Shown one piece after another: positions 1-64,000 of a stretch of 64,000 nucleotides of DNA. A model generated the notes under the pieces. It did not search any database and was not told the origin of the DNA. It saw nothing but the letters and a program-made list of their open reading frames with translations. Numbering within the stretch: the stretch's first letter is position 1; each line of letters begins with the position of its first letter. Position numbers and translations under genes: made by a program. Origin of the DNA: Acidobacteriota bacterium (GTDB lineage Bacteria; Acidobacteriota; Holophagae; Holophagales; Holophagaceae); NCBI GenBank assembly GCA_014189895.1, contig BJFQ01000003.1:1-64000 (forward strand). Direction: 5' to 3'.

Positions 1-296
1 TTAGGGGAAGATGAAATGTAATCGGACCATTCATTCGCATAAGCAGACTCGATGGGGGAATAAAATTCTGCTCCTTCAAGATTTATACCTAAAGAGCGGG
101 CTTGGTCAATAAGGACAGAGCGATTAGCAATAAGAATGGGTTTAACAGGAGAGGAGCGAAGAAGAAAAGCGCAGGCTTGAAGAACTCGGATATCGGAGGT
201 GTCCGTGAAAATTAATTTTTTGGAGTTTTGGTCGAGACGGGCTAGTAAGAAATGTAACCAATGTTCATGGGCAGACTTTAGGTTGAGTTGATCCAC
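1..296 (-). CDS. pta: Phosphate acetyltransferase-like protein, N-terminal 98 residues (cut by window edge)
   Basis: The minus frame from a GTG at 296 stays open to the window edge. The translation contains a KLIFTDTSDIRVLQACAFLL segment followed by KPILIANRSVLIDQARSLGI and an Asn-Leu-Glu-Gly step. This order matches the start of the phosphotransacetylase fold, which interconverts acetyl-CoA and acetyl phosphate (or does the butyryl reaction). An in-frame TGA lies just upstream, so GTG 296 is the only plausible start in this frame. It lies 4 nt after the stop of the upstream gene, suggesting an operon. The Shine-Dalgarno is weak. Acetyl and butyryl versions cannot be told apart from this fragment. 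Confidence 0.72.
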   Translation of the reverse strand, partial: MDQLNLKSAHEHWLHFLLARLDQNSKKLIFTDTSDIRVLQACAFLLRSSPVKPILIANRSVLIDQARSLGINLEGAEFYSPIESAYANEWSDYISSSP

Positions 297-300
297 ACCA

Positions 301-897
301 TCACCAAGGCGTCAGAGGTAAGATAAACATGGCCAACTTCTTCAGTTGATTTTTAGTGGGATTTCCTGGAACCGACAAGAGGAGATTCTCTTTGTCTTGG
401 ACTTGCCACTCAACACTACCCTTCTCTAGGGTCACTTGATTAAATTGGGACATGTTTTTCAGGATTAATGGATATTCCTTTATGATTCCAAGATCTTTCA
501 TTCGAATGAAATCAGAATTTTCTTTGAACTGATAGGCAAAGAACACTTGGCACATAATTTTCCCGTTATAACTCCGTTCAGGCGTAGGTGAATCCAAAAT
601 GGTTAATTCTAAATCCCCTATTCGATACAATGATTCTTGGCCAGCTCCTGTCTTTCGAGATAGAGTGTCGAGGTAAGCTTTTTGCTGATCATTTAGATTG
701 GCCTGTTCCATCGGAATATAAAGTTCCCGTGGGTAGCCCAAATCTCGCTGAAGTATTTGGATTGCATGAGGAGCAAATACCGCTCCGGTTCGATCTGAGT
801 ATTGATTAAGGAGATGTGGACCATAAAAAAAGAAGGCCCAAGATAAAGATTTGAGGGTCGCCCAAATTAGAACTAAAGTTAAAAGACGTCTCACCAT
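301..897 (-). CDS. Hypothetical membrane-anchored protein
   Basis: I do not recognise this 198-residue protein. It begins with a basic stretch (MVRRLL) and one hydrophobic helix at about residues 5-25, so it is probably an anchored or exported protein with its body outside the cytoplasm. The rest is soluble-looking, without repeats or cysteine motifs. It follows the aldehyde dehydrogenase by 9 nt and precedes the Pta-like gene by 4 nt, so the three are probably co-transcribed. The ATG at 897 has only a poor ribosome binding site. Confidence 0.7.
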   Translation of the reverse strand: MVRRLLTLVLIWATLKSLSWAFFFYGPHLLNQYSDRTGAVFAPHAIQILQRDLGYPRELYIPMEQANLNDQQKAYLDTLSRKTGAGQESLYRIGDLELTILDSPTPERSYNGKIMCQVFFAYQFKENSDFIRMKDLGIIKEYPLILKNMSQFNQVTLEKGSVEWQVQDKENLLLSVPGNPTKNQLKKLAMFILPLTPW

Positions 898-906
898 TAC
901 TCTAGT

Positions 907-2232
907 TTACGATTTGGGAGGAGGGGCGTAGGCTATCAATCTTTTCTCGGAGAAAAACTCGAGGGCCCACCGAGGACCTTCGATTCCTACCCCTGAAGCT
1001 CCCACACCACCAAACGGGGCGCTGTCAACTCGGTACGTAGGAGGGAGATTAATCATGACTCCCCCTGCTCGTAAGGCTTTTTGCGCTTCAAAGAGACTGT
1101 TCATCTTATTGGTATAGGCTGACGATCTTAGCCCATATCGGGTTCTCTGCGCTCGGCGGAGGCCTTCATCAAAAGTGGGGACAGACTGAATTAAGACTAC
1201 AGGGCCAAAAATTTCCTCGGTACAAATTTCGGAAGACGCCGAAACATTGGCTAAAATATGGGGCGGAATAAATGTGCCTACTCTAGGCCCCCCCAAAAGA
1301 CATTCGGCTCCAGTACCTAGGGCCTGGGCTATCCATGTTTCGATCCGTTTTGCACTATCTTCATCGATGACGGGGCCGATGATGGTCTCGGGGCGATTCG
1401 GGTCTCCTGCGGGTAACTTACGAACTTCTTCAAGGAATATCTTGGAGAAATCTTCATAAATCTTCTGATGTATATAGATCCGCTGAGCGCTGCAGCAACT
1501 TTGACCCGCATAAGAGTTGGCAGAGGTAGCAAGTTGCGCGGCTACCGCTTTTATATCAATATCGTCATCAAGCACCACGGCTGCGTTGCCGCCAAGCTCA
1601 AGGGTAATCTTTTTGTTCCATAAGATCTTTTGAAGGTGGTGGCCTACACGCTCAGATCCCGTGAAACTAACGGCTTTAATGTCAGGGTGGAGCGCTAACG
1701 ATTCTGTTTCCTCGGGAGAAGTCGAAAGGATCTGAACAAGATCTGTACTTAGGTGGGACTTCTCGAGCGCTCGATGCAGTGTTTGGAGAAGTAAGCGAGA
1801 TGTTCGTGGAGCCTGTGGGCATGGCTTCCAAAGAATCGAATTACCGGCAACGAGAGCAGGAGCTAATTTATGGACTGCTAAATTAACAGGAAAATTGAAG
1901 GGGGTAATGAGCAAAACGGGGCCCAAAGGAAAGAACTTCAGACTTCCTCGAGCCTCATCTCCACCAGGTAATAAGTCCACGACCACATCCTCAGAGATGA
2001 ATCCAGAGTACGCTTCCAGAGTGCTCTGGATTAAGAGAATGGATCTCTGGACTTCCGCTTGGGCCAACGTGATTGGCTTACTGACCTCATCTGTGATGAA
2101 TTGAGAGAGGGTATTTCTCTCCTGTGTTAACTCCGTCGACCAGTCTTCAAGAAGTTTTTTTCGTACCGAACGAGGGGAAGTCTCCCACTTGGTAAAAGCA
2201 CTTTTAGATTGATTGATTAATTTCATAGACAT
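907..2232 (-). CDS. NAD(P)-dependent aldehyde dehydrogenase family protein
   Basis: This 441-residue protein has the aldehyde dehydrogenase landmarks in order: TPFNFP with the catalytic Asn at about 113, the cofactor loop FTGSERVG at about 190-197, general base Glu212 in ELGG, the nucleophile in GQSCC (Cys246/247), and EEIFGPV near residue 340. It should oxidise an aldehyde to an acid or acyl-CoA. The substrate cannot be read from sequence. It is slightly short for the family (usually 450-500), mostly at the N-terminus. It leads a short minus-strand run with the small membrane protein and the Pta-like gene. A second ATG at 2226 is an alternative start. Confidence 0.9.
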   Translation of the reverse strand: MSMKLINQSKSAFTKWETSPRSVRKKLLEDWSTELTQERNTLSQFITDEVSKPITLAQAEVQRSILLIQSTLEAYSGFISEDVVVDLLPGGDEARGSLKFFPLGPVLLITPFNFPVNLAVHKLAPALVAGNSILWKPCPQAPRTSRLLLQTLHRALEKSHLSTDLVQILSTSPEETESLALHPDIKAVSFTGSERVGHHLQKILWNKKITLELGGNAAVVLDDDIDIKAVAAQLATSANSYAGQSCCSAQRIYIHQKIYEDFSKIFLEEVRKLPAGDPNRPETIIGPVIDEDSAKRIETWIAQALGTGAECLLGGPRVGTFIPPHILANVSASSEICTEEIFGPVVLIQSVPTFDEGLRRAQRTRYGLRSSAYTNKMNSLFEAQKALRAGGVMINLPPTYRVDSAPFGGVGASGVGIEGPRWALEFFSEKRLIAYAPPPKS

Positions 2233-2317
2233 ATGCCGCTTTAACTTTCATAAAAAAGGAGAGGTAAGATGAAGTAGTAACGCTAAAAATAGTGTGGGAT
2301 AATTGATTATCCCCTAG

Positions 2318-2393
2318 GCCACCTTAGCTCAGTTGGTAGAGCATCGGATTCGTAACCCGAAGGTCGCCGGTTCAATTCCGGCAGGTGGCTCCA
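2318..2393 (+). tRNA. tRNA-Thr (anticodon CGT), CCA encoded
   Basis: The cloverleaf is readable. Acceptor GCCACCT (2318-2324) pairs with AGGTGGC (2383-2389), followed by discriminator T2390 and an encoded CCA (2391-2393). The D arm is GCTC...GAGC, the T arm GCCGG/CCGGC with loop TTCAATT. The anticodon loop TTCGTAA gives CGT, reading ACG. The anticodon stem TCGGA/CCCGA has an A-C mismatch at the pair next to the loop. It lies on the plus strand between two minus-strand genes and ends 9 nt from the stop of the prolyl oligopeptidase. Confidence 0.95.
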
Positions 2394-2402
2394 TTCTTTA
2401 TT

Positions 2403-4535
2403 TCATCGAGGGAAATCCTTCGCAAGTTCCATGCGTAGGCTCTTCAATAGAAAGCCCCACATGTCCGCATATTCGCCCATGGCCATATCCATCGATTTGC
2501 CCGCACCATGGCCTGCACGCGTTTCAATTCGCATCAGTACCGGGCTGTTTGAGGCCTGACTATATTGAAGCTGAGCACCAAATTTATAGCTGTGTGCCGG
2601 AATTACTCGGTCGTCGCGCTCTGCGGTTGTGATTAAGGTGGGCGGATACTTGACCCCGTCTTTAATATTATGGAGTGGAGAGTAAGACATTAGGTTAGTA
2701 AAGCCCTCTTCTGTTTCGCTCGACATGTAATCACTCTTCCAAGCCCAACCAATTGTGAACTTGTGATAACGAAGCATGTCCATGACTCCAACTTGAGGGA
2801 TACACGCTCCGAAAAGGTCTGGGCGTTGTGTCATGCAAGCACCAACTAATAAACCACCATTGCTACCTCCACGGATGGCTAACTTAGGCGAAGAGGTATA
2901 GTTCTCCCGAATCAGATATTCAGCGGTAGCAATGAAATCATCGAATACGTTCTGTTTCTTCAACTGTTTGCCTTGATCATGCCAGGATTGGCCGTATTCG
3001 CCGCCCCCACGAATGCATGCAAGAACATAGATACCTCCCATTTCCATCCACACCAAATTGGGGACCGAGAAGGAGGGCGTACTGCTGATATTGAAGCCAC
3101 CATAACCATAGAGCAATAAAGGAGTTTCGGATGATATCTTGAGCCCTTTTTTGTGAGATATGAAAATAGGAACTTGGGTACCATCATTGGATCGAACAAA
3201 TACTTGCTTGGTTATGAAGTTATCAGGACTGAATGCGATTTTGGGTGTTCTAAATGGGGTTGAAACTTTTGTCTTAAAATCGTAACGGTATCCAGTTGCA
3301 GGCCGATTGAATGAGGAAAAAGTATAAAATCCTTCTGAATCAAGAGGATCGCCCGACATCCCAGATACTGACCCTAGTGACGGCATCTTAATCTTGGATT
3401 CGAGTCGGCCTCTAGGATCATAAATCACAAGGGAAGTCTGTGCATCCGTCATGACTTGGGCCACGAACTGATGATGGACGTAGGATACATCCTGGAGGAT
3501 CGATCCTTTAGTATCTTCACCGATCAGCGTTTTCCATTTATCGGGATCAGGATCCGCAAGAGAAATAGCAACAAGGCGATTGCGCGGAGCCGAATTACTT
3601 GTGAGGACGAAAAAGGTTTCTTTGATGTTCCCAACGATGCTATAGGATGCATCGAATTTATCCAGAAAGGGTGTCACTTGAGCATTCGCTTTTGACAAGT
3701 CTTTAATGAAAACTCGATTTTTACGTTGGGTCCCTTCGGATTGATAAATGATTAGGTACATACCGTCGTCTGTGACGCTTGTTGAAAAACCCCACTCGGC
3801 ATGATCGGGGCGCTCATATATCAATAAATCCTCTGACTGGGGTGTATTTAACCGATGAAAATATATTTTTTGATTTTGATTCACAGCTTTGAGGGCGACG
3901 TCAGCAGGCGGTTTCTCATACCGACCATAAAAGAAACCATCATTCCGAGGTGACCAAGTGGCCCCACTGAATTTGGACCATTCGATTTTGTCGGCAAGGT
4001 CTTTTTTGGTTTTAATATCCCGGATGTACCATGTACGCCAATCAGAACCCCCATCTGAAGTAGCGTAGGCCAGATACTGAGCATTTTTTGAAATGCTCAT
4101 CCCACCCAAAGAAACAGTGCCATCGCCGCTGAATGTATTGGGGTCCAAGAGAACGGAACCCTGATCTTTAATCGAATTAGCGACATACCATACGGCGTGG
4201 GGCTGTAGACCCGAATTGTAAGAGTAAAAGTATTTGTTTTGAACGCGGTTGGGCAAAGAGTATTTTTCATAATTGGAAAGGGTCAATAACCGCTTTTTAA
4301 TCTCATCACGTTGAGGTATTGAAGCAAAATAGTCGTTTGAGATCTTATTCTGTTCTTGGATCCAGGTCTTCAACTCTGAGGACTGTGTATTTTCCATCCA
4401 ACGATAAGGGTCGGGGACTGATCTATCGAAATAGGTCTCAACAAAAGATGACCGTAAAGCCTTTGGATAAGCAGGGGTGGTCTGAGCTACCAATAGCGAA
4501 GCAACAGTCACAAGGAATAAACTAAGTTTCTTCAT
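2403..4535 (-). CDS. Secreted prolyl oligopeptidase (peptidase family S9A)
   Basis: This 710-residue protein has an N-terminal signal peptide (MKKLSLFLVTVASLLVAQ, cleavage probably around residues 18-22), a seven-bladed propeller region (about 75-440) and a C-terminal alpha/beta hydrolase. The triad is visible: Ser558 in GGSNGG, Asp642 in ERDDRV and His675 in AGHG. S9A enzymes cleave after proline in short peptides. The signal peptide implies periplasmic or secreted use. The ATG at 4535 follows a GGAG Shine-Dalgarno. It stands alone between tRNA-Thr and the divergent phoH. Confidence 0.93.
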   Translation of the reverse strand: MKKLSLFLVTVASLLVAQTTPAYPKALRSSFVETYFDRSVPDPYRWMENTQSSELKTWIQEQNKISNDYFASIPQRDEIKKRLLTLSNYEKYSLPNRVQNKYFYSYNSGLQPHAVWYVANSIKDQGSVLLDPNTFSGDGTVSLGGMSISKNAQYLAYATSDGGSDWRTWYIRDIKTKKDLADKIEWSKFSGATWSPRNDGFFYGRYEKPPADVALKAVNQNQKIYFHRLNTPQSEDLLIYERPDHAEWGFSTSVTDDGMYLIIYQSEGTQRKNRVFIKDLSKANAQVTPFLDKFDASYSIVGNIKETFFVLTSNSAPRNRLVAISLADPDPDKWKTLIGEDTKGSILQDVSYVHHQFVAQVMTDAQTSLVIYDPRGRLESKIKMPSLGSVSGMSGDPLDSEGFYTFSSFNRPATGYRYDFKTKVSTPFRTPKIAFSPDNFITKQVFVRSNDGTQVPIFISHKKGLKISSETPLLLYGYGGFNISSTPSFSVPNLVWMEMGGIYVLACIRGGGEYGQSWHDQGKQLKKQNVFDDFIATAEYLIRENYTSSPKLAIRGGSNGGLLVGACMTQRPDLFGACIPQVGVMDMLRYHKFTIGWAWKSDYMSSETEEGFTNLMSYSPLHNIKDGVKYPPTLITTAERDDRVIPAHSYKFGAQLQYSQASNSPVLMRIETRAGHGAGKSMDMAMGEYADMWGFLLKSLRMELAKDFPR

Positions 4536-4557
4536 TGAAATCTCCGGTGAATATAGG

Positions 4558-4573
4558 GGCTCGGGATCGAGCC
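4558..4573 (-). promoter_or_regulatory. GC-rich hairpin in the 5' leader of the prolyl oligopeptidase gene
   Basis: GGCTCG and CGAGCC form a perfect 6-bp stem with a 4-nt loop, 22 nt upstream of the start codon of the oligopeptidase. A run of eight T follows on the plus strand (4583-4590 region), so on the plus strand it also resembles a terminator. No plus-strand gene other than tRNA-Thr, over 2 kb away, would use it. A leader hairpin on the minus strand is the simpler reading. Confidence 0.35.
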
Positions 4574-4616
4574 TTGAGGTAATTTTTTTTAAAAGTTACT
4601 TCAATCTAGCAAATGA

Positions 4617-4637
4617 ATGACAAAAGTCATAAAAATA
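4617..4637. promoter_or_regulatory. Palindrome and shared 16-mer between the oligopeptidase gene and phoH
   Basis: ATGAC-AAAA-GTCAT (4617-4630) is a perfect inverted repeat in the 148-bp divergent intergenic region. The overlapping 16-mer AAAAGTCATAAAAATA (4622-4637) recurs exactly at 15615-15630 upstream of nrdJ. The location suits an operator or part of a promoter. The bound protein is unknown. Confidence 0.3.
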
Positions 4638-4683
4638 AAGTTAAAATTCGCTAGAATTCAAGAGTTGACATAGGAGTCTCACC

Positions 4684-6012
4684 TTGGTGCCAAGCAGCAA
4701 GAAGGTTTTCGTCCTCGATACCAATGTGCTACTTCACGATCCTAGTTCAATCATGAATTTTCAGGAGCACGAAGTTGTTCTCCCGATTGTCGTTATTGAA
4801 GAAGTCGATAATTTTAAAAAGGATCAATCTGAAATAGGGAGAAATGCGCGAACGGTATCAAGGCTTCTAGATCAAATGCGGCAAAAAGGTTCCTTAAATC
4901 AAGGCGTAGCTCTGGATAGCGGTGGAACCCTCAAAGTTGACATTGAGATTCATGATTTAGAAATTGGAATCCTTAGTGCCGACAAACATAAAGCGGATAA
5001 TCAAATTCTCGCATGTGCTCTTCACTTGCTCAGAACACGTAAAGAAAAAACAATTCTTGTCTCTAAGGATACCAACTTAAGAATTAAAGCTGATGCTCTT
5101 GGCATGGCTGCTGAGGACTACACCACCGATCGAGTGGAGATTGATGATTTCTTCACTGGGTCCTCAATCCATTCAGTCACGAGCCAACAAATTGATGAAC
5201 TTTATGATCAAGGACTAACTCTCAATTCCTCATCACCTCTTTATCCCAATGAGTTTGTCACTCTGGTCAACGAGACCAACCCTAATCATATGGCCCTAGC
5301 TCGGTCGATGGGGTCTGAGGGTCTCCTTAAACCCCTCAAGCGGTTGGAAGTCCCCCCATGGGGAATCAAACCCAGAAACCGTGAGCAGCAATTCGCTATG
5401 GAATTACTTCTCGATCCGACTGTTCAGGTAATCACCCTCATTGGCAAAGCAGGAACTGGTAAAACTCTACTAGCGATAGCTGCAGGACTTCAACAGGTAG
5501 TGGACGATGAAAAATACAATAAGTTACTTGTTTCAAGGCCGATTGTTCCTATGGGTAGAGATATTGGCTTTTTACCGGGAGATATCGGGGATAAGGTTAA
5601 ACCATTTATGCAGCCCATCTACGATAATCTCGAATTTATATCAGCTGCCAACGTAGACCAAAGGCGTCGAACTACGATGACCGCAGCCCAGCTCGAAGAG
5701 TCTGGGTACATGAATATTGAACCTCTTACTTATATTCGAGGTCGAAGTATCCCCAATCAATATATGATCGTAGACGAATCTCAGAATCTAACACCCCATG
5801 AGGTTAAAACGATACTGACACGGGCGGGCGACGGCACTAAGGTGATCTTCACTGGCGATCCTAATCAAATTGATAATCCTTATGTAGATGCCTCGAGCAA
5901 TGGTCTAACGTATTTGGCTGAGCGATTTCGAAATCTACCTATTGCAGGCCATGTCACTCTCGTCAAAGGGGAGAGAAGCGAGCTGGCGGAAATTGCTAGC
6001 AATATTCTTTAA
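4684..6012 (+). CDS. PhoH family protein with N-terminal PIN domain (YlaK type)
   Basis: A 442-residue fusion. The N-terminal PIN ribonuclease domain (about 1-135) begins with FVLDTNVL (Asp12) and has further acidic residues (Glu39/40, Asp105). The C-terminal PhoH ATPase (about 225-442) has Walker A GKAGTGKT at 254-261 and Walker B MIVDESQ. PhoH-PIN proteins are thought to couple ATP hydrolysis to RNA cleavage or unwinding. The start is TTG 4684, 7 nt after AGGAG. GTG 4687 is the alternative. The tyrosyl-tRNA synthetase gene follows after 42 nt. Confidence 0.92.
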   Translation: MVPSSKKVFVLDTNVLLHDPSSIMNFQEHEVVLPIVVIEEVDNFKKDQSEIGRNARTVSRLLDQMRQKGSLNQGVALDSGGTLKVDIEIHDLEIGILSADKHKADNQILACALHLLRTRKEKTILVSKDTNLRIKADALGMAAEDYTTDRVEIDDFFTGSSIHSVTSQQIDELYDQGLTLNSSSPLYPNEFVTLVNETNPNHMALARSMGSEGLLKPLKRLEVPPWGIKPRNREQQFAMELLLDPTVQVITLIGKAGTGKTLLAIAAGLQQVVDDEKYNKLLVSRPIVPMGRDIGFLPGDIGDKVKPFMQPIYDNLEFISAANVDQRRRTTMTAAQLEESGYMNIEPLTYIRGRSIPNQYMIVDESQNLTPHEVKTILTRAGDGTKVIFTGDPNQIDNPYVDASSNGLTYLAERFRNLPIAGHVTLVKGERSELAEIASNIL

Positions 6013-6054
6013 ATTATTTGGGTTAGTCGCACCTCCTAAAGGTAAGATAGGGGC

Positions 6055-7239
6055 ATGATTACTTCAGACCAAATCAGTCTCATATTAAAAGGGGTCGTCA
6101 CCTGTAATACCGAACGTGACCTTAAAGTTAAATTGGACAATCGGAAGCCTCTCAAAATTAAAGCAGGCTTTGATCCCACCTCTCCTGATCTTCACTTAGG
6201 TCACTTAGTTCAACTGAATAAACTAAAGACCTTCCAGGATCTAGGTCATGAAGTAACCTTTCTTGTCGGCGACTTCACAGCCTCAATTGGGGATCCCACC
6301 GGAAAGAGCGTTACACGCCCCCCGCTTTCGGCCGAACAAATTACCGCTAATGCGGAGACCTATAAAACCCAAGTTTTTAAGATTCTTGATCCGAACAAAA
6401 CGAAGCTTCGTTTTAATCAAGAGTGGATGAAGACACTTTCCAGTACTGATTGGATCAAGTTAGCCTCGCGGTTTACTGTAGCTCAACTTTTAGAGCGTAA
6501 AGATTTTCAGACTCGACTCGAACAAGGATCTCCCCTCTCGCTTCACGAGATTCTTTATCCTATTGTCCAGGCTTATGATTCGGTTGTTCTACAATCTGAT
6601 GTTGAAATCGGAGGAACCGATCAGTTGTTTAATCTCATGCGAGGTCGAGATCTACAGGAATCTCTTGGTCAACCTCCTCAGGTCATTTTGACGCTCCCGC
6701 TCCTTGTCGGACTTGATGGAACCGAAAAGATGTCAAAATCACTCGGGAATTCTATCGGATTTAGCGAAGATGCTGACTCGCAGTTTGCAAAAACCATGAG
6801 TATTAGTGACGCGACTATGTGGTTGTGGATACCTCTTTTGACTCCTAAATCTTCGGCAGAAATCGAGGTCTTAAAAAATGCTCACCCCATGGAAACCAAA
6901 AAAGCATTAGCCCGATCCATCGTCGCTTTCTTTCATGCCGAATCAGAAGCGCAAGCGGCAGAAGAACGCTGGACTAACCGTTTTTCTAATAAATCAACCG
7001 ATGAAGTTCCTGAATATTCTATCCCCTCATCTGTCGAAGAAGAGTCACTGGTACGCTTGTTACAAACCAGAGCATTGGTGGATTCGAAGAAATCTGCGGA
7101 AAGACTTATCGAACAAGGAGCCGTTAGCCTCAATGAGGTTAAGATCTCTGACCCCAAAATCAAAATCAAACTGAGTGTCGGGGACCGCTATCTGGTTCGT
7201 GTGGGTAAATTGAAGATCGAAAAATGGATTGTTGTTTAA
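6055..7239 (+). CDS. tyrS: Tyrosyl-tRNA synthetase
   Basis: This class I aminoacyl-tRNA synthetase (394 aa) charges tRNA-Tyr in the cytoplasm. The HIGH-type motif is HLGH (47-50) in [11 protein letters not shown], the KMSKS loop is at 225-229, and a C-terminal S4 RNA-binding domain covers about 330-394. The HLGH/KAGFDPT sequence is typical of the TyrZ-like branch of bacterial TyrRS. The ATG at 6055 is 42 nt after phoH. The gene downstream begins 3 nt after the stop, so it probably shares the transcript. Confidence 0.96.
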
Positions 7240-7242
7240 AGA

Positions 7243-8328
7243 ATGAGATTTTTTGAGCCACTCATTCGCAAAGATCCACAATATCGACATGGCATATGGT
7301 TCTCGTCGCCGTCTCCTTCTCGACTCATCTTTGTCGAACAAGGACAAATCGTTTCGGTAAAAGGCTCCAAAGAACAGGAACTTTTCGAATCATTTTTAGA
7401 TAAAACTAATGCTCTTCCCGCTGCCCAATTACGTTATGCGATAAGTAAAGGATCGTCTAAAGAATCATTCATTCAGACTTTAAGAAATCTAGGTTTTTTA
7501 CCCAAACAAAAACTTCTCGAACTGCAAAGGGAGTGGGTCGAACAACTACTCATAGAATGGATTCAAGATGAATCGATTACCTGGAAATTCGAACCCGTTA
7601 ATCATGCTTCTGAACGTTGGGGGCTCGATATCTCAATCGATCGAGTTGCCTTAGCGTCTTTTATCATTCGCCGGTCAATCAACGGGCTAGGGTCTCCGGG
7701 GATCAGCATCCGAGTGCTTGAGCATCAATTTAAGCATCTTCTCGTGGGCCCGCTTGAGCCCTTAAAAACTATCCTAAGTTCTCATGAGTGGATTACCTAT
7801 TCCCAACTCATTTCTGCAGTGAATAGACCCGAAGAGCTCTGGGGCCTCTTGGATTACCTACAAATTGCCAACCAAATTGAGATCCAAAAAGAAGTCGGCT
7901 TAAGTTCTGACAAAACAATAGCCGACAATCGGCGATCACGACCCTATCTTTATGTATATGCTTCGGTCATTTTAGGGCTCGCATTAGCCATAGCCATCTT
8001 ATGGGTTCGGCCCAGACTCTTCACACCCATCGAATCGGCCCCTCCTCCTGTACTGGGCCCAAGCCTCCCTATCCGCGAACTTGATCATTGGACGATTGTC
8101 GTTAATATTCAAGCTGACGAAACCCTAATAAGACAAATTAAAAGTGATTTTGGAGAAAAATTCTCAATTTATTTTGTACCTAGCTCTTCTAGATCTTCAA
8201 CTTTCCAAGTAAGCCTCGGTGATTTTGCTTCCTACTCGGAGGCCTTAGAAGTGCAGAATTCACTCGAGCTAAGTCGTCGTTCATACTCAAATGGCTGGGG
8301 TGTTCGCAAGTTTAAGGATCTTCAATGA
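7243..8328 (+). CDS. Hypothetical protein with one central membrane helix and SPOR-like C-terminus
   Basis: 361 residues. About 225 cytoplasmic-looking residues are followed by one membrane helix (YVYASVILGLALAIAILWV, about 238-256), a Pro-rich linker and a C-terminal segment (WTIVVNIQ...FQVSLGDFASYSEALEVQNSL) with the rhythm of a SPOR peptidoglycan-binding domain. The N-terminal half vaguely resembles DUF4388/PATAN modules (FVEQGQIVSVKG), a weak assignment. It overlaps the following rlpA-like gene by 4 nt (ATGA), which itself carries a C-terminal SPOR-like domain. A shared envelope or septal role is an inference. Confidence 0.75.
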   Translation: MRFFEPLIRKDPQYRHGIWFSSPSPSRLIFVEQGQIVSVKGSKEQELFESFLDKTNALPAAQLRYAISKGSSKESFIQTLRNLGFLPKQKLLELQREWVEQLLIEWIQDESITWKFEPVNHASERWGLDISIDRVALASFIIRRSINGLGSPGISIRVLEHQFKHLLVGPLEPLKTILSSHEWITYSQLISAVNRPEELWGLLDYLQIANQIEIQKEVGLSSDKTIADNRRSRPYLYVYASVILGLALAIAILWVRPRLFTPIESAPPPVLGPSLPIRELDHWTIVVNIQADETLIRQIKSDFGEKFSIYFVPSSSRSSTFQVSLGDFASYSEALEVQNSLELSRRSYSNGWGVRKFKDLQ

Positions 8329-9035
8329 GATGGCATAGGGAGCGGTTCCTTATTCTGTTGCTGATTGGATTCCTAAACGCCTGCTCCACCCCCTTTGTAC
8401 CCAATAATTCTTACGACTTCAAATCAGCAGATAACCAAAAAATGTCCCCTTATTTAGAGGAGGGAATCGCGAGTTGGTATGGCGGAGATGGAGATGGATT
8501 CGGAGGACTCCGGACCGCTAATGGTGAGATTTACAACCCTGATCAGATGACTTGTGCACATAAAATTCTTCCCCTTGGGACGACCTTAAAGGTCACTAAT
8601 CTAGAGAATGATCGGTCAGTAATCGTTCGCGTGAATGATCGAGGACCCTATGTCGATGGCCGAATCATTGATCTTTCTCGTCGAGCTGCAACCCTTCTAG
8701 ACATTCGCCTGAAGGGTACCGCTAAGGTTCGAATTATCTCCAGCGATCTATCAGGCCGGCCTCAGCCCATGTCCGTCCTAGATGCGACCAATCCCTTTAC
8801 TGTTCAACTGATGGCTGCAGAAAACAGAGAGGATCTTAAAGAACTTCGGCAAATAGTGGATAGATCCAATAGAGGCTCCTACGTGGAAGAATTTATCGAT
8901 CGCAATTCAAAGGTGGTTTATCGTTTGAGAATAGGGTTGTTCAGGGATCGTGAATCCGCACAGTCTTTAGCCACAAATCTCAAAAAAATGCTTCGAGACC
9001 AAGGTATTACCCCTTATGTAACCAGGATGAGATAG
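8325..9035 (+). CDS. rlpA: RlpA-like septal lipoprotein (double-psi beta-barrel plus SPOR domain)
   Basis: This 236-residue protein begins with a lipoprotein signal (ILLLIGFLNAC, lipidated Cys20). The double-psi beta-barrel of RlpA follows at about 44-145, with GIASWYGGD, TANGE, HKILPLGT, VRVNDRGPYVDGRIIDLS. A SPOR-type repeat is seen at about 157-236. RlpA proteins bind or cleave denuded glycan strands at septa. The DPBB motifs for lytic transglycosylase activity look intact (DRGPY). Start and stop overlap the preceding membrane protein gene by 4 nt. Confidence 0.92.
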   Translation: MRWHRERFLILLLIGFLNACSTPFVPNNSYDFKSADNQKMSPYLEEGIASWYGGDGDGFGGLRTANGEIYNPDQMTCAHKILPLGTTLKVTNLENDRSVIVRVNDRGPYVDGRIIDLSRRAATLLDIRLKGTAKVRIISSDLSGRPQPMSVLDATNPFTVQLMAAENREDLKELRQIVDRSNRGSYVEEFIDRNSKVVYRLRIGLFRDRESAQSLATNLKKMLRDQGITPYVTRMR

Positions 9036-9084
9036 TTCATTGGGTTGATTTTCTCCCATACTTAAGCCTAGAGGTGTCCCTTAG

Positions 9085-9744
9085 ATGCTTGAAAAGAACT
9101 ACTTAATTATTCCAGCGGGTGGACGAGGGGTCCGTATGGGGAGTTCTATTCCCAAGCAATTTTTAGTCTGGGAAGGAAAGCCCATCCTCCAATCAACTAT
9201 TTTGGCCTTTCTGGGTCCAGAAATGCCAACTTTTGAAGCCATTATTGTAGCTGTTCCTGTGGAGTATATCTCCCTCGTTAAATCTTGGTCTCCACCCATC
9301 ACTTTCAAGGTAGTTGAAGGTGGTTTGACGCGCTTTGAGTCTGTTTCTAATTGTCTTGACCAAATTCCTGCTGAACATAATCCCACGGTGCTCATTCACG
9401 ATGGTGTGCGGCCCTTCCCTCCGGCGCGTGAAATTAAAAAAGCCCTTGATATTATTCAACCCCATGAAGTCATGATTCTTGCTGAGCCGATCTTTGATAC
9501 AGTGAAGCGCGTCAATTCCCAGTCATTGGTATCCCACACCGAAGATCGCACAACCCTCTACCGCGCACAAACACCGCAAATTGCCAAACGTTCAGTTTGG
9601 ATAGAAGCTTTTGAGTTTGCCAAAATCCATCATGCAGATATCACCGATGATTCTTTGGCTGCGGAAAAGGCTGGGATACCTGTTCGCGTTATGAGTTCGC
9701 CGGCAAGCAATCGAAAGATGACCACCCCCGCTGACTTAATGTAA
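9085..9744 (+). CDS. ispD: 2-C-methyl-D-erythritol 4-phosphate cytidylyltransferase
   Basis: IspD makes CDP-methylerythritol from MEP and CTP in the non-mevalonate isoprenoid pathway. The protein (219 aa) has the N-terminal nucleotide-binding GGRGVRMGSSIPKQF, IHDGVRPFP, TVKRV, YRAQTPQ and TDDSLAAEKAG. It ends abruptly after TTPADLM, about 10 residues before the usual C-terminal end, with no frameshift visible in the next bases. The MEP-pathway partner ispF lies separately at 46.0 kb. Confidence 0.94.
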   Translation: MLEKNYLIIPAGGRGVRMGSSIPKQFLVWEGKPILQSTILAFLGPEMPTFEAIIVAVPVEYISLVKSWSPPITFKVVEGGLTRFESVSNCLDQIPAEHNPTVLIHDGVRPFPPAREIKKALDIIQPHEVMILAEPIFDTVKRVNSQSLVSHTEDRTTLYRAQTPQIAKRSVWIEAFEFAKIHHADITDDSLAAEKAGIPVRVMSSPASNRKMTTPADLM

Positions 9745-9860
9745 AAATGGGGTAACGTTCCCACACTGTGTAGTGATGTTAACTCACTCCCTTGATTTTC
9801 TGTCATGGACTAAGAATCATAAAGCCCGCCGTATCGATAAAGCCCCTATGATTTTTACAT

Positions 9861-10739
9861 ATGAGCCTGGCTACGTTAAGCAAGAGCAGAACTCTAAGTC
9901 GATCGATTCAGATTGAAGGAACAGGCGTCCACTCGAATACTCCTTGCTCAGTTCTATTGAAACCAGCAGTCTCTGATACCGGATTACGTTTTATTCACCC
10001 CGCAAGCTCTACTGTTATTCCCGTCCATATCTCGTGCTTGAAGTCCACTTCTTACGCCACGACTCTCTCTAAGAATGGGATTGAGGTCCAAACAGTTGAG
10101 CACTTACTATCTGCTCTTGTAGGCTTGTCGATTTTCAATCTTGATCTTGTCTTGGAGTCGCACGCAACCATCCAGGAACTCCCTATTTTAGATGGGAGTT
10201 CCAAAGAGTGGGTAGCTGCCATTTTAGATGCAGGCATATCCAATCTCGAGTTACCTCAGAAAACTATCAAAATAAAAGAACGAATCCATGTGATCCAAGG
10301 AGATAAATCTATTTCTATCGAGCCTGCGTCGGGCTTGATCATTGACTACACGATTCAATTTCATCAATCCTCTATCGGCACACAGCGTCAGCGACTCGTG
10401 CTGAGCCCGGAATCCTACCTATCGGAAATTGGATCTGCTCGAACCTTCTGTCTCGAGAGTGAAATCAACGCCATGAAAAAACTTGGCTTAGCCAAAGGTG
10501 GAAGCTTAGACAATGCAATTGTCTTTGCCGCTCATGGCCCACTTAATGATTCTCTGAGATACGTGGATGAACCTGTGCGTCATAAGATTTTAGACTTGGT
10601 TGGTGACTTGGCCCTACTCGGTTGTCCCCTCGAAGGGAAGATTGTTGCTCAAGGAGCGGGTCACCAACTCCATACCGAACTCTGCAGAAATATTATGCAA
10701 GAAGCCCACAAATGGGAATTGACGACTTTAGCCTCCTGA
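9861..10739 (+). CDS. lpxC: UDP-3-O-acyl-N-acetylglucosamine deacetylase
   Basis: LpxC catalyses the committed deacetylation step of lipid A synthesis and shows that the cell makes an LPS-type outer membrane. The protein (292 aa) keeps the zinc ligands His81 (VEHLLSAL), His241 and Asp245 (RHKILDLVGD), and the catalytic His268 in GAGHQLH. The middle motifs SARTFCLE and GGSLDNAIVF are also present. It is preceded by a 116-bp gap after ispD in which no gene was found. A further conserved gene follows after 38 nt. Confidence 0.96.
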   Translation: MSLATLSKSRTLSRSIQIEGTGVHSNTPCSVLLKPAVSDTGLRFIHPASSTVIPVHISCLKSTSYATTLSKNGIEVQTVEHLLSALVGLSIFNLDLVLESHATIQELPILDGSSKEWVAAILDAGISNLELPQKTIKIKERIHVIQGDKSISIEPASGLIIDYTIQFHQSSIGTQRQRLVLSPESYLSEIGSARTFCLESEINAMKKLGLAKGGSLDNAIVFAAHGPLNDSLRYVDEPVRHKILDLVGDLALLGCPLEGKIVAQGAGHQLHTELCRNIMQEAHKWELTTLAS

Positions 10740-10777
10740 GATAACCCTTAGTAGCTTAGCTAGGGTTACTATAAGTT

Positions 10778-11290
10778 ATGACTCTCCACGCCCTAGATTC
10801 CTTACCTGCTTCATCGAAGCTTTGGATCGTTGGTTTGACTTCTCCCTTGGCGGATACCCAGGTTGAATCCTTAGAAGGTTCGTTAAGTAGTCTATTGGCC
10901 ACTTGGACACACAAAGGCCAGCTTTATGCACCGGCTTATTCGATTCTTTACAAACAAGTAATCTTAATCGCAGAAGAATCCATGGCTCATCAGGCGAGTG
11001 GCTGTGCCATTGATGGACTTATGAGAAAATTCGGAACGATCGCCAACCACCTTTCCCTAAAGATGATTAATCCGGCCGAATCTATCCTTTGGACTAATGA
11101 CCAAAGAGACTATCGGGTGAGTTCTAAAAGCGATATCCCTGCTCTCATCCAAAAGGACTCGTTAAAACCTACATCCCTCATCGCTGACTTTAGCCTTGAA
11201 ACCCTTGGTGAATTAAGGACACAAGGTCTTTTTAAGGTTTCTGCAACTACCTGGCTAGGCCGAAAGTATTTCAAGACTTTAGCCTTTTAG
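10778..11290 (+). CDS. Conserved hypothetical protein (small family often labelled 'ABC transporter ATPase')
   Basis: 170 residues with the core HQASGCAIDGLMRKFG and a C-terminal WLGRKYFK. From memory this pattern (ASGCSID, ending WxxRxF) belongs to a small soluble family common in Bacteroidota and relatives, misleadingly named ABC transporter ATPase. No Walker A motif is present, so that name is not supported. The function is unknown. It lies 38 nt after lpxC, with a weak stem-loop (AACCC/GGGTT, 10743-10767) in the gap. Confidence 0.78.
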   Translation: MTLHALDSLPASSKLWIVGLTSPLADTQVESLEGSLSSLLATWTHKGQLYAPAYSILYKQVILIAEESMAHQASGCAIDGLMRKFGTIANHLSLKMINPAESILWTNDQRDYRVSSKSDIPALIQKDSLKPTSLIADFSLETLGELRTQGLFKVSATTWLGRKYFKTLAF

Positions 11291-11291
11291 C

Positions 11292-11310
11292 ATTGAGGTT
11301 GAGCCTCAAT
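11292..11310. terminator. Hairpin at convergent gene ends
   Basis: ATTGAGG (11292-11298) and CCTCAAT (11304-11310) form a perfect 7-bp stem with a 5-nt loop, placed exactly where a plus-strand and a minus-strand gene converge. It overlaps the stop codon of the minus-strand gene. There is no clear U tract, so efficiency is uncertain. Confidence 0.4.
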
Positions 11311-11707
11311 ATTGCTTACCTTGGAATTTTGATTGCCAGGGTTCTCGTGGGTCTTCATCGTTGGGGGTTTCACTCTTAACGACACCCTTCGCTAAGGCTT
11401 GGATAAGCGATGTGCCTAGGGCTGTCGGCACTAGTTTAGAAATCTGAGTAGCGACAACGGGGGGCGATGAGGGCTTGACGACAGTGGCACTACTGGATGA
11501 AGTTACACGCTTCAAGTATTTATGGGTCTTCTTTTCGGCTTTCAAAGAAGCTTGTTTTTCTTCTTCTTGAACGATTTGTGGCTTTTTATTCGTTTTGACG
11601 GAGGACTTAACTGGTTTAGGTGATTGCTTGACTTCGCGAGATTGAGAATTTGGTTTAGATGCATCTTCCAGTAGTTTAGCTAGATTTGATAACTGATTAA
11701 TGGTCAT
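11306..11707 (-). CDS. Hypothetical Lys/Ser/Pro-rich protein
   Basis: 133 residues of low complexity. A short N-terminal helix (MTINQLSNLAKLLEDA) is followed by a long basic, Ser/Pro/Lys-rich stretch (about 20-85) likely to be disordered, a short hydrophobic segment (about 90-110) and a polar tail. No domain is recognised. Codon use looks like its neighbours and the frame is clean, but compositional bias makes it less certain than other genes. It may bind nucleic acid, judging only from its charge. Confidence 0.55.
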   Translation of the reverse strand: MTINQLSNLAKLLEDASKPNSQSREVKQSPKPVKSSVKTNKKPQIVQEEEKQASLKAEKKTHKYLKRVTSSSSATVVKPSSPPVVATQISKLVPTALGTSLIQALAKGVVKSETPNDEDPREPWQSKFQGKQY

Positions 11708-11801
11708 TAAGACGGAGCTCCGTAAAATTGTGGAAAATTAACAAATAACATCAAAAAGATCATTTGAGTAGGATTAATCTTATAGATCAAGGTTGAAAAT
11801 C

Positions 11802-12323
11802 ATGAACATACGCCATCCTTACCTATCGCTGTGGGTGATGACTCTACTCTTCGTACCGCTCAATATGCTCTCTTGTCGTTCCCGATTGGAGGCAGTGAAT
11901 AAAGCTACGGAATCCATTAATCCCAGCGATCTAAGAGAGCCCGACTGGATACCAGCCCTTCCGCCGACCATAAGTTTTGCGGGTCCGCATAAAGATACGT
12001 ATCAAGAAACGTTCATGAACCCGATTGCTTTCTCGGCACTTCAAGCAAATGAATTTACTCCTTGGCCCGAAGGTAGCGAATTTATTAAAAGGTCCACGAA
12101 CGAGGCCGGTGAGTTAATTGGCTACAGCGGACAATTTAAAAAGAATGGTTGGGAATGGGCTACGTTTGATCAGGAAGGTAAACTAATTTGGAAAGCTAAG
12201 GGTTCTACTGCCTCAAGCTGCAATCAGTGTCATCAACAGATGGCCTCGAAGTTCGACGGAGTTTTTACTCCTGTTTTCTTCGGCAAAGGATCCTTGTCAA
12301 TCCCGATCAATAAAACAAAATAA
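11802..12323 (+). CDS. Cytochrome P460-like c-type haem lipoprotein
   Basis: The ATG at 11802 follows AAGG by 9 nt and is preferred to an in-frame TTG at 11793. The 173-residue product has a signal with a possible lipobox (MLSC) near residue 25. It matches the cytochrome P460 domain: ETFMNPIAFSALQ, PWPEGSEFIKR, GELIGYSGQFKKNGWEWATFD, and a single haem-binding CNQCH close to the C-terminus. P460 relatives oxidise small nitrogen compounds, but many family members have no known substrate. It should sit in the periplasm or on a membrane. Confidence 0.78.
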   Translation: MNIRHPYLSLWVMTLLFVPLNMLSCRSRLEAVNKATESINPSDLREPDWIPALPPTISFAGPHKDTYQETFMNPIAFSALQANEFTPWPEGSEFIKRSTNEAGELIGYSGQFKKNGWEWATFDQEGKLIWKAKGSTASSCNQCHQQMASKFDGVFTPVFFGKGSLSIPINKTK

Positions 12324-12450
12324 GCCCATCCCTAATCTTTATAGGGTCCATGATCAAATATCGACAAAACTCATATCTCGTTAAGGGTCTAGGTCGTATT
12401 TCGTTTCTTCATCCCAAGACGCTAGGGCTTGTTTCATTCGATATTCGTAT

Positions 12451-12473
12451 TGAGACTTAATCTCATTTATACT
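12451..12473 (+). promoter_or_regulatory. Candidate feoAB promoter with operator-like inverted repeat
   Basis: TGAGA-N5-TCTCA (12451-12465) is an inverted repeat lying immediately before a -10-like TATACT (12468-12473), 27 nt upstream of feoA. A site overlapping the promoter spacer is what a metal-dependent repressor (Fur or DtxR type) would need. The sequence is not a good match to the E. coli Fur box, so the regulator is not identified. The rest of the 176-bp gap shows nothing else clear. Confidence 0.4.
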
Positions 12474-12499
12474 AATAGAGCCCTTCTTACTTGGTCCTT

Positions 12500-12748
12500 A
12501 TGAATCTTGAACTAGCTCCTTTGGCCACAATGTGGCGGATTAAGTCAGTCAACGCAGACCCGACTGACCGAGACCGTGCCCCGCATTTACAAGAAATAGG
12601 ATTTATACAGGGTGAGCACGTTTCGGTCTTAGTGCGCGCGTTGCCTGGAGGTGATCCGTTAGTGGTCCGTATAGGTCTATCGACTTTTGCGTTGCGACGG
12701 GCCGAAGCCCGCTGTATTGAAATCGAACCGGATGTATCTAATGTCTGA
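12500..12748 (+). CDS. feoA: Ferrous iron transport protein A (SH3-like)
   Basis: 82 residues with the FeoA fold landmarks: LQEIGFIQGEHVSVLVRALPGGDPLVVRIG and a final RRAEARCIEIE. FeoA is a small cytoplasmic partner of the ferrous iron transporter FeoB. The ATG at 12500 is chosen over an in-frame TTG at 12491. No Shine-Dalgarno is obvious. The 3' end overlaps feoB by 8 nt, indicating translational coupling. Confidence 0.92.
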   Translation: MNLELAPLATMWRIKSVNADPTDRDRAPHLQEIGFIQGEHVSVLVRALPGGDPLVVRIGLSTFALRRAEARCIEIEPDVSNV

Positions 12749-14630
12749 TATCCAGGTGACTTCTTCGGCTAGCACACTAATAGCTTTAGTTGGAAATCCT
12801 AATTGCGGTAAGACTGCCCTGTTTAATCTTTTAACTGGAGGTCAGCAAAAAGTTGCTAATTACGCCGGTGTAACTGTAGAACGTAAAGAAGGCCTCCTCA
12901 CTGTTCATGGAGGAAAAAACCTTCGAGTTTTAGATTTACCCGGTATCTATAGTTTGATTCCGCGCTCACAGGATGAACGCATCACCTGTGACGTACTCCA
13001 GGGTCGCGTCTGGGGTGAAAAAAAGCCTGATCTTCTCGTCTGTGTCCTCGACGCTACTAATTTAAGGCGTGGCCTTCGTCTTGCCTTAACCGTGAAGCGT
13101 ACTGGACTTCCTTGTATAGTGGCCCTTAATATGTCGGATTTAGCAAGTCAACGTGGCCTCAATATAGACACAGATGCTTTATCTCAAGAACTGGGCTTGC
13201 CTGTAGTGAAAACTGTAGCTGTAAATACAGGGGGTGATCAGGCACTGCGCGAGTGTCTATCTCGAGAATCTTGGAATAAATTATCGTCAGCAATACCTCT
13301 TGATCAATACCAACATACTCATGATGGCAACCAAGTGGAGGTTGACCACTTGGTTGTGAAACAGATTTTACATCGCTTAAATCTCAACCATTTAGTCCCA
13401 GATCATTTCAGTGACCGCTTAGACCGCGTTTTACTCCACCCATACCTAGGACCCTTCATCTTGGCCGGTGTACTCTTTCTTATCTTTCAAGCCGTGTTTA
13501 GTTGGGCCGCTTTGCCAATGGATCTGATTGAATCTGGAACTACTTGGTTAGCCGGGATCCTCAGGGCGAATCTCCCTGTTGTTTGGTGGCGCAGCCTCCT
13601 GGCCGATGGTCTTATTGCTGGTCTAGGTGGTGTAGTCATCTTTTTGCCACAAATTCTGATCTTATTCTTTTTTATTCTCATCATGGAGGAATCGGGGTAC
13701 TTACCTCGTGCAGCCTTTTTGATGGATCGCATGATGGGGTCTGTGGGCCTCTCAGGCCGATCGTTTATTCCCCTGCTCTCTAGTTTTGCATGCGCCATTC
13801 CCGGCATTATGTCTACCCGAACTATCGCTAATGAACGTGACCGCTTAATTACCATCTTGATAATCCCACTGATGACCTGTTCAGCCCGCTTACCCGTCTA
13901 TGCATTATTAATTGGCGCTTTCATCCCCCAGAGGACCATCGGTGGGTTTGAACTTCAGGGTATTGTGCTGTTTGCACTCTATCTTGCAGGCATTTTAGGA
14001 GCAATGCTGGTCGCTTTATCTCTCAAACTCCTTACACCAGCAGGCCGTCAAACTCGGCCCTTGATGATGGAATTACCAACCTACCATCGCCCCACCCTAC
14101 TCAGCATTAGCCTAGGCCTCTGGCAGCGGGTAAAAATATTCATCCACCGTGTGGGGGGTATCATTCTCCTACTGACGTTGCTCTTGTGGTTTCTTGCGAG
14201 TTATCCAGCGGCACCCGTTGGAGCTACCAAAGCAGCGATCGAATACAGTTATGCTGGATGGTTAGGCCGCGGGTTACAACATATTTTTGAACCAATCGGA
14301 TTCAATTGGCAGATCAGCATTGCCCTAGTCCCCGGTCTTGCTGCCCGCGAAGTGGCCGTGAGTGCCCTTGCAACCGTTTATGCGCTCTCCGGGGATAACA
14401 CTGCTGCACTGCTTACCCCAATCCTGTCTAACCAATGGAGTTTGGCGACGGCTTTATCTCTATTGGCCTGGTATGTATTCGCTCCTCAATGCATGTCGAC
14501 GCTCGTCGCCATTAAACGTGAAACAGGGGGATGGAAAATGCCTTTGATCACTGGAGCCTATTTATTTGGTTTAGCTTACCTAGCTTCATTCGTCACCTAC
14601 CGCGTCGCACTTTTTCTTGGGTGGGGCTGA
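12741..14630 (+). CDS. feoB: Ferrous iron transporter B
   Basis: The inner-membrane Fe(II) transporter. With the ATG at 12741 (overlapping the feoA stop) it has 629 residues. The N-terminal G domain has GNPNCGKT (18-25), a DLPGIYSL G3 motif and NMSD (G4). Then come a linker helical domain and a membrane part with two Gate repeats (SFACAIPGIMSTR and ALVPGLAAREVAVSAL). A longer reading from 12687 would extend into feoA and is less likely. It is on the short side because the C-terminal cytoplasmic tail is minimal. FeoC is not present. Confidence 0.95.
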   Translation: MSDIQVTSSASTLIALVGNPNCGKTALFNLLTGGQQKVANYAGVTVERKEGLLTVHGGKNLRVLDLPGIYSLIPRSQDERITCDVLQGRVWGEKKPDLLVCVLDATNLRRGLRLALTVKRTGLPCIVALNMSDLASQRGLNIDTDALSQELGLPVVKTVAVNTGGDQALRECLSRESWNKLSSAIPLDQYQHTHDGNQVEVDHLVVKQILHRLNLNHLVPDHFSDRLDRVLLHPYLGPFILAGVLFLIFQAVFSWAALPMDLIESGTTWLAGILRANLPVVWWRSLLADGLIAGLGGVVIFLPQILILFFFILIMEESGYLPRAAFLMDRMMGSVGLSGRSFIPLLSSFACAIPGIMSTRTIANERDRLITILIIPLMTCSARLPVYALLIGAFIPQRTIGGFELQGIVLFALYLAGILGAMLVALSLKLLTPAGRQTRPLMMELPTYHRPTLLSISLGLWQRVKIFIHRVGGIILLLTLLLWFLASYPAAPVGATKAAIEYSYAGWLGRGLQHIFEPIGFNWQISIALVPGLAAREVAVSALATVYALSGDNTAALLTPILSNQWSLATALSLLAWYVFAPQCMSTLVAIKRETGGWKMPLITGAYLFGLAYLASFVTYRVALFLGWG

Positions 14631-14676
14631 GGTTCGATAAGTAGGGGTAAAGTATAAAAATGATCAGGTTAGATTC

Positions 14677-15537
14677 ATGAAGAATCTCAGCTCGGCTCTT
14701 TGGGCTTTGGAAAAAAAGGTTTTGAAAAATAAAGACCTATCTCAAGATCCTATTCGGTATGTTCATCAATACACCAATCCTCAAGATCAAGAACTAATCG
14801 GATGGATTGCTGCCCATCTTTCATACGGCCGTGTAGCAGGGATCCAAAGAGCGATTGAAGGAGTGCTTAAACCCCTAGGAAATAACCCTTCAGATAAGGC
14901 CTTGGGTGTCTCAAATGGCTATTGGATCACGGAGTATCTGGCTTCTATTGATGATTGGAAATGGAGGTTCCACAAACCGGAAGACATGATGTATTGGATA
15001 AAAGCTTGGGTCAAGATTCATAACTCAGGAGGTCTAGAAAAACGACTGATGCCAACAAAGAAATTAAACGCAGGAGATCAATTAGGTTTATTAATCGAGA
15101 ACCTACGAAAAGAGTTACCCATGACTTATGGGCTTCGGTTCAATCTGCCGAACCCAACGGAGGGCTCTGCGGCTAAGCGTTGGAGGATGATGATGCGATG
15201 GTTTGTACGCTCAGGGTGGCCCGACCTCGGAATTTGGAAGGAATACCCAGCGGAGGATCTCGTCATACCCGTAGATGTCCACATAGCACGCATCACTCGA
15301 TACTTAGGCATACACAATCAGAAAGAAATTAACAACTCTTTGGCGGTTTGCATTACTGACGCCCTAAAAACAGTTGACCAAAGGGATCCTTTACGTTTCG
15401 ACTACCCCCTTGCCCATATGGGTATAGAGGGAAATTGTCCCCTTAATTTGAATCGAGAAATTTGTACGATATGCCCTTTATATGAAGTTTGCCTTCGCCC
15501 GAAGGGTTCCCCACGTAAAAGAACAGAAAACGCCTAG
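14677..15537 (+). CDS. TIGR02757/DUF2400 family protein with Fe-S-like cysteine cluster
   Basis: 286 residues matching the TIGR02757 family: SALWALEKKV start, LIGWIAAHLSYGRV, MMRWFVRS, VIPVDVHIARI. The DVH and preceding helices resemble helix-hairpin-helix glycosylases. The C-terminus has Cys-X8-Cys-X2-Cys-X5-Cys (GNCPLNLNREICTICPLYEVC region), similar in order to the [4Fe-4S] loop of endonuclease III (X6-X2-X5). A DNA-repair-like role is an inference. The family function is not established. It lies 46 nt after feoB, with TATAAA just before, so it may have its own promoter. Confidence 0.85.
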   Translation: MKNLSSALWALEKKVLKNKDLSQDPIRYVHQYTNPQDQELIGWIAAHLSYGRVAGIQRAIEGVLKPLGNNPSDKALGVSNGYWITEYLASIDDWKWRFHKPEDMMYWIKAWVKIHNSGGLEKRLMPTKKLNAGDQLGLLIENLRKELPMTYGLRFNLPNPTEGSAAKRWRMMMRWFVRSGWPDLGIWKEYPAEDLVIPVDVHIARITRYLGIHNQKEINNSLAVCITDALKTVDQRDPLRFDYPLAHMGIEGNCPLNLNREICTICPLYEVCLRPKGSPRKRTENA

Positions 15538-15803
15538 GTATCGATATAACGAATATTTAGCCCCTATGAATGCACCTTTTTGACGGCAGGTAAAGGGTGC
15601 ACAAAAATAAGCAAAAAAGTCATAAAAATACCTAAAGATACCCCCTTGACGGCACAACGCATAGGGGTGATTCTACTAAGCCGACCCCACCCCTTGCGGT
15701 ACGGGTCTCGGGTGTGCCAGAAATACTAAACTTTTATTTAGCTAAAAATTAAACACAAATTAACGGAATACCTACTTCTTTCACTCATCAAGGGACTAGC
15801 CAC
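15538..15803 (+). promoter_or_regulatory. nrdJ upstream region: two TTGACGGCA boxes and a flanking inverted repeat
   Basis: This 266-bp non-coding stretch is the longest gap in the window. TTGACGGCA, a good -35 candidate, occurs twice (15580-15588 and 15646-15654). The first copy lies in the loop of an inverted repeat, TGCACCTTT (15571-15579) against AAAGGGTGCA (15592-15601, one bulged G). A -10-like AAAAAT stands 17 nt after the first. The region 15664-15720 is rich in C and G runs that can pair in several ways. No cobalamin riboswitch box or NrdR box pair could be recognised. Confidence 0.4.
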
Positions 15804-18800
15804 ATGAAGATCACAAGACACTTTACGATCGAAGGTCAAGACGCTCTGAAAGGCATTAATTTTGTTCCTCGCGTGAGCCGTATATCGAAACTTGATGGAA
15901 CAATTGTTTTCGAAGCGAAAGATGTTTTGGTTCCTGATTTTTGGTCTCAAGTCGCTGTAGATATTTTGGCTCAAAAATATTTCCGCCGAAAAGGTATCAA
16001 CGCAGAAAATGGTGGTGAGACAGATTCTAGACAAGTTTTTCACAGGCTTGCAGGATGCTGGAGACACTGGGGAGAGACCCATGGCTATTTTGATTCTGCC
16101 CAGGATGGACAAGCCTTTTATGATGAATTGGTATATATGTTGGCAAAGCAAATGTGTGCTCCCAATTCGCCTCAATGGTTTAATACCGGTCTTCATTTTG
16201 CCTATGGCATCGAAGGTCCAGCGCAGGGTCATTCTTATGTAGATTCCAAAACGGGTAAGCTCAAAAAATCTCTTAATGCCTATGAGCGTCCTCAACCTCA
16301 TGCATGTTTCATCCAAAGTGTTTCAGATGACCTTGTTAATCCGGGAGGCATCATGGATCTTTGGACTCGAGAAGCTCGCATTTTCAAATACGGGTCGGGT
16401 ACTGGGTCAAACTTTTCCAAGGTTCGTGGATCTGAAGAACCCCTCAGTGGAGGTGGAAAATCATCGGGTCTTATGAGTTTCCTAGCGGTGGGTGATCGCG
16501 CAGCTGGGGCCATTAAAAGTGGGGGGACGACTCGAAGAGCGGCCAAAATGGTCTGCTTGGATTTAGACCATCCCGATATCGAAACATTCATAGATTGGAA
16601 AGTAATCGAAGAACAAAAGGTAGCTATGTTGGCAGCAGGAAGCCACTTATGCAAAAAAGCGTGGGACCATCTCTGCGCCACAGTGGAGACGTCGACCACC
16701 CAAGACTCGAACCCTAAGACCAATGAGGCACTTCGAAAAGCGCTAGCTACTGCAAAAAAAGAAGGGGTGCCCGCCGCTTTTCTTTCTCAGTGTCTAGGTC
16801 GCCTCGATCTAAAGGACTTTGACCGCAACATCAATCAGTACGATACGAGTTGGGATGGCGAAGGCTATATGAGTGTCACGGGAATGAACTCAAATAATTC
16901 CATTCGTATTCCAGACTCCTTTATGAGAGCTCTCGAGGTCGACGGAGATTGGAATCTCAAACGCCGAGTAGACGGAAAAGTACATAAAAGCCTTAGAGCC
17001 AAGGATTTATGGAAAAAAGTTAATCGGGCTGCTTGGGCGTGCGCTGACCCTGGAATCCAATTCGATACAACCATTAATGATTGGCACACCTGCCCTCAGG
17101 ATGGCCGCATCAATGCAAGTAATCCCTGCTCTGAATACATGTTCTTGGATGATACGGCTTGTAATCTAGCGTCGCTGAATCTTTGTACATTCCTGACGGC
17201 CGATGGTGGTTTTGATTTAGAGGGCTACCGTCATGGCGTAAAAATATGGACCATTGTTCTCGAGATTTCGGTTTTGATGGCTCAATTTCCGAGTGACCCC
17301 ATTGCACAACTTTCCTATGAATTCCGAACACTAGGTCTTGGATACGCAAATCTAGGGGCTATGTTAATGCGTATGGGTATCCCTTACGATTCTCCTGAGG
17401 GTACACAATGGTGCGCTTCACTGACGGCCATTCTAACGGGTGATTCCTATGCAACATCAGCCGCAATGGCTTCAGAATTAGGACCTTTCCCTAAGTATTC
17501 ACAAAACTCCGAAAATATGCTTCGAGTTATCCGTAATCATCGTCGTGCAGCCTACAACGCCCCAGAGAAGGAATACGAATCTCTCAGTGTCCCTCCCCAA
17601 GGACTCCATGGCAAAGGTGTTCCCAAGCGCATGCTCGAGGCCTCCCGTGAAAGTTGGGATAAGGCCCTAGAACTTGGAGAAAAGTACGGTTATCGCAATG
17701 CGCAAGTCACCGTTCTAGCACCTACCGGGACCATCGGTCTCTTGATGGATTGCGATACGACGGGGGTTGAACCTGACTTCGCATTAGTCAAATTTAAAAA
17801 ACTAGCTGGTGGAGGATATTTCAAGCTAGTTAATTCGGCCATTCCCGAAGCCTTAGCTCGGTTAGGGTACTCCCCTTCTGAGATCAAAGAAATCGAGCGT
17901 TATGTGGTGGGTTGGTTGGATATCACCAATGAAACACCCGGTATTTCAAGGGCCAACATGCTCGACAATGGCTGGTCGCAAGAAGAAATTTCGAATCTTG
18001 AACTTCAGTTAAAGTCAGCCTTTGACCCTTCTTTTGTTGTTGATCTCGATCGCCTCAAAAAGCACTTTGCCCAAGATCGTATTGATACGTTTATCCAAGC
18101 TCTCACGGGAACAATGACTGTAGAAGGATCTCCTTACCTACGCGATGAGCATCTTGCAATTTTTGATTGCGCAAATCGCTGTGGCCGAACAGGCAGGCGT
18201 TATATTGCTCCCGAAGGCCATCTTCGTATGATGGGTGCGGCTCAACCATTCTTAAGTGGCGCCATTAGTAAGACTATTAATCTTCCTGCCGAATCGACGG
18301 TCGAAGATGTAGCCCGAATTTATGAGACCTCATGGAAATTAATGTTAAAAGCTGTCGCCCTTTATCGCGATGGATCAAAGATGAGCCAAGCTATGGCAAC
18401 TAATTTGGATCTACTCGACGGTCTTGAGTCGATGGCTGAGCCCCAAATGACAAACGCTGAAAAAACACCGATTTTGGCCCAAGCCCTCGCTCAGCAGGTG
18501 GTCCGAACCTACCAACGAAGACTGCCCAGTCGTCGAGGAGGCTATACCCAAGGGGTAACCATCGGCGGGACCAAATTATATCTCCGAACAGGTGAATATG
18601 AGGATGGCGCTCTTGGGGAAATCTTTTTAGATATCCATAAAGAAGGTGCAGCATTCAGGAGTTTGTTAAATTGTTTTGCCATCTCGGTCAGCATGGGCCT
18701 CCAACATGGAGTCCCCCTAGAGGAATTCTGTGAGGCCTTTCTCTTCACACGCTTTGAGCCCAATGGCATGGTCATGGGAAGTGAAAAAATAAAAATCACC

Positions 18801-19211
18801 ACCTCGCTAATTGATTTCATCTTCAGAGAGCTTGCCATTACTTATTTAGGTCGACACGACTTGGCTCATGTCGACGAAGAAGCTTTGGATTCTGAAGTTC
18901 ATAAAAAACCCGAGAACTTAGCACCGTTCTCGATGGCTACCAAAGAATTAGTCCATGGAACCCCACTGCCCTTTGATAGGGGTAACGCAGAGCCGCCTAC
19001 GGCAGCCTCCCCCATCGCGCAAGTAGTTCAACCCCAGCTCGTTACAATTTCTTCTGGCCATTCAACTAAGCAACAGGCTTCACCCTCACAACTCGCTAAA
19101 GAGAAGGGTTACACCGGTGATCCATGTCCTGAATGCGGTCATTTAACCCTAGTCCGCAATGGCGCTTGCATGAAGTGTCAGACCTGTGGCGCTACAACAG
19201 GCTGTAGCTAA
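15804..19211 (+). CDS. nrdJ: Adenosylcobalamin-dependent (class II) ribonucleotide reductase
   Basis: Reduces ribonucleotides to deoxyribonucleotides with an AdoCbl-derived radical, independent of oxygen. The protein is 1135 residues. It shows an N-terminal segment, the catalytic barrel with NSPQWFNTG, GSGTGSNFSKVRG, the active-site NASNPCSEYM (Asn-Cys-Glu), and APTGTIGLLMDCDTTG. The C-terminal zinc-ribbon/redox tail has CPECG...CMKCQTCGATTGC. Length fits the large NrdJ type. The ATG at 15804 follows AAGGGA. A terminator lies 26 nt after the stop, so it is probably a single-gene transcript. The cell therefore needs cobalamin. Confidence 0.97.
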   Translation: MKITRHFTIEGQDALKGINFVPRVSRISKLDGTIVFEAKDVLVPDFWSQVAVDILAQKYFRRKGINAENGGETDSRQVFHRLAGCWRHWGETHGYFDSAQDGQAFYDELVYMLAKQMCAPNSPQWFNTGLHFAYGIEGPAQGHSYVDSKTGKLKKSLNAYERPQPHACFIQSVSDDLVNPGGIMDLWTREARIFKYGSGTGSNFSKVRGSEEPLSGGGKSSGLMSFLAVGDRAAGAIKSGGTTRRAAKMVCLDLDHPDIETFIDWKVIEEQKVAMLAAGSHLCKKAWDHLCATVETSTTQDSNPKTNEALRKALATAKKEGVPAAFLSQCLGRLDLKDFDRNINQYDTSWDGEGYMSVTGMNSNNSIRIPDSFMRALEVDGDWNLKRRVDGKVHKSLRAKDLWKKVNRAAWACADPGIQFDTTINDWHTCPQDGRINASNPCSEYMFLDDTACNLASLNLCTFLTADGGFDLEGYRHGVKIWTIVLEISVLMAQFPSDPIAQLSYEFRTLGLGYANLGAMLMRMGIPYDSPEGTQWCASLTAILTGDSYATSAAMASELGPFPKYSQNSENMLRVIRNHRRAAYNAPEKEYESLSVPPQGLHGKGVPKRMLEASRESWDKALELGEKYGYRNAQVTVLAPTGTIGLLMDCDTTGVEPDFALVKFKKLAGGGYFKLVNSAIPEALARLGYSPSEIKEIERYVVGWLDITNETPGISRANMLDNGWSQEEISNLELQLKSAFDPSFVVDLDRLKKHFAQDRIDTFIQALTGTMTVEGSPYLRDEHLAIFDCANRCGRTGRRYIAPEGHLRMMGAAQPFLSGAISKTINLPAESTVEDVARIYETSWKLMLKAVALYRDGSKMSQAMATNLDLLDGLESMAEPQMTNAEKTPILAQALAQQVVRTYQRRLPSRRGGYTQGVTIGGTKLYLRTGEYEDGALGEIFLDIHKEGAAFRSLLNCFAISVSMGLQHGVPLEEFCEAFLFTRFEPNGMVMGSEKIKITTSLIDFIFRELAITYLGRHDLAHVDEEALDSEVHKKPENLAPFSMATKELVHGTPLPFDRGNAEPPTAASPIAQVVQPQLVTISSGHSTKQQASPSQLAKEKGYTGDPCPECGHLTLVRNGACMKCQTCGATTGCS

Positions 19212-19236
19212 CCTTCCCATTAACTTTGTGTCGAAC

Positions 19237-19264
19237 AAAAAAAGCCCCTTTGGGGCTTTTTTTT
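19237..19264. terminator. Bidirectional intrinsic terminator (nrdJ / mdh)
   Basis: AAAAAAAGCCCC-TTT-GGGGCTTTTTTTT is a perfect stem with A and T tracts on both sides, placed between the convergent nrdJ and mdh stops. It can end transcription from both strands. Confidence 0.93.
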
Positions 19265-19281
19265 GACATTAGGCCTTCTTT

Positions 19282-20265
19282 TTAAAGAAGCCCTAGGGCA
19301 AGAATAGTATCGCGTTCTTCGAGAAGTTCGTCTGTGGTCACCTTGATTCGACTAGCCGCAAATTCGTTGAAGTCAAATCCTGGGACAATCATGACCTTTG
19401 AGTCTTTTGAAACGCAAGGAAATCCAAACATTAAATCAGAGGGAATGCCATAACTGCCATCGGAGCAGAGAGCCATTGAAACACTTCCCTGGGGTGTGCC
19501 TAGAGCCCAATCACGCATATGGTCAATAGCAGCATTAGCGGCTGAGGCAGCGCTTGAAAGCCCCCGGGCCTCGATGATGGCCGCCCCTCTCTTGGCGACA
19601 GTTGGCAAAAAATAGTGCTCATACCATGAGGGATCCTGGATTTGTTCAATTGCAGGTTTGCCATCCACCCTGCAATTGAACAAATCAGGAAACTGAGTGG
19701 AACTATGATTTCCCCAAACCGTCATTTGTGTCACCAGCGATACACCCACATTTAAATGATCGGCCAACTGAGCTACTGCACGATTATGGTCCAAACGCAT
19801 CATGGCATGAAATTGATCCGGTCTCAGATTAGGCGCATTTTTTAGAGCAATAAGGGCATTCGTATTAGCGGGATTACCCACGACCAAGACCTTGACGTTT
19901 CGATCCGCGACTTCATTAAGGGCAAATCCTTGCGGTTTAAAAATACCGCCATTGGCACTCAGGAGATCGCCACGCTCCATCCCGGCCTTGCGAGGCATCG
20001 CCCCAACCAAGAGAGCGTAGTGAGTGTCTTTGAAAGCCTCGAGTGGGTTATCGCTGATCTCAATACCAGCTAATAGAGGAAAAGCCCCATCCTGGAGTTC
20101 CATAACAACGCCCTGGAGGGCTTTTAAAGCCGGTGTTATCTCAAGTAACTGAAGGATCACCGGTTGGTCGGGGCCAAGCATAGATCCAGAAGCAATGCGA
20201 AACAAGAGACTATAGCCAATCTGTCCTGCTGCGCCCGTAATGGCAACCCGTACTGGTGCTTTCAT
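19282..20265 (-). CDS. mdh: Malate dehydrogenase
   Basis: NAD-dependent malate/oxaloacetate interconversion in the TCA cycle. The protein (327 aa) is of the cytosolic/proteobacterial type: [15 protein letters not shown] at the nucleotide site, substrate Arg in [26 protein letters not shown], and the catalytic His in [12 protein letters not shown]. The GAGGAG before ATG 20265 is a good ribosome binding site. It ends the long minus-strand run that begins with cinA. It contains an 18-bp perfect inverted repeat (19639-19686) in the codons after the catalytic His. Confidence 0.95.
19639..19686. repeat. 18-bp perfect inverted repeat inside mdh
   Basis: GATTTGTTCAATTGCAGG (19639-19656) is the exact reverse complement of 19669-19686, separated by 12 nt. 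Pairing continues for three more bases past a bulged G. On the coding strand the arms encode DLFNCR and PAIEQI around VDGK. Such a long perfect hairpin inside a coding sequence is far beyond chance for this window. Confidence 0.95.
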
Positions 20266-20341
20266 GATACGAACTCCTCGAAACTATGAATATTTAAGTT
20301 TAACTTAAAGAGAACAATGTTCGAGGTTTGTACTTTCAAGA

Positions 20342-20701
20342 TTAATAGGACATTCCTTGTAATAGAATCCCGACACTGATGAGAATCAGAGCTACCCAGC
20401 GAAGCATTGGGATTGATTCAGACAAGAAAAAATAAGCAAGGAGGCCGTTGAGAATAAATCCAAGGGCTAAAAATGGATAAGCAAAACTGACTGGGACAAG
20501 AGACAGGGCCTTGAGCCAAACAAGAAGGCTTACTCCATAACAAGTCAAGCCCGCCCAAAACCAAGGGATACCAAGGAGAGGGAGAAAAGCTGACAGACTA
20601 TCAATTGAAATATGTCCTAGACCCCGCTTTAAGAACACTTGTGCCAAGGCATTCAGGGTCACCGAGGCAATGATCCAAGGTAGCGCTCTTAGTGAGTCCA
20701 T
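20342..20701 (-). CDS. Small four-helix transporter of the EmrE/ArnE-ArnF type
   Basis: 119 residues with four membrane helices (about 8-28, 40-62, 68-90, 97-117). Features include the family start LNALAQVFLKRGL, and YGVSLLVWLKALSLVPVSFAYPF, which is the hallmark of the small multidrug resistance superfamily. The Glu14 of EmrE is replaced (region ASVTLNALAQ), as in the ArnE/ArnF lipid-linked aminoarabinose flippase subunits rather than drug pumps. It sits next to two ArnT-like transferases, so carrying an undecaprenyl-linked sugar across the inner membrane is the likely role. Only one subunit gene is seen here. Confidence 0.72.
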   Translation of the reverse strand: MDSLRALPWIIASVTLNALAQVFLKRGLGHISIDSLSAFLPLLGIPWFWAGLTCYGVSLLVWLKALSLVPVSFAYPFLALGFILNGLLAYFFLSESIPMLRWVALILISVGILLQGMSY

Positions 20702-20745
20702 AAACCCCTTCCTAGAATGAGACTACCCTTAACTCGAGAGAATTT

Positions 20746-22458
20746 CTATTTTCGCTGAAGCAAAAGAAGATTATCGGATCCCGTTGGTACTTCTTTGACG
20801 GTTACAAAAGCGGACAGAAGGTTCGATCCTGACGGTTGACTAGTGGCCGCATTCCAATCGCTCGCCATAGCAACAAGAAAATGACCGGGTTTAATCTGTA
20901 AAGCACGATCGGGTTCATGAATTTCAGGCATGGCTTGATGGGTGAAGAGTAGAGCCCCGCCTCGTATGGTTCTCCAAAAGAAGACCGAATGGTCTTCAAT
21001 AATGGGCCTTATTTCAGCCCCCCATCTTTTAAAGCTTTTGAGAGGTTCCATGATGGGAAAACCTAAGTGTCCTGCAACACCAAAAACCAAAGCCAGAGTC
21101 ACGCACAATTCTTTAGCGGCGGTGATTAGATCCTTACTGAGAAGTCGATAAGCCACGGCGATCGTACCCAGTGAGGCTACAAAGAGGAGGGCATGGAGAA
21201 GCTTTCGTGAAGCGGGCTCGTAAAAAATAGAAATCAAATGAGGTATCGGAATGAGTTGATGAATACCAAGGGCCAAGATGAGGAAGGTCAAGCACAGCAC
21301 CAAGGGCGTAATCATCAAAGTAAAATACGTAAAGCCCTTTATGAGTTTCCGGGTACTCGATAGGGTTTCATTCAAGAAACCCCCAACAATAATGCTCACG
21401 AAGGGGAAACTCATGAGGAGATACTTTCCTTGTTTGCTCTCAGAAAGGGAGAGTAAGACAAAGGGAATTAGGATGCACAAAGAAATAAATATCATTAGTG
21501 GGCTTCGGTTTTCTTTATTTTTATAAACACTAATTAGACTAGGAATTAATAGAAGCGACCAAGGGAAAAGGTCACCGAGGGCATATTCAAAATACTTCCA
21601 CCATGGTTGAATATGATCCCAAGCCCGGAGCGCTCGCTCTATATTTTGGTAAATGATTAAGTAATAGCCGTAAGACCAACCAGCGCGGTAGATGGCGATC
21701 GCATACCAAGGAAGTACGATAAGCGAGAAGAGACCAAGTAGGCTTAAAAAGTGAAACTCTTTCAACCGATAACTCTTTCTCTGGATAACCAAGAAGGCAG
21801 CTAGTATGACGATCGTCATTACGAGAGCTAGAGGCCCTTTTGTCAACGTCGCAAGACCCAAAAGGACGATGGATCGTCGATAGAAACGAGGGGCTTCATT
21901 ATCCTCTCGATAGGGCGCCAAGCCATTTTCAAGAAGATAACCACCAATCCAATACATCCAGCTTGAAGCTAGAAACACCGCAAATAACATGTCGATCTGA
22001 ATGTACTGAGCTTGCCAAAACCACAGCGGGAGAACCCCTAAAATCATGACCGCTCGATGAGACAACGTATCACTTAAAAAACGATGTACCCATTGCTTGA
22101 GAAAGAAAAAGAAAAGGATGCTGCTAAGAACTGATGGGAGTCGAAGAGCCCAGGGAATTAAATGATTGATGTCATTAGGAGTCCCGCCCAAAATTGAAAC
22201 TAGCCCGTTGGATATTTTCATCAACCAATAAAATAAAATGGGCTTCTCGGTATAAATGAGTCCATTGAAATAAGGGAATATCCATTCTTTTTTTTCAATC
22301 ATCTCACGAACCGCCTGGGCGAAGTCAGGCTCGTCAGGGGACCAGAAGTCTCGAATAGGAATTAGGGTCAGGTACAAGATAGAGAAGAATATTGGCCAAC
22401 GATAGGTCCTCAACCACTGCCCAAATTTTTCACCCGGAATCATCTTAGGAGCGTCCAT
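20746..22458 (-). CDS. ArnT-like lipid-linked sugar glycosyltransferase (GT83/PMT superfamily), copy 1
   Basis: 570 residues, polytopic, with about 11-12 membrane helices. The periplasmic loop motif DFWSPDEPDFAQAVREM near residues 38-55 corresponds to the acidic WxPDE motif of ArnT and other PMT-fold enzymes, which use polyprenyl-phosphate sugars. FPYFNGLIYTEKPILFYW follows. ArnT transfers 4-amino-4-deoxyarabinose to lipid A. The sugar here is not known. The soluble C-terminal part is about 100 residues. It starts 14 nt inside the end of the transporter gene upstream (VUT). Confidence 0.85.
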   Translation of the reverse strand: MDAPKMIPGEKFGQWLRTYRWPIFFSILYLTLIPIRDFWSPDEPDFAQAVREMIEKKEWIFPYFNGLIYTEKPILFYWLMKISNGLVSILGGTPNDINHLIPWALRLPSVLSSILFFFFLKQWVHRFLSDTLSHRAVMILGVLPLWFWQAQYIQIDMLFAVFLASSWMYWIGGYLLENGLAPYREDNEAPRFYRRSIVLLGLATLTKGPLALVMTIVILAAFLVIQRKSYRLKEFHFLSLLGLFSLIVLPWYAIAIYRAGWSYGYYLIIYQNIERALRAWDHIQPWWKYFEYALGDLFPWSLLLIPSLISVYKNKENRSPLMIFISLCILIPFVLLSLSESKQGKYLLMSFPFVSIIVGGFLNETLSSTRKLIKGFTYFTLMITPLVLCLTFLILALGIHQLIPIPHLISIFYEPASRKLLHALLFVASLGTIAVAYRLLSKDLITAAKELCVTLALVFGVAGHLGFPIMEPLKSFKRWGAEIRPIIEDHSVFFWRTIRGGALLFTHQAMPEIHEPDRALQIKPGHFLVAMASDWNAATSQPSGSNLLSAFVTVKEVPTGSDNLLLLQRK

Positions 22459-23191
22459 TTTTTTGTCCTACGGGGAAAGGATTGAAATCTGTTTCATAAT
22501 CGTAGATATCCACTTCCTCGGCCTTCTTGAGGTAGCTAACCGTTGCATATGTGATCGGTGTCATTAAAGTCTCATAGATAACTTTGGCAAAGTAGCCTGA
22601 AACTACTAAGTTAAGAATGATGCCAACAGGGAGTTGACCCGCATGGAAACCAAAATTAATGATCAGCGAGTCTACAAGTTGTCCGGCTATGGTACTTCCA
22701 ATAGTACGGGTCCATAGCATTTGACCTCTCGTCATGATTTTCATTTTGGCGAGAACATAAGAATTGACGAATTCGCCTGCCCAAAAGGCAATAAGACTAA
22801 AAATTACCATGCGGGGAACCTGCCCTAAGACCGCCTCGAAAGCAAGCTGGTTCTTCCATGCGGGATCGAAAGGTAACCAAACCATGAAGGCACACATTAC
22901 TGCCATAAGCGTTGAGGCGAAGAAGGCAATCCAAATTGCCCTTCGAGATGCGCCGTATCCATAAACTTCGGTAAAGATGTCCCCAAATATATACGTGATG
23001 GGGAAAAGGAGTTGGGCACCGCTAAATTGGATATCAAAAGTGTGGCCCATGAAGTAAAAGGAACCAAAATTTGTGATCTTTTGGCCGACTAAATTCGAAA
23101 CCATGAGAATGACGACATAGACATGGATAAGCGTATTCAGGTGCTTAAAGCGATTCGTGTCGAATGGTTGTTTTTTTATATTTTGATTCAT
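22445..23191 (-). CDS. Queuosine precursor transporter (VUT family, YhhQ-like)
   Basis: 248 residues and about six membrane helices. Motifs include MVSNLVGQKI, LLFPITYIFGDIFTEVYGY and GQLVDSLIINFGF, typical of YhhQ/COG1738 transporters that import 7-cyano-7-deazaguanine or related queuosine precursors. It lies between the two ArnT-like genes (6-nt gap upstream, 14-nt overlap downstream). No other queuosine gene is in the window, so its presence in this run is not explained by function. Confidence 0.86.
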   Translation of the reverse strand: MNQNIKKQPFDTNRFKHLNTLIHVYVVILMVSNLVGQKITNFGSFYFMGHTFDIQFSGAQLLFPITYIFGDIFTEVYGYGASRRAIWIAFFASTLMAVMCAFMVWLPFDPAWKNQLAFEAVLGQVPRMVIFSLIAFWAGEFVNSYVLAKMKIMTRGQMLWTRTIGSTIAGQLVDSLIINFGFHAGQLPVGIILNLVVSGYFAKVIYETLMTPITYATVSYLKKAEEVDIYDYETDFNPFPVGQKNGRS

Positions 23192-23197
23192 AGAATT

Positions 23198-24934
23198 TTA
23201 TCGTGGCCTTAAGGCGGCCCCCGAGAGATTTCGTGGGGCGAGGAGTAAGTTGATATCTTGGTTTTGGTCTATGATAATCCACTGATCTTGGAGTATTTGG
23301 GGCATGAGTTTCCAGATTTTGACTTTTGCAATCATCCGAATGGGGGCTCCGGGAGCCAGGCGTTGGGTATCGGCCAAGGCCTGCTCTATCTGGCTTGGCT
23401 TTTCATAGAATTGAAGAGCAGCTTTTTCCGGAGACAGGCGATCTTTCCCAAAACGCAATTCACCGGTTCCTGCGATAACTCGACAAGGCTTTTGGGAATA
23501 ATAGGTAATGCCTTGAAAATAAGTACCAAAAGATAGCCATTCGGTATCGAGTGGAGATTGAACCACCCATTTTTTAACCGACTGAGGTGCAATGTAGTCT
23601 GAAAGGACATGAAAAGATAGCAAGAGCCCGACCATGGGTAAAAACAATACCGTGGCTAGGATCTTTGTTGGTGGTCGATAAGCAAAACGGAGAAAGAGAC
23701 CTGCCACGACAAATATCAGAAGGAGCAAAAAGGCTAGATAAAAAGATGGGGCGTCTGAGAGCTTTAGGCTTAGGTAGCCCATTAATACTATTCCAATGAG
23801 AATGAGTTCTGAGCCGATATAGGTTTGCTTAAGCGGGGCCGATTCAGATGATTCATGAGTGGTGACGAGCAATAAGAGGGGCAATAATACAGGGTAAATA
23901 TAGGGCGGTAGCTTGGAACCGCTCAGCGAGAAGAAGACAAGAACCCAGAGCGAGAAAACAAAAAGTAGCCGCCTTAGGTGGTCAGGGTCATTAGCAGATA
24001 GGGGTTTTCGTGACATTAGGGTGGATTTCATCTCCCATAATCCTACGAGGGTGAAACGGGTCCATGGGATGAGGCCTGCCAAAAGGAATAGAAGAAAATA
24101 GGATTTATCGATGATCCAAATATCGCTTCCTTGCCGGGCATGCTCATGAGTGGTATATCGAATGAAGTTTTCGTAAATGAAAAAGAAGTATGAATGACCG
24201 GGATAGACTTGGTTAATTTTCCAAAACCAAGGAAATACTATGGCGATAAAAAGAAGGACCCCTTCCCATTTGATAACTTTTCTTACAAATTGAAGAGAGC
24301 TGAGGCCTCCGATGTAAATCAAGCCATAGCAAAAGATTAGCCCAGCAAATAAGACCAAGGCCACCGGCCCTTTGGTCAGAAAAGCTAAGCCTAAGAATGC
24401 CCAAACCGCCATAAGGGGTAGTCGCGATCCTGCTTTCCCTCCAGCTTCAGATTCAAGAAAGAACGCGAGTGACATCATCAGGAAAGCAGTAAAGAGAGCA
24501 TCCAAAGTGAGGATCTGGCTCATAGTGAATCCCATCAGTGAACTCAAGAGCGCCAGTGAAGGCCAGCTCCCAGAGGAAGGATTAATCAATTGAGTGATCT
24601 TTCGGCTTGACCAAATACAAAGACCAATAGCGATCACCACGGGGATTCTTGGCGCCCAATCATTGGGACCAAAGCATTCAATCGAGAGTGCTGAGATCCA
24701 ATATTGAAGAGGTGGTTTTTCAAAGTAGAGAACGCCATTGAGGTGAGGGGCAAGCCAATCTCCCGTAGATACCATCTCTCTCGCAATCTCAGCATATCGG
24801 GCCTCGTCAGGTTCCCAGAGAGGCCGGATGCTGAGAGCCAGAACCGAAGTACACACCCAAAGGAAAAGATCTAAGAACTTGAATGAACCTGAATTTAGTT
24901 TCTTAGTTATCAACGTCACGCCCCATGGTGTCAT
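23198..24934 (-). CDS. ArnT-like lipid-linked sugar glycosyltransferase (GT83/PMT superfamily), copy 2
   Basis: About 578 residues with roughly 12 membrane helices and the ArnT signature RPLWEPDEARYAEIAREM followed by GDWLAPHLNGVLYFEKPPLQYW. This is closer to canonical ArnT than copy 1. The frame is open further upstream, but the first 100 nt of that reading lie inside the ArnA-like gene. ATG 24934, or a TTG at 24913 overlapping the upstream stop, is more likely. It and copy 1 are diverged paralogues, perhaps with different donor or acceptor. Confidence 0.86.
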   Translation of the reverse strand: MTPWGVTLITKKLNSGSFKFLDLFLWVCTSVLALSIRPLWEPDEARYAEIAREMVSTGDWLAPHLNGVLYFEKPPLQYWISALSIECFGPNDWAPRIPVVIAIGLCIWSSRKITQLINPSSGSWPSLALLSSLMGFTMSQILTLDALFTAFLMMSLAFFLESEAGGKAGSRLPLMAVWAFLGLAFLTKGPVALVLFAGLIFCYGLIYIGGLSSLQFVRKVIKWEGVLLFIAIVFPWFWKINQVYPGHSYFFFIYENFIRYTTHEHARQGSDIWIIDKSYFLLFLLAGLIPWTRFTLVGLWEMKSTLMSRKPLSANDPDHLRRLLFVFSLWVLVFFSLSGSKLPPYIYPVLLPLLLLVTTHESSESAPLKQTYIGSELILIGIVLMGYLSLKLSDAPSFYLAFLLLLIFVVAGLFLRFAYRPPTKILATVLFLPMVGLLLSFHVLSDYIAPQSVKKWVVQSPLDTEWLSFGTYFQGITYYSQKPCRVIAGTGELRFGKDRLSPEKAALQFYEKPSQIEQALADTQRLAPGAPIRMIAKVKIWKLMPQILQDQWIIIDQNQDINLLLAPRNLSGAALRPR

Positions 24935-25949
24935 ATTCCAAGAGAAAATGTTCAAGGCTCTTTCTGAGGCTCTCGTCAATCCCAATAGTAGGTTTGAATC
25001 CAAAGGTTTGATGGATTTTAGCGATACTTGGGGTGCGAGTCAGCACGTCTTGATACCCCTTCCCGTAGAAGTCACTGCTACTCGAAACCTCAATCTCGCT
25101 GAGCGTGACATTGAGCTCTTTACGCTTAGGATGATCTGCCCATATATTTCTGAGCTTTTCAGCAATTTCTTTTACGCTATAATCATTCTTCGGATTTCCG
25201 ATATTAAATATCTGTCCGTCAGCCTTGTTATCTTTATTTTCAAGGATCATCATTAAGCCATCCATGGCATCATCGACATCAATAAAGCATCGACGTTGAG
25301 AGCCCCCATCAACTAACTTCAGGGGCTCACCATTAATCAGGTTCCAAATAAACTGAGTGACAAGCCTGGAACTTCCTTCTTTGGCTGCATGAAGACTATC
25401 GAGTTTAGGTCCCATAAAATTAAAGGGGCGAAAAAGAGTAAACCTGAGATTTTGTTGCCAACCGTAAGCCCATATGATGCGATCAAGGAGTTGCTTGGAA
25501 GTGCTGTAGATCCAACGATCCATCGCAATGGGACCGGTTACTAGAGGACTCTTGTCCTCATCGAACTCAGCGTCTGGACACATTCCATAGACTTCGCTCG
25601 TCGATGGAAAAACGATCCTTTTTTTATATTTCACACAATGACGAATGACCTTAAGGTTTTCCTCGAAATCGAGCTCGAATACGCGAAGCGGATTTTTTAC
25701 ATACGTCGCAGGTGTTGCGATGGCCACTAAGGGGAGTACAACGTCGCACTTCTTGACGTGCAGTTCGATCCATTCTCTCGAAATCGTAATATCGCCCTGA
25801 GAGAAGTGAAACCGTGGGTGATTAAGGTACTCAGTTACTTTGCTTGTCCCTAAATCCATGCCATAAACTTCCCAATCGGTCGTATTGAGAATTCGATGAG
25901 TTATATGAGATCCGATAAAACCATTGACCCCTAAAATAAGAATTTTCAT
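24903..25949 (-). CDS. Stand-alone ArnA-type UDP-glucuronate decarboxylase (SDR/epimerase fold)
   Basis: The 348-residue product is very close to the C-terminal dehydrogenase domain of ArnA, without the formyltransferase domain. It has GVNGFIG for NAD, ATPATYVKNP, PSTSEVYG with Thr117-Ser118-Glu119, Tyr148-X3-Lys152, RPFNFMGPK and GGSQRRCF with the Arg implicated in decarboxylation. These residues fit oxidative decarboxylation of UDP-glucuronate to the 4-keto-pentose. The ATG at 25949 follows AGGG. A GTG 6 nt upstream is possible. ArnB, ArnC, ArnD and the formylase are not in the window. Confidence 0.88.
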   Translation of the reverse strand: MKILILGVNGFIGSHITHRILNTTDWEVYGMDLGTSKVTEYLNHPRFHFSQGDITISREWIELHVKKCDVVLPLVAIATPATYVKNPLRVFELDFEENLKVIRHCVKYKKRIVFPSTSEVYGMCPDAEFDEDKSPLVTGPIAMDRWIYSTSKQLLDRIIWAYGWQQNLRFTLFRPFNFMGPKLDSLHAAKEGSSRLVTQFIWNLINGEPLKLVDGGSQRRCFIDVDDAMDGLMMILENKDNKADGQIFNIGNPKNDYSVKEIAEKLRNIWADHPKRKELNVTLSEIEVSSSSDFYGKGYQDVLTRTPSIAKIHQTFGFKPTIGIDESLRKSLEHFLLEYDTMGRDVDN

Positions 25950-25975
25950 AGTCACCCTGAAGCTATTAACTTCTA

Positions 25976-27052
25976 TTAGTTAATCACAGAGGAATTAGTT
26001 ACCCTACAAATAACCTTTCCAAAGTGTTGACCTGATTCAAGATACAGTTGCGCCGCCGGATAATCCTTAAAATCAAAAACTTTGTCAATGATAGGCCTAA
26101 AAGGGGGATTCGAGATCCCCGATTCTAAGCACGCCAATAACTTGAAGAAATTGGAGCGCTTACCCATGTAGGATCCTTGAATGACGATTTGGCGGGCAAA
26201 CAAGGATCTCAAGTTTAGGGCAACATCAGTCCCTGTTGTGCTCCCACAGGTAACAATGCGACCCCCTCGGCGACAAGCCATCATGCTTGTAGTCCAAGTG
26301 GCGGGTCCCGTGTGCTCAAAAACTACATCCACTCCCTTTTTGTGGGTAAGTTCTTTAATTCTTTCTGCAATATTTTCACGATTACGGTTAAGGACATGAG
26401 TCGCCCCGAGATCCCAACACTTAACAGCTTTTTGATCATCGCCGACGACCACAATCGACTTGGCGCCTAACATTCTAGTAAGTTGGATCGCTGCCGTTCC
26501 AATACCACTGCCCCCTCCCCAAATGAGGACTGTTTCGCCGAAGCCCAATCGGGCTTTTTCGACAAGCATTTCCCACGCAGTTAAGAAAACCAGAGGAAAA
26601 GCCGCTGCTTCTTCAAAAGTCCAACCCGAGGGAATGGGCAATAGATTATGAATCGGAACGTCCAAGATCGTAGAGGCTGTGCCATTCGTGAGATGCCCCA
26701 TTACTTTGTAAGATTTACAGAGCATATCATTACCAGATTGACAGTCAAAACAAGAGCCGCAACTTAGGCCTGGAGCGATCATGACGCTAGAGCCAACGGT
26801 TAATCCGAAAGGAAGTGACTCACTAGAACATATTTCTTCAATCACCCCGGATCCATCGGAACCAAGAATCACAGGTAGAGGTAACTGAATCCCGGGTAAA
26901 CCAAGAGTCGTCCATAAATCCAAGTGATTTAAGCTCAAACTTTTCAAAGTAATGCGAACAAAGCCATTCGGTAGGGATCCAAGGGGCAAGCTTTCAAGAC
27001 GAGGTGAACCAATGACTCCGTGCTCTCTGATCACCCAAGCGCTTCGATTCAT
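25976..27052 (-). CDS. Zinc-containing alcohol dehydrogenase / quinone oxidoreductase family protein
   Basis: 358-residue medium-chain dehydrogenase. The N-terminal GroES-like part has LGSDGSGVIEE and the structural-zinc cysteines CGSCFDCQSGNDMLC, so it is a zinc-type rather than a zinc-free quinone reductase. The Rossmann domain shows GGGSGIGTAAIQLTRMLGA. NAD(P)-linked oxidation of an alcohol or reduction of an enone is expected. The substrate is unknown. It lies 4 nt after gpsA and 26 nt before the ArnA-like gene. Confidence 0.87.
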   Translation of the reverse strand: MNRSAWVIREHGVIGSPRLESLPLGSLPNGFVRITLKSLSLNHLDLWTTLGLPGIQLPLPVILGSDGSGVIEEICSSESLPFGLTVGSSVMIAPGLSCGSCFDCQSGNDMLCKSYKVMGHLTNGTASTILDVPIHNLLPIPSGWTFEEAAAFPLVFLTAWEMLVEKARLGFGETVLIWGGGSGIGTAAIQLTRMLGAKSIVVVGDDQKAVKCWDLGATHVLNRNRENIAERIKELTHKKGVDVVFEHTGPATWTTSMMACRRGGRIVTCGSTTGTDVALNLRSLFARQIVIQGSYMGKRSNFFKLLACLESGISNPPFRPIIDKVFDFKDYPAAQLYLESGQHFGKVICRVTNSSVIN

Positions 27053-27055
27053 GTT

Positions 27056-28048
27056 TTATGACTCCAAGCCTGCAGGTCGGGCCAAAAGTGTCTTTATAAC
27101 TTCTTCGGGTTTGCGCCCAGATAAAAGTTGATGAACGGCTTCCGTAATAGGCATTTGAAGATCGTGGGTTAGCGCTAACTTTAATGCGATTTCTGTTGCG
27201 AATTGCCCTTCCGCTACCTCCCCATTTAAAGTCATCTGAGCCTTCTCTAAACTACCTGTCCTTACAAGTTCCCTTCCTAGCCTACGATTACGGCTCTGCG
27301 GGCCCGTCGACGTCAAAAGCAAATCACCCATTCCGGCTAAGCCATAGGCAGTTTCTTGCTTTCCGCCAGCAGACCTGACTAGGCGAGTCATCTCAGCAAG
27401 ACCTCGGGTCATGAGGGCAGCACGTGCGTTATGTCCCAACCCAAGCTCATCGAGAGCCCCAGAAGCAATAGCAAGAATATTCTTAACGGCGGAACAGATC
27501 TGGGTCCCGATTAAATCATCAGAAAGATAGATGCGAAGATAATCGGAGCTCAACATCCCTCGAAGGCTCGAATATTCATCTGTCAATCGGGGTACGGCCA
27601 AAACCATCGCGGAAGGTAACTGGTGAGCCACTTCGTCAGCAAAGGTTGGGCCTGTCAAGAAAGACCATGGACTTCGAGTCAGGTCGCTTAATCGCTCTGA
27701 GATGTAGGGCGTTCCGTCAGGAAGCAGACCTTTGGTGGAGTGGATGAGGGTTTGATTTAATAAAAGACTAACGAAACTCTCTTTCCAAACGGGAAGTGTG
27801 ACCTGCGAAGGGAGGGCGGACACAATCACCGAAGCAGCCATAGCCTCGACAGAAGAAGTTGTGAAGGTCAGCAATTCAGGAAAGACCTCAGGAGCAATAA
27901 CGGGATGCGACCGAGAATTATTTAAGAGTTGAGCTTTTTCTTGTGAGCGTGTCCAAACAGTCACCCGATGTCCATTGCGCGCAAAAGCAACCCCGAGAGC
28001 GATTCCCCAGTTACCTGAGCCAATGACACCAATTTTTTGAAAGTTCAT
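27056..28048 (-). CDS. gpsA: Glycerol-3-phosphate dehydrogenase [NAD(P)+]
   Basis: Makes sn-glycerol 3-phosphate from dihydroxyacetone phosphate for phospholipid synthesis. The protein (330 aa) has GSGNWGIALGVAFARNGHRV, STKGLL, TGPTFADEV, the catalytic Lys in CSAVKNILAIASG, and NARAALMTRGLAEM...GMGDLLLT. It directly follows plsY (18-nt gap), which uses its product. Confidence 0.96.
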   Translation of the reverse strand: MNFQKIGVIGSGNWGIALGVAFARNGHRVTVWTRSQEKAQLLNNSRSHPVIAPEVFPELLTFTTSSVEAMAASVIVSALPSQVTLPVWKESFVSLLLNQTLIHSTKGLLPDGTPYISERLSDLTRSPWSFLTGPTFADEVAHQLPSAMVLAVPRLTDEYSSLRGMLSSDYLRIYLSDDLIGTQICSAVKNILAIASGALDELGLGHNARAALMTRGLAEMTRLVRSAGGKQETAYGLAGMGDLLLTSTGPQSRNRRLGRELVRTGSLEKAQMTLNGEVAEGQFATEIALKLALTHDLQMPITEAVHQLLSGRKPEEVIKTLLARPAGLES

Positions 28049-28066
28049 AGGCTTATCCCGCGAGAA

Positions 28067-28660
28067 TCAAAAATGAAAAGTTGGCTCTTCTTTCTTCAAT
28101 AGCCTATCAATATTACTTCTATGTTTTACGATAATGATTAGGCTGAGTATAACAATCAGCAAGAAATTAATATCCAAGGACTCAAAGAGATAGAAAGCAA
28201 ATAGAGGGAGAGACAGTACTGCTGTAATACTCGAGAGGCTGACAATGCGCGTGAATACGAAACAAACGATGAACACGAGAAGAACCAACAATAAAAGTTT
28301 TGAAGAGGCCATCAATAATGCCCCACAAAGAGTGGCGACGCCCTTACCTCCTTTGAATTTCAGCCAAGGGGTGAAAATATGACCCAAAACGGAACTGAGT
28401 GCCACCCAAAAAACCCAATCAGATTGTCCCCAGGTTTTAACGAGGGCGACAGCTAGAGACCCTTTAGCCAGATCGCATAAGAGAGTTAGGACGCCTAGCG
28501 AAGATCCACCTGCGCGAGCCACGTTTGTCGCCCCGATATTACCGCTTCCGAAATTGCGAATATCCCCCTTACCCTTCATTGAGACAAAAAGATACCCAAA
28601 GGGAATGGACCCTAGTAAGAAAGCAAAGACTATCCATGACCATAAGGAGAAAGAAAGCAT
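28067..28660 (-). CDS. plsY: Acyl-phosphate glycerol-3-phosphate acyltransferase
   Basis: Inner-membrane enzyme acylating glycerol 3-phosphate from acyl-phosphate. It has 197 residues, about five helices and the three conserved loops: GSIPFGYL, GSGNIGATNVARAGG and FKGGKGVATLCG. It is paired with gpsA, the usual arrangement. Confidence 0.96.
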   Translation of the reverse strand: MLSFSLWSWIVFAFLLGSIPFGYLFVSMKGKGDIRNFGSGNIGATNVARAGGSSLGVLTLLCDLAKGSLAVALVKTWGQSDWVFWVALSSVLGHIFTPWLKFKGGKGVATLCGALLMASSKLLLLVLLVFIVCFVFTRIVSLSSITAVLSLPLFAFYLFESLDINFLLIVILSLIIIVKHRSNIDRLLKKEEPTFHF

Positions 28661-28686
28661 TTAACTAGTTTACTTGCTATGTGATC

Positions 28687-29934
28687 TTAGGGGTTTCGAT
28701 TCAAGATTTCTCTACGCAATAAGTCCAGGGCCAAGGCGGATGAACGTGTTTGTATATCCAGGCGACTCCCGTGAAGATGAAATTTCTTTGTAGTACCCCA
28801 CGCCTTCCCTGCAATGGCAATGTGGCCTTCGCCAAGCAATTCCTTCGAATAACTGTCTAATTGAGGACCTGCATTTCCCGTAATGGCGATACTGTAGGTG
28901 CTCTCAGATTTTATTTGGAGGGAGGACGCCATCTCCATGGCGACAGCCTCGCTGGTGGGTCCATTTAATTGAAGCATTTCTTCGGAAATACCTAAGAGTT
29001 CTTTTTTGAGTTTAGATGAATAAACAACTGCTCCTCCTACCAAGACCGTTGAGGCACCAGGGATTGCGCATAGGCGCGAAGCGATTAAACCTCCAGTCAT
29101 ACTCTCTGCAAGAGAAAGGGTTTCCGAACGATCCTTTAAAAGTTTCAGAAGCGTTGATTCAAGTGTTGTATCACCGAGACCAACCAGATCATCGGCCAGC
29201 AAGGTTACAAACTCGCTTGAGATGGTCTCTAGATACTCGATAGAAGTGTGAGATACCAGGAATTCAACTTGGGATAGGTTGGCAAGAATAGTCCATTCTG
29301 CCTCTGCGTATTTCGCCCTGAATGGTTCTGTACGATCATTCAGGGTACTTTCCGGGACACCTGCAGTCACGAATCTTCGGGTCTGTACTTTCCCAAGGCC
29401 CTGAAGGGAGGCCTCTATTTGGGGGTGAATGAAGGTGTTCCAAATCACCTGGAGTTCTCGGGGAACTCCCGGTAAAAAGAAAAAAACCTTCTCTGTATTT
29501 TTCGCTTGCAGCGTGAGCTTAATCCCGGGTGCCGTTCCTAGTTCATTAGTGAGGGAAACAGCACCTTTCGGTAAATAAGCTTGCTTTAAGTTGCTCGGGG
29601 CGATTTCTCTTCCTCTTGATTTAAAGAACTGAGTAATTTCCAAGGCGATGGATTCGTGATATTCGAGAGGGACATCAAAGGCGTCAGCAATAGCATCCCG
29701 GGTTAAATCATCAAAGGTTGGGCCCAAGCCGCCACATACAATAACAAGATCACTCCGATCGAAACTTTCTTTTAATATCTTGACAATTTCTTCTCGGACG
29801 TCGCCCACAATACTTTTTCGTCTGAAGAATAAACCCAATGTCTTCAGTTTCTCTGCAACCCAAGTTGAATTTGAATCTTGACGACGATGATTAAGAAGTT
29901 CAGACCCAATAGCAATAAATTCAATGGCTTTCAT
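28687..29934 (-). CDS. cinA: CinA-like protein (nicotinamide-nucleotide amidohydrolase family)
   Basis: 415 residues in two domains. The N-terminal MoCF/COG1058 domain (1-about 170) has GGLGPTFDDLTRDAIA. The C-terminal CinA domain (about 255-410) has LAESMTGGLIASRL and ITGNAGP. It is associated with NMN deamidation and, in some bacteria, competence. It heads the minus-strand run through plsY and gpsA to mdh. Only 35 nt separate its start from a divergent small gene, so the promoters must be close or overlapping. Confidence 0.93.
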   Translation of the reverse strand: MKAIEFIAIGSELLNHRRQDSNSTWVAEKLKTLGLFFRRKSIVGDVREEIVKILKESFDRSDLVIVCGGLGPTFDDLTRDAIADAFDVPLEYHESIALEITQFFKSRGREIAPSNLKQAYLPKGAVSLTNELGTAPGIKLTLQAKNTEKVFFFLPGVPRELQVIWNTFIHPQIEASLQGLGKVQTRRFVTAGVPESTLNDRTEPFRAKYAEAEWTILANLSQVEFLVSHTSIEYLETISSEFVTLLADDLVGLGDTTLESTLLKLLKDRSETLSLAESMTGGLIASRLCAIPGASTVLVGGAVVYSSKLKKELLGISEEMLQLNGPTSEAVAMEMASSLQIKSESTYSIAITGNAGPQLDSYSKELLGEGHIAIAGKAWGTTKKFHLHGSRLDIQTRSSALALDLLRREILNRNP

Positions 29935-29969
29935 AAATTGAGTTTATCCTACAGCAGAAAGGGGGCTGT

Positions 29970-30254
29970 ATGATTATCCCGAGTCTTGATGATCTGATCA
30001 TTGGGGATGATGGTGAGGGGTTCATCGAAGAACTAGGACGCGATTTTGTCTATTCAGGAGGATGGTGTACGGCCTTTTTTGTGATTCGTACAAGAAAAGA
30101 TCCCGAAGCGTCTTGGGGCACGTCTCTTCTTTGGGTTCATCGTTATCAAAAAGTGCATGAGGGTTGGAAGTTGATGGCCAAAGTACATCTGACTCATGAA
30201 AATCAAATGGAGGCTCTCCGGGGCTTACTTGCGGGTCTACAAGAGTCTAAATAA
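29970..30254 (+). CDS. Hypothetical protein, 94 residues
   Basis: Not recognised. A compact soluble protein rich in aromatic residues (GGWCTAFFVIRTRK, WGTSLLWVHRYQKVHEGWK) with an acidic N-terminus (LDDLIIGDDGEGF). A good Shine-Dalgarno (AAAGGGGG) precedes ATG 29970. It is divergent from cinA and is followed after 60 nt by the CDGSH gene. Confidence 0.75.
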   Translation: MIIPSLDDLIIGDDGEGFIEELGRDFVYSGGWCTAFFVIRTRKDPEASWGTSLLWVHRYQKVHEGWKLMAKVHLTHENQMEALRGLLAGLQESK

Positions 30255-30314
30255 TATTTTATTCAAAATCCCTTTCCAATCCTACACTCAAAGTTAATCC
30301 TTCGGGGAGTTGCT

Positions 30315-30551
30315 ATGAAACCAGAAATCGTACAAAAGTGTCCTTTTGCTGTCGAAGTGACCGAAGGACAGACTTATTATTGGTGCTCCTGTGGGCTTAG
30401 CAAAAAACAACCTTTTTGCGATGGCGGACATCAGGGAACTGAGTTTAGGCCTACGCCTTACAAGGCTACAGAAACCAAAATAGTTCAGTTTTGTGGCTGT
30501 AAACACTCGAAAAATGGTGTGCTTTGTGACGGTTCTCACTCATCAATTTAA
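30315..30551 (+). CDS. Double CDGSH iron-sulfur protein
   Basis: 78 residues with two CDGSH-type motifs. The first is CSCGLSKKQPFCDGGH, the second CGCKHSKNGVLCDGSH. Each supplies three Cys and one His for a [2Fe-2S] cluster, as in mitoNEET relatives. The first has Gly in place of the usual Ser/Ala/Thr before His, and the second lacks the conserved Pro. A redox or cluster-transfer role is typical of the family. GGGGAG precedes the ATG. Confidence 0.9.
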   Translation: MKPEIVQKCPFAVEVTEGQTYYWCSCGLSKKQPFCDGGHQGTEFRPTPYKATETKIVQFCGCKHSKNGVLCDGSHSSI

Positions 30552-31075
30552 CCGGGAAAGTATCGGTCATCTAGGATTTTCATATGGTGAGCCACGTGAC
30601 CTACATGAACGTAAGTTAGATCATTTGCAGATATCTGGTATGAGGAAACTTCACCTTTTTTCGAAATATCTTGGAAGTTGAGACTTGTAAGAAAGCAGAT
30701 AGTTGAGGCTCTGGAAGAATGCCAATCTGCTACTAAATCATCTAGGGATCTTTCGTCTGCTCGTGATGTTGACATCACGTGGTCCTGATCCAAGGAAGGA
30801 AGAGGATTACCCAAATCTCGTGAAATGGACATGATGCGAAAAAGCATAATGCGTTCCCAATCGATTATATGGACCAGCATTTCGAAGAGAGACCATTTGT
30901 CTTTCTCGTACCTAAAGTTGCCCTTATTTTTATAGATTTCTCGACTGAGCAGGTCTAGTTGTAGCCTTTGTTCCTCGAGGGTAGTCAAAAGGGGTATCTC
31001 GGGATCCAATAGCTGGAGATAGTTGCGGTGGTATGTAGATAGTTTTTGAAGGTCAGGATACGTGAAAAAACCCAT
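30548..31075 (-). CDS. DinB-like superfamily protein
   Basis: 175 residues predicted as a four-helix bundle of the DinB/YfiT kind. Family-like metal ligands are visible in LVHIIDWERIMLFR and the C-terminal HVGHVAHHMKILDDRYF. Family members include bacillithiol-dependent S-transferases (BstA), which fits the bshC-bshB1 genes 1 kb away, though this is inference. Its stop overlaps that of the convergent CDGSH gene by 4 nt. Confidence 0.82.
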   Translation of the reverse strand: MGFFTYPDLQKLSTYHRNYLQLLDPEIPLLTTLEEQRLQLDLLSREIYKNKGNFRYEKDKWSLFEMLVHIIDWERIMLFRIMSISRDLGNPLPSLDQDHVMSTSRADERSLDDLVADWHSSRASTICFLTSLNFQDISKKGEVSSYQISANDLTYVHVGHVAHHMKILDDRYFPG

Positions 31076-31155
31076 AAGAGCCCTTATATTGGTCGCAAGC
31101 CTAAAGTCTCTATCCTTCTAGGATTACACGCAACGTTTCTTTTTTTTACGCCGAC

Positions 31156-31176
31156 TTATCCACAGACTTTTCCACA
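31156..31176 (+). other. Two adjacent DnaA-box-like sequences
   Basis: TTATCCACA (31156-31164) is an exact match to the strong DnaA box. TTTTCCACA (31168-31176) is one mismatch away, in the same orientation 12 bp downstream. They lie in the 191-bp gap upstream of the Fis-like gene, followed by an AT-rich stretch (about 31200-31245). A replication-linked control site or a secondary initiator site is possible. No dnaA gene is in the window. Confidence 0.45.
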
Positions 31177-31207
31177 ATTGGCAGGGTCTTCAGAAGGAAA
31201 AACTTAT

Positions 31208-31235
31208 TTGATTTTTGTTAGCGTGATGGTAATTT
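31208..31235 (+). promoter_or_regulatory. Candidate promoter of the Fis-like gene
   Basis: TTGATT (31208-31213) and TAATTT (31230-31235) with a 16-nt spacer resemble a housekeeping sigma promoter 31 nt before the start codon, and GAGGAG follows as ribosome binding site. Confidence 0.45.
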
Positions 31236-31266
31236 TTCTATTCCAAAGTCTTTGAGGAGTTAAGCC

Positions 31267-31515
31267 ATGAGAGAACAACTTCGTGAACTGATTGCAGAAA
31301 TGATGAGGGGTGGTATTTCTCTCGATTTGGCCAAGAAAGAATTTGAAAAACTTTATCTAGAAGAAGTCTTGGCGGCTAATGATGGTAATCAAAGCGCTGC
31401 AGCTCGCGAGTTAGGTATACACCGGAATACCCTTTCAAAGAAGCTGGTTGCCACCCAATCGAAGATGCGCCAGCAACCCACCATCAATCGAATGGGCGCC
31501 CATAGCCACAATTAA
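31267..31515 (+). CDS. Fis-type helix-turn-helix DNA-binding protein
   Basis: 82 residues. The segment from about 25 to 65, FEKLYLEEVLAANDGNQSAAARELGIHRNTLSKKL, is the Fis/NtrC-type C-terminal helix-turn-helix (HTH_8), here without any AAA+ or receiver domain. It is likely a small dimeric DNA-binding regulator or nucleoid protein. It has its own promoter and GAGGAG ribosome binding site. Two DnaA-box-like sites lie 90-111 nt upstream of the start codon. Confidence 0.88.
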   Translation: MREQLRELIAEMMRGGISLDLAKKEFEKLYLEEVLAANDGNQSAAARELGIHRNTLSKKLVATQSKMRQQPTINRMGAHSHN

Positions 31516-31518
31516 GAC

Positions 31519-32001
31519 CTAAAGGGCCTTAATATGGCCTTCAGTCCAGAGAGGCTGAGCGCTAATACGGTTCAGAACCTTTAACACCGCTAAAAATGGG
31601 GTTTGAGAGGCAGTTGATCTAACGTAAGCCCGTGGCCCCTGCTCCACTTTGACGAGGGTTACCTCTAGCGGTCTACCGATGTCTGGATGCAGGGCCAAAA
31701 GTTGGTTCATTTGAAACAAAGGGAATGAAAGAATCCAAGGATCTATATTCATGTTCGAAGCGCCATCAACTAGAGAACCGATTTCTCTAGGTTGAAAAAA
31801 AAGTAAATGTAATTTTTTTTCTAAATCGACATGTTTCCAAATTAAAAAGGGCGGAAGATTTCCTAAAACTATTCCTCCCTTAGCCGCAGAAGGCAGTGGC
31901 GTAACCGTAAAGCCCGTTAAGTCCGCTAATTCCATCGCGAGACGTTCAAGCGAGGGGGCCGAGGGGACAATCCAGGGCTCAAGTTCTTGGTCAAAAAACA
32001 A
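31519..32001 (-). CDS. Hypothetical protein, 160 residues
   Basis: Not recognised. The start is TTG 32001, placed 5 nt after GGGAG. The protein is soluble-looking, with a PSLERLAMELADLTGF helix and a central LPPFLIWKHVDLEKKLHLLFF strand-like part. It lies convergent to the Fis-like gene (3-nt gap) and divergent from bshC, which begins 91 nt away. Confidence 0.65.
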   Translation of the reverse strand: MFFDQELEPWIVPSAPSLERLAMELADLTGFTVTPLPSAAKGGIVLGNLPPFLIWKHVDLEKKLHLLFFQPREIGSLVDGASNMNIDPWILSFPLFQMNQLLALHPDIGRPLEVTLVKVEQGPRAYVRSTASQTPFLAVLKVLNRISAQPLWTEGHIKAL

Positions 32002-32092
32002 ATTAACTCCCTAAAATTAGGCCTCAGTAAGGAATGTGCTCCAAGAAGAGGATGCTGCTCTTACTGCCTTCTTTGAAGGGTAAACTTAAAAG

Positions 32093-33268
32093 ATGGAAAA
32101 AAACATTCCTTTAGTTCTAACGGGACAGCAGATTGGCGTTGGCTGGTCTCCCGCCCTCAGTGTCATCAAAGCTCTCGTGGCTCTTGATGAGGCTAAGCGA
32201 TTGGGTGGTGAAGCTATTTTTTGGATGGCCGACGAAGATCATGATGCGGTTGAAGTATCGAGAACCGCTCTTCGAAAAGACGGAAGAATCCTCAAAGTAC
32301 AATTCGAATTTGATCAAAACCCACAAACTTCAGCCGCGTGGTTTCCATTTGACGACAAGCACCAAAGGCAGGCCATAGATCTGTGGGGATCTTCAATCCC
32401 AACCCCACAAGAGCCTACTTTGAGAGGACACTTTGAAGCCCTCGGTCAGCCCCTTAAGAAACTAGGGCTTTCTTTCTTTTCTCCCACGCGCGATATCGAT
32501 CGTTTCAAACTGAACGCTATCCTTCGGGATTGGAGAGAACTGAATTTAGAATCGAAACTGAATCAGACTTACCAAGATTTATCTCGTCAAGGAATCGAAT
32601 GTTCGATAGACCCGTCTAAGCAGTCCACTTGGTTTTCTCTAAACCCCATTAGCGGACAGCGCCTTCGCCTAGAGCCTGCAAATCCTCTAGGGGCCGAGCT
32701 TTGGCTCAGTCCTGGGGCCGCCCTGCGTCCTCTTCTGCAATCTCACTTGCTAAATGTACACACCGTCGTCGTAGGCCCATCGGAACTATCTTACTGGCAA
32801 CTTGTTGATCCCCTATGGGAACTACTTCAAATTAAAAAGCCCACTCTCAAACTGAGGCCTTCGTTATGGAGTATTCCCTCCCATTGTTCCGTGGAGGCTG
32901 ATCAAATTCCTCTTCTTCGCCAAGGGAATTGGCAAGCCTTATTACCGGCAGGGGCGCCTCTACCCTCAGAATCTTTTACGCTCACCACGAATCCAAATTG
33001 GGATCCAGATACCCGTTCAAGAATTGATCAAGAATTACAAAGAACCAAAGAGCGTTTAGAAAAGATCGATCGAAAAATTCAACGCGTCTTGCTCCATAAG
33101 GCACTAGGCGAAGACCCAGAAATCCTTCAGCAATATCTTTTCCCTTTAGGCAGAGATCAAGAGCGTATTTTATCGGGAGCTTCTTGGCTGCTAGACCCTT
33201 CAATGCTGACCCGTCTAACGGAATCACTATCGAAGGCTTCCCCTGTTGTCATAATGAAAGAACTATGA
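32093..33268 (+). CDS. bshC: Bacillithiol biosynthesis cysteine-adding enzyme, shortened form
   Basis: BshC adds cysteine to GlcN-malate, the last step of bacillithiol synthesis. The N-terminal nucleotide-binding signature is clear: VLTGQQIGVGWSP...KALVALDEAKRLGG...FWMADEDHDAVEV. GPSELSYWQLVDPLW and a C-terminal coiled coil (about 305-335) also match. At 391 residues it is roughly 140-150 shorter than the usual 530-540, apparently through internal loss between the ADEDHD motif and the GPSEL region. The stop overlaps the bshB1 start (ATGA). Confidence 0.88.
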   Translation: MEKNIPLVLTGQQIGVGWSPALSVIKALVALDEAKRLGGEAIFWMADEDHDAVEVSRTALRKDGRILKVQFEFDQNPQTSAAWFPFDDKHQRQAIDLWGSSIPTPQEPTLRGHFEALGQPLKKLGLSFFSPTRDIDRFKLNAILRDWRELNLESKLNQTYQDLSRQGIECSIDPSKQSTWFSLNPISGQRLRLEPANPLGAELWLSPGAALRPLLQSHLLNVHTVVVGPSELSYWQLVDPLWELLQIKKPTLKLRPSLWSIPSHCSVEADQIPLLRQGNWQALLPAGAPLPSESFTLTTNPNWDPDTRSRIDQELQRTKERLEKIDRKIQRVLLHKALGEDPEILQQYLFPLGRDQERILSGASWLLDPSMLTRLTESLSKASPVVIMKEL

Positions 33269-33975
33269 GTCATTCCTTTGATCTACTAGTTATTGGAGCT
33301 CACCCTGATGATGCTGAAATTCATTCAGGGGGGCTTATTGCCTTAGCCTCGTCTAAGCACATGAAGACGGCCATCCTCGATTTGACCGAAGGGGAACTGG
33401 GTAGTCGAGGTGATCGCAATCTCCGCAAACAAGAATCACATGAAGCTGCGGAAATTTTAGGCTGCCAGCGCTTCAATCTTCAACTTCCTGACGGCGGAAT
33501 CCTGGATACTCCAGCGCTCGTAGATCAAGTGGTAACTTTTATCCGTTTGCAACGCCCAAAAATCTGCGTCTTGCCCTCCCCTTTCGATCGCCATCCCGAC
33601 CATCGAAATGCGCACTCGCTTCTCCAAAGGGCTGTCTTTTTGTCTGGCCTCTCCCGTTACCCCAGTAATGAAAAACCCTGGAGACCTGAGGCAACCCTTT
33701 GGGTTGGTGGCGAAAATCCTCCTGTCCCCGAGGTCGTCGTCGATATTTCATCGGTATGGTCGCATAAAATAAAAGCTATCCAATCTTACCGAAGCCAGTT
33801 TGATCCTGATTTTGATGTGAGCCAAACTCGAATTTCACACCCCTCCTTCATGAGGGGTATTGAGGGTCGCTCCATGCATTGGGGGTCCCTAATTCAATCA
33901 GATCATGGTGAGTCCTTCTGGTTTGATAAGCCTATGCAGCCTGTTTTGATTAGTTTTTTGGATTCACTCAGGTGA
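33265..33975 (+). CDS. bshB1: Bacillithiol biosynthesis deacetylase (LmbE/PIG-L family)
   Basis: Zinc deacetylase that removes acetyl from GlcNAc-malate. It has 236 residues from ATG 33265, which overlaps the bshC stop. Motifs are GAHPDDAEIHSGG (His-Pro-Asp-Asp and the later His as zinc ligands), LTEGELGSRG, LPDGGI and HPDHRNAH. The pairing with bshC supports the bacillithiol role. The glycosyltransferase bshA is not in the window. Confidence 0.93.
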   Translation: MSHSFDLLVIGAHPDDAEIHSGGLIALASSKHMKTAILDLTEGELGSRGDRNLRKQESHEAAEILGCQRFNLQLPDGGILDTPALVDQVVTFIRLQRPKICVLPSPFDRHPDHRNAHSLLQRAVFLSGLSRYPSNEKPWRPEATLWVGGENPPVPEVVVDISSVWSHKIKAIQSYRSQFDPDFDVSQTRISHPSFMRGIEGRSMHWGSLIQSDHGESFWFDKPMQPVLISFLDSLR

Positions 33976-34940
33976 AGCGCCTTGAATCACTTCTGCTGGG
34001 TCAAATCAAAGACCGAGGTGATCAAATTAAGGGAACTAAAGTTCTCGTTGCCTGTAGCGGTGGCGGTGATTCTATGGCTTTGCTCCATCTTCTCGTCGCT
34101 CTTCGTGCGAGTCTCCATTTAGAACTAAAAGTAGCGCATGTTGATCATCACCTTCGGCCAGAAAGCGCCGAAGACCGAAAGTTTGTTGAAGAAGAGGCAT
34201 TTCGTTTAGATCTTTCATTCTATTTCGAAGAACTTTCCCTTGCCAATGACTATAAGGGGGGGCTCGAAATGCAAGCCCGCGAGGCACGGTGGTCATGTCT
34301 GAACGAAATTGCTAAAAATCAAGGAGTTCGATGGATCGCCACGGGACATACTTTAGATGATCACACCGAGACCGTACTCATGCGGTTGGCTCGTGGTTCG
34401 GGCATGAGAGCGCTCACTCCACTCCCTGCATGCCAAAGCCCGCGCTGGTCTCCTTTAATTCAAATGACACGCCCTACCCTGAGATCTTATCTTTCAGAAA
34501 ATAGGATCCCTTGGCGTGACGACCCCACCAATGTATTGCCCATTACTCCTCGTAATCGTTGGAGAACCATCCTAGAGTCTATCCGAGATGAATGTCCGAC
34601 ATTCGATGAACATCTTTGGGATACTCATCGACAGAGTGAGTCTACCCTTGCGTTAGCTGAGCAATTTGTTCTGGCGTTAAGACCCAAGGCGTGGGACATG
34701 GATCTTTCGACAAAATCTATTCTGTTTAAGGTGCGTGAATGGAACGAAACCGAGGTGGCCATGATTATGAACCTTGCTTTCAAGGAATGGGGGGATCTAA
34801 GAGAATCTAGACATCTGCAAAATCTTAGCCGATGGGTTTGCCAAGGACTGCACCATCAATCTGAAGCCTCCAATGGTGGCTATATTTTGCACCTACTGCC
34901 GGAGTCACAAGGCATGAGATTATATAAGGCGGGGGTCTAG
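33972..34940 (+). CDS. tilS: tRNA(Ile)-lysidine synthetase
   Basis: Converts C34 of tRNA-Ile(CAU) to lysidine so that it reads AUA. The 322-residue protein has the PP-loop ACSGGGDSMALLHLL at about 25-40, HVDHHLRPESAEDRKFVEE, TGHTLDDHTETVLMRLARGSGMRAL and WRDDPTN. It has a short C-terminal part. The start is GTG 33972, overlapping the bshB1 stop by 4 nt. Confidence 0.94.
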   Translation: MKRLESLLLGQIKDRGDQIKGTKVLVACSGGGDSMALLHLLVALRASLHLELKVAHVDHHLRPESAEDRKFVEEEAFRLDLSFYFEELSLANDYKGGLEMQAREARWSCLNEIAKNQGVRWIATGHTLDDHTETVLMRLARGSGMRALTPLPACQSPRWSPLIQMTRPTLRSYLSENRIPWRDDPTNVLPITPRNRWRTILESIRDECPTFDEHLWDTHRQSESTLALAEQFVLALRPKAWDMDLSTKSILFKVREWNETEVAMIMNLAFKEWGDLRESRHLQNLSRWVCQGLHHQSEASNGGYILHLLPESQGMRLYKAGV

Positions 34941-34950
34941 CGCCTAGCCG

Positions 34951-34969
34951 CTACCGATGAATGCGGTAG
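34951..34969 (+). promoter_or_regulatory. Hairpin just upstream of the ftsH ribosome binding site
   Basis: CTACCG-ATGAATG-CGGTAG is a perfect 6-bp stem (extendable by a G-T pair) ending 7 nt before AAGGAG (34976-34981). With no T run after it, it is not a terminator. It may influence translation or RNA processing between tilS and ftsH. Confidence 0.35.
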
Positions 34970-34987
34970 TCCTCTAAGGAGTATTTT

Positions 34988-36925
34988 TTGAATTCAATGA
35001 TGAAAAGTGTTTTGGTGTGGGTGGGTATCGTCCTCTTGCTCCTTCTCGTCGTGCAAAATGTTCCCTCCGGAGCACGCACGCAAGAAATTCCTTTCTCTAC
35101 TTTCTACGTGGAGGGCCAGACAGGTAAATATCGATCTGTTTCACTGTCGGGTTTTGAAGTCGAAGGAACTTACAAGACTTCGTTTAAAAATAATAAAGGC
35201 GAGACCATTGAGCGCTTTAAAACGGTTACGCCTCCCATGCAGGATTTGGGTGCCAAGATTATGGCTTGGAAGCAAGATGGTCAACTCGAAGAATTCAAAG
35301 CCTCAAAGCCTAATGACAACAACAGTTGGTCCATGTACCTCCTGTTTTGGGGCCCGTTGATCGTCTTCGTAGTGCTCTGGTTTGTCTTTATGCGCCAGGC
35401 TCAAAACGGTGGCAATAAAGCCATGAGTTTCGGAAAAGCTCAAGCCAAGGGTTTGTCAAGCAACGCCAAGAAAATTACCTTCAACGATGTCGCCGGTTGC
35501 GACGAAGCCAAGGATGATCTGAAAGAAATTGTTGAGTTCCTCAAAGAGCCCTCTAAATTTGTAAAATTAGGAGGTCGTATTCCCAAGGGCGTACTTCTCG
35601 TAGGACCTCCAGGAACAGGAAAGACGTTGCTTGCTCGCGCCGTAGCGGGTGAGGCCAAAGTGCAATTTTTTAGTATCTCGGGTTCAGACTTTGTTGAAAT
35701 GTTCGTGGGAGTTGGAGCTAGTCGAGTCCGAGACCTCTTTGAACAAGGAAAGAAAAGTGCCCCTTGTATTATTTTTATCGATGAAATCGATGCAGTAGGT
35801 CGCCACCGAGGTGCAGGTCTTGGGGGTGGTCATGACGAACGTGAACAGACTTTGAATCAACTATTGGTTGAAATGGACGGATTCGAAGGTACCGAAGGTG
35901 TTATTCTCATTGCGGCGACCAATCGACCCGATGTCCTAGACCCTGCACTTCTGAGACCGGGGCGTTTCGATCGTCGAGTAGTAGTCGATCGACCTGATAT
36001 CAGGGGTCGTGTTTCCATCCTCAAGGTACATACCGTCAATAAGATTCCATTGGCTCCCGATGTCGATCTCGAAACTTTAGCGCGGGGCACTCCTGGCTTT
36101 GCCGGTGCGGACCTTGCCAATCTTTGCAATGAAGCTGCCCTCAATGCTGCGCGCTCCAACAAAGCTTGGGTAGAAATGATTGATTTTGAAAATGCAAAAG
36201 ACAAAGTCTATATGGGGGCTGAACGTAGAAGTTTAGTAATGACAGACGAGGATAAAAAAATTACCGCTTATCACGAAGCAGGTCATACCGTTCTTGCCGC
36301 CGTCATAGAAGAAACAGACCCTCTCCATAAAGTCACCATTATCCCCCGTGGCCAGGCCCTAGGTGTAACGTGGCAGTTACCTGAGCGGGATCGCTTCAAT
36401 ACTACAAAATCCTATATGGAAGCCCGCATTGCCATTTCTATGGGTGGTCGCATTGCTGAAGAAGTCTTCTTTAATCAATTCTCTACTGGAGCATCCAACG
36501 ATATCCAACAAGCCACCTCTCTTGCCAAATCCATGGTTACTAAGTACGGTATGAGCGAACGCCTTGGCCCTCTCAATTATGCGGGCGACCAAGGAGAAGT
36601 ATTTATTGGCCGCGACTTTGGTCAACGACGAGATGTCTCTGAAGATACTGCCCGCTTGATTGACGCTGAGGTACGAGATATTGTTCATCGCAACTATGAA
36701 AAGGCTAAAAATATCATTCTTGAAAAGAAAACGCAGTTAATAGCAATTGCTGAATCCCTCTTGGCTCATGAAACGCTCACGGGTGAAGACATCAAACTAT
36801 TAATGATGGGAGGAACGTTGCCTCCAAGAAAAATAACAACTGATATTCCACCCGTAGATCCCACTCAACCTGACAATCTTGCTCTCGGTGAGAGCAACCT
36901 AGGCCAGGCTTTGAAACCTGTCTAA
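34988..36925 (+). CDS. ftsH: ATP-dependent zinc metalloprotease FtsH
   Basis: Membrane-bound AAA+ protease that degrades misfolded and regulatory proteins. It has 645 residues, with two membrane helices (about 6-23 and 116-136) bracketing a short periplasmic domain. The AAA domain has Walker A GPPGTGKT (206-213), Walker B IIFIDEID, and SRH around [20 protein letters not shown]. The protease site is HEAGH at 429-433. The start TTG 34988 is 6 nt after AAGGAG. ATG 34997 is the alternative. Confidence 0.97.
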
Positions 36926-36926
36926 T

Positions 36927-37742
36927 TTGTTTGATTGGGCTTCTCTTATAAAATCGGGTCCTTGTTACATTGGGATTCTCAACTGCACGCCAGACAGTTT
37001 CAGTGATGGGGGACAATTTGTCGAACCCACTGCTGCCCTTCATCAAGCCCTTCGCCTTGTTGAAGATGGCGCAAAGGTTATTGATGTGGGCGCTGAAAGT
37101 ACACGCCCAGGGGCTCGTCCCACCAGCGAGGCTGAAGAATGGTCGAGGATAGAAAAAATTCTACCCGTCCTGCGTCATGAACTTCCAGCGCAGACTCTTC
37201 TAAGTATCGATACACGACATGCATCGACTGCTCGGCGCGCTCTCGACCTAGGTGTGGCAATCTTGAATGATGTCACGGGCTTTTCTGATTCTAAAATGCT
37301 TCACCTTCTCTGTGACAAATCGATTGGTGCAATCGCGATGCGAAGCACTGTCGTTAATAACACCTTTTCAATGCCCCCATATGCAGATCCAAGATCCGAT
37401 ATCTCTGGTAAGTTCGATGAACTGTTTAGCTTAAGTGCTAGGCTCCAAGCGGCTTCGGTCAATCCTCAGCAATGTCTCATGGATATGGGTTTTGGATTTG
37501 GGACGACCTATCGTGAAGATGCTGCTCTATGGGATCAACTGATTTATCACAAAACAGAACTGGCCTGGCCCCATAGCCGCTTTTGCATTGGCATATCTCG
37601 GAAGCGCTTGTTGGCTTGGAGATCGGAACAGCCCGACCTTCCTCCTGAGCAAAGGGACGCTCTGACCCGCGAGGCAGTATCCATTCTCCTTAGCGAAGGC
37701 TACCGATTCTTCAGAGTCCATGCCGTGCCAAGATATCCTTAG
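36927..37742 (+). CDS. folP: Dihydropteroate synthase
   Basis: Condenses p-aminobenzoate with the pterin diphosphate in folate synthesis. The 271-residue TIM barrel has ILNCTPDSFSDGG (usually NVTPDSF), DVGAESTRPGA, SIDTRHASTARRALDLG, ILNDVTGFSD, DMGFGFGTTY, GISRKRLLAW and a final FRVHAV. The start TTG 36927 is 1 nt after the ftsH stop, with no clear Shine-Dalgarno, so translation is probably coupled to ftsH. The substrate Lys and Arg residues (SRKRLL, RVH) are kept. Confidence 0.93.
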   Translation: MFDWASLIKSGPCYIGILNCTPDSFSDGGQFVEPTAALHQALRLVEDGAKVIDVGAESTRPGARPTSEAEEWSRIEKILPVLRHELPAQTLLSIDTRHASTARRALDLGVAILNDVTGFSDSKMLHLLCDKSIGAIAMRSTVVNNTFSMPPYADPRSDISGKFDELFSLSARLQAASVNPQQCLMDMGFGFGTTYREDAALWDQLIYHKTELAWPHSRFCIGISRKRLLAWRSEQPDLPPEQRDALTREAVSILLSEGYRFFRVHAVPRYP

Positions 37743-37756
37743 ATTAAAGGAACACC

Positions 37757-39058
37757 ATGTCGCTTAGATATTTTGGGACTGACGGAATTAGGGGAAAAGC
37801 TTTCGACTCCCCTCTAACCACTTCAGAAGTAGCACGATGGGGTAAATCCTGGAGTCAGGCCGCTCTTAACCATAAAGTTCAAACGCTTGTTCTTGGACAT
37901 GATCCTCGGCTAAGTTCAGAGCCCCTTCTCAAAGCTTTCATCTCAGTTATGGACCCTTCTATTAGCCTCATCTACTTAGGGATGGTCCCTACCCCTGTTC
38001 TAGCCTATGAAACCTCCAGGACGTCGGGAGCTTGGGGGGTTATGTTCTCCGCAAGTCATAATCCGCATCTGGATAATGGAATCAAGGGCTTCTCTTCCTC
38101 GGGTGAAAAACTTGAAGAGGCTGTTGAGATGGAAATCGAGACTATTTTCGATTCGACCCCGGTCGCGGATAAGATTGTCAATCCCAACCTCCCAGCCATC
38201 CAACCCCATCAATATCTCAACGTTCACGAACCCTTTCCGGTGCCTGTTCCCTGGCGTATCGCCATAGATTGTGCTCACGGCGCCGCCAGCACCTTAGCTC
38301 AGAATATTTTCTTGAGCCAAAATATCCACTGGATTGGAACTCCATCTGATGGGGCTCGAATCAATCATTTTGTAGGATGCACTCATCTCGAGACCCTGCA
38401 GAAAGTCATTCTTGAAAGTAATCTTGATTTTGGATTCGCTTTTGATGGTGATGCTGATCGATGCCTATTTGTAGACTCTAAGGGTGATGTTTTTGATGGC
38501 GATCAGATCCTGTGGCTCTTGGTCAAAGAGGGTATTCGCGCAGGACGTCCTCCAGAGGGTGTTGTAGGCACCGTGATGACCAACGGGGCTTTAGAGCACT
38601 TAATTCTTGACGCCGGCATCCCCTTCCTTCGAACTCCCGTGGGTGATAAATTCATCCTTCGAGCAATGGCCACCTGCAATTACCCCATCGGCGCAGAAGC
38701 CTCCGGCCATGTCATTCAAAAATCCCTAGGTCCGACAGGAGATGGCTTGGCCACCGCTTTATCCGTCTGCAGGATCCTTAAGAATGTGGGTATTCGGGAA
38801 GTCTTTGAATCACGGTTTAAGCCCTTCCCTCACCAGTTAGTCAGCTTTGTCACTCGTTTAAAAAAACCTATCGATATGTGCCCATCGCTTAACGAAGTAC
38901 TCGATAATCTTCCAAAAGAATTCCCAAGCCTTCGAACCGTTATTCGTTGGTCGGGTACTGAAAATAAATTACGCCTTATGGCCGAAGCCCCCGACCTCCA
39001 TTCGGTTAACATAGCCCTAGAGCGCCTTCAACACGCTGCCCTCCGCGACCTTAATTAG
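37757..39058 (+). CDS. glmM: Phosphoglucosamine mutase
   Basis: Interconverts glucosamine 6- and 1-phosphate, feeding UDP-GlcNAc for peptidoglycan, LPS and bacillithiol. In its 433 residues it has RYFGTDGIRG, the phosphoserine loop SASHNP (Ser100), the metal loop DGDADR (230-235), the sugar loop EASGH and the phosphate-binding RWSGTENKLRLMAEA. It starts 14 nt after folP. The c-di-AMP synthase gene often found between these two genes in other bacteria is absent. Confidence 0.96.
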   Translation: MSLRYFGTDGIRGKAFDSPLTTSEVARWGKSWSQAALNHKVQTLVLGHDPRLSSEPLLKAFISVMDPSISLIYLGMVPTPVLAYETSRTSGAWGVMFSASHNPHLDNGIKGFSSSGEKLEEAVEMEIETIFDSTPVADKIVNPNLPAIQPHQYLNVHEPFPVPVPWRIAIDCAHGAASTLAQNIFLSQNIHWIGTPSDGARINHFVGCTHLETLQKVILESNLDFGFAFDGDADRCLFVDSKGDVFDGDQILWLLVKEGIRAGRPPEGVVGTVMTNGALEHLILDAGIPFLRTPVGDKFILRAMATCNYPIGAEASGHVIQKSLGPTGDGLATALSVCRILKNVGIREVFESRFKPFPHQLVSFVTRLKKPIDMCPSLNEVLDNLPKEFPSLRTVIRWSGTENKLRLMAEAPDLHSVNIALERLQHAALRDLN

Positions 39059-39067
39059 GACCTTCCC

Positions 39068-39781
39068 TTGAAACTCAGCGTTAATATTGACCACGTGGCT
39101 ACCCTGCGACAAGTTCGAAGGGGTGGTGAGCCCAATTTAAAAGAAGCCGTTATTGAAGTCTTGAAAGCCGGCGCAGATGGAATTACCGTTCACTTAAGGC
39201 AAGACTTACGTCATATACAGATGGAAGATCTTGAAATGATTCACTTGAACTTCAAAACGCCTTTAAACATAGAACTTGCTGTACACGCCAATCTAGATGC
39301 TTTGTTGGGGCGTGTGATGCCCTCTACAGTTACCCTGGTCCCTGAAAGTCCCAATGAAGTCACTACGGAAGGGGGGCTCCAAGTAGGCCTTAATCCTTCA
39401 ACTCTAAACCTCGCGCTAGCGACCCTCAAAGAAAGAGGGGTTCACAGTAGTCTCTTCATCGATCCAGATCCGTCGGTCATTCATCAAGCCCTTTCTCTGA
39501 AACCCGATGCCATCGAAATCAATACCAACCATTACTCTCTTCAAACGGTCGGATCTCCGGGCTTTATCGAGGCTTTAGAAAAAATAAAAGAATGCGCTCA
39601 ACTCATTCACAATCATGGAGCTAGAGTCTTGGCCGGTCACGGCTTGAATCGTCACAACGTCCAAGCCATTTCAAAAATTCCCATCATAGACGAGCTCAAT
39701 ATTGGGCATGCTATCGTCGCTCGATCGCTCTACGTAGGTTTTTCTAGGGCAGTTCACGAAATATTGACCCACCTAAAATAG
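39068..39781 (+). CDS. pdxJ: Pyridoxine 5'-phosphate synthase
   Basis: Last step of the DXP-dependent vitamin B6 pathway. It is 237 residues long, with SVNIDHVATLRQVRRGGEPNL, GADGITVHLRQDLRHIQ, NIELAV, the catalytic Glu in LVPESPNEVTTEGGL and GHGLNRHNV, and LNIGHAIVARSL. The start is TTG 39068, 9 nt after glmM. It ends the plus-strand run that begins with bshC. Confidence 0.96.
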   Translation: MKLSVNIDHVATLRQVRRGGEPNLKEAVIEVLKAGADGITVHLRQDLRHIQMEDLEMIHLNFKTPLNIELAVHANLDALLGRVMPSTVTLVPESPNEVTTEGGLQVGLNPSTLNLALATLKERGVHSSLFIDPDPSVIHQALSLKPDAIEINTNHYSLQTVGSPGFIEALEKIKECAQLIHNHGARVLAGHGLNRHNVQAISKIPIIDELNIGHAIVARSLYVGFSRAVHEILTHLK

Positions 39782-39788
39782 GGGGGGG

Positions 39789-40403
39789 TTATTTCCTAAC
39801 GACTGTACACATCAATTCGTTTCGTCGCATAAAGAAAGGAACGAAGGGAGCGTTGTACCGACTATAGGTGAAGGGTCCTTGGCGAGTATAGGCAGAGGAC
39901 TGAATAAAGCGATCAAGCTCAACTTCGGCTTCTTTAACTTTGTTTTCAGACCAAAAACCCGAGGTATTAATGGCTGCGACCAAGGATCCAGGAATCGTCA
40001 CAATAGACACCCTTGAATCGGTCGGCTGGGGAACCGTCTCAGGCGTAAATTCTGAAGGAACCATAAAGGAAACATTCCAACTCCCATCCGAATCCTTTGT
40101 CTGTGCGACAGGAGCCGTCATGGCGATGGAAGTGCCTGTGTTTTTAGTCTGCGCCACTGGAGCCGTCATGGCGATGGAGGTTTTGGTTTTATTAGCGCCT
40201 GAAATGTACTGGAATAGGATTCTAAAGGCCTGATTGCCTGCTTGGTCGAAAGACGCGTTCACTTTAGTTTGTGCAACCATATAGGGCTCGTACTGCCGAA
40301 TTTCAATTCGACCCACTTTTTCAACTACTTTGTATTTAGGCTCTTCAGTTGCCATCAGCGTGACTCCTGCTAAAAGTATGGAGAATAGCGGTTTAAGTGA
40401 CAT
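39789..40403 (-). CDS. Exported SOUL/haem-binding family protein
   Basis: 204 residues with a signal peptide (MSLKPLFSILLAGVTLMA) and the SOUL fold: YKVVEKVGRIEIRQYEPYMVAQT, FRILFQYISGAN, SIAMTAPVAQT twice in tandem, WNVSFMVPSEFTPETVPQP and YNAPFVPFFMRRNEL at the C-terminus. Bacterial relatives bind haem or other hydrophobic ligands, with uncertain function. The 16-residue repeat is encoded by a 48-nt direct repeat. It is convergent with pdxJ and follows the recombinase gene by 15 nt. Confidence 0.9.
   Translation of the reverse strand: MSLKPLFSILLAGVTLMATEEPKYKVVEKVGRIEIRQYEPYMVAQTKVNASFDQAGNQAFRILFQYISGANKTKTSIAMTAPVAQTKNTGTSIAMTAPVAQTKDSDGSWNVSFMVPSEFTPETVPQPTDSRVSIVTIPGSLVAAINTSGFWSENKVKEAEVELDRFIQSSAYTRQGPFTYSRYNAPFVPFFMRRNELMCTVVRK
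40111..40178. repeat. 48-nt tandem direct repeat in the SOUL gene
   Basis: The 20-mer GGAGCCGTCATGGCGATGGA occurs at 40111-40130 and again at 40159-40178, 48 nt apart. The flanks are partly similar. It encodes two adjacent IAMTAPVAQT segments in frame. Confidence 0.9.
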
Positions 40404-40418
40404 AACGATACTCCTGAT

Positions 40419-41330
40419 TTAGATTTTTTTTCGAGCACGAGGGTGGGACTTAAGGTAAGTTTTAGACAAATCTTCAATCCCTAAATGAGTATACCTCTGA
40501 GTTGTACTAAGACTGGCATGACCCAATAATTCCTGAATGATCCGGAGGTCCATCCCTTTATTCAAGAGGTGGGTGGCAAAGCTGTGTCTCAGTCCGTGTG
40601 GGGATATTTTATTCTCAACACTCTTAGAAATAATTAATTTAGACAATAAATTACGAATAGAAGTCGTGCTCAATCGGGTTCCTTTCGTATTCACGAAGAC
40701 CGCATTGGTCGGTCCTCCCTTGGCCTTTTTCAGAACGTCCCCTCTAAATGAAAGATAAATCGTTAGAGATCGCAAAGCTTGGTTGTGAAATGGCACCATG
40801 CGCTCCTTGCCGCCCTTACCAACCACCAAAAGCACTTGGTCTCGCTTGTGAATGTCCTGGAGGTTTAAACTAGCCAGTTCACTGACACGCAATCCGGTTG
40901 CGTAAAGAGTTTCAACGAGGCAAAGGGTTCGCGCTTCCTGAAAGTTAATGGGGACTGGGGCGTCTAAAAGTGTGTGGACATCCTTTTCTGACAAAAAATG
41001 GGGTAGTTTTTTTGATTCTTTGGGATTCCTGATCCCTGTGGTTGGATTTCGTGAAATATAGCCGTGGTCCCACATCCAATGAAAAAAAGTACGGGTCGTC
41101 GAAAGAATTCTAGATTGGCTCGTAGGGTCTAGTCCCATCTGAGCAAGAGAGGCTACAAAGCCTCTAATTTGCCTAACTGAGACGTCCCAGGATTCCCAAT
41201 TGCCCTCATGGGCGTATTGTAGTACTTTTTTTAAATCGAGTTCTTGAGCCCGAAGAGTATGCGGGGATAGGCCTCGACTCTTCTGCTCAGAGGCAAAAAG
41301 AGTTAAAGTCTTAAGTAACCCTTTTTTCAT
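40419..41330 (-). CDS. XerC/XerD-type tyrosine recombinase
   Basis: 303 residues, the normal Xer length. A SAM-like core-binding N-terminal domain (1-about 100) precedes the catalytic domain with Arg148 (GLRVSEL), Lys173, His245 and Arg248 (HGLRHSFATHLL), His271 (LLGHASLSTTQ) and Tyr280 (RYTHL). Chromosome dimer resolution at dif is the usual job. With no prophage or integron nearby, a housekeeping role is more likely than a mobile-element one. XerC and XerD cannot be told apart here. Confidence 0.92.
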   Translation of the reverse strand: MKKGLLKTLTLFASEQKSRGLSPHTLRAQELDLKKVLQYAHEGNWESWDVSVRQIRGFVASLAQMGLDPTSQSRILSTTRTFFHWMWDHGYISRNPTTGIRNPKESKKLPHFLSEKDVHTLLDAPVPINFQEARTLCLVETLYATGLRVSELASLNLQDIHKRDQVLLVVGKGGKERMVPFHNQALRSLTIYLSFRGDVLKKAKGGPTNAVFVNTKGTRLSTTSIRNLLSKLIISKSVENKISPHGLRHSFATHLLNKGMDLRIIQELLGHASLSTTQRYTHLGIEDLSKTYLKSHPRARKKI

Positions 41331-41370
41331 GAAATTAGCCCCAAGGTATGCATCATTATGAGGGATTTTT

Positions 41371-43179
41371 GTGTCGAGTGAAATAAAGACTATCCCTGAT
41401 TTATTTTATAAAGCCATCGAGAAAGATTTGCCGGACGCTTTGGCCTATAAGCAGAATGGTAAATACCAACCGATCTCGCATCGCGAATACAAGGACCTTG
41501 TTGAGTGGATAGCCCTGGCTCTTCGCGAAAAGGGGCTTAAATCCCAAGAACGTGTGGCTATCATTTCCGAGAATCGGCCTGAATGGGCAGTCGCTGATTT
41601 TGCTTGTGCTATTTTGGGTTTGCCCACCGTAGTGCTCTACCCTACTCTAGTAGCTAATCAGTCTGCTTTTATCCTTCAGCACAGCGAAGTCTCTTGGGCG
41701 ATTTGTTCCGATTCAAATCAATTAAATAAAATTATAGAATCTTGGGAGCAACTACCCGATCTCCACACCATAGTCGTAATGGAAGGCGAAGTGCCGGTTG
41801 TTCCCCATAAAAATATCTATACCTGGGACCAAATGGTCGCCTGGGGTCGAGCCCTCTCCTCCGAGCAAAACGAAGTAAGGCAATGGGCTACGGCGGTAAA
41901 ACCTGAGGACTTATTAACGATTATCTACACCAGCGGAACAACGGGGGAGCCCAAGGGGGCTATGCTAACGCACCACAACTTGGTAACAAATATTGTGGAT
42001 TGTGCTGAATTTCTAGAGTTTCGTAAAGGTGACCGATCGCTGAGTTTTTTGCCCCTTAATCATATTTTTGAACGCATGGTAGGGCACTTCACGATGATGC
42101 ATGTGGGCGTATCCATTTACTACTCGGAGGGGGTTGCGAAAGTTCCCGATAATCTCTTAGAAGTTAAACCCACCATCCTTCTCGCTGTCCCTAGGATTTA
42201 TGAAAAAATATTCAACCGCACCTTCTTCATGGCAGCCCAAGCACCCCCACTTCAACGATTTATCTTTAGTCTCGCGATGCGTATTGGTCGGTGGTCACTA
42301 CCCTATCGCTATGCCCGTCGCCCCTTACCCTTCTATCTGAAATACCCCCACCAAGTGGCTAGTAAATTGGTCTACCAAAAGGTTCTATCACGACTCGGCG
42401 GCAACCTTCGGATGGCTGCTTCAGGGGGAGCCCCGTTATCACCTAAGATCCTCGAATTCTTTTGGTCAATTGGTCTCGATATTCTTGAAGGCTATGGGCT
42501 CAGCGAAACAAGCCCTGTGATCTCTTTCAACCGGTTTGGCAGCATTGCGCCAGGATCTGTGGGTAAACCGCTCTATGATACTTGGGCGGGTCGACCCTTT
42601 GTCAAAATTGCCGAGGATGGGGAGATCTTATGCCAAGGCCCTAACATCATGAAGGGGTATTGGAAAAATGAAACGGGCAGCCGCGAAGCTATTTCGTCGG
42701 ATGGTTATTTTCATACGGGTGATATTGGCTATTTTAAAGATGGAAACCTTTACATTACGGATCGCAAAAAGGATCTTATCATCACTTCCGGAGGCAAGAA
42801 TGTAGCCCCTCAGCCCATTGAAAATGCCCTCAAGAGTGACAAGTACATTTCACAAGCGGTCATTCTTGGAGATGCGCAGCATTTCATTGGGGCCCTAATT
42901 GTTCCGGACTTTGAAGTCCTGGAACGCTGGGCTAAACGCCATAAAATATCTTTTGTCTCTCGAGAGGATCTGATTACTAACCGGCTTGTCGTAGAGAAAG
43001 TTATGAGACGGGTCCACAAGGTTAATACTCAATTTTCCAATTATGAACAGGTTAAAAAAATAGCTCTTCTCGGTCAGGAAATGACCCAAGAATCTGGGGA
43101 ATTAACCCCCACCATGAAGGTTAAACGTCGCGTCATTAATGAGAAATACCAGAAGCAGATCGATGACCTTTACCGTTGA
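41371..43179 (+). CDS. Long-chain acyl-CoA synthetase (AMP-forming)
   Basis: 602 residues, ANL superfamily. Features: the P-loop TIIYTSGTTGEPKGAMLTHHNL, the long-chain linker FLPLNHIFERMVGHF, ASGGAPLSPKI, LEGYGLSETSPVISFN, and YFHTGDIGYFKDGNLYITDRKKDLIITSGGKNVAP at the hinge. It activates fatty acids for degradation or lipid assembly. The start is GTG 41371. It overlaps the prenyltransferase gene by 17 nt if that starts at 43163. Confidence 0.94.
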   Translation: MSSEIKTIPDLFYKAIEKDLPDALAYKQNGKYQPISHREYKDLVEWIALALREKGLKSQERVAIISENRPEWAVADFACAILGLPTVVLYPTLVANQSAFILQHSEVSWAICSDSNQLNKIIESWEQLPDLHTIVVMEGEVPVVPHKNIYTWDQMVAWGRALSSEQNEVRQWATAVKPEDLLTIIYTSGTTGEPKGAMLTHHNLVTNIVDCAEFLEFRKGDRSLSFLPLNHIFERMVGHFTMMHVGVSIYYSEGVAKVPDNLLEVKPTILLAVPRIYEKIFNRTFFMAAQAPPLQRFIFSLAMRIGRWSLPYRYARRPLPFYLKYPHQVASKLVYQKVLSRLGGNLRMAASGGAPLSPKILEFFWSIGLDILEGYGLSETSPVISFNRFGSIAPGSVGKPLYDTWAGRPFVKIAEDGEILCQGPNIMKGYWKNETGSREAISSDGYFHTGDIGYFKDGNLYITDRKKDLIITSGGKNVAPQPIENALKSDKYISQAVILGDAQHFIGALIVPDFEVLERWAKRHKISFVSREDLITNRLVVEKVMRRVHKVNTQFSNYEQVKKIALLGQEMTQESGELTPTMKVKRRVINEKYQKQIDDLYR

Positions 43180-44050
43180 TCCCATAGGTTCTCTTTGGAA
43201 GAAGGTTCTAGAGTTTGGTCGTATGATCAAATTCGAACATACGATTTTTGCCCTCCCCTTCGCCCTGGTGGGATTAATACTAGCGTCGAAAGGCTGGCCT
43301 AGCCTTCCTGTCTTCGCCTGGGTGGTTCTCGCTGCCGTAGGGGCCCGGACAGCAGCCATGGGATTCAATCGTCTTATCGATCAAGAGATTGATGCTATTA
43401 ACCCCCGAACTCAAATACGTTCCCTACCAGCTCAAAGACTCACCCGAAGAGCGGCATGGATCATGGTCTTACTTTCGATTGCGGCCTTCTTCCTTGCGGC
43501 ACGGTCCCTTAATCCTTTATGTTTAAAATTGGCTCCATGGGTACTGGTAATTTTACTGGGCTATTCTTATACCAAGCGGTTCACGGCCTTTTGCCATTTG
43601 ATTCTGGGACTCTCTCTAGGTTGTGCGCCTATGGGGGCCTGGGTAGCTGTTACCGGAGCATTGGATGTCTTACCTATCTTGATTGCCGGGGGAGTCTGCT
43701 TTTGGACAGCGGGCTTCGATATCCTCTATGCTCTCCAAGACCAAGATTTTGATCGCCTGCAAGGGCTCCACTCTATCCCAGCCAAATGGGGGATGCAACG
43801 AGCCCTCTATTGTTCTAGGCTGTTTCACTTACTAGCCTGGTTCTTATGGGCATCAGCAGTAGCTCTGTCTTTGGGGCTCCAACCTCTCGCCTGGGCCGGG
43901 ATGTTCTTAATTGGGAGCATCTTGGCTCGCGAGCAATGGATTATGCGAACCGGCGATCTATCGCGACTCGATGAGGCCTTCTTCCAACTCAATGCCTGGG
44001 TCGGACCTATTTATTTCCTTAGCCTTTGTTACCCCTACCTCTTCCTGTAA
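43163..44050 (+). CDS. UbiA-family prenyltransferase (MqnP-like)
   Basis: About 295 residues with eight to nine membrane helices and the two Asp-rich motifs NRLIDQEID and DILYALQDQDFDR. The start FGRMIKFEHTIFALPFALVGLILA and NPRTQIRSLPAQRL resemble the 'UbiA_other' subgroup, which includes the futalosine-pathway enzyme MqnP. A quinone prenylation role is therefore likely, but not which quinone. An earlier ATG at 43139 lies deeper in the acyl-CoA synthetase gene. ATG 43163 is chosen. A terminator follows directly. Confidence 0.88.
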   Translation: MTFTVDPIGSLWKKVLEFGRMIKFEHTIFALPFALVGLILASKGWPSLPVFAWVVLAAVGARTAAMGFNRLIDQEIDAINPRTQIRSLPAQRLTRRAAWIMVLLSIAAFFLAARSLNPLCLKLAPWVLVILLGYSYTKRFTAFCHLILGLSLGCAPMGAWVAVTGALDVLPILIAGGVCFWTAGFDILYALQDQDFDRLQGLHSIPAKWGMQRALYCSRLFHLLAWFLWASAVALSLGLQPLAWAGMFLIGSILAREQWIMRTGDLSRLDEAFFQLNAWVGPIYFLSLCYPYLFL

Positions 44051-44052
44051 AT

Positions 44053-44088
44053 AAAAAAAGCCAAGACCCGAAAGTCTTGGCTTTTTTT
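44053..44088. terminator. Bidirectional intrinsic terminator
   Basis: GCCAAGAC (44060-44067) and GTCTTGGC (44074-44081) form a perfect 8-bp stem flanked by seven A and seven T, between the convergent prenyltransferase gene and the first small membrane protein gene. Confidence 0.95.
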
Positions 44089-44102
44089 CATGAAAGTAAA
44101 GC

Positions 44103-44318
44103 TTATCGGTTGGCGATATGCCAAGCAATGAAAGCGGTTACGAGTCCGGCAAGACCTTGGGCAGACAAGCTGCTGGCAATGTTTGACAGATTCGTAATAG
44201 GTGCCCAGCCATTCATGCTGGAGCCTAAAACTTGAAGAAGTACTGAGATGGTCAAGAGTACCCAAACAAGAGAAGTGATTCTCTTGACGGCATCCACGAT
44301 CATATCGAGTATTTGCAT
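44103..44318 (-). CDS. Small membrane protein of unknown family, paralogue A (71 residues)
   Basis: ATG 44318 follows GAGGAGGGAACC, a strong Shine-Dalgarno. The frame is open further upstream but has no support there. The protein has an amphipathic start (MQILDMIVDAVKRI), a hydrophobic helix LVWVLLTISVLLQVLG, a polar loop (SSMNGWAPITNL) and a second helix GLAGLVTAFIAWHIANR. It is roughly half identical to paralogue B 198 bp upstream. Own terminator downstream and own regulatory element upstream. I know no family for it. Holin-like, porter-like and stress peptide roles are all open. Confidence 0.82.
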   Translation of the reverse strand: MQILDMIVDAVKRITSLVWVLLTISVLLQVLGSSMNGWAPITNLSNIASSLSAQGLAGLVTAFIAWHIANR

Positions 44319-44383
44319 GGTTCCCTCCTCAGGGATAGTTATGTGCATAAGATACTCCCGACTGCCCACAAAATAAAGCAAAA

Positions 44384-44411
44384 GGTCACAAAATAATTAC
44401 ATTTCATGTAA
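44384..44411 (-). promoter_or_regulatory. Upstream element and palindrome of small gene A
   Basis: GGTCACAAAATAATTACA (44384-44401) matches 15 of 18 bases of an element upstream of gene B. It overlaps the perfect inverted repeat TTACAT-TTC-ATGTAA (44397-44411), a typical operator shape. Distance to the start codon is 66 nt. Confidence 0.45.
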
Positions 44412-44461
44412 ATACTGTTTTTATTGAGTTTAAGTAAATATGTAAAAGTCTTTAAATAGTA

Positions 44462-44495
44462 AAAACCCCCAAACATAAAGATGCTTGGGGGTTTT
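44462..44495 (-). terminator. Intrinsic terminator of small gene B
   Basis: AAAACCCCCAA (44462-44472) pairs with TTGGGGGTTTT (44485-44495), with extra CAT/ATG pairing in the loop. It stands 20 nt after the stop of paralogue B, separating its transcript from that of paralogue A. Confidence 0.9.
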
Positions 44496-44515
44496 ACAGG
44501 GCTACAAAATTGCTA

Positions 44516-44734
44516 TTAGCTATTGCGTGTAGCCATATTCCAAGCAATGAAAGCAGCAAGAATACCGACAACACCAGTATTAAAGCCTTGAGATAGGGTC
44601 AATAAATTTTTAACTGGGGTAAGGCCCGCCATCGGCAGACCTAAAACTTCAAGCAAGATAGCGATGGTTAAAAGCACCCATATAAAACCGGTGAATCTTT
44701 TAATGACATCGGAGATCGTATCGAGTAATTGCAT
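44516..44734 (-). CDS. Small membrane protein of unknown family, paralogue B (72 residues)
   Basis: The start ATG 44734 follows AAGGAGGGCC, a very strong Shine-Dalgarno. Layout is the same as paralogue A: amphipathic MQLLDTISDVIKRF, helix FIWVLLTIAILLEVLG, loop with LTPVKNLL, and a final helix VVGILAAFIAWNMATR. Shared invariant parts are KR, WVLLTI, VLG, NL and AFIAW. The strong ribosome binding sites and dedicated terminators suggest abundant expression. No known partner gene adjoins it, with ruvB starting a separate unit. Confidence 0.83.
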   Translation of the reverse strand: MQLLDTISDVIKRFTGFIWVLLTIAILLEVLGLPMAGLTPVKNLLTLSQGFNTGVVGILAAFIAWNMATRNS

Positions 44735-44812
44735 AGGCCCTCCTTAAGGGATGAGTTATGCCCCTAATGTTAGGCACATTTTCCTTAAAGGTGTAGCGTT
44801 ATTGTCAAAGAA

Positions 44813-44830
44813 TAATTACAAAGATCCTAC
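44813..44830 (-). promoter_or_regulatory. Upstream element of small gene B
   Basis: TGTCAAAGAATAATTACA matches 15 of 18 bases of the element at 44384-44401. On the minus strand it ends in TTGACA, a consensus -35 (44818-44813), although no good -10 is seen at 16-18 nt. It lies 79 nt from the start codon. The rest of the 166-bp gap to ruvB shows nothing recognisable. Confidence 0.45.
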
Positions 44831-44900
44831 CTCTATTTATTTCAACATTTAAGGATTCTATCTACCCATTAAAAGCTTGGTTGGGCTGAATCGCTGGCGA

Positions 44901-45911
44901 CTAGCGAAGCCCGAGAAACCGATAAGTTTCTTCAGTCGCTCTTCGGCCTTGCTGGGTTCGGTCCAGGAGCCCCACCTGCATTAAATAGGGCTCTACGAGA
45001 TCTTCCAAGGCCCCTTCGTCTTCCCCAAGGGCTGAAGATAGGGTTTTGAGTCCCACGGGCCCCCCATTGAATTTGGAAACGAGGGTTTCTAAATAGAGTC
45101 GATCCAGAGCATCTAAACCTCGCTCGTCAACTTCATGAAGCGACAGGCAGTCTTCGGCAAGGGATGAAGTTAGGTTCCCTGACCCCTTCACTTGGGCAAA
45201 GTCACGACAACGGCGGAGCAGTCGGTTACATATCCGAGGGGTTCCTCGGCTACGCTTTGCAATCGCTGAGCAGGCTTCAGCATCCATGGGAAGTTTAAGC
45301 AGTTGTGCATTACGTATCAAGATATGACCGAGATCTTCTACAGAATAGAAATCGAGTCGAAATGTCATGCCAAAACGATCGCGAAGTGGCTTGCTGATTA
45401 ACCCTGCCCTCGTCGTGGCTCCCACTAAAGTGAAAGGCTTAAGATCGACCTGAAGGGTCTGGGCACTGGGACCTTGCCCAATCAAAATATTGAGATGACG
45501 ATCTTCCATCGCTGAGTAAAGCATCTCTTCGATAGGCGGCGCTAAGCGATGAATTTCATCAATGAATAAAAAATCTCCCTCTTCCAGATTTGTCAAAATG
45601 GCAGCCAGATCGCCTTTCTTCTCTAAGGCGGGCGCTTGAATGACTCGGCAATGCGCTCCCATCTCGTTGGCCAACACATTAGCAAGGGTTGTTTTACCTA
45701 GTCCGGGAGGTCCAAATAAAAGAACATGCTCAAGGACTTCCGATCGCTTTCTTGCGGCATCAAGAGCGATATCAATCTTGGCTTTGGTTTTAGTTTGACC
45801 AATATACTCATCAAGCTTTTGGGGTCTTAGGCTAAATTCGACGGCATCCGTCTCAATATTGTTGGGGTTTAAATCGGGATGTCGGGAAGTAGTCATAAAT
45901 GAATAAGCCAA
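44901..45911 (-). CDS. ruvB: Holliday junction branch migration helicase RuvB
   Basis: AAA+ motor that drives branch migration with RuvA. It has 336 residues with LRPQKLDEYIGQ, Walker A GPPGLGKTTLA, Walker B FLFIDEIHRL, sensor TLVGATTRAGLISKPLRDRFG and the C-terminal winged helix (PYLMQVGLLDRTQQGRRATEETYRFLG). The TTG 45911 start has AAAGG 8 nt upstream. ATG 45896 is the alternative. ruvA and ruvC are elsewhere. Confidence 0.96.
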   Translation of the reverse strand: MAYSFMTTSRHPDLNPNNIETDAVEFSLRPQKLDEYIGQTKTKAKIDIALDAARKRSEVLEHVLLFGPPGLGKTTLANVLANEMGAHCRVIQAPALEKKGDLAAILTNLEEGDFLFIDEIHRLAPPIEEMLYSAMEDRHLNILIGQGPSAQTLQVDLKPFTLVGATTRAGLISKPLRDRFGMTFRLDFYSVEDLGHILIRNAQLLKLPMDAEACSAIAKRSRGTPRICNRLLRRCRDFAQVKGSGNLTSSLAEDCLSLHEVDERGLDALDRLYLETLVSKFNGGPVGLKTLSSALGEDEGALEDLVEPYLMQVGLLDRTQQGRRATEETYRFLGLR

Positions 45912-45987
45912 GAAGGATGCCTTTCTAGTTTAACTCGCGTTAATCTTGAAGTAAGGGCTTCCCAAAGGGGTGCCTTAGGAGACGGAC

Positions 45988-46509
45988 ATGCTTCGAGTAG
46001 GTTTAGGGTTCGATGCACATCGTTTTACAGAGAATCATCTAGGCTTCAACGCCCATTATGCTTCCGAAGGGGCAAGTCGTGAGCCTCTTGTATTAATGGG
46101 GATCCGTTTCCCTGACTCACCCAGATTAGAGGGTCACAGTGATGCAGACGTCATGAGTCATGCTCTGATGGATGCCCTTTTGGGTGCAGCGGGACTTGGC
46201 GATATCGGCCATTATTTCCCTAGTAATGCCGCTGAATATAAAGGGTCCAAATCCATGGATCTTTTAGCCAAAGTCGTTGACCTCTTGGCTGAAAAGGGAT
46301 TTAAGGTTCATAATGTGGATGTTTGTCTAATTGGTGAAAGTCCCAAAATCAGCTCTCGCATACCAGAGATGAAGTCTTCCGCCTCCGCCGTCCTCAAAAT
46401 CTCAACCGATCGAATTAATATTAAGGCCACTACCACGGACAACATGGGATTCACGGGAAGAGGCGAAGGGCTAGCCGCCCAAGCCGTCGCAACACTATCT
46501 AGCGAATAG
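45988..46509 (+). CDS. ispF: 2-C-methyl-D-erythritol 2,4-cyclodiphosphate synthase
   Basis: MEP isoprenoid pathway cyclase. The zinc ligands are in GFDAHRF (Asp9, His11) and GHSDADVMSHALMDALLGA. The C-terminal KATTTDNMGFTGRGEG is typical. At 173 residues it is about 13-15 longer than usual, due to an insertion at about 15-32 (NHLGFNAHYASEGAS) between DAHRF and the LVLMGI strand. AGGAG precedes ATG 45988. Its 3' end overlaps the convergent AlkB-like gene by 11 nt. Confidence 0.95.
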   Translation: MLRVGLGFDAHRFTENHLGFNAHYASEGASREPLVLMGIRFPDSPRLEGHSDADVMSHALMDALLGAAGLGDIGHYFPSNAAEYKGSKSMDLLAKVVDLLAEKGFKVHNVDVCLIGESPKISSRIPEMKSSASAVLKISTDRINIKATTTDNMGFTGRGEGLAAQAVATLSSE

Positions 46510-47140
46510 TACGGAAGGTTAAATTAATTCGGCTCGGCATCAGCAACGCTTCCTTGGGGTTAATTTTGGGGACTCGATGCTGAGAAAGAGACTGCGTTCG
46601 ACCGCTCATAACCAATAGAGATCCATGAGTGAGCGGGATTGATATTTTTTTTTCGTGGTTGTCCTTTAGGCGAATCTCAAAAGTTCGCGTCGCTCCTAGG
46701 CTGAGAGATGCAATTACGGGATCAGGTCCGAGTTCCTTCTCGTCGTCGCTATGCCATCCTTGGGAATCGAGACCATTGCGATATTTATTGATCAAAACGC
46801 TATTGAATTCAATATTTAAAACAAGATTTTTAACCCTATGCTCAATCTTCTCCTTTAGGTCTAACAAAATTGGCGACCAAGGCTTAGGCACCATTATTTT
46901 CCCTGAATACTTATAAGATTTATCTGGATCGCCATACCAGGCCGTTAATCGGGGTTCGTTAATCCATTTACCCATCATACGGATTTGATCTTGTTTGAGC
47001 TGAGGATCATTTTCGAGAAGGCCAAAAGAGAGATCGGCATCCTCAGGGCTGAGGAAATGAGGGTCATAGAAAATGGATAAATTATGTTCCTTTATAAATG
47101 ATTCATCGATGTGCTCGGCTAAAAATTTATCCGTTATCAC
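46499..47140 (-). CDS. AlkB-like 2-oxoglutarate/Fe(II) dioxygenase
   Basis: 213 residues. Iron ligands are His130-X-Asp132 (GWHSDDE) and His188 (SQHRVPK). The 2-oxoglutarate pair is Arg204...Arg210 (PSRINLTFR). The RLTAWYGD and NSVLINKYRNG segments place it near the ALKBH2/3-like branch, which removes alkyl groups from DNA or RNA bases. The start is GTG 47140, 7 nt after AAGG and 2 nt after the CCA-transferase stop. Confidence 0.92.
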   Translation of the reverse strand: MITDKFLAEHIDESFIKEHNLSIFYDPHFLSPEDADLSFGLLENDPQLKQDQIRMMGKWINEPRLTAWYGDPDKSYKYSGKIMVPKPWSPILLDLKEKIEHRVKNLVLNIEFNSVLINKYRNGLDSQGWHSDDEKELGPDPVIASLSLGATRTFEIRLKDNHEKKISIPLTHGSLLVMSGRTQSLSQHRVPKINPKEALLMPSRINLTFRTIR

Positions 47141-47142
47141 AA

Positions 47143-48444
47143 TTAAACCTTAATATCGTACTTACTAAGATGGTTTCTCAGGGCAGACTGAGTATTCTCT
47201 GAAGGATTTCGTAGAACGTGGTCTAAAAGATACTCCTGAACTGATCGGATCCAACTTCCGGGGGTAAGTTTATAAAACTCGATGATCTCAGACGGTTGTA
47301 GAACGAGATCTTTAATCAAAAGGGGCGGGTTCGTTAATAAAACTTTGACCCAGAGGGATTCCAAATCACTCAAAGATGGGTTTGCTACGCTGTGGACTCT
47401 CAAAAAGCACATAGGATCTAGACCTTGTTGTTTAATTTGGGATAAGTTGAGTCTTAGGGTGTACATTGTTTCTTCAGTCAGGGGTGAGATATCCTGACTG
47501 ATAGTCGTAACCATCTTTTGTGAATCAAATAGAGAACATATGAGATCGCGTTCACGATTAGCTAAAGGAAATTTTGTCAAAACTTGATTGAGGTTCGATT
47601 CTAGTGAACCTCGATCGTGAGCTTTCATGGCCCAATCTATGAGTAGATACCAGCGCTCTCCTATGCTGCAAGATGCCTTCATTATGAACGGTCGTTCCTT
47701 GAAGTAAGACCGACAAGAACTCTTGCTTTCGAATATCTCATCAAGAAGCCCCGTTTGAATGGCAGCCTCAATGCCTCTAGCGCTATTGGTGACTAAGAGC
47801 TTATTGAATTCATCGACGATACGTTCACGCGATACATGTCTGATAAGGTCAGCTTTAATAGCAACAGCTTCAAGCGTGAGCGAATGGATCTCGAAATCCA
47901 ATTGTGATGCGAAGCGACAAGCACGCAGCATCCTTAGGGGATCCTCAGTAAATCGTTCGTTAGGTTCACCCACGCATCGAATCACCTTTTGATGAATATC
48001 TTCCCTGCCCCCAAAGGGATCAATCAGGAAAGGATTCCAAGATTCATTCGGCATATGAGCAAGTGGGATCGCGAGGGCATTCATCGTAAAATCTCTACGA
48101 GATAAATCCTCTTCTAGGGTCACATTGAAGACAACTTCATCGGGGTGTCGAAAGTCGCTATAGCCCTTCTCGGATCGAAAGCTAGTGATTTCATATTTTG
48201 AGTCGCCGCAAAGTACCGTAATGGTCCCGTGTTTAAAGCCCGTGGGGATGACTTTCATTCCCAATTGTTCAAAGGCGTCCAACATCGCATGGGGAGGCAG
48301 CGAACAAGCTAAATCGATATCTCCAAGAGGCCTGATCTGACCCTGTTTGCTCAAGATATGGTCTCGAATAGCTCCTCCGACGCCATAAAGGTGGTCTCGA
48401 AGAGAAGCAGGAAGTTGTTTTAAAAAAAGGTCGAGGGTATTCAA
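47143..48444 (-). CDS. cca: CCA tRNA nucleotidyltransferase / poly(A) polymerase family protein
   Basis: 433 residues from TTG 48444, whose TTGA overlaps the GNAT stop by 4 nt. A longer open frame to 48513 runs into the GNAT gene and is less likely. Motifs of the class II nucleotidyltransferase fold: GVGGAIRDHIL, GDIDLACSLPP (metal Asp pair), RRDFTMNALAI and EDPLRMLRACRFASQLDFEI. It adds or repairs the 3' CCA of tRNAs. Both tRNAs in this window encode CCA, so repair may be the main use. Confidence 0.9.
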   Translation of the reverse strand: MNTLDLFLKQLPASLRDHLYGVGGAIRDHILSKQGQIRPLGDIDLACSLPPHAMLDAFEQLGMKVIPTGFKHGTITVLCGDSKYEITSFRSEKGYSDFRHPDEVVFNVTLEEDLSRRDFTMNALAIPLAHMPNESWNPFLIDPFGGREDIHQKVIRCVGEPNERFTEDPLRMLRACRFASQLDFEIHSLTLEAVAIKADLIRHVSRERIVDEFNKLLVTNSARGIEAAIQTGLLDEIFESKSSCRSYFKERPFIMKASCSIGERWYLLIDWAMKAHDRGSLESNLNQVLTKFPLANRERDLICSLFDSQKMVTTISQDISPLTEETMYTLRLNLSQIKQQGLDPMCFLRVHSVANPSLSDLESLWVKVLLTNPPLLIKDLVLQPSEIIEFYKLTPGSWIRSVQEYLLDHVLRNPSENTQSALRNHLSKYDIKV

Positions 48445-48935
48445 GATAAAAGCTCGCTTTGTTGGTTTGCTAATTCCACAAGGGATTCCTTCTCGACACG
48501 ACAGGTTAACCATGCATCCATGGTTTTGGCTCCCATTTGACGATAAAAATTAATGCTGGGCTCGTTCCAGTCGAGAACCTGCCAGACGAATCGGGTGCAA
48601 TTATTTTGGACCGCTACGCGAGCTAAATGAATCAAAAGCGCTTTACCAATCCCATTACGCCGGTATTCAGGCCGTATATAGAGATCCTCAAGGTAAATAC
48701 CTGCTTTCCCTTCCCAGGTACTAAAGTTGTAGAACCACAGGGCAAAACCAGCCGGCTTTCCCTCCCATTCGGCCATCACGACATGGATTAAAGGATGATC
48801 ACTAAAAGCGAAATGCAAAATATCGTCAACCGTAGCTACCGCAGCATCAGGATCCCGTTCATATTCAGCCAGTTCTTTAATATAAGAGACGACCAATGGG
48901 ACATCTTGGGGTGTCATTGAGCGTAAAATTAGCAT
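48441..48935 (-). CDS. GNAT family N-acetyltransferase
   Basis: 164 residues with the GNAT acetyl-CoA loop RPEYRRNGIGKALLIHLARVA and the final WNEPSINFYRQMGAK. The sequence around YIKELAEYERDP and LEDLYIRPEYR is like the diamine/thialysine acetyltransferase (SSAT) subgroup. That suggests a small amine as substrate, which is an inference. It is coupled to the cca gene downstream and divergent from arfB. Confidence 0.9.
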   Translation of the reverse strand: MLILRSMTPQDVPLVVSYIKELAEYERDPDAAVATVDDILHFAFSDHPLIHVVMAEWEGKPAGFALWFYNFSTWEGKAGIYLEDLYIRPEYRRNGIGKALLIHLARVAVQNNCTRFVWQVLDWNEPSINFYRQMGAKTMDAWLTCRVEKESLVELANQQSELLS

Positions 48936-48970
48936 TGGTCTATTCTATCTACAAGTTCTCATGAGGACCT

Positions 48971-49399
48971 ATGCAACATACATTTCGAATCAACACTAGG
49001 GTATTCGTCCCCGCACAGGCGATTCGTATCGAGACAACTCGCTCCTCGGGGCCGGGGGGACAGAATGTCAACAAGCTGTCCACGAAGGTCAAAATGTACA
49101 TCCATCTCGCCTTGATTCAAGGCCTGACCACAGAGGAATCTGTACGATTATATAAACGACTAGCGGGAAAAATCTCTCTCAAAGGGGAAGTGCTCGTTGT
49201 AAGTCAGCGAACACGGAGTCAATTGAAGAATCTTGAGGATGCAAAGGAAAAGGCCATGGCGCTGATCGCTAAATCCATCGCTTCTTCTAAGATGAGAATT
49301 CCCACTTCGGCCTCAGCCAACGCCACCCATCGTCGCATTCAATCGAAAAAGTTACGATCAGAAATCAAAAAGGGTAGATCGGCTAAAAATTGGGACTAG
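48971..49399 (+). CDS. arfB: Peptidyl-tRNA hydrolase ArfB (YaeJ-like ribosome rescue factor)
   Basis: 142 residues. It has the release-factor GGQ loop at 29-31 (SSGPGGQNVNKLSTKV) and a basic C-terminal tail (RIQSKKLRSEIKKGRSAKNW) that enters the empty mRNA channel of stalled ribosomes. It hydrolyses peptidyl-tRNA on non-stop ribosomes. A hairpin spans its stop codon. Confidence 0.95.
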   Translation: MQHTFRINTRVFVPAQAIRIETTRSSGPGGQNVNKLSTKVKMYIHLALIQGLTTEESVRLYKRLAGKISLKGEVLVVSQRTRSQLKNLEDAKEKAMALIAKSIASSKMRIPTSASANATHRRIQSKKLRSEIKKGRSAKNWD

Positions 49400-49429
49400 G
49401 GCCTGTCGACTTCGAAGACTAAGGCCCTA
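49397..49429. terminator. Hairpin between arfB and tRNA-Lys
   Basis: TAGGGCCT (49397-49404) and AGGCCCTA (49422-49429) form a perfect 8-bp stem, with CTTCGAAG able to pair further in the loop. It sits between convergent arfB and tRNA-Lys. No U tract, so it is a possible, not certain, terminator or a processing element. Confidence 0.4.
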
Positions 49430-49441
49430 AATCTAATGGAT

Positions 49442-49518
49442 TGGTGCTCCCGACCGGACTCGAACCGGTGACCCGCTGATTAAGAGTCAGCTGCTCTAAC
49501 CAACTGAGCTACGGAAGC
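49442..49518 (-). tRNA. tRNA-Lys (anticodon CTT), CCA encoded
   Basis: On the minus strand, acceptor GCTTCCG pairs with CGGGAGC (one G-T pair), discriminator A and CCA follow. The anticodon stem GCTGA/TCAGC is perfect, and loop CTCTTAA gives CTT reading AAG. The T arm is ACCGG/CCGGT with loop TTCGAGT. It lies between trpS and arfB. Confidence 0.96.
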
Positions 49519-49569
49519 CCTATTAGTTTCTCAGTTTTCGATCAATTCTCAAGAGAAAAAGAAGAAGGG

Positions 49570-50559
49570 TTAAAATTTTGGTAGTTTTACGATTTCCCTA
49601 ACTTTTTCCATGGTCTCTTGGGCGACTTTTCGAGCTTGGGTATTTCCGTCCCCCAGAACATCGTCTAAAGACTTAGTGTTCTTCAGGCTAGTTTGCACGC
49701 GCTCTCGGACGGGAGCGATCTTAACAATGAGGTTTTCAGCAACCTTCATCTTGCAATCAAAACAGCCGATCGATGCGGCACGGCAGCCTCGATTGATCTC
49801 TTCTTGGTCATCTTGGGATGAAAAGATTTTGTGATAGCCAAAGACGGGACATTGATCGGGATTACCGGGATCAGTTTTTTTGACTCTTTTAGGATCTGAA
49901 ATCATTTGGCGTGTGCATTTTTCTTTGATTGCGCTGTCTTCATCCGACAGATAAATACAGTTATTGTATGTCTTGGACATTTTACGTCCATCGAGACCCA
50001 ACACTTTCGCTGTGGGAGTTAAGACCGCTTGGGGTTCTTTGAAAAAGTCTGTGCTGTAGATATGGTTGAATCTTCGAGCAACTTCCCTTGTGAGTTCGAG
50101 ATGAAATAGTTGATCTTCACCGACGGGGACTTTATCAGCTTGATACATCAAAATATCGGCTGCTTGCAGAAGGGGATACCCAAGGAACCCAAAGCTATTG
50201 AGATCAGCGTTGGAATTTGCTTGCTTTTCTTTATACGTTGGGACCCGCTCGAGCCAAGACAGGGGTGTAGTCATACTTAATAGCAATTGGAGTTCCGAAT
50301 GCTCTTTGACAGCACTTTGGACGAAAATGGAAGCTGAAACTGGATTGATGCCTACGGCTAAAAAAGTTGCAGCCAACTCGTACACGGAAGGCCGAATGAC
50401 TTCTACCTGATTGTATTTGGAAGTGAGTGCATGCCAGTCGGCAATCATGTAAAAGACTTTGTTGTCTTTTTGGAGAGCCGAAAAATTCTCTAGGGCTCCC
50501 ACGAGGTGGCCGATGTGTAAGGACCCACTCGGTTGGATTCCCGATAGAACGACCGACAT
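49570..50559 (-). CDS. trpS: Tryptophanyl-tRNA synthetase
   Basis: Class I synthetase (329 aa). Features: SGIQPSGSLHIGHLVGAL with HIGH at 15-18, DQLFHLELTREVARRFN, the LDGRKMSKTYNN loop, and a C-terminal CFDCKMKVAENL part. It starts 5 nt after the peptidase gene upstream, so the two share a transcript. Confidence 0.96.
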   Translation of the reverse strand: MSVVLSGIQPSGSLHIGHLVGALENFSALQKDNKVFYMIADWHALTSKYNQVEVIRPSVYELAATFLAVGINPVSASIFVQSAVKEHSELQLLLSMTTPLSWLERVPTYKEKQANSNADLNSFGFLGYPLLQAADILMYQADKVPVGEDQLFHLELTREVARRFNHIYSTDFFKEPQAVLTPTAKVLGLDGRKMSKTYNNCIYLSDEDSAIKEKCTRQMISDPKRVKKTDPGNPDQCPVFGYHKIFSSQDDQEEINRGCRAASIGCFDCKMKVAENLIVKIAPVRERVQTSLKNTKSLDDVLGDGNTQARKVAQETMEKVREIVKLPKF

Positions 50560-50564
50560 AAACC

Positions 50565-51305
50565 CTACCCCAAGAAAACGGTTTGCAATAGACCGAGTAT
50601 ACCAATCAGAAACATAAAAATAGGGTAGAGAATAATTCGAAATAAACCGGTAAACACCAGAATCAAAAGAACAATCTGCATGAAGGGTTGCAGGCGATCA
50701 TAGTGTGGTAACCATGAATCGGGAATAAACGCTCTCAAGACGGAAGAACCGTCCAAGGGTCCTAAAGGGAGCATGTTGAAAATAGCTAGCCCCATATTGA
50801 TGAGGATGCATTGCCCAGAGAGTGCAATAAGAACTGTCTGACTTGAGATCGTTCCCAATCGTTCGATCCCGGCATAGCCCGATAGAGAAGATTCAAATAG
50901 CATATTCCGCTGATCGATGTCGACCACGGATGCCTTAATGAGGAAAACGGTAATAAAGAAAAAAACTAGGCTTAAAACGAGGTTAGATGCGGGGCCCGCA
51001 AAAGCCACCATGGCATATGAAGTCTTCATTCTTAATCGGCGAGTTAAATTGACGGGATTCACGGGAACAGGTTTCGCCCAACCGATGAAAGGTATACCCG
51101 TGGACATTCCAATGAGAGGAAAAAGGAAGGTTCCAATAGGGTCCATGTGGGCTATAGGATTGAGAGTCATACGACCCATCCTTTGCGCTGTCCGATCTTC
51201 GAGAAGAAAAGCAGCGGTCGCATGGCTAGCTTCGTGAACACTCAAAGAAAAGAGGAGTGCTACATATGAAATCAGGATGGCTGGAAGTGAAAAATTATCA
51301 AACAT
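50565..51305 (-). CDS. Site-2 protease-like zinc metallopeptidase (M50, rhomboid-like size)
   Basis: 246 residues, about six helices. The zinc site is HEASH (24-28) and the second motif NMLPLGPLDGS supplies the third ligand Asp. NPIAHMDPIGTFLFPLIG and GWAKPVPVNP are typical of the small S2P-like group without a PDZ domain, found in many bacteria. Substrate unknown. Its start overlaps the stop of the FAD oxidoreductase gene by one base. Confidence 0.92.
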   Translation of the reverse strand: MFDNFSLPAILISYVALLFSLSVHEASHATAAFLLEDRTAQRMGRMTLNPIAHMDPIGTFLFPLIGMSTGIPFIGWAKPVPVNPVNLTRRLRMKTSYAMVAFAGPASNLVLSLVFFFITVFLIKASVVDIDQRNMLFESSLSGYAGIERLGTISSQTVLIALSGQCILINMGLAIFNMLPLGPLDGSSVLRAFIPDSWLPHYDRLQPFMQIVLLILVFTGLFRIILYPIFMFLIGILGLLQTVFLG

Positions 51306-52552
51306 TAGATGACGATGGTCTCCTTAACTAGTTTACCTTCTCTGAATCGGCTCCATCGGAGAGGAGAGCAATCAATCGTTCGGTAAGCGCCAAAGAAAAT
51401 GAGTTCTGCTAGACATAGCCCAACCGCTGGGGACTCCATCGCTCCGTGACCGCTGTAACCCACCTGAAGCAAGAGATTTTTATAATTATCGTGCCACCCC
51501 ACAATCGCATTGTGGTCGAGGGAATTAGTATCGTAGAGGCCGCCCCATCCTGACTTCAACTTACAGGAGGATGCCGAGGGGATTCTTTCCTGCATCGGAA
51601 GATTCACTTCGTTGATGTAGTAGTCCTGTTCAAGAGTGGTATCAAAACTATCCGGTTCATCCTGTCTGGCCTTACCGATCATCAAATTGCCGCTTTCGTA
51701 TTTAAAATAAATACCTTGATCAATAATGGTCAGGGGAATTTCTTTCCAGCGAGGATCCACGTTGGGGGATCCAGGGAATTCGGTGATAAACATCATCCTT
51801 TTTTGGGCAATGACTGGTGTCAGATCTTCTTGACTCATGCCTGACCGCTTCAGGAGCTGATTGATCCATGGACCCGTACACAAAGCTACCATCCCCCCGC
51901 TAACCGATTCCTCGAGTCCCTCAGGTGTCTTTAAGATCACGCCTGTCGCCACCCCGTTCTCAATCCGCACACTTAGGACTTCCGTATTTAGCTCGATGAC
52001 TGGAGGATTTGCATAATCAGTTAGGGCACGCTCAAAATAGCCTACCGCTGCTTGGCTAGGATCAAAGCTCCCACAGTCTTTACCAAAGACTCCCCCTATA
52101 ATAGGCTCGAACCCAAGTGCTTGGACAATTTCAGGGTCCATATGATCGATACCGCAAAGAAGACCGGGGATTTTATTTTCTATGTCGCGCGGCTCGAGAA
52201 CTTCGAAATTAACACCATTGGCCTTCCACTGTTCAAAAGCAGCAGGCATTTTATCCCAGGCTTTTTGATAGTAGGTGAAGAGGTATCCAGATCCTTGATA
52301 GGCGCACCCTACGCCCATCTCTTGGGTAAAGTTTTTTAAGAGTTCAATGGAGTAAGAGCAGAGTTTTTGATTGATATCAGTGGTCCAAAGATTCCGAAAA
52401 CCTCCGGCGCTAAAAGCTGTCGGACCACTGGCGATCTTATCCCCACGGTCCACAACAAGAATGCTTCCTTTGAAGCCTAGTTTTAGGAGGTTGTAGATGA
52501 GGGATCCAGAACTAATTCCGGCACCGACCACAATAAGATCATATTTACGCAT
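51305..52552 (-). CDS. FAD-dependent oxidoreductase (DAO / sarcosine oxidase-like family)
   Basis: 415 residues with the Rossmann start DLIVVGAGISSGSLIYNLLKLGF, SAGGFRNLWT, GGMVALCTGPWINQLL and the C-terminal VGYSGHGAMESPAVGLCLAELIFFG. The family oxidises amino acids or N-methyl amines. The substrate is unknown. It is the third gene of a run tlyA-FAD oxidoreductase-M50-trpS with gaps of 9 nt or less. Confidence 0.89.
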   Translation of the reverse strand: MRKYDLIVVGAGISSGSLIYNLLKLGFKGSILVVDRGDKIASGPTAFSAGGFRNLWTTDINQKLCSYSIELLKNFTQEMGVGCAYQGSGYLFTYYQKAWDKMPAAFEQWKANGVNFEVLEPRDIENKIPGLLCGIDHMDPEIVQALGFEPIIGGVFGKDCGSFDPSQAAVGYFERALTDYANPPVIELNTEVLSVRIENGVATGVILKTPEGLEESVSGGMVALCTGPWINQLLKRSGMSQEDLTPVIAQKRMMFITEFPGSPNVDPRWKEIPLTIIDQGIYFKYESGNLMIGKARQDEPDSFDTTLEQDYYINEVNLPMQERIPSASSCKLKSGWGGLYDTNSLDHNAIVGWHDNYKNLLLQVGYSGHGAMESPAVGLCLAELIFFGAYRTIDCSPLRWSRFREGKLVKETIVI

Positions 52553-52560
52553 CGTTAGAT

Positions 52561-53295
52561 TTAATCATACTGAAGAAGCATCAGAAATTCTTGATTGCCT
52601 TTTTGGCCTAAAATAGGCGATGAAATCACCTCTCGTGGCTTGAGATCGGTTGTACTAAAGAATAAAAAAAGGTCATCACAAATTCTTTGATGGGTAAGAG
52701 CGTCTGTAACGATCCCGCCGGCACCGACCTCTTCTCTTTTAGCTTCGAACTGAGGTTTAATCAGTAAGACAGCCTTGGATTTTTCTTTAAGAGAGCCTTG
52801 GACCGAGGGGATAACTTTTTTGAGTGAAATGAAGCTCAAATCAGCACAAAGGAAATCAATTCGATCTGGTATACAGGTGGGGTCCCAAGAGCGGGCATTC
52901 GTATTTTCCATGGAGACCACTTTGGGGTGGCTTCTGAGTTTCCAATCGAGCTGATTTGTACCCACATCGACGGCGTAAACTTTTCGAGCACCCCGCTGTA
53001 TGAGGCAATCTGTAAAACCGCCTGTGCTAGAGCCTAAGTCCAAGCAAATCTGTTCATGTACCGAAAGGTTCCAATGTCTAAGGGCGCTATCCAATTTGAA
53101 GCCCCCGCGACTAACAAAAGGTATTTTCTCTTGCTTAAGGCGAATCTCAGCATCTATCGAGACGGAGACTCCCACTTTGTCCTGGATTTGGTTATTTACC
53201 AAGATTTCTCCAGCCAGAATAAGGCCGTGTGCATGGCTGATATCTTTTGCTAATCCGAGCGAAAGCACAGATTGATCGAGCCTCATGGATGTCAT
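52561..53295 (-). CDS. tlyA: TlyA family rRNA 2'-O-methyltransferase (S4 + FtsJ-like)
   Basis: 244 residues. The N-terminal S4 domain is MRLDQSVLSLGLAKDISHAHGLILAGEILVNN. The methyltransferase has LDLGSSTGGFTDCLIQRGARKVYAVDVG, LCADLSFISL and LIKPQFE. TlyA methylates 16S/23S rRNA in mycobacteria, and annotations as hemolysin are historical. The ATG 53295 overlaps the mltG stop by 4 nt. ATG 53286 is also possible. Confidence 0.93.
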   Translation of the reverse strand: MTSMRLDQSVLSLGLAKDISHAHGLILAGEILVNNQIQDKVGVSVSIDAEIRLKQEKIPFVSRGGFKLDSALRHWNLSVHEQICLDLGSSTGGFTDCLIQRGARKVYAVDVGTNQLDWKLRSHPKVVSMENTNARSWDPTCIPDRIDFLCADLSFISLKKVIPSVQGSLKEKSKAVLLIKPQFEAKREEVGAGGIVTDALTHQRICDDLFLFFSTTDLKPREVISSPILGQKGNQEFLMLLQYD

Positions 53296-54308
53296 GGCGT
53301 TTCCTGATTGTTCAATTTCTTTTCTGCTTGAATCTTCCGATAGGCCTGAACAGCCTTGAGGTGATCCTCGAGTGTGGCTGAAAAAATATGAGTTCCATTA
53401 CCATCAGCTACAAAATAGAGTTCTTCAGTCGTCGAGGGTTTGGCAGCTGCTTGCATCGAAGGTAGGCCCGGTGAGCATATCGGTCCAGGAGGAAGTCCTG
53501 AAATGCGATAGGTATTATAGGGATGAGATCGCCTTAGGTCTGTTCCCCCAATGCGTAACGGGTTGGGTAATCCTAACTTGAATTTACTATATTGAACCGT
53601 TGGATCGCATTGGAGTGGGATTCCCTTCTTGAGGCGGTTGAGAAATACGCTTGCGATGCGCTCGCGTTCAGAATTCATCGTCGCTTCCGACTCGATTAGA
53701 CTGGCGAGAATAAGTGTTTCATAAGGTGAAAGGTCGTTCTTTATCTGCCGTGGAGGATAATATTTCTTGGAGCCTGCGACGAGCATCTTGATAATGTCGA
53801 CCGGCTCCATGGCGTGATTAATATAGTAAGTATTAGGTGCCAATAAGCCCTCCAGATTCCTGGCCAAAGGCTCGTTCGTCAAAAGAATGAGTTCGGGGTC
53901 CGTCCAGAGGGACCAAAATTGATCTTTCGGCACATAATCCTTGAGGACTTTCTCTATCTGCCAGCTATTTGTGCCCTCAGGGATAACGAGCTCGACAAAA
54001 GTGCTATGACCACCCCAAATGATGCTGATGATTTCGAATAGAGTTGCCCTAGGAGGAATTAGATATTCGCCTTCTTGGATCTTCCTAAAATCTACCTTAG
54101 CCCAAATTCGAATAAGCAGATCGGATTCGATAATACTCGATGACTTGAGATGGCGGATAACTTGAGAAGCGGACATCCCTTTCTTAACTAAGACAACTTG
54201 AGTTTCCATTAATTGATTTCTCTGCCGTAACAGCATTATTCCGACGGCTATGGCAATAGCGAGTATGCAGAGAGAGACTTTTATTAATTTAGAGGCATTT
54301 AAGGACAT
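53292..54308 (-). CDS. mltG: Endolytic murein transglycosylase MltG
   Basis: 338 residues with a single N-terminal membrane helix (about 10-26), LysM-like domain and the YceG catalytic region: ILASLIESEATMNSERERIASVFLNRLKKGIPLQCDPTVQY, PYNTYRISGLPPGPICSPG and YFVADGNGTHIFSATLEDH. It cleaves nascent glycan strands at the membrane. The catalytic Glu is kept in SLIESEA. Confidence 0.94.
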   Translation of the reverse strand: MSLNASKLIKVSLCILAIAIAVGIMLLRQRNQLMETQVVLVKKGMSASQVIRHLKSSSIIESDLLIRIWAKVDFRKIQEGEYLIPPRATLFEIISIIWGGHSTFVELVIPEGTNSWQIEKVLKDYVPKDQFWSLWTDPELILLTNEPLARNLEGLLAPNTYYINHAMEPVDIIKMLVAGSKKYYPPRQIKNDLSPYETLILASLIESEATMNSERERIASVFLNRLKKGIPLQCDPTVQYSKFKLGLPNPLRIGGTDLRRSHPYNTYRISGLPPGPICSPGLPSMQAAAKPSTTEELYFVADGNGTHIFSATLEDHLKAVQAYRKIQAEKKLNNQETP

Positions 54309-54362
54309 AATGATTTATTATCCCTTAGATAGACCCAAAGAACGATTGACTCGAGGTATTCA

Positions 54363-55778
54363 ATGGCTGAGCATACGTATCAAAGACACATGGGGCTTTT
54401 CTCTTCCATCATGTTGATTGCTGGATCCATGATTGGCTCCGGAGTCTTCATTGTTGCCGCCGATATGATCCGTATTGGACACACGGGTTCCTCGCTTCTA
54501 TTAGGGTGGCTACTGACGGGTGTTATCACGGTTCTATGTGCTTTATCTTTTGGCGAACTCGCAGGTATGTTTCCAAAGGCTGGAGGTCAATATTTCTACA
54601 TTAAAGAAATTTATGGACCCATGACAGCTTTCACTTATGGATGGACCCTTTTTACAGTCATCGAATGCGGTACGATTGCAGCGGTCGCTGTAGGTTTTGG
54701 TAAATATCTAGGTACTTTCTTCCCGGGTATATCGGACACAGTATGGTTGGGCGCGCATATCCACATTGACCAAATAAACCTTTTCAATTTTATTACCCTT
54801 GGACCTTATGATATGGGTCTTACCCCCTCTAGGCTCTCGGGTGTCGTTATCATTGCTTTCTTGAGTGGGATTAATCTCTTAGGGGTTAAAGCTGGCTCAA
54901 GAATCCAAAATATTTTGACTGTCGTCAAAATTGCAAGTTTAGCGGTTCTTATTTTTTGGGGGCTTTATTCACAACCTCAAGTCCCTCCGGACTCAAGCCC
55001 ACTTCCGTTCACCCAAGACTCGATCTATCACGGGTTGTTGATCAGCTTGCTTATTATGCAAACCGGCAGTCTTTTTAGCGCTACAGCTTGGGAATCAATC
55101 ACGTTTGTCTCTTCTGAAGTTAAAGACCCGAAACGCGTGATCCCACTCGCTCTTTTCATCGGGACAACTCTTGTCTGCGGGATCTATTTCATAGTCAATT
55201 TGATCTATCTTAAATTCCTTGGACCAGTCGGTATTGCAACGGCTCCAAACGATCGGGTCGGAAGTTTGGCCCTGCAAACCATGATCGGATCTTCGGGGGC
55301 CTACTTAATGGCAGGTGGCATTTTAATAAGCATGTTTGGCTGCGTGAATGGAATCGTCTTATCCGGTGCCAGAGTCTACCAATCGATGGCCGAAGATGGC
55401 GTTTTCTTCAAAAGCGTTAAGGCTTTGAACAGTAATGGTGTCCCTGGGTACGGCTTGGCCTATCAAGCAATCTGGAGTTGCATCTTGACGCTCACAGGGA
55501 CCTACGGCCAACTCCTTGATTTTGTAATGTTTGCGGCAATACTATTTTTCTTTATCACTGTCGTGGGAGTGATAATTTTGCGCATCCGCAAACCGGAATT
55601 AGAGCGACCGATCAAGGTAATTGGCTACCCCTTAACGCCGCTTCTATACCTTTTATTATCGGGATCAATCATGATTGCTCTATTGATCTTCAGGCCTAGT
55701 TATACCTGGCCCGGATTACTGATCGTATTGATGGGTATCCCGATCTACCTTCTAAGGCCAAAAGAACAACGGGCCTAG
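54363..55778 (+). CDS. Amino acid/polyamine permease (APC superfamily)
   Basis: 471 residues, twelve membrane helices. The first helix carries GSMIGSGVFIVAADM, the substrate/ion signature of APC transporters. GWLLTGVITVLCALSFGELAGMFPKAGGQYFYIKEIYG and NLLGVKAGSRIQNILTVVK match the LAT/YfnA-type group. Cation-coupled amino acid uptake is expected. Stop overlaps the convergent secA stop by 4 nt. Confidence 0.92.
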   Translation: MAEHTYQRHMGLFSSIMLIAGSMIGSGVFIVAADMIRIGHTGSSLLLGWLLTGVITVLCALSFGELAGMFPKAGGQYFYIKEIYGPMTAFTYGWTLFTVIECGTIAAVAVGFGKYLGTFFPGISDTVWLGAHIHIDQINLFNFITLGPYDMGLTPSRLSGVVIIAFLSGINLLGVKAGSRIQNILTVVKIASLAVLIFWGLYSQPQVPPDSSPLPFTQDSIYHGLLISLLIMQTGSLFSATAWESITFVSSEVKDPKRVIPLALFIGTTLVCGIYFIVNLIYLKFLGPVGIATAPNDRVGSLALQTMIGSSGAYLMAGGILISMFGCVNGIVLSGARVYQSMAEDGVFFKSVKALNSNGVPGYGLAYQAIWSCILTLTGTYGQLLDFVMFAAILFFFITVVGVIILRIRKPELERPIKVIGYPLTPLLYLLLSGSIMIALLIFRPSYTWPGLLIVLMGIPIYLLRPKEQRA

Positions 55779-58396
55779 TTTTCGTTATCAAGGCCACCCG
55801 CATTAAATCTCAGAATGCGTTTTACCTCGCTCTGTAACTGATCAGACGAGAGTTCATTCGTTCGACGCTTCGGTAGTGTTAGTTTGGGAAGTGTTTCTTG
55901 GGGCGATTCTTCCTGTGGTTCGACTCGGTAGAGATAAGTTATGATTTCATCCTCAAAGCCATAACGCATTTCTTGGAAATATTCGAAACTCTCCCTTTTG
56001 TACTCAACCAAAGGATCTTTTTGACCATACCCCCGGAATCCGATAGCTTCTTTTAGATGATCCATGACCAATAGATGTCGTTTCCAAGCTGCATCAATGA
56101 TCTGGATAATAGATACCTTTTCGTGCCACCGCAAGACTTCCATCCTAGGGAAGCGATTTTCTTTTTCATCGTATTTGGTTTTTATGGCATGACTAATTTG
56201 AGTCACTGCCGAGGAGGGATCTGATGGGAGGTGAAATAAATCAACGTCATGAGCCCCAAAGAGTTGCGTTAATCGCTCAGAGAAATGTTCGAGATTACGC
56301 GTAGCGACCGTAGTGCAGAATTGATGATAAAGGCCCTCGATAATCTCAAAAGATATCTGTTGAATGTAGTCCTTAGTATTTCCCTTAAGGATTTCATTTC
56401 TTAGGTTATAAAAATAGATTCGCTGTTTATTCATCACGTCATCATATTCGAGTAAGTGTTTTCGAATTTCGAAATGATGTGTCTCTACCCTCTTTTGACT
56501 CTTTTCAATGGAGGAACTAACCATACGGCTTTCAATAGGCTCATCATCATTCAGGCCAAAAGCAGCCATCAGGGTTTTAATTCTCTCTCCGCCAAAGATG
56601 CGCATTAAGTCATCTTCTAGACTCAAGAAGAATCGGGATGACCCGGGATCTCCTTGTCGACCTGCACGGCCTCGGAGCTGGTTATCGATACGTCGGCTCT
56701 CGTGTCTTTCGGTACCTAAAATATGGAGGCCTCCTAACCCAATAACTTCCTGTTTCTCTTTTTCCGTCTCTGTCTGAAGTCGGGCAAGAGTTTGTCGATA
56801 CTCGAGGGTTTCCTGATTGTCTTGATCGTAAACATCTTTTTGGGACTGAAGGTGTTCCGTTTTGGCTAAAGCTTCAGGGTTACCTCCGAGGAGTATATCG
56901 GTTCCTCGGCCAGCCATATTGGTCGCAATGGTTACAGCCCCTTTTCGACCAGCCTGGGCGATAATCTCAGCCTCTTTTTCATGGTGCTTGGCATTGAGAA
57001 CGACATGACGAATATTCGCTTTTTTCAATTCTTTCGAGAGCATTTCGCTGCTTTCGATACTTGCAGTACCAATCAAGATGGGTTGTCCAATCTCGTTGAG
57101 TTTCTGGACTTCTGACACAATAGCCTTGATTTTAGAAGTGGCTGTAGCAAAAACCATATCGGAATAATCACCTCGGATCATAGGCTGATTAGTAGGGATG
57201 ACGATCACTTCAAGTTTATAAATTTGGTAAAATTCTTTGGCTTCAGTTTCTGCGGTTCCCGTCATTCCTGATAGGCGTTCATACATTCTGAAAAAGTTTT
57301 GGAAGGTCACAGTCGCTAAGGTTTGATTTTCGGCATTAACCTCTACGCCTTCTTTGGCTTCAATCGCTTGGTGGAGGCCGTTAGACCAACGACGTCCGGG
57401 CATAAGTCGTCCAGTGAACTCGTCAACAATGACCACTTCCTTGCCCTTCCCATCTGCTTTATTCGCCACCATATATTCTTTATCTCGGTGATACATATGA
57501 TGAGCAAGCAATGCCTGACTAAGTCCGTGAAGATGCTCAATATTTGTCGGGTCGTAAAGATTGCCAACCCCAAGTAGGTTCTCCGCTCGTCCAATACCGC
57601 TATCCGTTAGGACAACTTGACGATCTTTCTCTTCGATTTTGAAATCTGCATCAAGATTCAATTTGGGAACAATGGCGTCAATTTTATAGTATTTAGAGGT
57701 GTCTTCTTCGCTAGAGCCTGCAATAATCAGGGGGGTTCTTGCTTCGTCGATCAGGATACTGTCCACTTCGTCCACAATCGCAAAATGAAATCCGCGTTGG
57801 CAAAAATCAGAAAGATCCCATTTCATGTTGTCCCGAAGGTAGTCAAACCCTATTTCATTATTTGTGGCGTAGGTAATATCCTTGCCATAAGCCTCACGCC
57901 GCTGTTCGTCACTGAGGCCATGTTGAATAACCCCAACCGACAATCCGAGCCAAGTATAGAGACGGCCCATCCATTCAGCATCTCGACGAGCAAGGTAATC
58001 ATTAACGGTGACTAATTGGGCGCCTTTTCCTGTGAGCGCATTCAAATAAAGAGGTAGCGTCGCAGTAAGAGTCTTACCCTCTCCCGTTCGCATCTCTGCT
58101 ATTTTGCCTTCATGGAGAACGATTCCGCCAATGAGCTGAACGTCAAAGTGTCGCATACGCAAAACTCGCCTAGAAGCTTCTCGCACAACAGCAAAAGCCT
58201 CGGGGAGGATGTCATCTAGTATTTTTCCTTGGCTTAGCAATTCCTTAAAGTAAGGTGTTTTAGCACGAAGATCTTGATCTGACAAGGACTGAATAGTCGG
58301 CTCAAATTGATTGACTAATTGGACAATTTTCCAGAGTCTTTTCAATTCTCGGTCATTTTTTGACCCAACAATTTTTTTGATTAAGTTGTCAAGCAT
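55775..58396 (-). CDS. secA: Preprotein translocase ATPase SecA
   Basis: 873-residue motor that pushes secretory proteins through SecYEG. Motifs: Walker A in MRTGEGKT, DEVDSILIDEARTPLIIAG, the preprotein crosslinking domain, FFRMYERLSGMTGTAETE, MAGRGTDILLGGNP, and ESRRIDNQLRGRAGRQGDPGSS. The C-terminal zinc-binding Cys motif is absent; the protein ends in a short Arg/Lys-rich linker. A second copy elsewhere cannot be excluded. Confidence 0.97.
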   Translation of the reverse strand: MLDNLIKKIVGSKNDRELKRLWKIVQLVNQFEPTIQSLSDQDLRAKTPYFKELLSQGKILDDILPEAFAVVREASRRVLRMRHFDVQLIGGIVLHEGKIAEMRTGEGKTLTATLPLYLNALTGKGAQLVTVNDYLARRDAEWMGRLYTWLGLSVGVIQHGLSDEQRREAYGKDITYATNNEIGFDYLRDNMKWDLSDFCQRGFHFAIVDEVDSILIDEARTPLIIAGSSEEDTSKYYKIDAIVPKLNLDADFKIEEKDRQVVLTDSGIGRAENLLGVGNLYDPTNIEHLHGLSQALLAHHMYHRDKEYMVANKADGKGKEVVIVDEFTGRLMPGRRWSNGLHQAIEAKEGVEVNAENQTLATVTFQNFFRMYERLSGMTGTAETEAKEFYQIYKLEVIVIPTNQPMIRGDYSDMVFATATSKIKAIVSEVQKLNEIGQPILIGTASIESSEMLSKELKKANIRHVVLNAKHHEKEAEIIAQAGRKGAVTIATNMAGRGTDILLGGNPEALAKTEHLQSQKDVYDQDNQETLEYRQTLARLQTETEKEKQEVIGLGGLHILGTERHESRRIDNQLRGRAGRQGDPGSSRFFLSLEDDLMRIFGGERIKTLMAAFGLNDDEPIESRMVSSSIEKSQKRVETHHFEIRKHLLEYDDVMNKQRIYFYNLRNEILKGNTKDYIQQISFEIIEGLYHQFCTTVATRNLEHFSERLTQLFGAHDVDLFHLPSDPSSAVTQISHAIKTKYDEKENRFPRMEVLRWHEKVSIIQIIDAAWKRHLLVMDHLKEAIGFRGYGQKDPLVEYKRESFEYFQEMRYGFEDEIITYLYRVEPQEESPQETLPKLTLPKRRTNELSSDQLQSEVKRILRFNAGGLDNEN

Positions 58397-58568
58397 TGTC
58401 TAGTGAACTTTCACGGAATATTAGGATCTTTAAGTGTATCGCTAAATCGATCTTGCGGCTCGATCGAAAGTGGCTTAATGGCCTCTAGACTTAGCCTCTT
58501 TCGCTAGAGCAACTTCCCATGCTGATCGAAATCTGCGAAAATTAAATTGAATCTACGGGAGAACCAAA

Positions 58569-58988
58569 ATGGCTCGAGAAAGAACGTTCGCGATCATTAA
58601 GCCCGATGCTGTGGCCGCAGGTGTCTCCGGACAGATTATTCAAGCCATCGAGGATTCGGGTCTTAAGATTATCGGTCTTAAAAGAATGCGTCTAACGACA
58701 ACGATCTGCCAGGGCTTTTATCACGAACACATAAGCAAAGGCTTTTATGCTGAGTTGGAAGCATTCATGACAGAAGGACCTGTCGTTTTAATGTGCCTCT
58801 CGGGAGATGATGCCATCAAGAGATGGAGAGATTTAATGGGCCCCACAAATCCATCGAATGCTAGCGAAGGAACCCTCAGAAAGCGATTTGGGACTTCCAT
58901 TGGACGCAATGCGACACATGGATCGGATTCACTTACTAGCGCAGCCTTCGAAGTTTCTTATTTCTTCAATTCCTTCGAGCTGAATTAA
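58569..58988 (+). CDS. ndk: Nucleoside diphosphate kinase
   Basis: 139 residues. It phosphorylates nucleoside diphosphates using a phospho-His intermediate. Starts with RTFAIIKPDAV and has His117 in NATHGSDS (usually NAVHGSDS), with RWRDLMGPTNP in between. It follows GGGAG (58557-58561). The 172-bp gap from secA holds divergent promoters and short self-pairing sequences (CTCTAG/CTAGAG), none strongly recognised. The stop overlaps that of proS by 4 nt. Confidence 0.97.
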   Translation: MARERTFAIIKPDAVAAGVSGQIIQAIEDSGLKIIGLKRMRLTTTICQGFYHEHISKGFYAELEAFMTEGPVVLMCLSGDDAIKRWRDLMGPTNPSNASEGTLRKRFGTSIGRNATHGSDSLTSAAFEVSYFFNSFELN

Positions 58989-60739
58989 AATAAACTCTTG
59001 TTGAGCTCGAGAATCTTGGCTTGAAGTCCATCTATGGACAATTTGTGAACTTCTTTCGTTTTGCGATTACGAATTTCTACGATTCCTTCTTTCAACCCCT
59101 TGGAACCAACGGTAATTCGATAAGGAAGTCCTAGAAGATCCGCATCTTTGAATTTTGCTCCAGGGCTCAGAGCCGATCGATCATCAATCAAAAACTCGAT
59201 GCCTTCTTTTTTTAGAAAAACTTCAAGACCTTCGACCACTGAGGAAGTTTCGGTATTATCTGAGTCTAGATTGAGTAGATGGAAGTGATAGGGAGCAATC
59301 GATGCTGGCCAGATGATTCCATCTGCGTCATGGTTTTGTTCGATGGCTGCTGCAACTGTTCGGGTGATACCAATGCCATAGCAACCCATCACCATTGGTT
59401 TATCTTTTCCGTTCATATCCAAAAAATTACATTTCATAGGAAGAGAATATTTGAGACCTAATTTAAACACTTGCCCCACTTCAATGCCCCTAAACGCCAG
59501 ATACGTTCCCTCGTCGCATCGAGTGCATCGATCTTTAGCCTCTGCATTGCGTATATCGCCCCAATGAAGATTCTTGATGTCGCGTTCGGGTGTAAAGCCA
59601 AAATGATGGAAATCCGTTTTATTAGCACCACAAGTTAAACCCGTTTGACCTTTTAGTTGGTGATCCACAATGAAGTTGACTTGATCTAAACCGACAGGGC
59701 CCATAAAGCCCGACTTGCATTGAGTCATAGCTTCGGCAGCTTTTAACTCTAGGGGCTCAATGGATTGGGCTCTAATGGCGTTTTTCATTTTGACTAGATT
59801 GAGCTCGTGAGATCCGGCAATCACCGCTCCCCAAACCGATTCAGAATTTGAATGATCAACCACTTTCATGAGGTAAAGCTTAGTAGTTTGCTCCAAGGGC
59901 ATCCCTTGGGGATGGTCGCCGTCGACCATATGACGAGCTTGCTCAACTTGGCCCAAGATGCCTGGCGTAGAGAAATAAGAGGGTTTTAACGGCGTAGGGT
60001 TTTCGTTAGTTACCGGAAGTAGTCGACATTCTGTTTTTTCTAAATTAGACGTATAGTCACAATGACTACAGCTGAGAATGGCATCTTCCCCGCTTTCGGC
60101 TAAAACGTGGAACTCATGGGTGAAGGACCCTCCGATAGCTCCGCTGTCTGCTTCCACGGGTCGGAACGCCAAACCCACTCGAGTAAAAATACGTTTATAT
60201 GTCTCAAACATATTCCAGTATTCTTTATCGCAATCCGTGTCGTCAACATGGAAGGAGTAGCCGTCCTTCATGATGAATTCTCGACCACGCAGAAGACCAA
60301 AACGGGGTCGAATCTCATCTCTAAACTTGGTCTGAATCTGAAAGACGTTGATCGGAAGCTGTTTGTAACTCTTGATGGTCTTGCGAACCATATCCGTAAC
60401 AACCTCTTCGTGGGTGGGACCTAAGCAGAAATCATTCTCCTTTCGGTCCTTGAACCGCAAGAGCTCCTTCCCATAGGCACCCCAACGTCCACTTTCTACC
60501 CAAAGATCAGAAGGTTGGACAAAAGGCATCAGCAGTTCTTGGCAACCTGATTTCTCCAATTCCTCCCTAACGATTGATTCAAATTTCTGAATAGCCCTAA
60601 AAAGCAAGGGGAAATAGCTATAGACCCCCGAAGAAAGTTTTAAGAGCATGCCTGATCGCATCATCAGTTGATGACTGACAACCTCGGCATCCTTAGGAAC
60701 TTCGCGGTGGGTTTGGAATAAGAATTTAGATTGGCGCAT
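58985..60739 (-). CDS. proS: Prolyl-tRNA synthetase (bacterial type with editing domain)
   Basis: Class II synthetase, 584 residues. Motif 1/2 regions SGVYSYFPLLFRAIQK and FQIQTKFRDEIRPRFGLLRGREFIMKDGYSF are clear. The inserted YbaK-like editing domain (about 235-390, TKLYLMKV...GFMGPVGLDQVNFIVD) removes mischarged alanine. Motif 3 MGCYGIGITRTVAAAIEQ and the anticodon-binding domain with DDRSALSPGAKFKDADLLGLPYRITVG follow. yqeY lies 5 nt upstream. Confidence 0.97.
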   Translation of the reverse strand: MRQSKFLFQTHREVPKDAEVVSHQLMMRSGMLLKLSSGVYSYFPLLFRAIQKFESIVREELEKSGCQELLMPFVQPSDLWVESGRWGAYGKELLRFKDRKENDFCLGPTHEEVVTDMVRKTIKSYKQLPINVFQIQTKFRDEIRPRFGLLRGREFIMKDGYSFHVDDTDCDKEYWNMFETYKRIFTRVGLAFRPVEADSGAIGGSFTHEFHVLAESGEDAILSCSHCDYTSNLEKTECRLLPVTNENPTPLKPSYFSTPGILGQVEQARHMVDGDHPQGMPLEQTTKLYLMKVVDHSNSESVWGAVIAGSHELNLVKMKNAIRAQSIEPLELKAAEAMTQCKSGFMGPVGLDQVNFIVDHQLKGQTGLTCGANKTDFHHFGFTPERDIKNLHWGDIRNAEAKDRCTRCDEGTYLAFRGIEVGQVFKLGLKYSLPMKCNFLDMNGKDKPMVMGCYGIGITRTVAAAIEQNHDADGIIWPASIAPYHFHLLNLDSDNTETSSVVEGLEVFLKKEGIEFLIDDRSALSPGAKFKDADLLGLPYRITVGSKGLKEGIVEIRNRKTKEVHKLSIDGLQAKILELNKSLF

Positions 60740-60744
60740 AGATT

Positions 60745-61197
60745 TTATGAAGCCAGAAGTTGTGCAACAAGAGAGCTTGCTAATTTACCATCATAGTTTC
60801 CTGCATATTCAGACTGCAAATATTTCATGACTTTCCCGAGATCCTTAGCATTTTGGGCTTGGGTGGCTGTGATGGCTGACTGAATAGCTTGACGCAACTC
60901 CCCTTCACTCATTTGCTTAGGTAAATAGATTTGAAGCATGTCGATTTCCTCTTGTTCTACTGCGGCTCGCTCGTGTTGTCCAACAGACTTAAATTGATCG
61001 ATGCTGTCTTGCCGAGACTTAACAAGTCTTTTAACCACAGCCAAGGACTCTAGAGGGGGAAGCTCTCCCTGGGGCCCTAGTCCCTTCGCAATGCTTTCAT
61101 TTCTGAGGGCTGATACCACCATGCGAAGTACTTGGACATGCATAGTATTTTTTTCGAGCATGGCTTTTTTTAAGTCGGCTTGGATTTGATTCAGCAT
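60745..61197 (-). CDS. yqeY: GatB/YqeY domain-containing protein
   Basis: 150 residues, all helical, with the YqeY layout: LNQIQADLKKAMLEK start, LRMVVSALRNESI, VVKRLVKSRQDSIDQF and DLGKVMKYLQSEYAGNYDGKLASSLVAQLL. It resembles the C-terminal tail domain of GatB, involved in tRNA-dependent amidation. The stand-alone protein's role is not established. It precedes proS closely. Confidence 0.94.
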   Translation of the reverse strand: MLNQIQADLKKAMLEKNTMHVQVLRMVVSALRNESIAKGLGPQGELPPLESLAVVKRLVKSRQDSIDQFKSVGQHERAAVEQEEIDMLQIYLPKQMSEGELRQAIQSAITATQAQNAKDLGKVMKYLQSEYAGNYDGKLASSLVAQLLAS

Positions 61198-61280
61198 AAA
61201 GTCCCTTCGCGTAACCCACGGTCACGCCCTCTTTAGGTTATCCCAAGGGCCTTAATAAGTTTCCAAATTACCCAAGTAAC

Positions 61281-61535
61281 TTAGATTTTATTGTATTTAA
61301 TCACTTCAACGGGGCATCCTGCCGCCGCAGCAATAATGCTGTCTTCTAGAGAAGTTTGAAGGTCTGAATTGAGTTCAGCTTTTTCATCGCGATTTTCTGA
61401 TTCTACGCCATCTTGGCGGACACCATCACGGATGGTACAGGTAGTATCCGTCACATGAAAAACATCAGGACATTCTGCTTCACATGCATTGCAAACAATA
61501 CAACCTTCTTCGATCCAAACTGAGGTAATAGCCAT
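61281..61535 (-). CDS. Ferredoxin (single Fe-S cluster)
   Basis: 84 residues. Ligands are CIVCNACEAECP near the start and GCPVEVI near the end, the pattern of a single [4Fe-4S] or [3Fe-4S] ferredoxin with an acidic middle (about 30-55, Asp/Glu-rich). It is an electron carrier. A gap of 83 bp separates it from yqeY, and it is divergent from thiL. Confidence 0.9.
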   Translation of the reverse strand: MAITSVWIEEGCIVCNACEAECPDVFHVTDTTCTIRDGVRQDGVESENRDEKAELNSDLQTSLEDSIIAAAAGCPVEVIKYNKI

Positions 61536-61619
61536 GTCTGCTCCTAGGACATTATCATTTTATCGAAATTTTAGATTTTTTTCTCATTAGTTTTTTCCAG
61601 ATGGAGTCAAGATAACATC

Positions 61620-62525
61620 ATGGTGCAGTGGACAGAAAACTCTATTATTCAGAAGATGAGAGGCCTTCTGCCTGGCGGGGAATTATTAAGCGATGATTGC
61701 GGTGTCCTTCCAGTGGAATCTAGACAAAAAATCGTGGTCTCAACGGACTCAATGCAAGAAGAGACGCATTTCAGGCTTGATTGGCATCCCCCTCATCTTC
61801 TCGCTAGAAAACTTTTAAAAATTAACCTCTCTGACGTTGATGCCTCCGGGGGTACCCCCTATGCATTTACTTTCAACTTTGGCTTACCTCCTCATCTTGA
61901 AGAAACGTGGATCGATACTTTTTTAAGAAGCTTGGGTGACTGCGCTCGCGAACATTCGGTTAAGGTGATCGGGGGTGATACCTTTGGAAGTCCTCGAGGC
62001 CTCCATTTGACTGCTACGGTTTTTGGATATGCTGATCGGTATTTGACCCGGCTGGGGATAGAAGTCGGTGACAATATTTACGTCGACGGCCCCCTGGGAC
62101 TCAGTGACCAAGGATTAAGTGCCTTACGAGCGGGTGAACGCTGGGATTTAGAATCCACCAGCTCTGCCCTTTTGCAGCACCTAGATCCTAAAGTCAACAT
62201 CGGGCTCGGCGTGGCCTTAGCAAAGATCCCACAGGTGCACGTTTGCATGGATGTATCTGACGGACTATCAAAGGACTTAGGGATTCTAGCTGAAATGAAT
62301 CAAAAGACGATCCGCCTCGTTCGATCCTTTAGCGATTCAGAACTTCACGGAGGAGAGGATTATCTCCGATTATTTGCCTCATCGCTATCGTTAGAAGAAT
62401 TGAGCCAACGTTTCCCTTTCCCTTTTCAACAAATTGCACAAGTAGAGCCACTTCAGGGCTCTTTTTTGGTCGATTCATTGGGGTCAAAGGTTGAAAACTA
62501 TACCTTTAACCATTTTCAAAAATGA
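61620..62525 (+). CDS. thiL: Thiamine-monophosphate kinase
   Basis: 301 residues of the PurM/AIR-synthase fold. It phosphorylates thiamine phosphate to the active diphosphate. Motifs: LLSDDCGVLP, VVSTDSMQEETHF, INLSDVDASGGTP, VIGGDTFGS, CMDVSDGLSKDLGIL and LHGGEDYLRL. The protein is slightly short for the family. recR follows after 57 nt. Confidence 0.93.
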   Translation: MVQWTENSIIQKMRGLLPGGELLSDDCGVLPVESRQKIVVSTDSMQEETHFRLDWHPPHLLARKLLKINLSDVDASGGTPYAFTFNFGLPPHLEETWIDTFLRSLGDCAREHSVKVIGGDTFGSPRGLHLTATVFGYADRYLTRLGIEVGDNIYVDGPLGLSDQGLSALRAGERWDLESTSSALLQHLDPKVNIGLGVALAKIPQVHVCMDVSDGLSKDLGILAEMNQKTIRLVRSFSDSELHGGEDYLRLFASSLSLEELSQRFPFPFQQIAQVEPLQGSFLVDSLGSKVENYTFNHFQK

Positions 62526-62582
62526 TTCATACACTATAAACTTTGAAACAGGCTCACCGCCCATTGAAGGCCTCTATCCTTT

Positions 62583-63179
62583 ATGAAATTACCCCAAGCG
62601 CTTGAGTCCGTTGTTGAAGCCCTTCAATCCCTTCCGGGAGTGGGTCGTAAATCAGCCCAACGAATGGTGATTTCTCTCCTGAAAGATGGGGCTTCATCAA
62701 TGAGCCGTCTGGGATCGGTGCTCAGCGATGCTTCTCAAAAATTATGTTTTTGTAGTCTCTGTGGGGGTTTTGCAGATCAGAAGATCTGTGCGATCTGTTC
62801 CGATGAAAAACGAGACGCCTCTCTACTTCTCATAGTGGCTGAAGCGTCCAACATATTAACGATTGAGAAGTCTGAAATATACAAAGGCCACTATCACGCT
62901 CTAGGAGGACTCATTTCGCCGCTCAAGGGGGTGGGACCACAACACCTGCGAATCAAAGAACTAGAAGCCCGTCTCCTTGGTCATCCCTACCAAGAAATTA
63001 TCGTTGCAACTAATCCTACAGTAGACGGTGAATCTACCGCTTCTTGGCTCGTCAAAAATCTTAAATCGTCGGGCATTACAGTTAGCCGCATCGCTCTTGG
63101 ACTTCCTTTTGGAAGTGACATTGAATATGCCGATGAATTAACCTTGGGTCAGTCGATTCAAGGACGCACTAAACTTTAG
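62583..63179 (+). CDS. recR: Recombination mediator RecR
   Basis: 198 residues, the usual size. Helix-hairpin-helix LPGVGRKSAQRM, zinc-binding CSLCGGFADQKICAICSD, and the TOPRIM domain with LLIVAEASNILTIEKSEIYKGHYHALGG and NPTVDGESTASWL. It works with RecF/RecO in gap repair. It overlaps convergent truA by 11 nt. Confidence 0.97.
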   Translation: MKLPQALESVVEALQSLPGVGRKSAQRMVISLLKDGASSMSRLGSVLSDASQKLCFCSLCGGFADQKICAICSDEKRDASLLLIVAEASNILTIEKSEIYKGHYHALGGLISPLKGVGPQHLRIKELEARLLGHPYQEIIVATNPTVDGESTASWLVKNLKSSGITVSRIALGLPFGSDIEYADELTLGQSIQGRTKL

Positions 63180-63957
63180 GAATTCCAAAGGGTTCGTTAA
63201 AACCTGTGCCTGGATCAAGCCATATCTTTTCGAGGGTTAGCCCATGGGGTGGCGCAGTGGGTCCTGACTGAGTTCGATCCTTGATCGCAAGAATGGATTG
63301 GAGATCTTCGGTACTCAGTTTATTTTTCATAAATTCAACGAGGGTGCCTGTCAAAATCCTAACTTGATGCATCAAGAATTGGTTTCCATCGAACAAGACA
63401 CTCAATCCCCGCTCATCTTCTATAACCTCAAACCGGTAGAGTGTTTTAACTGCTGATGGAGCGACACATTCAGAGGCACGGAAAGAACTGAAGTCGTGTG
63501 TTCCCCAGAAAGACTTGAGTGCTTCATTTGTTCGAGGAAGATCTACTTGAAATGAACCGGGGATATGCCAGCGTCGAAAATTTTCCATGGGGTTCCTTAA
63601 CCCTCCGAGTGAAAGTCGATAGCAGTAGCGCTTGGCGACAATGGCTTTACGAAAAGCGAAGTCCTCTGCCACGCCGTGCACGGTATTGATTTGAATATCC
63701 TCGGGGAGATAGGCTTGGATGGCTTTTTTTAATACCGTTGGATCCCAATACCTTTCAGTCTTGAAAAATATTTTTTGATCCTCGGCATGCACACCTGCGT
63801 CTGTTCGACTTGCTCCCGAAGGAAGTCCAATAGTAGATTCTAGGTTTTTAAGAGAGCTCCATAGCATTCCCTGAATGGTCGGAAGAGCCGATTGGACTTG
63901 AAAACCAGAGTAATGAGTTCCGACATAAGATACGGAGGCTAGATAGGAGGAGGTCAT
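63169..63957 (-). CDS. truA: tRNA pseudouridine(38-40) synthase
   Basis: 262 residues. Catalytic Asp in SRTDAGVHA (about 53), AYLPEDIQIN, SFRASECV, and LMHQVRILTGTLVEF. It modifies uridines in the anticodon arm of tRNAs. The complete gene ends the window. The last 43 bases (63958-64000) contain its ribosome binding region and nothing else recognisable. Confidence 0.95.
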   Translation of the reverse strand: MTSSYLASVSYVGTHYSGFQVQSALPTIQGMLWSSLKNLESTIGLPSGASRTDAGVHAEDQKIFFKTERYWDPTVLKKAIQAYLPEDIQINTVHGVAEDFAFRKAIVAKRYCYRLSLGGLRNPMENFRRWHIPGSFQVDLPRTNEALKSFWGTHDFSSFRASECVAPSAVKTLYRFEVIEDERGLSVLFDGNQFLMHQVRILTGTLVEFMKNKLSTEDLQSILAIKDRTQSGPTAPPHGLTLEKIWLDPGTGFNEPFGIPKV

Positions 63958-64000
63958 TTAAGAAGTTTACAAAGAAGCAGTCACAATACTATATATCTAT

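What the first reader, a model, noticed from the sequence alone, without database searches (positions are those of the whole stretch)
44103..44830. Tandem, separately terminated genes for paralogous 71- and 72-residue membrane proteins of unknown family
The two proteins share an amphipathic KR-containing start, a WVLLTI-type helix, a polar NL loop and a terminal AFIAW helix, about half identical by eye. Each gene has a near-perfect Shine-Dalgarno and a strong hairpin terminator of its own. No recognised partner gene is adjacent. Independent units with strong translation signals suggest abundant, differently regulated small membrane proteins, for example stress, channel or scaffold proteins. 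Of everything here this is the best candidate for an undescribed system.
Basis: partly seen in the sequence, partly recalled or inferred. Interest (0 to 1): 0.6.

Follow-up and report, generated by a model that had tools for sequence, protein, structure and literature searches.

The report
Twin small membrane proteins, unknown role
A tiny-genome freshwater bacterium keeps two neighbouring, related genes for short membrane proteins of a family no database searched here describes; a distant relative carries its own, apparently separately made pair, which suggests the proteins are useful in twos, but nobody knows for what.

Summary
Two adjacent minus-strand genes (A 44103-44318, 71 aa; B 44516-44734, 72 aa; 49% identical) have among the best Shine-Dalgarno sites in the window and their own intrinsic terminators. 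The host is a streamlined freshwater Holophagaceae, very probably Acidiparvus (GTDB UBA12189). All three held species of the genus keep the pair in place (ruvB-B-A-ubiA), under purifying selection, with terminator hairpins kept even where their sequence changed. "Differently regulated" is not supported: both genes carry a matching 17-bp upstream box at -83/-86 and a matching leader, and the box occurs nowhere else in the genome. "Abundant" is only partly supported. No Pfam, NCBIfam, PHROG, PADLOC, PDB, phage, plasmid or viral relative was found. New: an Acidobacteriota genome of another class has a distant homologous pair (hhalign 95%, controls far below), also in tandem; a single shared duplication is rejected (AU p=0.004). 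Best reading: co-produced two-helix membrane hairpins that assemble together, probably as accessory or regulator of a larger membrane complex; that last step is inference. Holin, toxin and SMR readings are disfavoured. A real, undescribed orphan family of a familiar kind.

The parts
44103..44318 (-). gene A, 71-aa two-TM membrane protein MQILDMIVDAVKRITS...
   Evidence: purifying selection
44516..44734 (-). gene B, 72-aa paralogue MQLLDTISDVIKRFTG...
   Evidence: purifying selection
44319..44343 (-). leader of A: CATAACTATCCCTGAGGAGGGAACC with Shine-Dalgarno; SD can lie in a small CCCT/AGGG hairpin
   Evidence: identical in three genomes; SD strength; fold (not better than shuffles)
44735..44760 (-). 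leader of B: CATAACTCATCCCTTAAGGAGGGCCT with Shine-Dalgarno
44384..44401 (-). upstream box of A, TGTAATTATTTTGTGACC (starts 83 bp before ATG)
44803..44820 (-). upstream box of B, TGTAATTATTCTTTGACA (starts 86 bp before ATG)
44462..44495 (-). intrinsic terminator of B
   Evidence: different sequence but same kind of hairpin in L009 and L010
44053..44088 (-). terminator of A, bidirectional with the convergent ubiA-like gene (43139-44050 +)
   Evidence: conserved in L009 and L010

Best explanation
A and B are two co-produced paralogues of an undescribed family of small inner-membrane proteins. Each is a helical hairpin: an amphipathic start with D5, D9, K12 and R13 at the cytoplasmic face, a first TM helix (about 17-33), a polar turn with invariant N43, and a second TM helix (about 53-69) with a G-x-x-G packing motif. 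They are expressed from two short transcripts under one shared control and most likely pack together in mixed oligomers. In the membrane they would work as an accessory subunit or regulator of a larger complex, or as a small scaffold for it, retained because the streamlined cell depends on that complex. Shown: the genes, their conservation, the family, the second pair, the shared upstream box, the terminators. Inferred: topology, mixed oligomer, accessory role.
For: Pair and synteny kept in a 1.17-Mb genome and its two congeners; purifying selection; strong SDs; conserved terminators; matching upstream box at -83/-86, 15/17 identical, 0 of 300 shuffles, not elsewhere in the genome with 2 or fewer mismatches; TM and amphipathic profile; N43, G54 and G57 invariant even in the distant pair; distant tandem pair in another class, hhalign 95%, E 3e-8, shuffled and membrane-segment controls at most half the score; one shared duplication rejected, AU p 0.004, consistent with a recurrent need for two different subunits. 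Of the few well-studied small membrane proteins many are regulators of larger membrane proteins (PMC11539335).
Against: No partner gene is conserved next to the pair in the two lineages. AlphaFold models are low confidence (pLDDT 64-66) and no oligomer could be modelled. The within-lineage similarity could reflect gene conversion instead of two duplications. No expression data.
Confidence: 0.4

Rival explanations
1. Abundant stand-alone membrane stress or scaffold proteins (acting like Pmp3/YqaE-type two-TM proteins), duplicated for dosage, acting on membrane potential or curvature without a protein partner.
For: Strong SDs and ribosomal-like codon use of B in the window; amphipathic start, muH 0.60-0.63; no conserved partner gene; pairs in two lineages.
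Against: No Pfam match to such families; the paralogues differ at half their positions and stay distinct in all three species, which pure dosage does not need; codon bias not kept in relatives.
Confidence: 0.3
2. Holin/antiholin-like pair or phage remnant.
For: Two small two-TM paralogues with charged N-termini in tandem.
Against: No PHROG, phage or viral-contig match; fixed position between housekeeping genes in three species; no lysis gene nearby; separate terminators.
Confidence: 0.06
3. Small membrane toxins of a toxin-antitoxin module.
For: Short hydrophobic proteins; gene A has unusually conserved silent sites in its 5' half, as an RNA-regulated toxin might.
Against: No Pfam or PADLOC match above chance; very strong SDs; no Rfam RNA other than tRNAs in the window; strict conservation of place; longer than typical type I toxins (own knowledge).
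Confidence: 0.07
4. Half-size SMR-type transporter working as an A/B heterodimer.
For: Weak Pfam Multi_Drug_Res similarity (E 0.015-0.025, below cut-off); paired SMR proteins exist (own knowledge).
Against: Below the curated cut-off; two TM helices against four; no conserved Glu in the middle of TM1 (E29 at its end is Q in A).
Confidence: 0.05

Closest known systems
Tandem pair in an Acidobacteriota genome of another class (G093 contig 43, L037/L073)
   Same: 72-aa length, hydrophobic hairpin pattern, N43/GxxG core, head-to-tail pair, no recognised partner
   Different: 25-28% identity; separate duplication by tree; other neighbours (nitroreductase-like, DUF885-like peptidase, named from the translations); weaker amphipathic start
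Pmp3/YqaE and similar two-TM small stress proteins
   Same: size and two TM helices; could work alike
   Different: no profile match
Small accessory membrane proteins such as AcrZ and MgrB
   Same: small integral membrane proteins; plausible mode of action
   Different: those have a single TM helix and known partners; no sequence relation found
Small multidrug resistance proteins (SMR, PF00893)
   Same: weak local hydrophobic similarity (E 0.015-0.025)
   Different: half the helices, below cut-off, key Glu absent

Membership tests
SMR transporters (PF00893) | score above the Pfam gathering cut-off (23.7 bits) | tested here: not met
   15.5 bits for B
SMR transporters (PF00893) | four TM helices with a conserved Glu in TM1 | tested here: not met
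   two hydrophobic peaks; no conserved Glu in mid TM1
Phage holins | profile match to a holin family | tested here: not met
Phage holins | linked lysis or phage genes | tested here: not met
   neighbours ruvB, ispF, ubiA-like, acyl-CoA ligase-like
Toxin-antitoxin (type I) membrane toxins | profile match or known antitoxin RNA | tested here: not met
Toxin-antitoxin (type I) membrane toxins | growth arrest on expression | not testable with these tools
   needs an experiment
Pmp3/YqaE, ATP synthase c and other known two-TM families | Pfam or NCBIfam match | tested here: not met
The family defined by A, B and the G093 pair | full-length homology above controls | tested here: met
   hhalign 95%; score 38.5 against at most 18.2 in controls

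The most novel reading that the evidence does not exclude
A new family of two-helix membrane proteins that repeatedly becomes a co-regulated heteromeric pair in Acidobacteriota and forms a previously unknown membrane assembly (pore, ring or energy-coupling accessory) that a streamlined freshwater bacterium cannot lose.
Probability: 0.12. Interest if true: 0.75.

Novelty: new member of a known kind. Interest (0 to 1): 0.36.

Why it matters
Streamlined genomes discard what they can, so an orphan gene pair kept in every held species of the genus, with its control elements, probably does something needed. A second pair in another class, apparently formed separately, makes the pairing itself a testable hint that the proteins act as heteromers. 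It gives a small, tractable target, and a family that no library used here names.

Tried and rejected
CsrA control of the SD hairpins: no csrA found in the genome. Regulon of the upstream box: no further site with up to 2 mismatches, and 3-mismatch sites near background. Leader motif elsewhere: background level. Fold search of the model: nothing, and the model is too weak to trust. Other phylum hits of the profiles lie mostly in long ORFs or look like chance on inspection. Search of other phyla's whole genomes was not possible with the handles available; the single genome-contig scan returned only the same genus. RNA structure in the A leader and 5' CDS: not better than shuffles. Contamination as the source of the G093 contig: unlikely, same-genus G105 has an 88% identical neighbour gene, cut at its contig end.

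Full report
What is there. The window is contig 3 of a 1.17-Mb, 97%-complete genome. Its nearest named relatives are the MAGs HTM.8 (titled Holophagaceae bacterium) and F1-20-MAGs096 (titled Acidobacteria bacterium). Together with the small genome this points to GTDB genus UBA12189, described as Acidiparvus: free-living, genome-streamlined freshwater Acidobacteriota with proteorhodopsin (PMC11561045). The genus name rests on that match of family and genome size, not on a marker-gene test. Between ruvB and a convergent ubiA-like gene lie two minus-strand genes, B (44516-44734, 72 aa) and A (44103-44318, 71 aa), 49% identical.

Are they real genes? Yes. Both are present, in the same order and place, in all three held species of the genus. 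Between the window and the other two species B keeps 92% amino-acid identity although silent sites are saturated or nearly so; A has dN/dS about 0.22. Their SDs match 6 and 7 consecutive bases; only 2 of 51 other window genes reach 6 and none 7. B's terminator has a different sequence in the relatives but the same kind of strong hairpin; A's terminator is shared back to back with the ubiA-like gene and is also conserved.

Regulation. Instead, both genes carry a matching 17-bp stretch, TGTAATTATT(T/C)T(G/T)TGAC, starting 83 and 86 bp before the start codon (15 of 17 identical, 0 of 300 shuffles as good; weaker but in the same position in the two relatives, 17/300 and 11/300), followed after about 42 unlike bases by a matching leader CATAACT-ATCCCT-AGGAGGG. 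The box has no other site with up to two mismatches in the genome (the pattern was derived from these sites, so only the absence elsewhere is informative). Shared ancestry of the duplicated promoters may explain the likeness, but the spacer has diverged while the box has not. I read this as common control of two transcripts. Codon use gives mixed support for high expression: B is above all 51 other window genes and like ribosomal proteins in this species, but not clearly so in the relatives; A is average.

Protein anatomy. Two hydrophobic stretches (about 17-33 and 53-69), an amphipathic first 16 residues (muH 0.60-0.63), and D5, D9, K12, R13, W19, N43, G54 and G57 invariant within the genus (B numbering). 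AlphaFold gives a long first helix and two further helices, but with low confidence (pLDDT 64 and 66), so the topology is an inference. A fold search found nothing.

Relatives. No match above cut-off in Pfam or NCBIfam, none convincing in PHROGs or PADLOC, none in PDB by sequence, phages or plasmids or viral contigs. A search of 396 Acidobacteriota genomes gave mostly chance hits in long ORFs, but one genome of another class (G093) has a 72-aa ORF with a second one directly upstream. Profile comparison of the two pairs gives 95% probability over nearly the full length; column-shuffled or reversed profiles and 117 membrane-protein segments score at most half as high. N43, G54 and G57 are kept in all. 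The contig belongs to that genus: a same-genus genome has an 88% identical neighbour gene. No other held genome of that family or class shows the pair, though in the same-genus genome the contig ends before the place where it would lie. In a tree the two pairs each group by lineage, and a single ancestral duplication is rejected (AU p about 0.004); two independent duplications, or homogenisation within each genome, explain this. The sequences are short and the distant ones contain a few masked residues, so this result carries some risk of model error.

How it works. Best reading: co-produced hairpin proteins that pack with each other through the GxxG face and serve as accessory or regulatory subunits, or a small scaffold, in the inner membrane. 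The genes, selection, shared box, family and second pair are shown; topology, heteromer and role are inferred. The kept pairing of two distinct paralogues in both lineages favours a heteromer over simple dosage but does not prove it. Holin, toxin and SMR readings lack the features that define those families.

Unexplained. The first 37 codons of A have almost no silent changes between species (3 of 32 against 13 of 26 in the rest; p about 0.001; B at the same place has 15 of 33). A short recombination tract or an RNA-level constraint could do this; RNA folding gives no support for a strong structure.

Limits. Genomes outside Acidobacteriota could not be searched beyond one pattern-based scan, so the true breadth of the family is unknown. 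I have a vague recollection of similar short proteins in other aquatic bacteria; that is a lead, not evidence.

Noticed in passing
window 44208-44318: The 5' half of gene A is nearly free of synonymous change among three species, unlike its 3' half and unlike gene B.
   Followed up: partly
L073 (G093 contig 43) 3590-4176: Distant tandem pair of 72-aa membrane proteins in another Acidobacteriota class, next to a DUF885-like peptidase and a nitroreductase-like gene.
   Followed up: yes
L009 4317-5110 and L010 matching region (ruvB 3' end through B into A): The two relatives are 94-99% identical over most of the stretch from the ruvB 3' end through B into the first half of A, then drop to about 65% in ubiA: looks like a recent recombination tract between them.
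   Followed up: no
window 20746-25003: Two large ArnT-like membrane glycosyltransferase genes with a queuosine-transporter-like gene between them, in a streamlined genome (named from the translations, not searched).
   Followed up: no
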